This document shows, one piece after another, positions 1 to 29,075 of a stretch of 29,075 nucleotides of DNA. A program made the translations under genes and the position numbers. The notes under the pieces were generated by a model that saw only the letters and a list, made by a program, of their open reading frames with translations, had not been told where the DNA came from and ran no database searches. The stretch lies in IMG/VR virus record IMGVR_UViG_3300009285_000893, positions 1-29,075 of that record; one strand, written 5' to 3'. Every line of letters begins with the position of its first letter. The stretch's first letter is position 1. This DNA is from a virus.

Positions 1-79
1 GGAAATACATACCGAGTCCAGTTAGTACCACTAGCACGATGCCCCATACGGCTTTACTTGAATACCATTTCTTTGCCAT
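1..79 (-). CDS. Small membrane protein, holin-like (partial, runs off left edge)
   Basis: A frame opens at ATG 79-77, overlapping the TGA stop of the upstream gene by one base (TGATG), and stays open to the window edge for 26 codons. The peptide starts MAKKWYSSKAVWG and continues into a hydrophobic stretch (IVLVVLTGLGMYF), so a short charged N-terminus leads into a membrane helix. The K-W-Y-x-S-K-x-W-G start resembles small phage membrane proteins found in lysis cassettes, often annotated as holins or holin-like. It follows a coiled-coil/TM protein and a hypothetical protein, which also fits a lysis cassette. The C-terminus is outside the window, so the holin assignment is inference. Confidence 0.6.
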   Translation of the reverse strand, partial: MAKKWYSSKAVWGIVLVVLTGLGMYF

Positions 80-363
80 CAGGCATCACCCTTCTTCTTA
101 ATGCTCCCCGCAATAAATGAGAGTCGACTGTCGATCGCCGCAAGCAGTTTCTTCCTAGCCATCTGCTCATCAACCGTGAGCTTCTTTCCAGCTCGCCCTT
201 TCGTGTCCAGCACGTAAATCTGCTGCCGATACGCGATAAGTTCATCGACCTGCTTCTCATATCTGTAGAATTTGTCTTCGAAAGGCGAAGCGAAATTAAA
301 GTCCGCATTCACCTTTGGCGTTGGGAACGCGTTCCCCGTGTTGCCGAATATCCAGAATCCCAT
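79..363 (-). CDS. Hypothetical 94-aa protein downstream of the tail module
   Basis: The frame has a strong ribosome-binding site (GGAGGG about 7 nt before ATG 363) and ends directly on the start of the next gene, so it is almost certainly translated. The first 30 residues are Gly/Phe/Asn-rich. Residues about 30-90 are charged and predicted helical, with E-K-Q-V-D-E-L and A-R-K-K-L-L-A-A-I-D segments. I see no signal peptide, membrane helix or enzyme motif. I do not recognise the family. Its place between a coiled-coil/TM protein and a holin-like protein suggests a late function such as lysis control or a virion accessory. Confidence 0.75.
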   Translation of the reverse strand: MGFWIFGNTGNAFPTPKVNADFNFASPFEDKFYRYEKQVDELIAYRQQIYVLDTKGRAGKKLTVDEQMARKKLLAAIDSRLSFIAGSIKKKGDA

Positions 364-401
364 ATGGAATCCCTCCGTTTGGTTGTTTTTTCATCAATCT
401 G

Positions 402-602
402 TTACCAGATTTTTTTGATAATTAGCGCAGTCAAGGCTGCACACCAGGCCCATAATATACCGATAGACCACTTAGTGACCGAGATGCTCCCGAGCTTCTC
501 TTCATGCCTTTTTTGCCCTTCTTTGATTTCCTGGAGAGCTTCTTTGATGTACTTGATGTCATTCTGTATCACATCCATCCCATCGCACTTTTTGGCAGTC
601 AT
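402..602 (-). CDS. Coiled-coil plus single-TM protein, XhlA-like
   Basis: The 66-residue product has an amphipathic helix at about residues 10-38 (D-I-K-Y-I-K-E-A-L-Q-E-I-K-E-G-Q-K-R-H) followed by a transmembrane helix at about residues 45-62 and a short basic tail. This is the layout of the haemolysin XhlA family, a small membrane component of phage lysis cassettes. The ATG at 602 overlaps the stop of the baseplate hub gene as ATGA, indicating translational coupling. The family match rests on architecture and heptad-like pattern only. A tail- or envelope-interacting membrane peptide is an alternative. Confidence 0.75.
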   Translation of the reverse strand: MTAKKCDGMDVIQNDIKYIKEALQEIKEGQKRHEEKLGSISVTKWSIGILWAWCAALTALIIKKIW

Positions 603-2140
603 TTAAACCGCACCGTAACCCCATCCAGTGATGGCGTGGTATTGAAAGCATTATCGGCATTCAAGACAATGCGGACTTTCATTTGCCTATTGGCAGTCAC
701 AAATGTCATGGCGGTATCCTGTGCTGAGAATGTTACCCAAGTGAGGCCCCCATCATTGCTAATCTCTATTGTGCTTAAAGCAAAATGAATTGGGTTCTTT
801 AACACCAGATCAGCTTGAGTTATGTCGCTTGTCTGCATGAAGTTGATACTCACCATCGTGCCTGTAGTCCCGCTATTCAGATAAAGTCGGCTTGTGGCAT
901 AAGACAATGTTGCACTGCGATTAGCGACCAGATTTACACTATCTGTCTCCCCATCGAAATCCATGTTAATGCTATTCTCCATATCGTTCGGGTTATCAAA
1001 TGTTGCGAGACCATCTTCAGTTTTGATTCTTTCCAATATACTGTCTATATACCTGTAGGTTTTGCTATTGATATCCACGCTAGTGACCCATTGAAACCCG
1101 ATCTTATGCGAGTACGAAATAACAGGAAACATTCCATGCAAGCCCCCGCAATACTGAGCCATTACATTTATGCGCTTTCCTGGAAGCATATCTTTATTGC
1201 CTACCATCACGAATGAACCATGACTGACCTGTTCAGCTACAGCTACCTCATAGGTTGCTCTCTCATTTGCCTCCGCCTGCGTCGTTATACGTTGGTCATT
1301 CACTTCTTTGTCTTTTCTCCAAAATAATGCTTTACTTGCCGTATTGGTTATGGTCTTGAGAATGCTGCTCCCGCCAATGGTTTTGCCAACAACTCGTATC
1401 GTGTTATGTTCTCTGCTAAACTCCTTTCCCCAAGCTCCTATACTGATGATGTTTTGCCCAATTGCCGCCTGAACAGCAGTATTGTCTACTGTTCCAGTTT
1501 TGAATCCGACAAGATCATGTTTCCCCGTTCCATTTGGGTCAAAATCGAAGTACCCATCCCATCCTGCTCGATTAAAAATATCTGCAATAATTCGGTGTAT
1601 GTAATCATTATACGTGGCAGTGATCGTATTGACTTCATTGCCTAATGTTGCATTAAACTGAGTATATGAAGCCACACTCGAAAGGTAAATATCTATAATG
1701 TTCTTAATCGCACTGACATTAGTGACATTATCGAATCTTATTCTGATTTTACGATCCGTAGCCTCAGGAATAGAATTAGCTTTGAGCGTCATTCTATAAC
1801 CCGCTTCACTAAAGCTAAAAGACGGATATTCAGCTTTCCCATTGAATAATAACGTGCTTCCGGCTCCATAATCAAAATATATCTTGACAGTCTCCCCGCC
1901 ACTGATTTTGCTTACTCCAGTATCCTTATTCACGAATCTCATGTTGCTCGCATCAAGATTAATGGTGGCTTGATGAAGCCCCTGATTGATGCTTCGCCCA
2001 TCTATCGTGAGATCCACAAAAGCAGTAATGTACTCCACCCCACCAATAAGTATGCTTCCAGCAATGCTAAAGTTACTATCAGGTATGCTTATCCGCATTG
2101 GTTTTCGAGTGCGGCCGCCAAGGTTAAACACTTCACCCAT
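599..2140 (-). CDS. Baseplate hub / tail-spike base protein (gp27/XkdQ-like)
   Basis: A 513-residue product if translation starts at ATG 2140, which has GGAGG 6 nt upstream and overlaps the stop of the preceding gene. An upstream ATG at 2164 is less likely. The middle region has features I associate with baseplate hub proteins of the T4 gp27 / phage Mu gpD / XkdQ group: W-G-K-E-F-S-R-E-H-N-T-I-R-V-V-G, then an A-x-A-N-E-R-A helix, then L-P-G-K-R-I-N-V-M followed by a beta segment ending W-V-T-S-V-D-I. The last about 120 residues look like an added beta-sandwich that may bind surface or fibre proteins. The hub closes the tail tube and carries the receptor-contact parts. Its place after the tape measure and surface proteins supports this. 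Confidence 0.75.
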   Translation of the reverse strand: MGEVFNLGGRTRKPMRISIPDSNFSIAGSILIGGVEYITAFVDLTIDGRSINQGLHQATINLDASNMRFVNKDTGVSKISGGETVKIYFDYGAGSTLLFNGKAEYPSFSFSEAGYRMTLKANSIPEATDRKIRIRFDNVTNVSAIKNIIDIYLSSVASYTQFNATLGNEVNTITATYNDYIHRIIADIFNRAGWDGYFDFDPNGTGKHDLVGFKTGTVDNTAVQAAIGQNIISIGAWGKEFSREHNTIRVVGKTIGGSSILKTITNTASKALFWRKDKEVNDQRITTQAEANERATYEVAVAEQVSHGSFVMVGNKDMLPGKRINVMAQYCGGLHGMFPVISYSHKIGFQWVTSVDINSKTYRYIDSILERIKTEDGLATFDNPNDMENSINMDFDGETDSVNLVANRSATLSYATSRLYLNSGTTGTMVSINFMQTSDITQADLVLKNPIHFALSTIEISNDGGLTWVTFSAQDTAMTFVTANRQMKVRIVLNADNAFNTTPSLDGVTVRFK

Positions 2141-5100
2141 TCCATGCCTCCACGCACCCATCACAATTAGGCTCTATAAAGAAGTCTGGAAGGTATAGGC
2201 TTCCTGCTGTGCAGCTCGTGAAGTTCATCCAGCAATACACCTGTGTGAGCCCATTGCGTGTCATATTAGACGCCATCATTTGCCGCGTGGTATTCGCCAC
2301 CACCACCAGGCCAGTCTTATTACTGCTAATACTACAGTACATCTTTAGGCAGGTGTTGAGTGTCTCATTAAAGTACCCGAACATGTTGGCTTTCCCATCC
2401 ACTCCAAGATGCGTGATGTTGAATATGCTGCGGTTTATTTTGGCTTCTTGACCTTCGGGTTCCACATTTTTGCTGCTCGCGCTCGATGGAATGAAGTCGA
2501 AATAAGGCACTGGCATCGTGATATTTGTTCGGCTATAATTTATTGTAATATTTCTCCATGCGCAGAATTGACTTGAGGTTCCTTCAAATGTCGTATTGGC
2601 AGTTACGTTAAAAGTTAGAACCTGATAACCTCTTTGATAGATCGTCAAGTTTGTTATTTCCAATACCCCTCCTCCGAGGCTTGTGAAATTGAACTCCAAC
2701 TGACATGCTGGATTGCTCGCGTAACACATTTGTTGTAAGTACGTGCTGTTGAGTCGGTAATTGCGCCGGTCTATACTAAGATTCAAGTCTGATAGGATAA
2801 GCGTTCCAGTATTGTTGCTCGACACATCAACCAGTAACATACAGCTCGTGTAATTCACCCCGCATGTGGAGTTCGCTAAACTATTTATCCTGCTAGCTAT
2901 CGTGCTGTTTATTGGCAATGTAATCGGGCTATTACTTTCGTTGAGCGTGTCATTCAAGTGTAGATCAATTATTCCGTCGCCTCCAAAGTCGAAATTTATG
3001 TCCTTCGGGCTTCCAGTCTGCACAGTCACGTTGACTTTCCTGATATAAACTGGCCATTCAGTCGTGTTATATGACAGATTGATCGGGTTGGTGCTGTTGT
3101 GTATGATCTCTATTCTAAACGCGATCTGGCTTCCATTGCCACGGAAGTAAAGCCACTCATTATTTACTGTAGGCTCCCAGAAGTAATCAGTCCCACCTCC
3201 CGCATTCGGACCATTGGATAAGAACAGCCTGACAACCTGATCTCTCAAATTAACGATATCCAGATTTAATCTTGCTTTGGTGATGTTTTTTGTCGAGTTA
3301 AATATGGCTTTGCTTGTATAATTTAGTGTCGTGTTCCAAGTCCCATTAATCGTGACTGGAGGAGTGATGCCCGTGATGTTGACCCACTTAAGCCACATGC
3401 GATTCGTACTGACTGCATATGACGTGCTCTGCCCGCACACGTTGTCATTGAACATCTTAAATGCGAGCTCATAACTACCATTGGTTGAGGCAACGAATGA
3501 ATTGTATGCTCCTCCGGCCTGCGTGGCACTTGATGTCACAGTGAAGTTAACTCCGCTCCCATTATAATCCCTATTACGAGATAACGTCACTGTCTCATTG
3601 GACGCAACATGAGTGCCGCCAACACCACAACTATTACATCCCCCTAAGCTGTGAAAGAACTCAGTATATTGCGATCCGTCATCGTTTGCGATTCCCGCAG
3701 AGAAATTAACCTGCACGGCGCTGCAAAACGGTCCGGGAGTGACGATCTGACATGCCGTATACCCCGTGGATTCCCACTGGAACGTGATATTATCCACGCC
3801 TTCCAAATTCAGACTGCTCGTGATGAAACCGTTTTTTTCTGAATCCCCACAATCCCCACTATTGAGCATTTCGTACTTGCGTATCGTCAAGTTCACCCCA
3901 TTGAAGTCGGCAGCATCCAATATCGTGGCGTACTTGCTCGTTCCATAATCCCTATAGTAATTATCCCATAACACAAATGAGGTCGTAAATAATGAGGGGT
4001 ATGTGCTATTGGAATCAAATGTTTTGAAGTTCATCGTGTAATTAAGTGGCAATGGATCGCTAACGAGTCCCGTGATCTTGAAATTTCCTGCAAGTGCATT
4101 TCTCTCTGATAAGTTCATCTGGAATGTTTCGGTACCGACACGCCCGAATGTGATGGTCACATTGCCAGTGGTCTCATTCCACCAATTATCTTTAAGGTAC
4201 TCTATTCCTACGATCTTGGCTTGCACCACTTCGTGAATCACGCTCCCTGTTTTAATTACCACATTGCGAATGGTGCCAGCTGCTTGCTTGAGGCTGATGC
4301 TTGCACTGTCGATTGTCCTATTTCGTGCTTCAGAAAAGTCCACCCGAACGCTTCCATTACCTGTCACGTTCTGACTCGTGTTACCTCCGAGAAAGTATAC
4401 CCACTTGATAGAATTGAGTGAGTAATAAATGGTTTGATTCCCGGTATTGCATGTTATGTTATCGTCCCTTCCGACATGTAAGCACCAGTGTAGTTGATTG
4501 TTGGTTGTCAAGACTTGTACTGTTGCGTTGCTGCCCCACTCGTAGGTCTGGTTTCCATTGATCGTGTTAAATATTAAACTCAGGGGGTTGCCAAGTGTTG
4601 TACTACTGACGTAAACATTGCCTGGCTGTTTGGTGAATGGCTGCACGCCGGCGGTGATTGTTTCTCCATCAGTGAAGTTGCTGAAAGTGAGATTGATGAG
4701 GTCGCCGCTATTGGCTGCCAGCGTTCCATTGAGTCTGACTATTCCGCTAATGTTGAACCACCAGCTCACGTTCATGTTTTCGACAGTTGGCGCAGGCGCA
4801 TCAGTGCATGTCGTGTTCACGCTAATGTTTTGACCAACAGAGTAGGTGGACTGATTGAATAAGGGGGTTGTGCAGTATGGCGCTACGTCGATTGTTATGT
4901 TGGTTTCCGCGATCGCACTGGATAGATTGTTTTGGGAATAATACCTAAATGTGATGTTATCCCCCGCATTTAAAGGACCGATAGTGTAATTGACGCTTTT
5001 ACCTACGCTAGTGTTTGTGCTGAACTTGACAATTTGGCTGGTGTTGGTCACGTTATTGAGCGTGAAGTTTCCAGTCAAATTAACCTCCTCATTATCCAAA

Positions 5101-5738
5101 TCAGTCACTGTTGTGTTCAGCAGCACTGTCTGATTCATACGATACCATGACTGATTTGGTGATGTCAATACGGTTGGCGGACTATCAGGAATTAAAGAAG
5201 ATGTGTAGATTTCTATCGTTATGTTGTTGCTATAATTATTCCCTGTCACGTTTGCGAATGCGAACATCGTCCAATTTCCAGGCATGTCATTCGCAGTCAA
5301 CGTAAAATTGAGCATGATCGATGTATTATTAAGAAGATTGCTTGTGTTGGAAGGATTGATAGTTACACTTGATAATGTCGTGTTGATCCACATCGGACTG
5401 CCATTCGTGAAGTTGATAGGCACTAAACCTTTATTTTCTTGGCTGGGAAATACCAGCATATTGACTGGATTGCTGGAATTAATTGTTGCTTCCGCAGTGA
5501 AGTTGTAAATGCCACCCGCTACCAATACCCCGGATTCTACTGTGAAATTAAACTGTATAGTTGAGATATTTGTCGCAGTTGTATTTACGGTATCATTTCC
5601 ATTGATCCAAAAAGAATCAGATATAGTGACCCCGAAAAGGCGTAGGGAATTGCTTCCACTAGCCACTTGGATGATACCAGCTATTGTGAATGCTACAATA
5701 CATGCTAAAATCAGTATGAACCAAAAAGGCGGTTTCAA
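2133..5738 (-). CDS. Giant signal-anchored, sequon-rich surface/tail adhesin-like protein
   Basis: A 1201-residue protein starting at TTG 5738 with GGGGTGA four bases before it. The N-terminus (MKPPFWFILILACIVAFTIAGIIQVASG) is a signal anchor. The rest is beta-rich, rich in Asn, Ser and Thr, and carries N-x-S/T sequons at roughly one per 10-15 residues over most of its length, consistent with heavy N-glycosylation by an archaeal host. Ig-like segments are visible (for example near residues 205-290), and a D-F-G-G-D-G-I-I-D-L-H segment resembles a repeat type of DPANN archaeal surface proteins. Scattered Cys pairs suggest disulphides. It sits between the tape measure region and the hub, so an adhesion or baseplate role is likely. 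A membrane-displayed exclusion or entry factor is the alternative. Confidence 0.75.
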   Translation of the reverse strand: MKPPFWFILILACIVAFTIAGIIQVASGSNSLRLFGVTISDSFWINGNDTVNTTATNISTIQFNFTVESGVLVAGGIYNFTAEATINSSNPVNMLVFPSQENKGLVPINFTNGSPMWINTTLSSVTINPSNTSNLLNNTSIMLNFTLTANDMPGNWTMFAFANVTGNNYSNNITIEIYTSSLIPDSPPTVLTSPNQSWYRMNQTVLLNTTVTDLDNEEVNLTGNFTLNNVTNTSQIVKFSTNTSVGKSVNYTIGPLNAGDNITFRYYSQNNLSSAIAETNITIDVAPYCTTPLFNQSTYSVGQNISVNTTCTDAPAPTVENMNVSWWFNISGIVRLNGTLAANSGDLINLTFSNFTDGETITAGVQPFTKQPGNVYVSSTTLGNPLSLIFNTINGNQTYEWGSNATVQVLTTNNQLHWCLHVGRDDNITCNTGNQTIYYSLNSIKWVYFLGGNTSQNVTGNGSVRVDFSEARNRTIDSASISLKQAAGTIRNVVIKTGSVIHEVVQAKIVGIEYLKDNWWNETTGNVTITFGRVGTETFQMNLSERNALAGNFKITGLVSDPLPLNYTMNFKTFDSNSTYPSLFTTSFVLWDNYYRDYGTSKYATILDAADFNGVNLTIRKYEMLNSGDCGDSEKNGFITSSLNLEGVDNITFQWESTGYTACQIVTPGPFCSAVQVNFSAGIANDDGSQYTEFFHSLGGCNSCGVGGTHVASNETVTLSRNRDYNGSGVNFTVTSSATQAGGAYNSFVASTNGSYELAFKMFNDNVCGQSTSYAVSTNRMWLKWVNITGITPPVTINGTWNTTLNYTSKAIFNSTKNITKARLNLDIVNLRDQVVRLFLSNGPNAGGGTDYFWEPTVNNEWLYFRGNGSQIAFRIEIIHNSTNPINLSYNTTEWPVYIRKVNVTVQTGSPKDINFDFGGDGIIDLHLNDTLNESNSPITLPINSTIASRINSLANSTCGVNYTSCMLLVDVSSNNTGTLILSDLNLSIDRRNYRLNSTYLQQMCYASNPACQLEFNFTSLGGGVLEITNLTIYQRGYQVLTFNVTANTTFEGTSSQFCAWRNITINYSRTNITMPVPYFDFIPSSASSKNVEPEGQEAKINRSIFNITHLGVDGKANMFGYFNETLNTCLKMYCSISSNKTGLVVVANTTRQMMASNMTRNGLTQVYCWMNFTSCTAGSLYLPDFFIEPNCDGCVEAWNG

Positions 5739-5742
5739 ACTT

Positions 5743-7689
5743 TCACCCCTGAACCTTGATCGGGTCCAGCCACACGGGATCAGTGCAGTTGCCCGGGCCT
5801 AAGCATTGGGCCGTGACGTTCACGATAAAACTGTTATTGGCTTGCACGCGGGTCTGATTTAATGAAATGCTCAACTTCCATGATCCTGTGGCACTTCCGG
5901 AGGGGAGCATTTCGAGATCGAACGTGTCAACACTAGGCGATAATGCGTTTGTGGTGGCATTGGCTTCTATCACGATACGGTATATGAGAGTGCTTCCACT
6001 TGTGCAAACATAGGTCTTATCGAAACCGGATTGATTCACGCTGACATAATTCGTTCCATCACAACTAATATTATACCCGATAATGCCATCGTTGAGTGTC
6101 TGATTCGCCGCAATCTTAAAACTCCCCATACTAGATGGCATAGTGATTGGAGTGCTTATGATTTGACTGTTTAGAGTGAAATTTGCAGTCCATACTTCTA
6201 TTTCGCCGATTCTCATATTTGCACCACCCCAACTTGTTCCATTAATACATAACATATGACCCGCGAGTATGCGGGATGGAGTTAGATTGACCGGAATACA
6301 ACTAGTAGCGCCACTAGTAGCGGATCCTTGATAATAGATCATCTCGCTAGCGTTGAATAGACCGCTCGCGCCAGATGGACGTATGTTGGTCACGAAAGCA
6401 TTGAAGTTCACGGGAATTATGTCACCCCTATCTTGATCGAGTTCGGCATATAGGACCGTTAACTTTTTTCCAGTGTTTTGGCTCCAGTTAAGACACCACC
6501 AATCCCTCCCGGTATTCGTTCCGCTCCAAGTTTGTGTATCCCCATTTGCGCATACTCCATCATATCCGCAATTAGCGCACGCGCCAGTGGAACTTTTTAT
6601 TTGCTCATATCCCTGTGCTGCTGAATCATTGAATGTGAAGTTATACCAGTTTCCAGTATTGGTCTTGTATCCAGTCCAGTTGGCCATCAATGTCTCATTA
6701 ATTACGGAAGCATTGTATCCGGCTGCCGTCCCATTGATCTCTGACGTGTTAAGAAAAGGCTGCGTATAATTATTCGTGTTAAAGAACGGGTGTTTTGCGA
6801 AACCATAATCAGTCAGGTTGACTTGCCATCCGAGCATCCCATACTTGAAAGGCACATTGACGGCATTAAACGGTATCGTGACATTATAGCATGATAATGG
6901 AGTCATGATAAATTCTGAGTTCATAAGAGGAATATTCTTCAGCACGTTCTCCTCACTTGTCATGTTGGCTTTATTGCATTGGTAATGCTCTATTACTGGC
7001 TTGCTCGCGTTGTTGAGTATGGTGCGGTTACAGTCAGACATCATAACAATTGTGCGATTGAGCGAGTAATGATCTGTTAAGCTACCCACTCCCCTAATTA
7101 CCCCTGGCGTGCCAGTGCTTTGAACAATTATTTTGGACAGGTTGACCTTAAAATTCCCGAGCGTGGGATTACATAATTCAGACTGTATTGGATCATTCAG
7201 GCAATTGTAATTCAGGCATTTGGCAGTCTCAGCATTTCGGTACTTGATGAACGCGCTGGCATTGTACCCCAAAAATACGGGATCGACTATTTTGCCAAGT
7301 CCCCACTTGATTGTCATTGTCGGATTGCGTTTAATGATCTCCACCTTCATCTGATATAAATTCCCGGGCTTTAGGCTGAAACGTGATGCGGCTTTTTTCC
7401 ATATTCCTGTTGTTGTATTGAGTATGTAAATATCTCCCTTAACGATATCCCCGCCTGTACTGGAGAGTGACAGGTTCTTGATGAGATTGCGAGCAGTCGT
7501 GCTATAAATGGCGGCTTGCGTGCTGATATTGAAGTATGAAACGCATGGATCACTAGGCGTGCCAGCGCAAGGCCCAATAATTGTGCTATCGCTTACTCCC
7601 GTGATTACCACTCCTGGTATGAGAAGGAAGTACAGTATGGCCAATGATGCCCCGCCAACTCCAACGCTAATGACTGCCTTGTTTGCCAT
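5743..7689 (-). CDS. Signal-anchored, sequon-rich surface protein of the tail module
   Basis: The 648-residue product begins MANKAVISVGVGGASLAILYF, a membrane anchor at about residues 8-30. It continues as a beta-rich, Cys-containing ectodomain with dozens of N-x-S/T sequons. Cys clusters at about residues 40-50, 155-175 and 370-400 (including C-A-N-C-G-Y-D-G-V-C) suggest disulphide-bonded extracellular domains. The ATG follows GGAGG by about 10 nt and the stop lies 4 nt before the next gene, a second giant protein of the same style. I know no named family for it. By position it is a baseplate-proximal receptor-binding or surface protein. A cleavable or inserted N-terminal helix on a virion tail protein would be unusual, so its topology is uncertain. 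Confidence 0.75.
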   Translation of the reverse strand: MANKAVISVGVGGASLAILYFLLIPGVVITGVSDSTIIGPCAGTPSDPCVSYFNISTQAAIYSTTARNLIKNLSLSSTGGDIVKGDIYILNTTTGIWKKAASRFSLKPGNLYQMKVEIIKRNPTMTIKWGLGKIVDPVFLGYNASAFIKYRNAETAKCLNYNCLNDPIQSELCNPTLGNFKVNLSKIIVQSTGTPGVIRGVGSLTDHYSLNRTIVMMSDCNRTILNNASKPVIEHYQCNKANMTSEENVLKNIPLMNSEFIMTPLSCYNVTIPFNAVNVPFKYGMLGWQVNLTDYGFAKHPFFNTNNYTQPFLNTSEINGTAAGYNASVINETLMANWTGYKTNTGNWYNFTFNDSAAQGYEQIKSSTGACANCGYDGVCANGDTQTWSGTNTGRDWWCLNWSQNTGKKLTVLYAELDQDRGDIIPVNFNAFVTNIRPSGASGLFNASEMIYYQGSATSGATSCIPVNLTPSRILAGHMLCINGTSWGGANMRIGEIEVWTANFTLNSQIISTPITMPSSMGSFKIAANQTLNDGIIGYNISCDGTNYVSVNQSGFDKTYVCTSGSTLIYRIVIEANATTNALSPSVDTFDLEMLPSGSATGSWKLSISLNQTRVQANNSFIVNVTAQCLGPGNCTDPVWLDPIKVQG

Positions 7690-7693
7690 TTTT

Positions 7694-8053
7694 TTATTGC
7701 CTCCACTCGATAAGTCTCATATTGTACTCGTAATGCGACGGGTTGCTTGTGCCATTATCACTCCACTTTAGGCTATCAGGTATGATAATGAAGCTTCCCG
7801 CATCCAAACCATCACTGAATGGGTACGCGAGCCCATCGTCCAACGCAATTAAGGCTGTCCGGTCAGCATCCCGACTAGTGCCTGTTATGACTCCTTGTAT
7901 TGTCAGACTTAAATCCCTTCCGGTAATTCCGGGAACCCTCACTTCAGTGAGGCTTCCGCCTATCTTTTGCTTGATCGTACTAGGTTGTCGACTCTTGCCA
8001 ATATTCAGTATTTGAAGAGTGACTCCCCCATAGGTTGTGGCTGCGTATCCCAT
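7694..8053 (-). CDS. Small tail/baseplate protein after the tape measure
   Basis: The start is coupled to the tape measure stop (TGATG). The 119-residue product is predicted mostly beta, with G-G-S-L-T-E-V-R-V-P-G-I-T-G-R-D-L-S-L-T-I-Q in the first half, a Gly/Asp-rich middle and a charged C-terminus ending I-E-W-R-Q. In siphoviruses this slot often holds a distal tail protein or a small LysM-like baseplate protein. The beta-strand pattern with T-G-R-D fits a distal-tail-like N-terminal domain, but the protein is short for that family. I assign a structural tail role from position and fold impression only. Confidence 0.7.
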   Translation of the reverse strand: MGYAATTYGGVTLQILNIGKSRQPSTIKQKIGGSLTEVRVPGITGRDLSLTIQGVITGTSRDADRTALIALDDGLAYPFSDGLDAGSFIIIPDSLKWSDNGTSNPSHYEYNMRLIEWRQ

Positions 8054-9678
8054 CAGTAAATCGCCCTCGCTATGACGCTCTGAGCGCCCATATTCTGGAT
8101 ATAACTATCGGCATTAACGACGAAGTTATCCATCCGTACAATATACGGACTATCCTGCCTGGATGCTTGACTAGAAGTCTGGCTGACTCTCGACGGAAAC
8201 ATTCCAGTCCTAACCTCAGGCATGAGTTCCGTATAATGCCCTAATTTATTAATCCCGAATGTTCTAGCCTCCTGCCCGCTAAAAATACTGGAACTATCAT
8301 AATAGCTCGCTTTCTCGGCACTACCACTTCGGCTCACACTGATCTCCTTTCCTCCCACACTTATTTGAAATAATCCTTTAATTCGCCCAATGCTATCGGC
8401 CGCTTTAGTTCCTGCGCTCGCGGCATTGCCTGCGGCTGTCGCGTACTCTTTCAATTCATTGGTCTGTTTCACGATTGGCGGACTTGCTCCAACTACCGAA
8501 GTTTTAACATCTCCCACTGCGAATTTCATATTAAAGAGCTTACCATACACTGCGGTATTTGTCGTATTGAATTTTTCCCAGCTGCTATTCCATATTTCAG
8601 TCAGACTGCGGATCTCCATAAATTTGCTCTCGGCACCTTCCATATCCCCTGCGAGCACCATACCGAACGCCTGCACACCCAATGCCGCATTCCTCCATGC
8701 TTGCCCCATCGCATCAATTATGGCGACTATCGCGCCCACTCCCGCGCTAATGCCCGGAACCCACGTGACTATCGCGTCATTTATGGCCTGAAACACGCCC
8801 ATTGCAGTAGGAGCCAACCCTCCGAGCGCGATCGCTATAACATCAACTGCTGACGTTATTAACTGCTTTCCCATCTCCCACACTTGACTGAACTGACTTA
8901 CCTCCCCTCCTGCCTCTTTAAATGAACTCTGAAGACTTGACAGGAACGTAGTGCCTAATTGGGTCTGAAAATTGGTCAGATCGCTCATCATGCGCTGAAA
9001 TGCAATGCCGAAAGTTTTAGGAATTTCCCCACCGACCTTAGCAGAATTTCTGGCCAATCCCTCCATTGCCGCATTTAGAAATGCGGTCTTGCGTTCAGCA
9101 TCCGTGAGTTGCTCTACTGTCCTACCGAGAGTAGCCGCATATTCTTTCTCAGCCTTTTCCACATTCACTATGATCCCAAGATTATCAAGTATCATCCTAG
9201 ACTGCCTAGAAATTCCCAATGTGATATCCCCAATAGCATCATTAGTTTGTCTTCCAGTAGTAGCTGCCACGATTGCTGCATTCTTGAACATAGTAGGAAG
9301 AATATCCACCGGAAGCCCCATAAGACTTGCTTGCGTGGCCATCTTCATCAATTCCATCTCTGAAGCAGTACCCCCCACAGCTTCCTTAAGATCGTTTAGC
9401 ATGCGTTGACTATCACTTCCGAAAGCATTACTGAATCCGATCTGCACACCATCAAAAGAAGCCTTGAGTCTCAAACTATTCGCAATTAAGGTACCGAATG
9501 CTACTCCCATGACTTGCGCAGCACTTATCGCTGCACTACCAATGCTAGCTAGTCCATTGACTGCGCTACGCGCTGCATTCTTCAAACCCTCGATTTTTCC
9601 CTGAGCCTTATCGAATACTGCGCTGAACTGATCCTTTGCCCCGATTATGATTTGAACGCCTGCGCCTAGCTCTACCAT
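8053..9678 (-). CDS. Tape measure protein
   Basis: The 541-residue product follows the tail chaperones directly. It is Ala/Gly-rich and largely helical, with hydrophobic segments at about residues 45-70 and 275-345 (A-I-A-L-G-G-L-A and G-I-S-A-G-V-G-A-I-V-A-I-I-D-A). The first half contains the tape-measure-type stretch K-M-A-T-Q-A-S-L-M-G-L-P-V-D-I-L with the conserved-looking A-T-T-G-R-Q and I-V-N-V-E-K-A segments. Tape measures scaffold tail polymerisation and set tail length, and the rule of roughly 1.5 angstrom per residue gives a tail of about 80 nm. The ATG overlaps the stop of the frameshifted chaperone. The last about 130 residues are Ser-rich and probably reach the baseplate. Confidence 0.9.
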   Translation of the reverse strand: MVELGAGVQIIIGAKDQFSAVFDKAQGKIEGLKNAARSAVNGLASIGSAAISAAQVMGVAFGTLIANSLRLKASFDGVQIGFSNAFGSDSQRMLNDLKEAVGGTASEMELMKMATQASLMGLPVDILPTMFKNAAIVAATTGRQTNDAIGDITLGISRQSRMILDNLGIIVNVEKAEKEYAATLGRTVEQLTDAERKTAFLNAAMEGLARNSAKVGGEIPKTFGIAFQRMMSDLTNFQTQLGTTFLSSLQSSFKEAGGEVSQFSQVWEMGKQLITSAVDVIAIALGGLAPTAMGVFQAINDAIVTWVPGISAGVGAIVAIIDAMGQAWRNAALGVQAFGMVLAGDMEGAESKFMEIRSLTEIWNSSWEKFNTTNTAVYGKLFNMKFAVGDVKTSVVGASPPIVKQTNELKEYATAAGNAASAGTKAADSIGRIKGLFQISVGGKEISVSRSGSAEKASYYDSSSIFSGQEARTFGINKLGHYTELMPEVRTGMFPSRVSQTSSQASRQDSPYIVRMDNFVVNADSYIQNMGAQSVIARAIY

Positions 9679-10192
9679 CTTTTCCTCTTCTCCCGTTCCT
9701 TCTCTTTATTTTTTTCCTCATCTGCCTTGACGAGTTCCCGAATTTCAGGTATGGTCAAACGATTCATATCAAGATACGTGTATCCCTTATCGTGAAGGTA
9801 AAGACTCAATCTGCCGTGTTTTTTTTTACTGCACCTTCAGTTAGTAGTCCATCGGATTCCGGTAATACCTTATCTTTTTCTAGACCCATACTAGTGCTAA
9901 TTATCGTCCACGCGATATCCTGGAAGTAATCCAGCCTCAATCTATCCAGTTGATCTCTTGTGAGTTTAGGCTCCACAAGATGTTTCTCAACTATCTCCAT
10001 GTCCTGATCCTTGGTGGTAGCCGTACTTCCGGTAGGCATCTCGGCGCGTAGTTTAAGTATCTCGCCACGACTCATGGGCACCATACGTATATGCTTCCCT
10101 TCATGTGACCTAAGTTCCATCATAATTGGAAGTAAATCTCCATTCTCGTCTCTCTCGAATATCACAATATCACTCACATTCATTACTGCCAT
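9672..10192 (-). CDS. Tail assembly chaperone frameshift product (G-T type fusion)
   Basis: The zero-frame chaperone runs into A9-C (9827-9818), read GTA AAA AAA AAC. A -1 slip on A-AAA-AAC leads into an open frame that continues for 48 codons to TAG 9674-9672, overlapping the tape measure ATG. The extension reads HGRLSLYLHDKGYTYLDMNR, then a conserved-looking L-T-I-P-E-I-R-E-L-V segment, then a Lys/Glu-rich tail ending K-R-K-R-W. The fusion would be about 173 residues. This matches the G/GT chaperone pair of lambda-like and many other tailed viruses: two overlapping chaperone forms just before the tape measure, with the longer one binding the tape measure. The extension has no plausible start of its own. 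Frameshifting is inferred, not demonstrated. Confidence 0.8.
9806..10192 (-). CDS. Tail assembly chaperone, zero-frame form (G-like)
   Basis: The 128-residue product starts with AAGGAGG 6-7 nt before ATG 10192. The N-terminal half is beta-like (M-N-V-S-D-I-V-I-F-E-R-D and H-I-R-M-V-P-M-S-R-G-E-I). The C-terminal half is helical and acidic (L-T-R-D-Q-L-D-R-L-R-L-D-Y-F-Q-D-I). Size, fold impression and place between tail tube and tape measure match siphovirus tail assembly chaperones. It ends two codons past the slippery A9 run, so most ribosomes would make this short form. It probably belongs to the transcript entering past the hairpin at 10231-10267. Confidence 0.8.
   Translation of the reverse strand: MAVMNVSDIVIFERDENGDLLPIMMELRSHEGKHIRMVPMSRGEILKLRAEMPTGSTATTKDQDMEIVEKHLVEPKLTRDQLDRLRLDYFQDIAWTIISTSMGLEKDKVLPESDGLLTEGAVKKNTAD
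9819..9827 (-). promoter_or_regulatory. Slippery A9 run for programmed -1 frameshift
   Basis: Nine A residues followed by C on the minus strand form the heptamer A-AAA-AAC in the zero frame of the tail chaperone. The -1 frame is open from this point for 48 codons up to the tape measure start. GGTGCAG just upstream could act as an internal Shine-Dalgarno-like stimulator at about 4-8 nt, though this is a weak inference. Confidence 0.7.
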
Positions 10193-10230
10193 TTTATTCC
10201 TCCTTATGGATTTTTGTTATGTGAATTAAA

Positions 10231-10267
10231 AGAAAAAAATAAAAAAATGCTGGAATCATATCCAACA
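10231..10267 (-). terminator. Hairpin plus T-tract terminator after the tail tube gene
   Basis: Immediately after the tail tube stop codon the minus strand reads TGTTGGA, a six-base loop, then TCCAGCA: a 7-bp stem with one G-T pair. This is followed by TTTTTTTATTTTTTTC. A T-rich run is the known core of archaeal termination and the hairpin may add to it. The tail tube is usually needed in large excess, so partial termination here would set its dosage against the chaperone and tape measure. Confidence 0.7.
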
Positions 10268-11260
10268 TCAGACATATGAGCCCGCATGAAAGTACTGATC
10301 CAAACTATCTTCCACAATCGACAAATTCTGAGGCTTGATAGTCAAACTCATCTCACGAGTCTCAGTCTCCTTACTTGGCCCATCGAAATCAACAAGCCTA
10401 CAACCACTCGCCGTGACTGCAACTGTTCGACTTCCCGCACTAGGCTGAAGACTAAACACCATATTGAACGAGCTCCCACCCATGTAATACTGTTCATAGA
10501 GTGTCTTTGTCCAATTCGGCGTGGCCTGCGCAGCAATTATTAATTCATAATCACGAGCAGTAGCTTGCGGCGGCCCAATCACGCGACTCCCATTCAAGTA
10601 ATGGAACGTCTTGACTCCATTATTTATGCTCAGGTCTAATTGCGTGACTTCATCCATTCGAGTGCCGCTAGGTAGGTGAACCACCGTATCACTCCACATG
10701 AACGGTCTTGTCGTGTCAGCAGTCACGCTTGATGCCGCGCCACTAGTGAACAGGCTCGTTTGCGCAATATAATCTATCTCGACTTGCGCAGGCTCACCTT
10801 CCTTAACTGAGAGGTTCCACTTGTCGCAAACACAACCCTTGAGCGTTCTGACAAAATTGCTTCCCGTAACGAATTTGCCAACGTCTTCAACTTGAAAAGT
10901 GGGAAGTGGCTCTCCGGTCTCTGGCGCGCTATCCGTCCCTGCGGACTCCCTATAGGTGTGAGTGTATGGACTTGGGCTTCCCCCATCAGTCATGCTTCCC
11001 AAAGCGAAATATAAACTGCGGAAATTCTGAGGATTAAACGATAATTTGCCAGTGAAGTCCTGAGAGGCATCAACATACTGCCCGACTTGCCTCTGCCCAT
11101 TGCCTATAAACCTCAATGGTATGATGTTGGTTTTCTCATCAATATCGTGGCTCGCCAGAAGTCCCGGCCAGAATGCCGCCCCACTCGCAACCGCATACGT
11201 CCCGCTTTCATAAAAGAGGGCTACTTGATTGACATCGTTGCTATACACCCTATTTGCCAT
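10268..11260 (-). CDS. Major tail (tube) protein
   Basis: The 330-residue product starts at ATG 11260 behind GGTGA. An in-frame GTG nine bases upstream lies inside that ribosome site and is unlikely to be used. The protein is beta-rich with Gly/Ser/Thr loops and two pseudo-repeated beta modules, and it contains K-L-S-F-N-P-Q-N-F-R-S-L-Y-F-A-L-G and a later M-S-L-T-I-K-P segment. This fits tube proteins of the phage_tail_2/HK97-type class. It lies between the tail terminator candidate and the chaperone pair and is followed by a terminator-like hairpin. C142 and C144 in K-G-C-V-C-D-K are unusual for a tube protein and might bind metal or form a disulphide. Confidence 0.8.
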   Translation of the reverse strand: MANRVYSNDVNQVALFYESGTYAVASGAAFWPGLLASHDIDEKTNIIPLRFIGNGQRQVGQYVDASQDFTGKLSFNPQNFRSLYFALGSMTDGGSPSPYTHTYRESAGTDSAPETGEPLPTFQVEDVGKFVTGSNFVRTLKGCVCDKWNLSVKEGEPAQVEIDYIAQTSLFTSGAASSVTADTTRPFMWSDTVVHLPSGTRMDEVTQLDLSINNGVKTFHYLNGSRVIGPPQATARDYELIIAAQATPNWTKTLYEQYYMGGSSFNMVFSLQPSAGSRTVAVTASGCRLVDFDGPSKETETREMSLTIKPQNLSIVEDSLDQYFHAGSYV

Positions 11261-11441
11261 TGTTGTCACCTTTGCTTTTTTTGAACTCTATAGGCAGGCA
11301 TTTCAGCAGCCTATCCGCAACCTCTTGCGGAACCTCCACTGGCTTGCCTTTCCTGAACGTGATGTGTCTATATTCCGGGACGTAAGTCTCGGGTTTGTCT
11401 CCGACATACTCTATGTAGTGGTTGGGTGTTTTGCTGTCCAT
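11250..11441 (-). CDS. Small structural-module protein before the tail tube
   Basis: The 63-residue product has a good ribosome site (GGAGGG about 8 nt before ATG 11441) and overlaps the end of the tail terminator candidate by 31 nt and the tail tube start by 11 nt. The core is T-F-R-K-G-K-P-V-E-V-P-Q-E-V-A-D-R-L-L-K, a short beta-then-helix unit. Small proteins with this F-x-x-G-x-P-V-x-V-P pattern are common in phage structural modules. I know no specific function. It ends basic (K-K-S-K-G-D-N-N-G-K). Confidence 0.75.
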   Translation of the reverse strand: MDSKTPNHYIEYVGDKPETYVPEYRHITFRKGKPVEVPQEVADRLLKCLPIEFKKSKGDNNGK

Positions 11442-11872
11442 GATAGTACCCTCCTATGCATTCCCAGATTCGCGCCTTCAGCATCCTCATCCAGGCTTAC
11501 ACTAGTTGTGATGATCGTATCATGAAGCCCGCTCGCAATAATGAGTGCCTTATTAGTTCTGAGCTTATCAAATATGTCATCTGTGATCTGGTCGCGCTGT
11601 TTCGGACTCTGACTGTATATATTGGCCTCGAAATTCAGTGTCACGAGCTGCGCCGTGCTGCTCATTCCTAAAGATTGGCACGTCATTCCTGCAGCCTCGA
11701 CAGTGATTATTGGCCACCTAACCGGCCTTCCAGGGTAGGCAGTTAGGACAAATTTTTCGCCGCTCGCTGCAATACGCGCCCCACTTACTGGGTCAGTTAA
11801 CGTGTTGAGAAATAGGTCCCGATAAAATAGGACGCTATCGTGTAATATGTTTACGTCGGTGATTTCTGCCAT
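11411..11872 (-). CDS. Tail terminator / tail completion candidate
   Basis: The frame extends to ATG 11905, but I prefer ATG 11872 (MAEITDVNILHDSVLFYRDL), where a compact domain seems to begin. Neither start has a strong ribosome site. The 153-residue product shows a helix, then beta strands with P-V-R-W-P-I-I-T-V-E, then T-L-N-F-E-A-N-I-Y-S followed by a D-Q-I-T-D-D-I-F-D-K-L-R helix. This is the alpha-beta layout of gpU/HK97 gp9-type tail terminators and follows an HK97 gp10-like protein, as expected. Confidence in the gene is high; the function rests on order and layout. Confidence 0.7.
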   Translation of the reverse strand: MAEITDVNILHDSVLFYRDLFLNTLTDPVSGARIAASGEKFVLTAYPGRPVRWPIITVEAAGMTCQSLGMSSTAQLVTLNFEANIYSQSPKQRDQITDDIFDKLRTNKALIIASGLHDTIITTSVSLDEDAEGANLGMHRRVLSWTAKHPTTT

Positions 11873-11947
11873 AGTTCCACTGCCGGAAATCCTGAAATGG
11901 ATCATTCACTGCCGAATGACCCGCTTATCATTTCTTTGAGTTCTTGT

Positions 11948-12433
11948 TTATTTAACCTTTGTGGCTTTGCGTATGATATTGATGATCTCCATTTTTTTCC
12001 GCGCCATACTGTTACGAAAGTGCTTTTTCTCTTTTATTCCTTCTTTCGCTATCTTCTGCCCCACTAAATACGATACACTCCTGACCTCCTTGGGAGGCAC
12101 CTTGAGCTTGAGTCTCACCCACCGATCCAGCACTCCGGGGGGCGGTGCCTTACCTGGCTTTCTGCCGTACTCCACCCATTGAGCATAAGGCGCATTGCTA
12201 AATACCTTCCAACTATATGGTCCATATGGCGCGAACTGGATGCTTTGAAGGAACTGGCCTGAGGCTCCCATGCTGACTTTCTCGCTCCTTTTTCCTGCAG
12301 CACTCTGTACGACCTCGTTGTGCAATATCTTTGCGGCTTCCTGCACTCCGGCTTTCACGAGCCTACGTTCCCTATTGTTTAACTCCTTAAGGTGCTCGAG
12401 TGCCTTGCTAGCCTCCACATGAATGGTTATCAT
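11948..12433 (-). CDS. HK97 gp10-like neck/tail completion protein
   Basis: The frame opens far upstream, but the natural start is ATG 12433, directly after the stop of the previous gene, giving 161 residues. It begins MITIHVEASKALEHL and continues with a long helix (E-A-A-K-I-L-H-N-E-V-V-Q-S-A-A). It then has A-P-Y-A-Q-W-V-E-Y-G-R-K-P-G-K-A-P-P-P, the Y-A-x-x-V-E-x-G motif typical of the HK97 gp10 family. These proteins join the head connector to the tail. The C-terminal 40 residues are very basic. Confidence 0.8.
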   Translation of the reverse strand: MITIHVEASKALEHLKELNNRERRLVKAGVQEAAKILHNEVVQSAAGKRSEKVSMGASGQFLQSIQFAPYGPYSWKVFSNAPYAQWVEYGRKPGKAPPPGVLDRWVRLKLKVPPKEVRSVSYLVGQKIAKEGIKEKKHFRNSMARKKMEIINIIRKATKVK

Positions 12434-12434
12434 T

Positions 12435-12854
12435 TCAGTACCGCCCATATGGGCTGCCGTTTGGTATGATACGTACGTACATCCGATTGAACACTGTTGA
12501 TCCACTGAGGCTCTCATAATGCACACCCATGTTAGGCACTATGCCATATACGCTTCCGTTAGGGAAAGATATGGTTGTGGTGCCATCTATATCAAGACTT
12601 CCAGCACAGAAAAGCTTCATGTCATTCTCAGATAGGACTCCTTCTTTCACGAACCTGCGCTCCTCCCCTTTGAGACAAAAGACTGCGGCAGCTCCACTGA
12701 ATGTGTTGGTCAAGCTACCCGGAAGGTAGGGCTCATCATAATCAGTTCCTGAATAAATCGCCTGAGCCTGACTCCAGGTCTTGAACACACAGGAAAACCC
12801 GATTTGCTTTAGGGCATTATCGAAATCACTTCCTGCTGATTGCGGATCAACCAT
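12435..12854 (-). CDS. Head closure / connector-position protein
   Basis: The 139-residue product starts at ATG 12854 with GGAGGG 4-5 nt upstream; that site is formed by the last codons of the previous gene. A short N-terminal helix (S-D-F-D-N-A-L-K-Q-I-G) is followed by beta strands with S-L-D-I-D-G-T-T-T-I-S-F-P-N-G-S-V-Y-G-I-V-P-N-M. A compact beta-barrel after a helix is the usual shape of head-closure (stopper) proteins, and the slot before a gp10-like protein fits. I cannot confirm the family from motifs. Confidence 0.65.
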   Translation of the reverse strand: MVDPQSAGSDFDNALKQIGFSCVFKTWSQAQAIYSGTDYDEPYLPGSLTNTFSGAAAVFCLKGEERRFVKEGVLSENDMKLFCAGSLDIDGTTTISFPNGSVYGIVPNMGVHYESLSGSTVFNRMYVRIIPNGSPYGRY

Positions 12855-13250
12855 TTACCCTCCTGCCACTCCAAACTTTATGGGAGTCACCCCATCAGTT
12901 CGGGCTATCCATCCGATCTCCTCGCTCGCCTCATTAAGATGCCACCTCAATTGATTAGCGAGCTGATTTCCAGCCTCACCCTTATCTATTCTGAACTCTC
13001 CAAGACTCCAGTTGGCATTGAGCCCAATACCTGTCATGCGACTCAATGTCTTGGCTGCTGTCAGGTTGACTAGCACGTTACCGTACTTATCGCTAATATT
13101 GTTTCCCGAAAGGCCAATATTAAGACGGTTATTCAAGTAAAATACTGACTGCTGTGCGAAGTTCTGCATTACCGTGCCGCTAATGTTGGCCGGAACTCCA
13201 TCTATTTGCTGCCAGGCCGCATCCGCAACGCTTCCTAAGTTGAAAGCCAA
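12855..13250 (-). CDS. Head-tail adaptor-position protein
   Basis: The 131-residue product starts at TTG 13250 behind AGGTGA, which contains the stop of the upstream gene. Two predicted helices (F-A-Q-Q-S-V-F-Y-L-N-N-R-L and L-T-A-A-K-T-L-S-R-M-T-G) suggest a mainly helical adaptor. The C-terminal part is mixed, with A-N-Q-L-R-W-H-L-N-E-A-S-E-E-I-G-W-I-A-R. It fills the slot after the capsid genes where head-tail adaptors sit. The function is inferred from gene order. Confidence 0.65.
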   Translation of the reverse strand: MAFNLGSVADAAWQQIDGVPANISGTVMQNFAQQSVFYLNNRLNIGLSGNNISDKYGNVLVNLTAAKTLSRMTGIGLNANWSLGEFRIDKGEAGNQLANQLRWHLNEASEEIGWIARTDGVTPIKFGVAGG

Positions 13251-13254
13251 CTCT

Positions 13255-13629
13255 TCACCTGTACACTACTGTCACATTCGTTATTGCGGCATACGGGCTT
13301 CCAAGACCGCTTCCAGCCACGTACAGTACATCTGATACGGTTCTCTTGCTGAATGCGTAGGGGCTTCCGGTGGTATTGACGTTATTGACATTGTAAACCC
13401 CAGGGTACGCGACCGCATCTGCGCCGAATCCGTTGATGCGATGTATTTCTTCCCCGACAGTTCCGCTTACAGCAAGCCACACGCTTCCGTTGGCGTCAAT
13501 TGGGGCTCCATAGTCCCATATGACTTTAATCACTTCACCAACGATCGGGAATGTGCTATAGTTGAATGATGTGTAGCTTCCCGTGCTTGTTATCGCGCCG
13601 AATCTGTAGGTTTTGATGTCAGTTGTCAT
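13255..13629 (-). CDS. Beta-rich structural-module protein, first gene after a new promoter
   Basis: ATG 13629 gives a 124-residue product (MTTDIKTYRFGAITSTGSYT) and has GAGGG upstream. The longer frame to ATG 13662 begins too close to the putative TATA box for its transcript to carry the codon with a leader. The product is beta-rich with Gly/Asn/Thr loops and ends in T-N-V-T-V-V-Y-R. No domain is recognised. It leads the connector-tail block, so it may be a minor capsid, vertex or connector-associated protein. Confidence 0.65.
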   Translation of the reverse strand: MTTDIKTYRFGAITSTGSYTSFNYSTFPIVGEVIKVIWDYGAPIDANGSVWLAVSGTVGEEIHRINGFGADAVAYPGVYNVNNVNTTGSPYAFSKRTVSDVLYVAGSGLGSPYAAITNVTVVYR

Positions 13630-13679
13630 GTGTGGATCCCTCGTGAACATTACGTATGCCATTCCGGTTATGTATGGTT

Positions 13680-13687
13680 TTTATAAA
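13680..13687 (-). promoter_or_regulatory. Archaeal TATA box candidate for the connector-tail unit
   Basis: TTTATAAA on the minus strand lies just after a T-rich terminator. A start site about 26 nt downstream would fall near 13657 and leave a short leader containing GAGGG before ATG 13629. The upstream BRE-like position is T-rich because of the terminator, which weakens the call. Confidence 0.5.
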
Positions 13688-13714
13688 AAAATAAACAAAA
13701 AAAAAGGGAAGTGT
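13684..13714 (-). terminator. T-rich archaeal-type terminator after the head genes
   Basis: Right after the fibre-like gene stop the minus strand carries T9, G, TTTA and T7. There is no strong hairpin. Oligo-T runs on the RNA-like strand are the known archaeal termination signal. It separates the head block from the connector-tail block. Confidence 0.65.
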
Positions 13715-14212
13715 TTACCTTCCGCTTCCTGCCGCAATCCAATTAAATGTATCGCCTGCTGTCGCGCCAATAACAATCGCGCTTCCAGCTGTCGGAGTTC
13801 CGCTCACCCACACTGCACCAACACTCAAAGTGTTGGTTATCACAGTATAAGGCGCTGCCGCGAAAGCCTTGCCAAATACGATCCAATAAGCTGATCCGGC
13901 AGTAAGCGTTCCAGTACCGAACTGCACCATATTGCCATAAACAGCCGGGCTTCCGGTTCCAACAGGTCCGTACTCACTACTGACCTTAAGGCCGCTTGCC
14001 GCATTGCTCGCAAGATGACTATTTCCGATCCCTCCTGCGGCCACAATTAAGCCGCTGACGGAATTGACAGCCATATGAGGCAGCCCGATACCACCACTCG
14101 CAACTACCGCGCCGCTTACGGCTCCTATAGCTAAGTCAGCTAAGGCTATACCTAAGTCAACTATGCTTTCGCTCCCAATATCCCCTAGAGCATAGGGTAG
14201 TCCATCAGCCAT
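13715..14212 (-). CDS. Repeat-containing head-fibre/decoration-like protein
   Basis: The 165-residue product starts at ATG 14212 with GAGG upstream. Residues about 32-71 contain two 20-residue repeats with the pattern V-S-G-x-x-V-A-x-G-G-I-G-x-x-H-x-A-x-N-x, and a third partial copy follows. Short Gly/Ala repeats of this type form beta-helical or triple-stranded fibre stems. The C-terminal 90 residues read as a beta-sandwich (Y-W-I-V-F-G-K-A-F-A and Y-T-V-I-T-N-T-L-S-V-G-A-V-W-V-S-G) like phage fibre head domains. Located right after the major capsid gene, it may be a capsid-surface fibre. This is inference from repeats and position. Confidence 0.7.
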   Translation of the reverse strand: MADGLPYALGDIGSESIVDLGIALADLAIGAVSGAVVASGGIGLPHMAVNSVSGLIVAAGGIGNSHLASNAASGLKVSSEYGPVGTGSPAVYGNMVQFGTGTLTAGSAYWIVFGKAFAAAPYTVITNTLSVGAVWVSGTPTAGSAIVIGATAGDTFNWIAAGSGR

Positions 14213-14222
14213 GTTGTCATCC

Positions 14223-15098
14223 TCACGTTGTGGTGATTATTGTTATCGCAGTGCTTCTTAACAGGCCCACTCCGAACCTTTGAGTTGCCACAAGCCCCTT
14301 GAGATCGTTGCTTTTATCCTCCCACTCTTCAATGCTCATAGGCCGCTTTTCGGCGAACACGAATCCCTGAGTGGTATCTAGCACATAGGCTCGCTTACCT
14401 TGATTAGCTGCAGTTCGGCCTGCCGGATTGAGGTTTCGGGAGTACAATAGAACATCCATTCCATATACTCTTCCGATCCTTCCGGTGATTGCGGATGGTG
14501 TGCTTTCGCCACTTTTATTAGCCTCAACAAAAGTGTCGATTTGCGCCATGTCCGCATACACCTCAGGTCCCACCAGTAGCACATTGGCATGGAAGTCGTT
14601 ATCTTCCAGATTCTGCCATGCGCTCAAGATGTTGCCGATCGTGAGAGCTGCGCCTCCAGTGACTGTGTTGCCGCCATTGTCCAGTATGTCATTTATGATG
14701 ACTCTGGATTCGTTCTCCGCAAGTTTGCGCCCGATTACTCGCACGTGTTGCGCGAGGTGGTCGAACTGGCTGTCTTCCAGAAGCTCCGCGGTGAATGTGC
14801 TTTTGAGTCCGTACTTGGCCATCGGCACGTTCAATGACGTGTGCGCCACTGTCTTTTCAGGTATGGCGCTTCCTTCTGGCACTCTGAACACTAGGAGACT
14901 GTTGGCAGTCTCTAGGTTGATATCTAGACTTGCCCCAGGTATTCCTTCAGGTCCAACATACCTAGCTGCAAGCTGCCTCGGAACTAGATACTTTGTCACT
15001 TCTTGCCAAAGCTCATCCATAATCTTTCTTGGCAGGAGAAGTGTTCCTTGCGTGCCGTCCCCAGTGCTGAGAACTTCCTTTACGTATTGTGTGGTCAT
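14223..15098 (-). CDS. Major capsid protein, HK97-fold
   Basis: The 291-residue product has GGAGGG before ATG 15098. Its features fit the HK97 fold: an N-terminal arm, an E-loop-like region with extended hydrophobic strands (F-R-V-P-E-G-S-A-I-P-E), a long spine helix (H-L-A-Q-H-V-R-V-I-G-R-K-L-A-E-N-E-S-R), a central domain with V-L-L-V-G-P-E-V-Y-A-D-M and V-Y-G-M-D-V-L-L-Y-S, and a P-M-S-I-E-E-W-E-D segment near the end. It has no long N-terminal delta domain, so scaffolding may come from the C-terminal coil of the neighbouring protease. Its place after the protease and decoration-like gene agrees. Confidence 0.88.
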   Translation of the reverse strand: MTTQYVKEVLSTGDGTQGTLLLPRKIMDELWQEVTKYLVPRQLAARYVGPEGIPGASLDINLETANSLLVFRVPEGSAIPEKTVAHTSLNVPMAKYGLKSTFTAELLEDSQFDHLAQHVRVIGRKLAENESRVIINDILDNGGNTVTGGAALTIGNILSAWQNLEDNDFHANVLLVGPEVYADMAQIDTFVEANKSGESTPSAITGRIGRVYGMDVLLYSRNLNPAGRTAANQGKRAYVLDTTQGFVFAEKRPMSIEEWEDKSNDLKGLVATQRFGVGLLRSTAITIITTT

Positions 15099-15108
15099 CT
15101 TTTCCCTC

Positions 15109-15543
15109 CTACATGTTAAGCGCTACGATGGTGAATCCACCGCTCGCTGCCTCAGTTAAGGCTCGGCCTATGCCTCGTCCGGCATTCGCTCCCGGCGCTA
15201 CGGCTCCGATGCCGTCTGCGGCATCCTGGCTGACTGGTTCGACTTGCCTTCCTGCGTTCACGTTGCCATCGGCTCCGAAGATAAACAGGCCTTTCTGAAG
15301 GACTGTCACTGGAGTGTTGCTTCCTGCAGTATAGAGTGCTACGCCAACGCAATTGAGTCCGCTTCCACCTTGACTGACTTTGATACGACTGTATACGTAA
15401 TCGGTCGTCACATCAGCCGAAGTCACTAAAGATGTGTAACTTCCGGCCTGTAGGAGCGCTCCTCCGCTGACCACTCCTTCGGCTATTGCACCCATTCCCT
15501 TCCATCCTTGGTCAGTAATCAGACCTAGTGTGTTTATTGCCAT
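15109..15543 (-). CDS. Capsid decoration/cement-like protein
   Basis: The 144-residue product has GGAGG 9 nt before ATG 15543 and lies between prohead protease and major capsid protein, the usual slot for a decoration protein. It is small, beta-rich and Gly/Ala/Val-rich. Segments G-G-A-L-L-Q-A-G-S-Y and R-I-K-V-S-Q-G-G-S-G-L-N-C-V-G-V-A-L resemble capsid cement proteins of the DUF2190/gpD-like type. Assignment is by position and composition, not a decisive motif. Confidence 0.7.
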   Translation of the reverse strand: MAINTLGLITDQGWKGMGAIAEGVVSGGALLQAGSYTSLVTSADVTTDYVYSRIKVSQGGSGLNCVGVALYTAGSNTPVTVLQKGLFIFGADGNVNAGRQVEPVSQDAADGIGAVAPGANAGRGIGRALTEAASGGFTIVALNM

Positions 15544-15558
15544 GTTGTCATGCCTCCT

Positions 15559-16518
15559 TTATGCTTTCCCGTAGCAGTACGGGAAGAATTTCTCTTTGTA
15601 AACCCGATCAGTGTCAACGCTGAAGAATTTTCCTTCATCATCTTTGACGCGCACCATTGTCAGACCGTTCGCGAGCTTGACTGGATTCTTGCTCTCCTTA
15701 TCAGCTTCAGTGCAGACCTCTCCATTTCCTTTGCCTGCTTTCTTGCTTTTCTCGGCGATCTTTCTGATTGCCTCGTTAGTAAGTCCTATCAGATCCTCTT
15801 TTGTCCATCCTTCCGCAATAGCGAGTGTGGACTCAATAAGTGTCTGGCGTTCTTTTTCTTCTGCGGTCTTCTTGAAGGCTCGGAGTTCTTCGACTTCCTT
15901 AAAGACCGCATCATTTTGTTCTGTCATGATGTTTGCCTCCGCTTGTTTTTCGACAGTCAATCTGACTGGTTCGATTATGACTTCATTAATGGACTGAATT
16001 GCCTTATAGGCTTCCGTTATGGCCTGGCTGATGCTCGCGTGAGCGTCACCCGGTACCGCTACTAGGCTGAGTTCAAGAAATTCGAGTCCTTTAACGACTC
16101 GGCACATTTCGCCGTTCTCATCCACGTCTTCACTGGTATTTTCGAACTGGGCTCCGATGCTGACGTTCGTGATGAGTCCCTTCTTGATTTTCTCTATCAT
16201 CATATCGTCGCGTATGACTCCTTGGTACGTGATTTTGTCGCCTTCGAACTTGCTTGCCGTGACTCTGCCAACTATGCTGTCAACACTGTTGTTGTGATCC
16301 TTTAGTATGGGTTTTCCTGATAGCGTGCTTGCTGCTTTGCTCAATTCTTCAGCTTGATACTTGATTTTGTTTCGCGTGATGGTCTCATTGATGGCAACTC
16401 CCATGACATTCATCTCTGAGAGTTTGCCTTCTGTTTGTATGAGCTCGAAAGATGTGTCAGCGCTTTCGTATGTGATCTTCAATGGTTTAATTTTTTGTTC
16501 CGGCTTCTTCATTGGCAT
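15559..16518 (-). CDS. Prohead maturation protease with C-terminal coiled coil
   Basis: I place the start at ATG 16518 (MPMKKPEQKIKPLKITYESA), which has GGAG 7 nt upstream, giving 319 residues. The open frame reaches 16596, but that part overlaps the previous gene. The protease core shows I-L-K-D-H-N-N-S-V-D-S-I-V-G-R-V with catalytic His about 75, and V-S-I-G-A-Q with catalytic Ser about 120, as in HK97-type prohead proteases (U35). E-L-S-L-V-A-V-P-G-D-A-H follows, matching the conserved end of the domain. From about residue 190 the protein is a charged helix (V-E-E-L-R-A-F-K-K-T-A-E-E-K-E-R-Q) that may serve as internal scaffold. Confidence 0.82.
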   Translation of the reverse strand: MPMKKPEQKIKPLKITYESADTSFELIQTEGKLSEMNVMGVAINETITRNKIKYQAEELSKAASTLSGKPILKDHNNSVDSIVGRVTASKFEGDKITYQGVIRDDMMIEKIKKGLITNVSIGAQFENTSEDVDENGEMCRVVKGLEFLELSLVAVPGDAHASISQAITEAYKAIQSINEVIIEPVRLTVEKQAEANIMTEQNDAVFKEVEELRAFKKTAEEKERQTLIESTLAIAEGWTKEDLIGLTNEAIRKIAEKSKKAGKGNGEVCTEADKESKNPVKLANGLTMVRVKDDEGKFFSVDTDRVYKEKFFPYCYGKA

Positions 16519-16522
16519 GATC

Positions 16523-16870
16523 TCACTCCAGCAATTTTTTATTTCTTTGTACTCCGCGTGGGTACTTGATGTCATCCGAAAGGTTGTCCTTGGCATTAAT
16601 TAGGTCAATATACACATTTCGGTTTCGTGAGGAAAATCTTTGCGCGACTCGCCCTAGACTATTGAGTTCATGAAATCGGGCTCCGGTTGATATGTTGGCG
16701 TCCGTGAAAGCCAGAGTGTTGAGACCGACGAAGTTATATCCTGCTTGAGATATGTCGAGAACGTCTTCTTGGTTTGTTCTTGGCGCGCCTTGCGTGGCTG
16801 GTAGAATTATATCCTTATCGTATTCAGGCGTGCTGAATCTCGTGTTGGCTTGAATGCTCTTGTGGATCAT
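16523..16870 (-). CDS. Hypothetical 115-aa head-module protein
   Basis: The frame starts at ATG 16870 inside the end of the previous gene (47-nt overlap) and ends at TGA 16525-16523, which forms part of the protease ribosome site. The sequence is hydrophilic with an aromatic core (Q-A-G-Y-N-F-V-G-L-N-T-L-A-F-T-D) and a basic C-terminus. It has no transmembrane helix or metal motif. The start is uncertain because no good ribosome site precedes 16870. Its place between portal and protease suggests a minor capsid or assembly role. No family recognised. Confidence 0.6.
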   Translation of the reverse strand: MIHKSIQANTRFSTPEYDKDIILPATQGAPRTNQEDVLDISQAGYNFVGLNTLAFTDANISTGARFHELNSLGRVAQRFSSRNRNVYIDLINAKDNLSDDIKYPRGVQRNKKLLE

Positions 16871-17015
16871 ATCTGGGTGGGAGTTCCGGAATGTCCATTC
16901 CAGCAGCCTTAAGTTCCGGGTGTAAGCACCGTCCGCATATGAACCTCTGGTGTTTGGGACTGTGCACTAGCACTGGCTCGATTCCGCATAATGGGCATTT
17001 AGGTAACTCTGCCAT
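16824..17015 (-). CDS. Zinc-ribbon miniprotein
   Basis: The 63-residue product has a CPLC knuckle at residues 7-10 and CGRC at residues 27-30, 16 residues apart, a classic two-knuckle zinc ribbon. The rest is Pro/His-rich and polar. It follows the portal gene with a short gap containing TTAAATAG. It may bind nucleic acid or assist assembly. No named family can be given from the sequence alone. Confidence 0.72.
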   Translation of the reverse strand: MAELPKCPLCGIEPVLVHSPKHQRFICGRCLHPELKAAGMDIPELPPRYDPQEHSSQHEIQHA

Positions 17016-17036
17016 GTTTTCTCTGTTTCTTACTAT

Positions 17037-19076
17037 TTAATCGTTTTGGGTAGTATGTGGTTTTTCAGTATTTAAAACTACCTTCTCGTCATCAATCACT
17101 GCAGTGCCGGATGGTATCCACCTGCATCTACAAAAAGTGTGTAGTGGGATCATGCGCTTCATTTCATCAATAGAGTGAGTGCTTCCATTCATTCGACTGC
17201 AGTCTGGACATGTTCGATCGTCCATCCCGGCAATCCATTGGCCGTACTCGTACCCGAACTTCTCGTAATTTCTTCGTTGCCCTTCCGCGCTTGCCATCAC
17301 GAGTTCCGTGCGGGCTATCACGAAACTGCGGTACTCCTTTGGTATAACGAGTCCGGCACTGGTCTCGAGTGCCTTAACATAAGGATGTAGGTTCTTTGCG
17401 ATCTGGTTGACTGTATGATCTTCTTCGAAAGCCTGGATCAACACGTGCTTAACTTTTGGCGCATTGATTTCCTCAAACTCGTACCTGCTTCCGGGTCTTA
17501 TGACTTCCCCAGTTCTCGGGTCCGTCACCTCAGGTATCTTTCGCCTTCTAAAAGTATCAGCCTTAATCCCCGCAATTATGTCCTCCTTATACACCTTTGG
17601 AGCGTATCCAATGAACTCCTGAATCGTGTAATCCTTATCTAACTCCTCCTTGATATCATCGAACGATTCATGAACGTGCTCTAACTTCTCGGATTTCTCT
17701 AACTGCCTAACTGCTTCTTGTGCAGCCTGAGCATTGGCCTGTGCCATAAGCGCGGCGGCCGTAGGCGTCTCCCCAGCCTTGTCCATCACTTCATCAAGGT
17801 CTAGTAAATCCCAGAGTTTGCTTTCGAGCTTTCGCCTCATTTCATCACTTATGGTGCCAGTGGATGCTAGGCTAATGATCTCCTTAATTTTTCCGGCTTC
17901 CTCAAGCTTTTCCTTCTGGCTTTCAGATTTCCAGTTGAACTCCACAAACTCATTTTTGAAACCATTGATCCTAAGAAGGTTTTTGAATATTTGATCCTCA
18001 AGTGGTTGTTCTATAAATTCCTGAATGCTCTCGGCATGCCTCTCAAACGCCTCATGTTGTACTACTGCCAGTCCTTCTGGGATGTTTCCTTGACCGAGAA
18101 GTACTTGTGGTACCTCAAGGCCGTATATGATTTGATTTTCATAATGTTGGATGAATGGTTGAAAGTCAATAATTTTGCCTTGCGCCCCAATCAAGTCTAT
18201 TTCGACTCTGTGATCCGTTACCCATTCCTGATCGTTCCTGAGTGCCACGAGTTTGTTTTTGAATGCGGTTATGTCGTTGTTTCCTGCTGGATTGAGGTCG
18301 TTTCCCATCTTGACATGATAAGGCGCTCCGGCTTTCTTTCCAACTATGACGGCCATATCGTGTTCGAGATTGAGCTTGTCTTCAAGTATTGGGAGCAATG
18401 GCGATATTATGCTCAATCCATACGCGCTGTCTCCCAGTTTATTCCATGCGAAGTGAGCGATTTGTTCAGGAGCAAAATCGTTTTTTTTAAAGCGATTCTT
18501 GAAAAATTGGGTGTACCCTTTGACTGTTCCAAACCTGTCGCGTTTGACAAACATGAATTTGGGATTAAGAGGCTTCAGTAGGATGATTTGTCCAGAATCA
18601 GTCACTATCTCTAAAAAGGAATTACCATAGACTAGCATGTCTCGGACTACCCCTCGGAGTAGCGTGTCGAATTTTTGTTCTCTGATGAACAAATCCACTA
18701 TCTTTTTCGCATTCGGGTCTTTGCATGTGATGCTATACCCGCGTCCTGTGACGAAATCAACAGTCTTATTGATCCCTCCAGTGATTATGGGAACTTTAGT
18801 GTATGCGTTTTCTAGAACGGCATAATTAACTGGGTGGTCTTCTCCAATATCACGCATTATGGCATTCTGCAATTCTTGAGGTTCAACTTCTCCTGTGCTT
18901 TCCATAAGAAATTTATTGCTCACTTCACGAAGCATTGACGCATCCATTGTCTTAAGTGGTGTGTCTTCTATTTGGGTCTTAAGTTCATCCTGCTTTTTTA
19001 TGGAATCACATATGAAGAATTCAGTCTTGATTTTTGATGGGGTGGGGGATTTCTTGAATATGTCTTTGAATGCCAT
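17037..19076 (-). CDS. Portal protein fused to a MuF-type head morphogenesis domain
   Basis: The 679-residue product has a portal-like N-terminal two thirds: I-T-G-G-I-N-K-T-V-D-F-V-T-G-R-G-Y near residue 100, M-L-V-Y-G-N-S-F-L-E near 150, the P-L-N-P-K-F-M-F-V segment, and V-P-Q-V-L-L-G-Q near 325. A helical linker follows. The C-terminal part (about 500-660) carries the MuF signature: A-R-T-E-L-V-M-A-S-A-E-G-Q, then G-M-D-D-R-T-C-P-D-C-S-R-M-N-G, then H-T-F-C-R-C-R-W. Portals form the dodecameric DNA entry ring and MuF proteins are minor capsid components in contact with them. The start lies 28-29 nt downstream of a TATA-like box. Confidence 0.9.
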   Translation of the reverse strand: MAFKDIFKKSPTPSKIKTEFFICDSIKKQDELKTQIEDTPLKTMDASMLREVSNKFLMESTGEVEPQELQNAIMRDIGEDHPVNYAVLENAYTKVPIITGGINKTVDFVTGRGYSITCKDPNAKKIVDLFIREQKFDTLLRGVVRDMLVYGNSFLEIVTDSGQIILLKPLNPKFMFVKRDRFGTVKGYTQFFKNRFKKNDFAPEQIAHFAWNKLGDSAYGLSIISPLLPILEDKLNLEHDMAVIVGKKAGAPYHVKMGNDLNPAGNNDITAFKNKLVALRNDQEWVTDHRVEIDLIGAQGKIIDFQPFIQHYENQIIYGLEVPQVLLGQGNIPEGLAVVQHEAFERHAESIQEFIEQPLEDQIFKNLLRINGFKNEFVEFNWKSESQKEKLEEAGKIKEIISLASTGTISDEMRRKLESKLWDLLDLDEVMDKAGETPTAAALMAQANAQAAQEAVRQLEKSEKLEHVHESFDDIKEELDKDYTIQEFIGYAPKVYKEDIIAGIKADTFRRRKIPEVTDPRTGEVIRPGSRYEFEEINAPKVKHVLIQAFEEDHTVNQIAKNLHPYVKALETSAGLVIPKEYRSFVIARTELVMASAEGQRRNYEKFGYEYGQWIAGMDDRTCPDCSRMNGSTHSIDEMKRMIPLHTFCRCRWIPSGTAVIDDEKVVLNTEKPHTTQND

Positions 19077-19100
19077 GATTGTTAGTCTATGGTGGAGCCT

Positions 19101-19108
19101 TTATTTAA
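19101..19108 (-). promoter_or_regulatory. Archaeal TATA box candidate for the portal gene
   Basis: TTAAATAA on the minus strand is centred 28-29 nt before the portal ATG and is preceded by the purine-rich GACAGGA. The spacing predicts a transcript that starts within a few bases of the ATG. There is no Shine-Dalgarno sequence before this ATG, which fits a leaderless message. Confidence 0.6.
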
Positions 19109-19121
19109 TCCTGTCGGCTTT

Positions 19122-19289
19122 TTATTCCATATGCTTCTGATCGTGCTTTCTGCACACCGCGATATACTTCTTCACTATTTTTGGCAAGGTCATTTTCATG
19201 ATGTCTAAAGTGATGGGCATTGAAGTGATTGTTTCGGTCACGCTCATTGCCGTAGCTTGTCTACTGCAATAGTGGCACTTCTGCATCAT
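19122..19289 (-). CDS. Zinc-binding miniprotein (55 aa)
   Basis: A short frame starts at ATG 19289, overlapping the stop of the PIN-like gene as ATGA, behind GGGTGGG. It starts MMQKCHYCSRQATAMSVTET, has a second Cys/His group (V-C-R-K-H-D-Q-K-H) near the end, and stops at TAA 19124-19122. CxxC plus C-x-x-H is a plausible zinc site. It is below a 60-codon cutoff and easily missed. It closes the unit before the portal promoter. Function unknown. Confidence 0.68.
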   Translation of the reverse strand: MMQKCHYCSRQATAMSVTETITSMPITLDIMKMTLPKIVKKYIAVCRKHDQKHME

Positions 19290-19471
19290 ACCCACCCGTT
19301 AATCACTTCTTGCGAAGTCCGTATTTTTATTTTAAACATGCTCTCGAGCTCCACCCGATAATCAAGTATTCCGGCATCTAGAGTTATGAACACATCAGCT
19401 CCCACTTTACTGGCGGCCTTAAGCTGATTTAGGCTATCCATCCCATATACATCAATATATGATGTCTTCAT
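19286..19471 (-). CDS. Short PIN-like protein (C-terminal half of the fold)
   Basis: The 61-residue product starts at ATG 19471 with GGAGG 5 nt upstream and overlaps the radical SAM stop. Its sequence K-V-G-A-D-V-F-I-T-L-D-A-G-I-L-D-Y-R followed by K-I-K-I-R-T-S-Q-E-V-I matches the last third of PIN-domain proteins, where an A-D-x-x-I-T-x-D motif supplies acidic residues of the RNase site. The N-terminal part with the first catalytic Asp is missing, and I see no fragment of it upstream, where the radical SAM gene is intact. It may be a degraded toxin, an antitoxin-like decoy or an unrelated small fold. Confidence 0.6.
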   Translation of the reverse strand: MKTSYIDVYGMDSLNQLKAASKVGADVFITLDAGILDYRVELESMFKIKIRTSQEVINGWV

Positions 19472-20712
19472 TGACTCCTCCGCGCGAAATACTCGCCCCT
19501 CCTAATTTGTGCCAGTTCATGCATGCTAATCATGTCGTCCTCGCTCATCCTATCGTGCTCGAACAGTATCGGGACATCATGAGATTTATTGGCGTGATGC
19601 GCCATTGTGTCCCATCCCGGCTTGAGTTTGATTCCGTACTTCTCCGGGTTCGTAGTGAATGGCGTTCCGGGATACGGGGCGTACATGTAGTAGTCCCAAT
19701 CCTTGAAGTCCAGCTCGTTTATTGCATCGAGAGTCCTCAATATGTCATTTACCGTCTGGCCTGGAAGTCCTATGATGAAGTAGGCTTTCACGCCGATCCC
19801 GGCATCATTGCACCACTTCCACGCCTTTTTTTGAACATCCCATATTTTGCCTGTTCCTGCGCGTTTAGTGACTTCATCATTGATGCATTCGCCGCCGAAG
19901 CACAATTCCGTACATCCACTTTCCGCTAGTGCTTTGATGACTTCCTTATTAAGTAGGTCGCTGCGTGTAGTCGCTCTATATTTGAAATCGTAACCCCTTT
20001 CTTTCATGCTTTGTGCAATACTCAAGCTTCTTTTGGTGTTGAATGTGAAAACGTCGTCATAGAATATGAGTGCGGTTTTTCCCATCTCATTCCTGATGTA
20101 ATCCAGTTCATTCAGTACGTGCTCTGCGCTGTTGCTTCTGAACGTGCGATTGTTGATGGACTGATGGCAGAATCCGCAACCAAAAGAGCAACCACGACTT
20201 GTCATGATGTTTGCGGCAGGCCGATTATTATATCTTAGGTTGTAATCATTCCAGTGCGCCCGTATGGATTCCCGGTCAGGCATTCCGTACTGGTCTAGAT
20301 TTTGTGCGTAATTGCCACGATAAACGACTTCTTTGGCCTGTCCTTTCATGATATCCTTGATCAAGTTGAGTATTGCGGTCTCATTCTCTCCTTTAATGAT
20401 GTGGTCGAAGTATGGAAGGCCATGGGTGTTGTGTGTTACTGCCGGTCCAGCGGCTGCCGTGATGGCACCAAAACTTTTGGCTGATTTAGCTATACCAATA
20501 GAGACTTTCGTGTGAACCGTTGGGAACCCCACTATTACGATGTCACCTACGGATATTTGGGGTAGAAACACTTGATGATTAAGATCAGTGACTTTCACAT
20601 TCATTATTCCGTTTTTTTTCAACCAACTGCTTATACTGAGAGGTGCGAGAGGCATTATCAATCCAGGGTTTTCAAGTAAGCCTTGATCTGATGGAACAAT
20701 AAGGTGTATCAT
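19468..20712 (-). CDS. Radical SAM enzyme with N-terminal cobalamin-binding-like domain
   Basis: The 414-residue product contains C-S-F-G-C-G-F-C at residues 175-182, the CxxxCxxC site for a 4Fe-4S cluster. Y-D-D-V-F-T-F, F-G-G-E-C-I-N-D and I-G-L-P-G-Q-T downstream are typical radical SAM barrel segments. Residues 1-135 look like a Rossmann-type B12-binding domain (D-I-V-I-V-G-F-P-T-V-H and F-D-H-I-I-K-G-E-N-E-T), though the cobalamin-coordinating DxHxxG is not seen. Such class B enzymes methylate or otherwise modify unreactive carbons. The gene overlaps both neighbours and lies between terminase and portal, an odd place for a metabolic enzyme. The substrate is unknown; modification of a capsid protein, lipid, glycan or nucleic acid are all possible. 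Confidence 0.87.
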   Translation of the reverse strand: MIHLIVPSDQGLLENPGLIMPLAPLSISSWLKKNGIMNVKVTDLNHQVFLPQISVGDIVIVGFPTVHTKVSIGIAKSAKSFGAITAAAGPAVTHNTHGLPYFDHIIKGENETAILNLIKDIMKGQAKEVVYRGNYAQNLDQYGMPDRESIRAHWNDYNLRYNNRPAANIMTSRGCSFGCGFCHQSINNRTFRSNSAEHVLNELDYIRNEMGKTALIFYDDVFTFNTKRSLSIAQSMKERGYDFKYRATTRSDLLNKEVIKALAESGCTELCFGGECINDEVTKRAGTGKIWDVQKKAWKWCNDAGIGVKAYFIIGLPGQTVNDILRTLDAINELDFKDWDYYMYAPYPGTPFTTNPEKYGIKLKPGWDTMAHHANKSHDVPILFEHDRMSEDDMISMHELAQIRRGEYFARRSQ

Positions 20713-20915
20713 TTTGTCACCTTCACATAATACTCGCTTTCTTCAATTTTCTTGTACTCCCCACGCATTGTGATAGTGCTTTTACAAATCAGGCAGTCAT
20801 ACAAGTCGAAAGCCTTAGTTATCCCACGTTCAGAGGGCCATGTGCAGTTGTACTTTAGCACCTTATGATCGCATTCTTGTTCCTCGTGCATTATGTCATC
20901 TAGCTTAATTACCAT
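20709..20915 (-). CDS. Small Cys/His protein before the radical SAM gene
   Basis: The 68-residue product starts at ATG 20915 behind GGTGA and overlaps its upstream neighbour by 7 nt. It ends as ATGA on the radical SAM start. Cys and His occur as E-C-D-H-K, N-C-T-W and D-C-L-I-C, which can make one zinc site. The 15 bases around its own start and around the radical SAM start are identical (GAAGGTGACAAAATG). It may be an accessory partner of the enzyme; no family recognised. Confidence 0.68.
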   Translation of the reverse strand: MVIKLDDIMHEEQECDHKVLKYNCTWPSERGITKAFDLYDCLICKSTITMRGEYKKIEESEYYVKVTK

Positions 20916-21358
20916 TTTGTCACCTTCGGGTTGAGCGCCCGGTTTATCAATTCCACATCTTCTTTGCTGATCCTGTAATTGTCAGTCTGATTCAACACTA
21001 CAATCTTGATTTCTACTGGCTTGATAATGAGCGCGCTGGAGGCGTCCTGTGAACTTGGCGGTTCCAGGACTCTCGCATCGATCGTGGGGTGGTTTAGGTC
21101 CGAGAAGAAGGCGATTGCCGCCAGCGCGAGCATGATGAGGGTGAGTATGGCTAGGGATGCGGTCAACGGAAGAATCCCGGTTCGGGTTCCGTTGACCGCA
21201 TCTTTAGCCCTGCTCTCATGTGGAGGAGGCTGATGCAAAACAGCCTTATTCCATGAATTGAGCAGAGTGTCGAATGAATTCTGGAAAGCCCTGTCACTAT
21301 CATTGATGCGCATGCTTCTCCAGGTGTTGAATTGTGACTGTAATTTCGGAACCGCCAT
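20909..21358 (-). CDS. Single-pass membrane protein whose gene holds a large inverted repeat
   Basis: The 149-residue product has a polar helical N-terminal half (F-D-T-L-L-N-S-W-N-K-A), a transmembrane helix at about residues 65-87 (A-I-L-T-L-I-M-L-A-L-A-A-I-A-F-F) and a C-terminal soluble part ending I-S-K-E-D-V-E-L-I-N-R-A-L-N-P. Codons 53-68, just before the helix, lie on a perfect 16-bp inverted repeat (21156-21202). The ATG has no Shine-Dalgarno sequence but sits 29-30 nt after a TATA box, so it is probably leaderless. The function is unknown. It opens the unit that contains the radical SAM enzyme. Confidence 0.72.
   Translation of the reverse strand: MAVPKLQSQFNTWRSMRINDSDRAFQNSFDTLLNSWNKAVLHQPPPHESRAKDAVNGTRTGILPLTASLAILTLIMLALAAIAFFSDLNHPTIDARVLEPPSSQDASSALIIKPVEIKIVVLNQTDNYRISKEDVELINRALNPKVTKW
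21156..21202. repeat. Perfect 16-bp inverted repeat with 15-nt loop
   Basis: Arms GATGCGGTCAACGGAA (21156-21171) and TTCCGTTGACCGCATC (21187-21202) are exact reverse complements around a 15-base loop that itself contains CCCG and CGGG. The element lies inside a membrane-protein gene, and in both orientations it encodes D-A-V-N-G at one end and P-L-T-A-S at the other. It could form a stable RNA hairpin or a cruciform. Confidence 0.9.
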
Positions 21359-21383
21359 CCCGCTATTACTGACGTTTTTTTAA

Positions 21384-21391
21384 GTATTTAA
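21384..21391 (-). promoter_or_regulatory. Archaeal TATA box candidate upstream of the 149-aa membrane protein
   Basis: TTAAATAC is centred 29-30 nt before ATG 21358 and is followed by TTAAAAA. The 15-mer ATTAAATACTTAAAA recurs before the membrane-protein gene at 26545. There is no Shine-Dalgarno before the ATG, so a leaderless transcript is likely. Confidence 0.65.
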
Positions 21392-21400
21392 TTATTATCA

Positions 21401-23596
21401 TTACGCGATATGAAAGCTACCTTTCCTTCCCATCTTAAGAGGCCATGCTGCCAATACCAAAGCGTCGCAATTATGTACCAATATGTTATTAGCGAAGTAT
21501 TCAGGCTTTCCTTCCACCTTTATGTTGTACACTCTTTCGATTGAACGCCGCGCATGATAACGAGCAGTGATTGACTTTTGAATACGCATATGTGATAAAC
21601 GATCCTTTGCAATGTGCGCAAACCCGGAGTTGTTTGTGTTCAATTCGGTATTGCTTTTGCCCACATGATGAGGAGCAGAACTTCCCTGATTGTTGTCTGG
21701 AATTATCGAGAAATTTTTTATTGCACAATACGCATGTCTTGACTGTGGGTTTGCTATTTTTCCATGATATCTTTCCGAGATTCTTATGGAATTTTCTACC
21801 GGCTTCTGACTTATGCCACTTGATCGCTGCTGGTTGGGCATACTTGGCCATAAATTGTCGTGAAGCTTCGATTCGCTCTGGATAGTTGGAATGTATTGTA
21901 GCATGCTGTTTCCTGGACATGAGTTCAAGATTTGTGATCGTGTTGTTGTCTGGATTGTTGTCTTTATGGTGTACCAGATATCCTTTAGGTGTTGGGCCAT
22001 TATTGTCAATCCATATCTGCCGATGCAGTGGGACTGGGGCTTTTTTCCATTTCGTGTGAGACCAGTAATATAATCTATGTTGTCGGCGTTTGGCGTTGGG
22101 GTATCGGTGATAGGCCGCACCATTATGCATGATTGTTTCTCGTTCCATATGTATGTTAAGTCGGATGCGCTTATATTTATAAGTTTCTTAATTCCGTCAG
22201 TAGTTAATACCGGATGCTCTGGTGTTCCAGTTAATCCAAAACGGGTTATGACTTCGGCCATTCTATTATTGACTGCTACAATCCTATGGAATCCGTCCCT
22301 TGTCCGTACCCAATCCCCCACATGAAGTTTCTCTATTGGAACCTGTCCACGAACGGTCAGAACTAGAGTTCCAGCCGCGAAACATAAGTCATCGTGTCCG
22401 CCGTCGGGATGGTGTATTTTGACGCATTGGCTCGTGACCTCCTTACGAAGGTCTAGGAGTTGCGCGATCAGCAACCGATGGTTTGGGATCGTGAGGTGCC
22501 TTTTCTCAAACAAGACAGTCAGGTTGGAGTATAGATCGTACTTGCTTTGGTTAGTGAAAGTTATGCCTTCCACTGGGCATTCAGCCTGCTCCTTCAATAG
22601 GTCTACTGGTCCGGCTCCCATTCCTGTCTCATCGACCATTATGCGTCTGAAGTTGAAACTGGAGTGAAGTTCCTTGATTCGGCCTATCGTCCAGGTGACT
22701 GGCTTGCCATTGTAGTGCTCAACGTGAAATACTTTATGAGGATGCAGTGGATGTTCTGATTCCTCTACAATCACTAGCGCGGTGTCGTCCTCTCCGTATC
22801 TTGCTATGTCGACTCCGAGGTAGTAATTTAGGTCCGGTCTTATTTGACCAGTTGGGTGGGGTGTGATGTTTCCTAGTACGTCAGCGTCCCTGAAGTAACT
22901 GTCTGTTCCTTCGATGAACTCGAGTCCGAACTCGGTTCTGAAGTCTGCCTCAGTATGGGTGATCTTGTACTCATCTATGAATCCCGGCGCGTATAGGCCG
23001 CAATCTTGAGGGTAGCTATAATCGAATGCGAACAGCTTGTATGGGCTGCTTTGACCATATGCGCTCCGATAAAAATGCCCTTTGAGGTGTGGCGTGCCGA
23101 TCTTGATGATTATCGCATCTGGCTTGCTTGCGATCATTGGCATGATGACCTGACTGTCGATGCTGTCCTTGATAAAAGACGCTTCCTCCTCGATTATTAA
23201 ATCGGCGGTGAATCCCCTTTTGGTCTCCCCGTAATCACCCACCGTTAGGGCCTGTATGGTTGTGCCTTGGTTTAGCACGATCTGCGATGTTGTCATGCTC
23301 GATACTATCCATTTGAGCTCCTTATTGTACCGGAAGTAGTCGCTTATTTTCTTGAACAGTATCTCGCTCTGTTGCTGTGTCGGGGCGAATATCAGCACGT
23401 TCTTCTCTGTGTGAGTGACGCTATACCAGACGCAGAACGCAGCGCAACATGTAGTCTTGCCGGATTGACGGCTAAATAATCCAACCACCCTATTGTTTGT
23501 GTTGCATCCAGTGATGAAGTCGGCTTGATACTGATAGGGTTTGAAGTTTAGCACTCCTTCTATGAAGTCCAGAGGTTCCTCAAATGCTTCGGGCAT
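21401..23596 (-). CDS. terL: Large terminase subunit interrupted by an intein
   Basis: The 731-residue precursor has a terminase ATPase domain: F-S-R-Q-S-G-K-T-T at residues 41-49 (Walker A), D-L-I-I-E-E-E-A at 132-139 (Walker B with catalytic Glu), and K-I-G-T-P near 165 (coupling motif). The RNase-H-like nuclease follows, with V-D-I-A-R-Y-G at 262, V-D-E-T-G-M-G at 321 and G-H-D-D-L at 400-404. After residue 404 a 305-residue intein intervenes, and C-D-A-L-V-L-A-A-W resumes at 710. Removing the intein gives about 426 residues with an intact H-D-D-L-C-D-A-L nuclease motif. The enzyme cuts and pumps viral DNA into the prohead. ATG 23596 overlaps the previous zinc-protein gene. Confidence 0.93.
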   Translation of the reverse strand: MPEAFEEPLDFIEGVLNFKPYQYQADFITGCNTNNRVVGLFSRQSGKTTCCAAFCVWYSVTHTEKNVLIFAPTQQQSEILFKKISDYFRYNKELKWIVSSMTTSQIVLNQGTTIQALTVGDYGETKRGFTADLIIEEEASFIKDSIDSQVIMPMIASKPDAIIIKIGTPHLKGHFYRSAYGQSSPYKLFAFDYSYPQDCGLYAPGFIDEYKITHTEADFRTEFGLEFIEGTDSYFRDADVLGNITPHPTGQIRPDLNYYLGVDIARYGEDDTALVIVEESEHPLHPHKVFHVEHYNGKPVTWTIGRIKELHSSFNFRRIMVDETGMGAGPVDLLKEQAECPVEGITFTNQSKYDLYSNLTVLFEKRHLTIPNHRLLIAQLLDLRKEVTSQCVKIHHPDGGHDDLCFAAGTLVLTVRGQVPIEKLHVGDWVRTRDGFHRIVAVNNRMAEVITRFGLTGTPEHPVLTTDGIKKLINISASDLTYIWNEKQSCIMVRPITDTPTPNADNIDYITGLTRNGKKPQSHCIGRYGLTIMAQHLKDIWYTIKTTIQTTTRSQILNSCPGNSMLQYIPTIQSESKLHDNLWPSMPNQQRSSGISQKPVENSIRISERYHGKIANPQSRHAYCAIKNFSIIPDNNQGSSAPHHVGKSNTELNTNNSGFAHIAKDRLSHMRIQKSITARYHARRSIERVYNIKVEGKPEYFANNILVHNCDALVLAAWPLKMGRKGSFHIA
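21501..22148 (-). CDS. HNH homing endonuclease nested out of frame inside the intein
   Basis: The 215-residue product is in a different frame from the terminase. Residues 40-85 contain L-H-R-Q-I-W, then Y-L-V-H-H-K-D-N-N-P-D-N-N and N-L-E-L-M-S-R-K-Q-H, the full HNH core with His60-His61, Asn69 and His82. Two Cys4 zinc fingers follow: C139-x2-C142 with C158-x3-C162, and C177-x2-C180 with C195-x3-C199. These are strong domain signals, so this is the real endonuclease, and it would cut the intein-less terminase allele for homing. Its 3-prime end overlaps the codons for block F of the intein. A TATA box lies 30 nt upstream of ATG 22148; ATG 22130 is an alternative start. Confidence 0.9.
   Translation of the reverse strand: MERETIMHNGAAYHRYPNAKRRQHRLYYWSHTKWKKAPVPLHRQIWIDNNGPTPKGYLVHHKDNNPDNNTITNLELMSRKQHATIHSNYPERIEASRQFMAKYAQPAAIKWHKSEAGRKFHKNLGKISWKNSKPTVKTCVLCNKKFLDNSRQQSGKFCSSSCGQKQYRIEHKQLRVCAHCKGSFITYAYSKVNHCSLSCAAFNRKSVQHKGGRKA
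22174..22182 (-). promoter_or_regulatory. Intein-internal archaeal TATA box for the nested HNH gene
   Basis: TTATAAATA on the minus strand is centred 30 nt before ATG 22148. Archaeal transcription starts about 26-27 nt from the box centre, so the message would begin 2-4 bases before the ATG. The same bases encode L-I-N-I in the intein, just after the N-terminal splicing blocks, where sequence is probably free to vary. Confidence 0.6.
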
Positions 23597-23861
23597 GGAT
23601 GGTCGCTCTCAGGTTTTCAGCCCCTTCCATCAGGCATTTCTTGCTGCAGAAGTGCTTATCAGAACAGCAGTACACGATCATGAGAGGTATCAGGTTGGTG
23701 TTGCAGTGGCTGCATGGGGTGGCCGGCCTTCCACACTCGCATTCCATCCGAACCTTTTCGGGTGCCTTCCGTTCAGTCAGTATACTTTTTTCCGCGTTCC
23801 CCCCGGTGGACGTGGATGGTTTCCCAGCCTTCAATGGATGAGTCGAACCAACAAATATCAC
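23580..23861 (-). CDS. Zinc-finger protein between the terminase subunits
   Basis: The 93-residue product starts at GTG 23861 with a GTGA overlap on the small terminase stop and ends 17 nt inside the large terminase. Residues about 40-76 contain C-E-C-G, C-S-H-C, C-C-S-D-K-H-F-C and K-K-C, enough ligands for two zinc sites, similar in style to MYND/FCS or treble-clef fingers. The first 35 residues are basic and unstructured. Its location suggests a partner in DNA packaging or an HNH-like accessory protein, but the HNH core residues are absent. Confidence 0.7.
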   Translation of the reverse strand: MIFVGSTHPLKAGKPSTSTGGNAEKSILTERKAPEKVRMECECGRPATPCSHCNTNLIPLMIVYCCSDKHFCSKKCLMEGAENLRATIHARSI

Positions 23862-24304
23862 TTCTTTGCCTCCCGAGCCTTAAAAGCCTCCTGAGTCCTC
23901 CGAAGTGCCTCCTTGAATGCGATCTCACCATCCAACTGAACCTCAACCTTACTTGCGATCGTGGGCTTAAGGTTCCACTTCTCCAAACACTCCGTGTAGT
24001 GAGTGTTACACTGAACGAGCGCCTGGGTCGCTTTGCTCTTCTCGGTTTTACTGCTTTCTGGGTCTCGTATTATCTTGCGCATCTCCCCAATGGCCGATTT
24101 GTATCCATTCTGTAATTCTTGAGCCACCACATTAATGTCGTCTTGTGGCATGTGGGTCATGATGAGCTTGATGTCTTTATCGAGTGTTGGCCTGCCTATT
24201 CCCCATTCTGTGCATATGGCTTGCTTGGGTATTCCCCATATGCCGTACCGTTCTATTAGGTCTTTGACCTTTTCTCGGCGTTCTGCTCCGTTCATGCTTG
24301 GCAT
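23858..24304 (-). CDS. terS: Small terminase subunit
   Basis: The start is chosen at ATG 24304 (MPSMNGAERREKVKDLIERY), which has GAGG 5 nt upstream and overlaps the end of the methyltransferase gene by 13 nt; ATG 24295 is an ATGA-coupled alternative. The product of about 148 residues has an N-terminal helix-turn-helix (K-Q-A-I-C-T-E-W-G-I-G-R-P-T-L-D-K-D-I), a long central helical region and a basic, charged C-terminus. This is the pattern of small terminases, which bind the packaging site and feed DNA to the large subunit. It lies one small gene upstream of the large subunit. Assignment rests on HTH, size and position. Confidence 0.8.
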   Translation of the reverse strand: MPSMNGAERREKVKDLIERYGIWGIPKQAICTEWGIGRPTLDKDIKLIMTHMPQDDINVVAQELQNGYKSAIGEMRKIIRDPESSKTEKSKATQALVQCNTHYTECLEKWNLKPTIASKVEVQLDGEIAFKEALRRTQEAFKAREAKK

Positions 24305-25509
24305 GTGATCCTCTGGGCTTTCTTTCCGGTGTATTGTTCCCATCTTTTGATTATGATATCACAATATTTAGGGTCAAGTTCAATCATGCGGCACCTACGG
24401 CCAGTTTGCTCACACGCTATGAGTGTGCTTCCTGATCCGCCGAATGGGTCTAGCACGATATCTCTTGATAGGCTGCTATTCAGGATTGCTTTCCTAAGAA
24501 TAGATACTGGTTTCATGGTTGGGTGTTCCATACTAGAGTTTGGTCTTGAGAACTCCCAAAGGTCATTTTGTGATCTGCCACCATGATAACTTGACTTTCG
24601 TCCTTTCTTCCATCCATATAGTATCGGCTCGAAACGGCGATGGTAGTTCCCTCTACTCATCACGAAACGGTTTTTTGCCCATATGATTGTGGAGCTCCAG
24701 TGGCCCCCTAGCTTGTTGAACGATGCATTGATGGTCGGCCACTCTGCACAACTCATGAATATGTAGATATCTCCTTGTGACCTGTTGAGCGCTTCCGTCA
24801 TGTAGGCATCTGTGAAGTCACTCCATTGCTGCGCATTGAGTGAATCATTGAGTATCTGCCTCTTTTTGTACTTCGAATTATTTTGAGATCCGTAATTGAC
24901 GTTGTAAGGAGGATCAGTAAGCGTCATATGCGGATTCTCCCCCCCCAAGACATCATCGTATGATTTCGGAACAGTACTATCACGACATACCAGAACGTGA
25001 TCCCCTAAGCGTATTACGTCTCCTTCTTTGGCGGTGGGGATTTCTATCTTGTCATATTCTTCATCCGCATCGAAATCTTCCTCAGCATTCTCATCTTTTG
25101 GGATATCGAATGCCTTGAGCAGTTCTTCCTTATCTATCGCGATCAAGTCCTCAAAATCATTCATGCGGTCAGCTGCCATGATTGCCTTATACTCATCCAC
25201 ATCCTTGAATACATCATGCTCCCCCCTGAGTTTGTTTAGTACTTGACGAAGCATCTGCCTATCCACTTCACCCACATCCAGAACGATAGTTGGAATCTCA
25301 GTCATTCCCAATTCAACACCAGCCCGATACCGATGTTCTCCGTCAGCGATCACGCCATCCTTATTTGTGATGATTGGGTGGAGGAATCCGTATGTCAGTA
25401 TGTTCTTCTTAAGACTCTCAAACTGTCGCTCCGTCATATCGTTTGGGTTGGATTCATCTATCTTGATCCATCCGGCTTGCACGTTCTTTACTTCTGGGAT
25501 GCTTACCAT
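24292..25509 (-). CDS. ParB-like domain fused to a beta-class DNA methyltransferase
   Basis: ATG 25509 has GGAGG 5 nt upstream; an in-frame ATG at 25521 is less well placed. Numbering from the longer start, residues 15-130 are a ParB/sulfiredoxin-type domain with D-G-E-H-R-Y-R-A-G at 60-68. The rest is an N4/N6-type methyltransferase: L-T-D-P-P-Y at 201-206 (motif IV), H-P-T-M-K-P at 333-338, and D-P-F-G-G-S-G-S-T at 358-366 (motif I, SAM binding). Motif IV precedes motif I, the beta-class order. An acidic linker at 142-158 joins the halves. Such fusions are common in viruses and mobile elements, where they modify viral DNA against host restriction or control replication. No restriction nuclease gene is adjacent. 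Confidence 0.9.
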   Translation of the reverse strand: MVSIPEVKNVQAGWIKIDESNPNDMTERQFESLKKNILTYGFLHPIITNKDGVIADGEHRYRAGVELGMTEIPTIVLDVGEVDRQMLRQVLNKLRGEHDVFKDVDEYKAIMAADRMNDFEDLIAIDKEELLKAFDIPKDENAEEDFDADEEYDKIEIPTAKEGDVIRLGDHVLVCRDSTVPKSYDDVLGGENPHMTLTDPPYNVNYGSQNNSKYKKRQILNDSLNAQQWSDFTDAYMTEALNRSQGDIYIFMSCAEWPTINASFNKLGGHWSSTIIWAKNRFVMSRGNYHRRFEPILYGWKKGRKSSYHGGRSQNDLWEFSRPNSSMEHPTMKPVSILRKAILNSSLSRDIVLDPFGGSGSTLIACEQTGRRCRMIELDPKYCDIIIKRWEQYTGKKAQRITCQA

Positions 25510-25570
25510 GATTGCCTCCATGAAAAATTGCCACCGAATGCTGGATCGGTAGCTACCCCCGTCTAAGCCA

Positions 25571-26047
25571 TTAGGACGAGCAACTTAGGATTTCCCCTTC
25601 TGGTATCTTGACCCAGAAAGTCCGCACCGCCTTCTCAGTAGAGACTCCTTTGACATACACTATGCCGCCATAGTAGCCTTCGTCCTGGTACGTGTTCACG
25701 CTTATGCCTTTTTGCCTTGTCCATTCCGGAACCACGGCTTTAGTGAAGCACTCACTATTCGCGACAACATGACTGGCTTGCTGCTTCCCCCTCGCGACTT
25801 CCTGAGAGGTCCACTTCCTTGATGCTTGCTCTATTCTTTCCACATACGTGTTATTCACGCTATTGGGCTCAGGAAACTTGATCTGACTCAGGTCTATTGG
25901 CGGCAGAGTGATCTCAGGAATGTTTATCTGAGGAATCGGCACTTGTATGTCCACTGCAGGCTGCCATGTTGCCACAAGCCATATGGTGCCTATAAGGAAA
26001 AATATTGCCGCGAATGCCAACATGTCATTCACCCGGTTAGTAGTCAT
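25571..26047 (-). CDS. Membrane-anchored protein with Pro-rich stalk
   Basis: ATG 26047 directly abuts the stop of the previous gene. Residues about 8-27 form a transmembrane helix (L-A-F-A-A-I-F-F-L-I-G-T-I-W). Next is a Pro/Ile stalk (V-P-I-P-Q-I-N-I-P-E-I-T-L-P-P-I-D), then a small soluble domain with two Cys residues (S-E-C-F-T-K and L-S-C-S-S) that could pair. The design suggests a signal-anchored domain held off the membrane. It follows another TM protein under the same TATA-like box. Function unknown. Confidence 0.72.
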   Translation of the reverse strand: MTTNRVNDMLAFAAIFFLIGTIWLVATWQPAVDIQVPIPQINIPEITLPPIDLSQIKFPEPNSVNNTYVERIEQASRKWTSQEVARGKQQASHVVANSECFTKAVVPEWTRQKGISVNTYQDEGYYGGIVYVKGVSTEKAVRTFWVKIPEGEILSCSS

Positions 26048-26545
26048 TTAGCCCCACCTTGTTATGACTAGCGCGCACACGAACAATATGAACGCCACAA
26101 TCGCAATGATCGCCCAATACCAAGCCACACCCGTCTTTTCCTCTAGCGCGTCCTTGACCTCCTGATAGGTCTGAGCGAAGCTAGATGCGTCTGGCTTGAT
26201 ATCCTTCAATACTGCCTCGTGATCGCTTGGGTTCTGAACACTCCATTTGCCATCCTCAAACTTCTCCTGGCATACCTTAGTCTCAATATCCTTCTCTTTG
26301 CCATTACTGTTGATAGTCTCCCGGAACAAGAAAGAATTTTTCCAACCCCATAGGAAGTCGACCTTATCGAACTCCCTCTCGAGCTCCGCGCACTTCACAT
26401 CCGCACCCTTTGGAGCCAGCCACTCTGTCACCACGAATCTGCTTGTTGGGTTCTTATGCTCATCCGCTCCTTGGCACGCGTACACGCGCTTCTCTTTGAC
26501 GAACTGAACTTCCCAACTCTTACCCTCATGCTTGACTGTTCTCAT
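26048..26545 (-). CDS. C-tail-anchored membrane protein
   Basis: The frame opens at GTG 26578, but ATG 26545 has GGTGGAGG 8 nt upstream and lies about 23 nt after the start site predicted from a TATA box, so it is the better start (165 residues). The N-terminal 135 residues are soluble and charged, with a Cys in V-Y-A-C-Q-G and K-V-C-Q-E and aromatic segments (D-F-L-W-G-W-K-N-S-F-L-F). A transmembrane helix (W-Y-W-A-I-I-A-I-V-A-F-I-L-F-V-C-A-L-V-I) ends the protein. No family recognised. It is co-transcribed with a second TM protein, and the two may form an envelope complex. Confidence 0.72.
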   Translation of the reverse strand: MRTVKHEGKSWEVQFVKEKRVYACQGADEHKNPTSRFVVTEWLAPKGADVKCAELEREFDKVDFLWGWKNSFLFRETINSNGKEKDIETKVCQEKFEDGKWSVQNPSDHEAVLKDIKPDASSFAQTYQEVKDALEEKTGVAWYWAIIAIVAFILFVCALVITRWG

Positions 26546-26590
26546 GAATGATGCCTCCACCTTTTGATTATTAATCACCCATCTTTTTAA

Positions 26591-26598
26591 GTATTTAA
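26591..26598 (-). promoter_or_regulatory. Archaeal TATA box candidate for the membrane-protein pair
   Basis: TTAAATAC preceded by GTAAAGA (BRE-like) and followed by TTAAAAA. The 15-mer ATTAAATACTTAAAA recurs before the membrane-protein gene at 21358. The predicted start near 26568 leaves a short leader with GGTGGAGG before ATG 26545. Confidence 0.65.
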
Positions 26599-26601
26599 TC
26601 T

Positions 26602-27201
26602 TTACTGAGAAAATTCTTTCTGGATACCATCCAGCGTCTTATCCACACGCCTCTGCATGGCAATCGAGCCAGCATCCTTTTTCGTTTTCACACGATTACA
26701 GTCCACACACAATGTCTGAATATTCTCCATATCCCACTGCGGCCCACCCAGCGCGATAGGCTTGATGTGATCCGCCACGAGCTCACTTCCCGACACTCTA
26801 TCGAACCACACCATCACGCGATCCGTCAATTCACCCCACCGAGTCCCATTTGCGGATTTGATCTCATACCTCTCGCTCGGGTTCCTCTCGAGCATCATCT
26901 CGATCTGCCGGTCCCCACGCTCCCCAGGCGGGATGTACTCAACCTCGTAACTCTTCCTCCCGCACTTGATACAAGTATACTTATCGCGCCGGAACACCTT
27001 CTCACGCATCATGGCCCAGTTACGCACTATACAATGCCCCTCGAACTTCCTTGTGCAGCCCCTACTACAGCAAAGCCAATCCGTCCGCCTCTTCCATTTG
27101 TATTTTGACAGGCCGCAACTTGGGCACTCATTCCGTTCCATCCGACTTTTTGCTGGTTCCAGTATGATCCTCACAAACCCGTTCTGGCGTTTTTGGATCA
27201 C
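26602..27201 (-). CDS. HNH endonuclease with N-terminal zinc finger
   Basis: The 199-residue product starts at GTG 27201 behind GGTGAG; a stop codon lies two codons upstream. N-E-C-P-S-C-G at 24-30 with C44/C45 and C49 forms an N-terminal zinc finger. D-K-Y-T-C-I-K-C-G at 73-81 starts the nuclease domain; after an insert, V-A-D-H-I-K-P-I-A-L-G-G at 142-153 and N-I-Q-T-L-C-V-D-C-N-R-V-K-T at 160-173 complete a Cys4-HNH fold with catalytic His145. HNH nucleases in this position often assist terminase or act as free-standing homing enzymes. It is unrelated in detail to the HNH protein in the intein. Confidence 0.88.
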   Translation of the reverse strand: MIQKRQNGFVRIILEPAKSRMERNECPSCGLSKYKWKRRTDWLCCSRGCTRKFEGHCIVRNWAMMREKVFRRDKYTCIKCGRKSYEVEYIPPGERGDRQIEMMLERNPSERYEIKSANGTRWGELTDRVMVWFDRVSGSELVADHIKPIALGGPQWDMENIQTLCVDCNRVKTKKDAGSIAMQRRVDKTLDGIQKEFSQ

Positions 27202-27223
27202 GAATCACTCACCATCTTTCTTT

Positions 27224-27337
27224 TCAAGTCTTTTCCACACGAACTGTCTTTTTGACTTTGCCTTCAATTACAACGGCTTCTATGCAATCTGAATATATTT
27301 AGGTTCCAAAAGCCCACTCTATCAGATCGTTGGTCAT
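27224..27337 (-). pseudogene. Short coupled reading frame broken by an in-frame TAA
   Basis: ATG 27337 overlaps the previous stop as ATGA and opens MTNDLIEWAFGT, then TAA at 27301-27299. The same frame continues without another stop for 24 sense codons (starting IYSDCIEAVVIEGKVKKTVR). This could be a small gene broken by a nonsense change, or chance. A TATA-like box overlaps the TAA. Confidence 0.25.
27293..27301 (-). promoter_or_regulatory. TATA-like box upstream of the HNH gene
   Basis: TAAATATAT on the minus strand would give a start near 27270 and a leader of about 70 nt before GTG 27201, which has its own GGTGAG site. AT content here is clearly higher than in the flanks. Evidence is the motif only. 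Confidence 0.4.
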
Positions 27338-27531
27338 TGTGGTTCCCACTCATCCCCTTTATTCTTCAGCCATTCTTTCAGGCAGTCTATCGAGCAAAAC
27401 CTATATTTATGCTTATGAGCCCACTCATCAAATATGAGCACCCACTTACCACCTGCGAGGTCATCAGGATTATCAGATACGATGATTCCATAATCGCACA
27501 TCAGGCAACCTTTATCACAATCGTTTTTCAT
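27334..27531 (-). CDS. Zinc-finger miniprotein (FCS-like)
   Basis: The 65-residue product starts at ATG 27531, coupled to the previous stop as ATGA. C-D-K-G-C-L-M-C at residues 5-12 and F-C-S-I-D-C at residues 45-50 form a Cys4 zinc site. R-F-C-S-I-D-C-L-K-E-W-L resembles the FCS/MYM finger ending. The sequence between is beta-like and aromatic. These small fingers often bind nucleic acid or proteins. No specific function. Confidence 0.72.
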   Translation of the reverse strand: MKNDCDKGCLMCDYGIIVSDNPDDLAGGKWVLIFDEWAHKHKYRFCSIDCLKEWLKNKGDEWEPQ

Positions 27532-27674
27532 CCCTTCACCTTCATTATTTGTTTAGTGCTAATATACCATACGTCTGCATCAGCACCCTCATTCCAAGCG
27601 ACTTTATTGCGAGTATATAACTCGTGGCTATACGGATTCTTAGGTTGCACCCACATATTCTTTTCAGGAATCAT
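27528..27674 (-). CDS. Hypothetical 48-aa protein
   Basis: A small frame starts at ATG 27674 inside the last codons of the lipoprotein gene and ends as ATGA on the next start. The peptide begins MIPEKNMWVQPKNPYSHELY and continues with T-R-N-K-V-A-W-N-E-G-A-D-A-D-V-W-Y-I-S-T-K-Q. Composition is protein-like with several Trp and Tyr residues, and both ends overlap neighbouring genes exactly, which supports a real gene. It falls below a 60-codon cutoff. Function unknown. Confidence 0.6.
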   Translation of the reverse strand: MIPEKNMWVQPKNPYSHELYTRNKVAWNEGADADVWYISTKQIMKVKG

Positions 27675-28239
27675 ACATCCACCCCTCAAAATCCTGAGCA
27701 TCCCACTTAATCATCTCACCACACTTCACCATCCCACCAGTCACGATGCTCACGATCTCGCGCTCCTCAAGCCTTTTGCCCGGAGCAAGCAAGTCGATCT
27801 TGGTCGTGACCTCCTGCCTTTCGATGCTCTTCACAAGCACTTGCGTAACTTCCTTCCCTATGTTGATACGCCGGTGCTCCTCATTATTCAAGTCCTTCTT
27901 GAGGTAAACCATATTAGGCCAACACGACTCCTTCACGATCCGCGTGGCCTCCGCTTCGAGTGCTTCGGTCTGCTTTGCTGTGAGTTCCATCATGATGTCG
28001 GACTTGACCGGCCCTGACTGATTTAGGCACCATGCGCTTGCCTGGTTTTGGGTGGCATTCATGATAAGCATCTGGTCCTTCAAGCTCCCCAATTGCGCCT
28101 GCAGGTTGTCGACTGCTGTCATGTTGAGTTTTGGGCAAGTCGAGCAAGTAAGGTTTTGTAGCGCAATCTCCGGATTCGACGCACATGCAGATAGTAATAA
28201 TACGGTAATACAAAACGTCATTATAATACATTTTCTCAT
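27664..28239 (-). CDS. Lipoprotein with lipobox signal
   Basis: The 191-residue product has a lipoprotein signal peptide: basic start (M-R-K), hydrophobic core and L-L-S-A-C with the lipid-attachable Cys19. GGAG lies about 9 nt before ATG 28239. The mature part has C-S-T-C near residue 33, a helical coiled region (A-V-D-N-L-Q-A-Q-L-G-S-L-K-D-Q), and a second charged helical region at about 85-160. It would sit on the outer face of the host membrane. Moron-type surface lipoproteins can alter superinfection or adhesion, but function here is unknown. The 5-prime half overlaps another open frame. Confidence 0.75.
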   Translation of the reverse strand: MRKCIIMTFCITVLLLSACASNPEIALQNLTCSTCPKLNMTAVDNLQAQLGSLKDQMLIMNATQNQASAWCLNQSGPVKSDIMMELTAKQTEALEAEATRIVKESCWPNMVYLKKDLNNEEHRRINIGKEVTQVLVKSIERQEVTTKIDLLAPGKRLEEREIVSIVTGGMVKCGEMIKWDAQDFEGWMYDS

Positions 28240-28480
28240 TGTTATCCTCTCCTTTGATTATGAATGCCAAGGAGTTTGTCCACGCGCCTTGGCTTCGCGC
28301 GATAGGGGAAATAGAGTAACCCTGGACAGTGAAAGCCCCCGACTTATCCCCCAGGGGCATTGGGAGGTGAAAACTCCAATGGGGAACGCATCTTGCGCCG
28401 CGTGATCGCCCGTCAGCGACTTCCACTAATCCTGTGGGACTAGAGGCTTCGTCAAGCACGCGGATTCGCACATTCACCAC
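28240..28480 (-). other. Leader region with overlapping frame and strong hairpins
   Basis: This 240-nt stretch has no assured gene. A frame opens at GTG 28480/28477, overlapping the stop of the OB-fold-like gene as GTGA, and stays open for 188 codons to 27914, running out of phase through the lipoprotein gene. Its first 80 codons give a protein-like sequence; the later part looks random. The same DNA can fold: CCGCGTG pairs with CACGCGG 52 nt later, enclosing CTAGTCC-CACA-GGATTAG. Further on, CATTGGGAG pairs imperfectly with CTCCAATG, and GCCCC with GGGGC. It is either a coupled small gene or a structured leader/ncRNA for the lipoprotein message. Confidence 0.4.
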
Positions 28481-28881
28481 GCGAAATACTTCTGTTTGAG
28501 TGCCTCTTCGTATAATGCCTTAGCGTACAATATCACGGCATCCGGTCTTGGAGTCTTTCCTTCACCCATACCACCGAGAATCCTGCACGCCCCATTAAGC
28601 GCCATGCCTTTTAGTATGTCCATACTTCGCTGATCCGCAACTTCCGATCCGGAAATAAACTCTTCTTTGGGTTGACTCATCACTTGCTGGAAGGTTATGG
28701 TCTTCACATTGGTGTACTCCCTATTAACCTCGAGCTCCACCTCATCACCGACTTGCGCTTTCGTGAGGTCGTTCTGGTCTTTTGGGAACCATCCTGCACA
28801 CTTGCCACCCGCCATCAAAGTACGGAATGGTTTGCCATTCTTGCTCACCTTGATCTCGCCAAGCTTCTCCACTTTTGCCAT
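28474..28881 (-). CDS. Possible OB-fold / ssDNA-binding-like protein
   Basis: The 135-residue product starts at ATG 28881 with GGAGG 6 nt upstream. Residues 1-65 are predicted beta (G-E-I-K-V-S-K-N-G-K-P-F-R-T-L-M and G-D-E-V-E-L-E-V-N-R-E-Y-T-N-V-K), with the spacing of a small OB barrel. Residues 85-132 form two helices (S-M-D-I-L-K-G-M-A-L-N-G-A and D-A-V-I-L-Y-A-K-A-L-Y-E-E-A-L), a C-terminal pattern I associate with phage recombination or ssDNA-binding accessory proteins. The reading is tentative. A single Cys near residue 28 is unlikely to bind metal alone. Confidence 0.6.
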   Translation of the reverse strand: MAKVEKLGEIKVSKNGKPFRTLMAGGKCAGWFPKDQNDLTKAQVGDEVELEVNREYTNVKTITFQQVMSQPKEEFISGSEVADQRSMDILKGMALNGACRILGGMGEGKTPRPDAVILYAKALYEEALKQKYFAW

Positions 28882-28910
28882 CAGTTTCCTCCATGTTTTT
28901 TTTTACGTAA

Positions 28911-29075
28911 TTAATCTTTTTCTTTGCTCTTCTGCTCCAAATAAAAAACGCACAGGTCTTTATGAATGCACCCATTTCCTTGGTTCGTGCTTTCGCAATA
29001 ATCAGTCGTGACCCACAAGCCACCGAAATCCTTGAATCCCTCCTTGGCATTCTCAATGATTCCGGGACACATGAA
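28911..29075 (-). CDS. Cys-containing small protein (partial at right edge)
   Basis: An open frame enters from the right edge and runs 54 codons to TAA 28913-28911. It may start at ATG 29072 or further upstream outside the window. The visible sequence has Cys at positions 3, 27, 36 and 42 counted from the edge (M-C-P-G, D-Y-C-E-S, N-G-C-I-H, D-L-C-V-F) and a charged end. Four Cys residues and one His could form a zinc site. It lies 29 nt before the OB-like gene. Function unknown. Confidence 0.6.
   Translation of the reverse strand, partial: FMCPGIIENAKEGFKDFGGLWVTTDYCESTNQGNGCIHKDLCVFYLEQKSKEKD

What the first reader, a model, noticed from the sequence alone, without database searches (positions are those of the whole stretch)
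21470..22384. Intein whose HNH homing endonuclease is encoded in another reading frame of the same DNA
The terminase intein has clear splicing blocks A, B, F and G in frame but no in-frame endonuclease. A full 215-codon HNH gene with two zinc-finger pairs occupies the same DNA in a different frame (21501-22148). The terminase frame stays free of stops through the whole HNH gene, and the last HNH codons double as block F of the intein, so both proteins constrain the same bases. Usual inteins carry the endonuclease fused in frame or have lost it. My impression is that similar out-of-frame stretches may occur in other phage terminase inteins, so novelty must be checked.
Basis: partly seen in the sequence, partly recalled or inferred. 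Interest (0 to 1): 0.88.

Follow-up and report, generated by a model that had tools for sequence, protein, structure and literature searches.

The report
Out-of-frame homing endonuclease inside terminase intein
A self-splicing protein insert in a phage DNA-packaging gene carries its DNA-cutting mobility enzyme in a second reading frame of the same DNA, and a survey of related inserts shows this double-coding layout to be the rule, not a freak, in this group of phage inteins.

Summary
The terminase (TerL) gene at 21401-23596(-) holds a 305-residue intein (21470-22384). Its splicing domain is in frame and no endonuclease is. A 215-codon HNH gene (21501-22148) lies over it at the -1 frame and stops inside splicing block F. 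AlphaFold2 models the HNH frame at pLDDT 94; in the TerL frame only residues 1-80 and 281-305 fold (Hint), and the ~200 residues overlying HNH are disordered. In an HNH-blind survey of 156 related inteins, 145 carry the HNH out of frame at the same offset, none in frame; 9 are mini-inteins, one has an in-frame LAGLIDADG-like region, one is truncated. Among 146 non-redundant copies none has a TerL-frame stop over HNH (15 expected open after synonymous shuffling); 24 non-embedded relatives are all broken. Selection acts on HNH codons; the overlying TerL residues are unconstrained except for being stop-free. HNH has its own start codon, and frameshift sites are not enriched. The element sits in TerLs without detectable similarity. 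Related HNHs also occur free-standing and in split inteins. Closest prior art: the ShiLan out-of-frame HNH (no splicing domain) and 'fractured' split inteins. I found no report of this intein layout, but one relevant preprint was not readable.

The parts
21401..23596 (-). TerL (terminase large subunit) gene, one open frame of 731 codons, interrupted in frame by the intein
   Evidence: Terminase_6N 5.3e-12, Terminase_6C 2.8e-8, phrog_2 4.6e-41
22385..23596 (-). N-extein (404 aa), ends ...GGHDDL at the conserved TerL nuclease DD motif
   Evidence: empty relatives read GHDDFVDALA (L293), GFDDYVDALA (L292)
21470..22384 (-). Intein, 305 codons, C1...HN305, +1 residue Cys
22145..22384 (-). N-terminal half of the Hint splicing domain (blocks A, B), intein residues 1-80
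   Evidence: pLDDT 85-98 per block; Hint_2; fold hits gp41-1 and other inteins
21545..22144 (-). TerL-frame spacer (intein residues 81-280), lying over the HNH gene: stop-free, predicted disordered, amino acids not conserved
   Evidence: pLDDT 33-59
21470..21544 (-). C-terminal half of Hint (blocks F, G), intein residues 281-305, ...YFANNILVHN
   Evidence: pLDDT 94-97
21401..21469 (-). C-extein (CDALVLAAW...)
21501..22148 (-). HNH endonuclease gene, 215 aa, in the -1 frame relative to TerL
22146..22148 (-). HNH start codon ATG; no Shine-Dalgarno match here, region weakly structured
21900..22028 (-). HNH_3 catalytic domain (HNH residues 41-83, HHKDNNPDNN...NL)
   Evidence: invariant H60 H61 D63 N69 N73 H82
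21663..21734 (-). first zinc-finger pair CVLC...CSSSC (HNH residues 139-162)
   Evidence: sequence; near-invariant cysteines
21552..21620 (-). second zinc-finger pair CAHC...CSLSC (HNH residues 177-199)
   Evidence: sequence
21501..21544 (-). dual-function DNA: last HNH codons and stop, and block F of the intein

Best explanation
This is a mobile intein of tailed viruses that inserts in TerL genes and carries its homing endonuclease gene in the -1 frame instead of fused in frame. Ribosomes reading the TerL frame make a 731-residue precursor. The Hint domain, formed by intein residues 1-80 and 281-305, excises the whole insert, including a ~200-residue unstructured spacer that is simply the HNH gene read in the wrong frame, and rejoins TerL across its nuclease DD..D motif. 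Ribosomes that start inside the same message at the HNH start codon make a separate 215-residue HNH zinc-finger endonuclease. That enzyme is inferred to cut intein-free terL genes at the conserved motif, so that repair copies intein and HNH together. Shown here: both frames and their predicted folds, the constant offset, selection on the HNH codons, stop avoidance in the TerL frame, a conserved HNH start codon, and presence of the element in TerLs without detectable similarity. Inferred: splicing activity, internal initiation in vivo, cleavage and homing.
For: HNH-blind survey: 145 of 156 inteins recruited by block A alone carry HNH at the -1 offset, 0 in frame, 0 at the other offset. TerL frame: 0 stops in 146 of 146 non-redundant embedded HNHs against 15 expected open after synonymous shuffling; 24 of 24 non-embedded HNHs have stops, 4.3 per 100 codons. 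Codon-position divergence in embedded HNHs (.417/.359/.608) equals that of non-embedded ones (.414/.348/.604); TerL-frame amino-acid identity .258 against .252. AF2: HNH frame pLDDT 94.2; TerL frame Hint 94-98 for most blocks, spacer 33-59; Hint fold matches solved inteins. Start codon in 147 of 148, ATG near the HNH start in 112 of 148 in HNH frame against 22 and 40 in the other frames; SD of 5 or more in 21% against 4% background. Mobility: L103/L104 HNH 57% and Hint 71% identical with TerL exteins showing no BLAST similarity; 64 of 65 examined relatives of this TerL show no intein at the site. Same layout in a Halobacterium plasmid and in five bacterial genome assemblies.
Against: No experiment on splicing, HNH expression or cleavage. 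The window's own HNH start has no Shine-Dalgarno match, and only 38% of copies have one of 4 or more bases. L003/L004 and L180 lack an ordinary start codon near the HNH start. Foldseek found no significant PDB match for the HNH model, so its nuclease identity rests on sequence. No near-identical intein-free allele of this TerL was found.
Confidence: 0.86

Rival explanations
1. The HNH is made by -1 programmed ribosomal frameshifting from the TerL frame, giving a TerL-HintN-HNH fusion, rather than by internal initiation.
For: The offset is always the one a -1 shift would reach; three copies lack an ordinary HNH start codon; this window has no SD.
Against: -1 slippery heptamers upstream of HNH are not enriched (11 of 148 against 13 of 148 background); an HNH-frame stop lies within 12 codons upstream in 95 of 148 and an ATG is conserved at the HNH start. 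The constant offset has a simpler cause: the other offset has ~9-11 stops per 100 codons.
Confidence: 0.07
2. Assembly or sequencing indels, or natural frameshift mutations, moved an originally in-frame HNH out of frame; the HNH is a decaying passenger.
For: In-frame HNH_3 inteins exist elsewhere (phage CL131 dCTP deaminase, PMC6293099).
Against: Same offset in 145 surveyed loci and no in-frame HNH in the set; normal coding divergence at HNH codons; 128 of 148 keep a full HH-D-N-NL motif.
Confidence: 0.02
3. The insert is removed at RNA level (a group I intron carrying an HNH ORF), and the splicing motifs are decay or coincidence.
For: HNH genes are typical of phage group I introns; the ShiLan authors considered the same for their element.
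Against: Rfam finds no intron in 21300-22600; Hint is modelled with high confidence and C1, HN305 and Cys+1 are present; the stop-free TerL frame shows that the insert is translated.
Confidence: 0.01
4. The intein works, but the HNH serves the phage otherwise, for example as a packaging-related HNH next to the terminase, and is not a homing enzyme.
For: Free-standing members of the same HNH family lie beside terL in PAE1, vB_EauM-23, FBPa53 and others; HNH proteins can act in packaging (own knowledge; cited in the paper).
Against: Sporadic presence, transfer between TerLs with no detectable similarity together with the intein, and loss leading to mini-inteins fit homing better than a conserved packaging role.
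Confidence: 0.06

Closest known systems
[quoted passage not shown] Arsenault, Gosselin, Gogarten 2025, PMC11855218)
   Same: HNH in another frame of an insertion that leaves the host frame free of stops; mobile; host-frame product predicted unstructured; how the HNH is translated is an open question
   Different: ShiLan has no splicing blocks, so its spacer is thought to stay in the host protein; here a complete Hint domain surrounds the HNH and should remove the spacer
Fractured genes: split inteins with a free-standing endonuclease gene between the halves (Dassa et al. 2009, doi 10.1093/nar/gkp095; cited in papers read, text not held, described from own knowledge)
   Same: Endonuclease gene with its own start inserted between the halves of a Hint domain in phage genes; relatives of this HNH occur in that form too (L092, L099, L033, L067)
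   Different: Here the host frame is uninterrupted, so the intein is a single chain and needs no trans-splicing or second start
Canonical inteins with in-frame homing endonuclease (PI-SceI; in-frame HNH_3 intein of phage CL131 dCTP deaminase, PMC6293099)
   Same: Hint domain, endonuclease at the standard site between blocks B and F, insertion in a conserved motif
   Different: Endonuclease not fused to the intein; separate protein from an overlapping frame
Group I introns with internal HNH genes
   Same: Endonuclease translated independently from inside a self-splicing element
   Different: Removal is by protein splicing, so the element must stay open in the host frame

Membership tests
Intein (class 1) | Hint domain with blocks A, B, F, G; Cys1, penultimate His, terminal Asn, Cys at +1 | tested here: met
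Intein (class 1) | Insertion in a conserved host motif, absent from homologues | tested here: met
   HDD..DA nuclease motif of TerL; 64 of 65 examined relatives without intein at the site
Intein (class 1) | Protein splicing activity | not testable with these tools
   needs expression
Canonical large intein with in-frame endonuclease | Endonuclease domain in the same reading frame as Hint | tested here: not met
   no endonuclease family in the TerL frame; HNH at -1 offset; 0 of 145 HNH-bearing relatives in frame
HNH homing endonuclease | HNH_3 motif and zinc-binding cysteines | tested here: met
   HNH_3 1.5e-14; invariant residues
HNH homing endonuclease | Cleavage of the intein-free allele and copying of the element | not testable with these tools
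   mobility inferred from distribution only
Split intein / fractured gene | Host frame interrupted between the two Hint halves | tested here: not met
   TerL frame open through the whole insert; met instead in relatives L092, L099, L033, L067
ShiLan-type out-of-frame insertion | No splicing motifs in the host frame | tested here: not met
   complete Hint present
Group I intron | Recognisable intron RNA | tested here: not met
   no Rfam intron match at E up to 1

The most novel reading that the evidence does not exclude
A large, so far unnamed class of viral inteins, in phages and at least one haloarchaeal (pro)virus-like plasmid, in which the homing endonuclease is always encoded in the -1 frame. 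It would be the dominant form among this group of terminase inteins and a missing link between mini-inteins, split 'fractured' inteins and free-standing HNH genes: when the host frame loses its openness a split intein results, and when HNH is deleted a mini-intein results.
Probability: 0.7. Interest if true: 0.85.

Novelty: new variant of a known kind. Interest (0 to 1): 0.8.

Why it matters
Inteins are usually described as either carrying an in-frame endonuclease or having lost it. Annotation by protein frame therefore calls these elements endonuclease-free, although they keep an intact HNH gene. The layout decouples the two functions: the endonuclease is made as its own protein, and the splicing precursor carries a disposable spacer. 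It is a clear natural case of overlapping genes in which one frame is constrained only to be stop-free, and it makes the origin of split inteins and the invasion of inteins by endonucleases testable from sequence series. Hint domains that still work with a ~200-residue unstructured loop, if confirmed, would also be useful to intein engineers.

Tried and rejected
Programmed -1 frameshifting: slippery heptamers not enriched. Assembly indel: same offset in 145 loci. Intron: no Rfam match. Direct search for close relatives of the window TerL by single sequence found none; an alignment-based search gave relatives of 20-37% identity, nearly all without intein at the site, so no near-identical empty allele could be shown. 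Foldseek of the HNH model against PDB gave no significant match. RNA folding at the HNH start showed no special structure. Dassa 2009 and the Gosselin 2025 preprint 'Actinobacteriophage Inteins ... Non-Canonical Architecture' could not be read, so an earlier mention there is not excluded.

Full report
Observation. The window holds one terL frame, 21401-23596(-), of 731 codons, and within it a second frame, 21501-22148(-), of 215 codons. The terL frame matches Terminase_6N and 6C, Hint_2, Intein_splicing below threshold and the intein C-terminal motif TIGR01443, and no endonuclease. The second frame matches HNH_3 at 1.5e-14. The intein is 21470-22384, 305 residues, from Cys1 to HN305 with Cys at +1. 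HNH lies in the -1 frame, and its last codons and stop are block F read in another frame. Shuffling synonymous codons within HNH gives 4.5 terL-frame stops on average, and 0 of 200 shuffles leave that frame open.

What folds. With an alignment of 35 relatives, AlphaFold2 models the HNH frame at mean pLDDT 94.2. With an alignment of 38 relatives, the TerL-frame intein folds only at residues 1-80 (85-98 per block) and 281-305 (94-97), and residues 81-280 stay at 33-59. The folded part matches solved inteins such as gp41-1 and DnaB. The intein is thus a mini-intein with a long unstructured loop, and the loop is the HNH gene read out of frame. The HNH model has no significant PDB match, so its identity rests on sequence families.

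How general it is. The nearest HNH relatives in IMG/VR are mostly in the same situation. To avoid bias I recruited inteins by block A alone. Of 156 loci, 145 carry HNH at the same -1 offset, none in frame, none at the other offset. Nine have no HNH and are mini-inteins of 127-151 residues. L170 has an in-frame region that I read by eye as LAGLIDADG-like; it was not scanned with a profile. One locus is truncated. L229, L165 and L245 hold shortened HNH remnants at the same offset. The layout also occurs in named records: Acinetobacter phage Highwayman, Tetrasphaera phage TJE1 and Rhodobacteraceae phage LS06-2018-MD07, a Halobacterium plasmid carrying a portal gene, and Prevotellaceae, Bacteroides, Acidobacteria, Prevotella and Patescibacteria assemblies. 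It is rare among cultured phages, which may explain why it went unnoticed.

Which frame is selected. Across 148 non-redundant embedded HNHs (146 usable for the stop count), the terL frame never has a stop over HNH; 15 would be open after synonymous shuffling. All 24 non-embedded relatives have stops. One caveat: the embedded class was defined by an open host frame for the loci found by HNH, so for those the zero is partly by construction. For the loci recruited by block A it is not: no block-A locus with HNH had a broken host frame. Divergence by codon position in embedded HNHs (.417.359.608) is that of ordinary coding sequence and the same as in non-embedded HNHs (.414.348.604). TerL-frame identity over the overlap (.258) is no higher than in non-embedded genes where that frame means nothing (.252). 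So HNH is under normal purifying selection and the spacer only has to stay open.

Why always the same offset. In this HNH family the frame used has about 4 stops per 100 codons even when not embedded, and the other out-of-frame offset about 9-11. Only one out-of-frame offset can realistically be kept open. This is inference from counts, but needs no special mechanism.

How HNH is made. A start codon is present in 147 of 148, and an ATG lies near the HNH start in 112 of 148, against 22 and 40 in the other two frames. Shine-Dalgarno matches of five or more bases precede it in 21% against 4% for background ATGs and 62% for non-embedded relatives. An HNH-frame stop lies within 12 codons upstream in 95 of 148, and -1 slippery sites are not enriched. 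Internal initiation is therefore favoured. In this window the start has no Shine-Dalgarno match and lies in weakly structured RNA.

Mobility. Pairs such as L103 and L104 share HNH at 57% and Hint at 71% while their TerL exteins show no BLAST similarity. Of 65 relatives of this TerL examined at the insertion site, 64 have no intein there, reading for example GHDDFVDALA. Some elements sit at a second TerL site, before a DE motif (L156, L162). These points fit a homing element. Cleavage was not tested.

Relation to split and free forms. The same HNH family occurs free-standing beside terL (PAE1, vB_EauM-23, Shemara) and between the halves of split inteins (Lactobacillus phage CL2, Vibrio phage 1.238, L033, L067), where the host frame is broken but the downstream half is still at the same offset. 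On the HNH tree the three forms are mixed, with 13 changes, though support is weak. I infer a series of free HNH, overlapping HNH in a one-piece intein, split intein, and mini-intein after HNH loss; the order of steps is not shown.

Known work. The ShiLan element (PMC11855218) is an out-of-frame HNH in a phage methylase without splicing motifs. 'Fractured genes' (Dassa 2009, known to me and cited in papers read, text not held) are split inteins with a free endonuclease gene between the halves. In-frame HNH_3 inteins exist (phage CL131). Ten literature searches found no report of an out-of-frame endonuclease in a splicing intein. The Gosselin 2025 preprint on non-canonical intein architecture was not held. 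I therefore rate it a new variant of a known kind.

Noticed in passing
L092 (Lactobacillus phage CL2), L099 (Vibrio phage 1.238.A), L033, L055, L067, L262, L269, L270: TerL split inteins, or loci where only the downstream half was seen, with the same HNH family in between, the downstream half at the same -1 offset but the host frame broken by stops; apparent derivatives or relatives of the one-piece form.
   Followed up: partly
L372 (Halobacterium sp. GSL-19 plasmid pGSL19_54.9): Plasmid with portal gene and Hint-domain terminase, probably a provirus, carrying the same out-of-frame HNH intein in an archaeon.
   Followed up: partly
L156, L162 and relatives: The same intein type at a second TerL site, between the Terminase_6N stretch and a downstream DE motif, rather than at the nuclease DD..D motif.
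   Followed up: partly
L003/L004, L180: Embedded HNH frames without an ordinary start codon near the HNH start; either decayed, started at a rare codon, or frameshift-made.
   Followed up: no
L170: Related TerL-type intein with an in-frame insert that reads like LAGLIDADG motifs (LAGWYLGDG), no HNH; contrast case, not scanned with a profile.
   Followed up: no
window 19468-20712 (-): Radical SAM protein (Pfam 1.1e-23) encoded next to the packaging genes of this virus.
   Followed up: no
window 24292-25521 (-): ParB_N domain fused to an N6/N4 DNA methylase, close upstream of terL.
   Followed up: no
PHROG family phrog_30251: A terminase family profile appears to include the intein with its out-of-frame spacer, so reference families may hide this element.
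   Followed up: no
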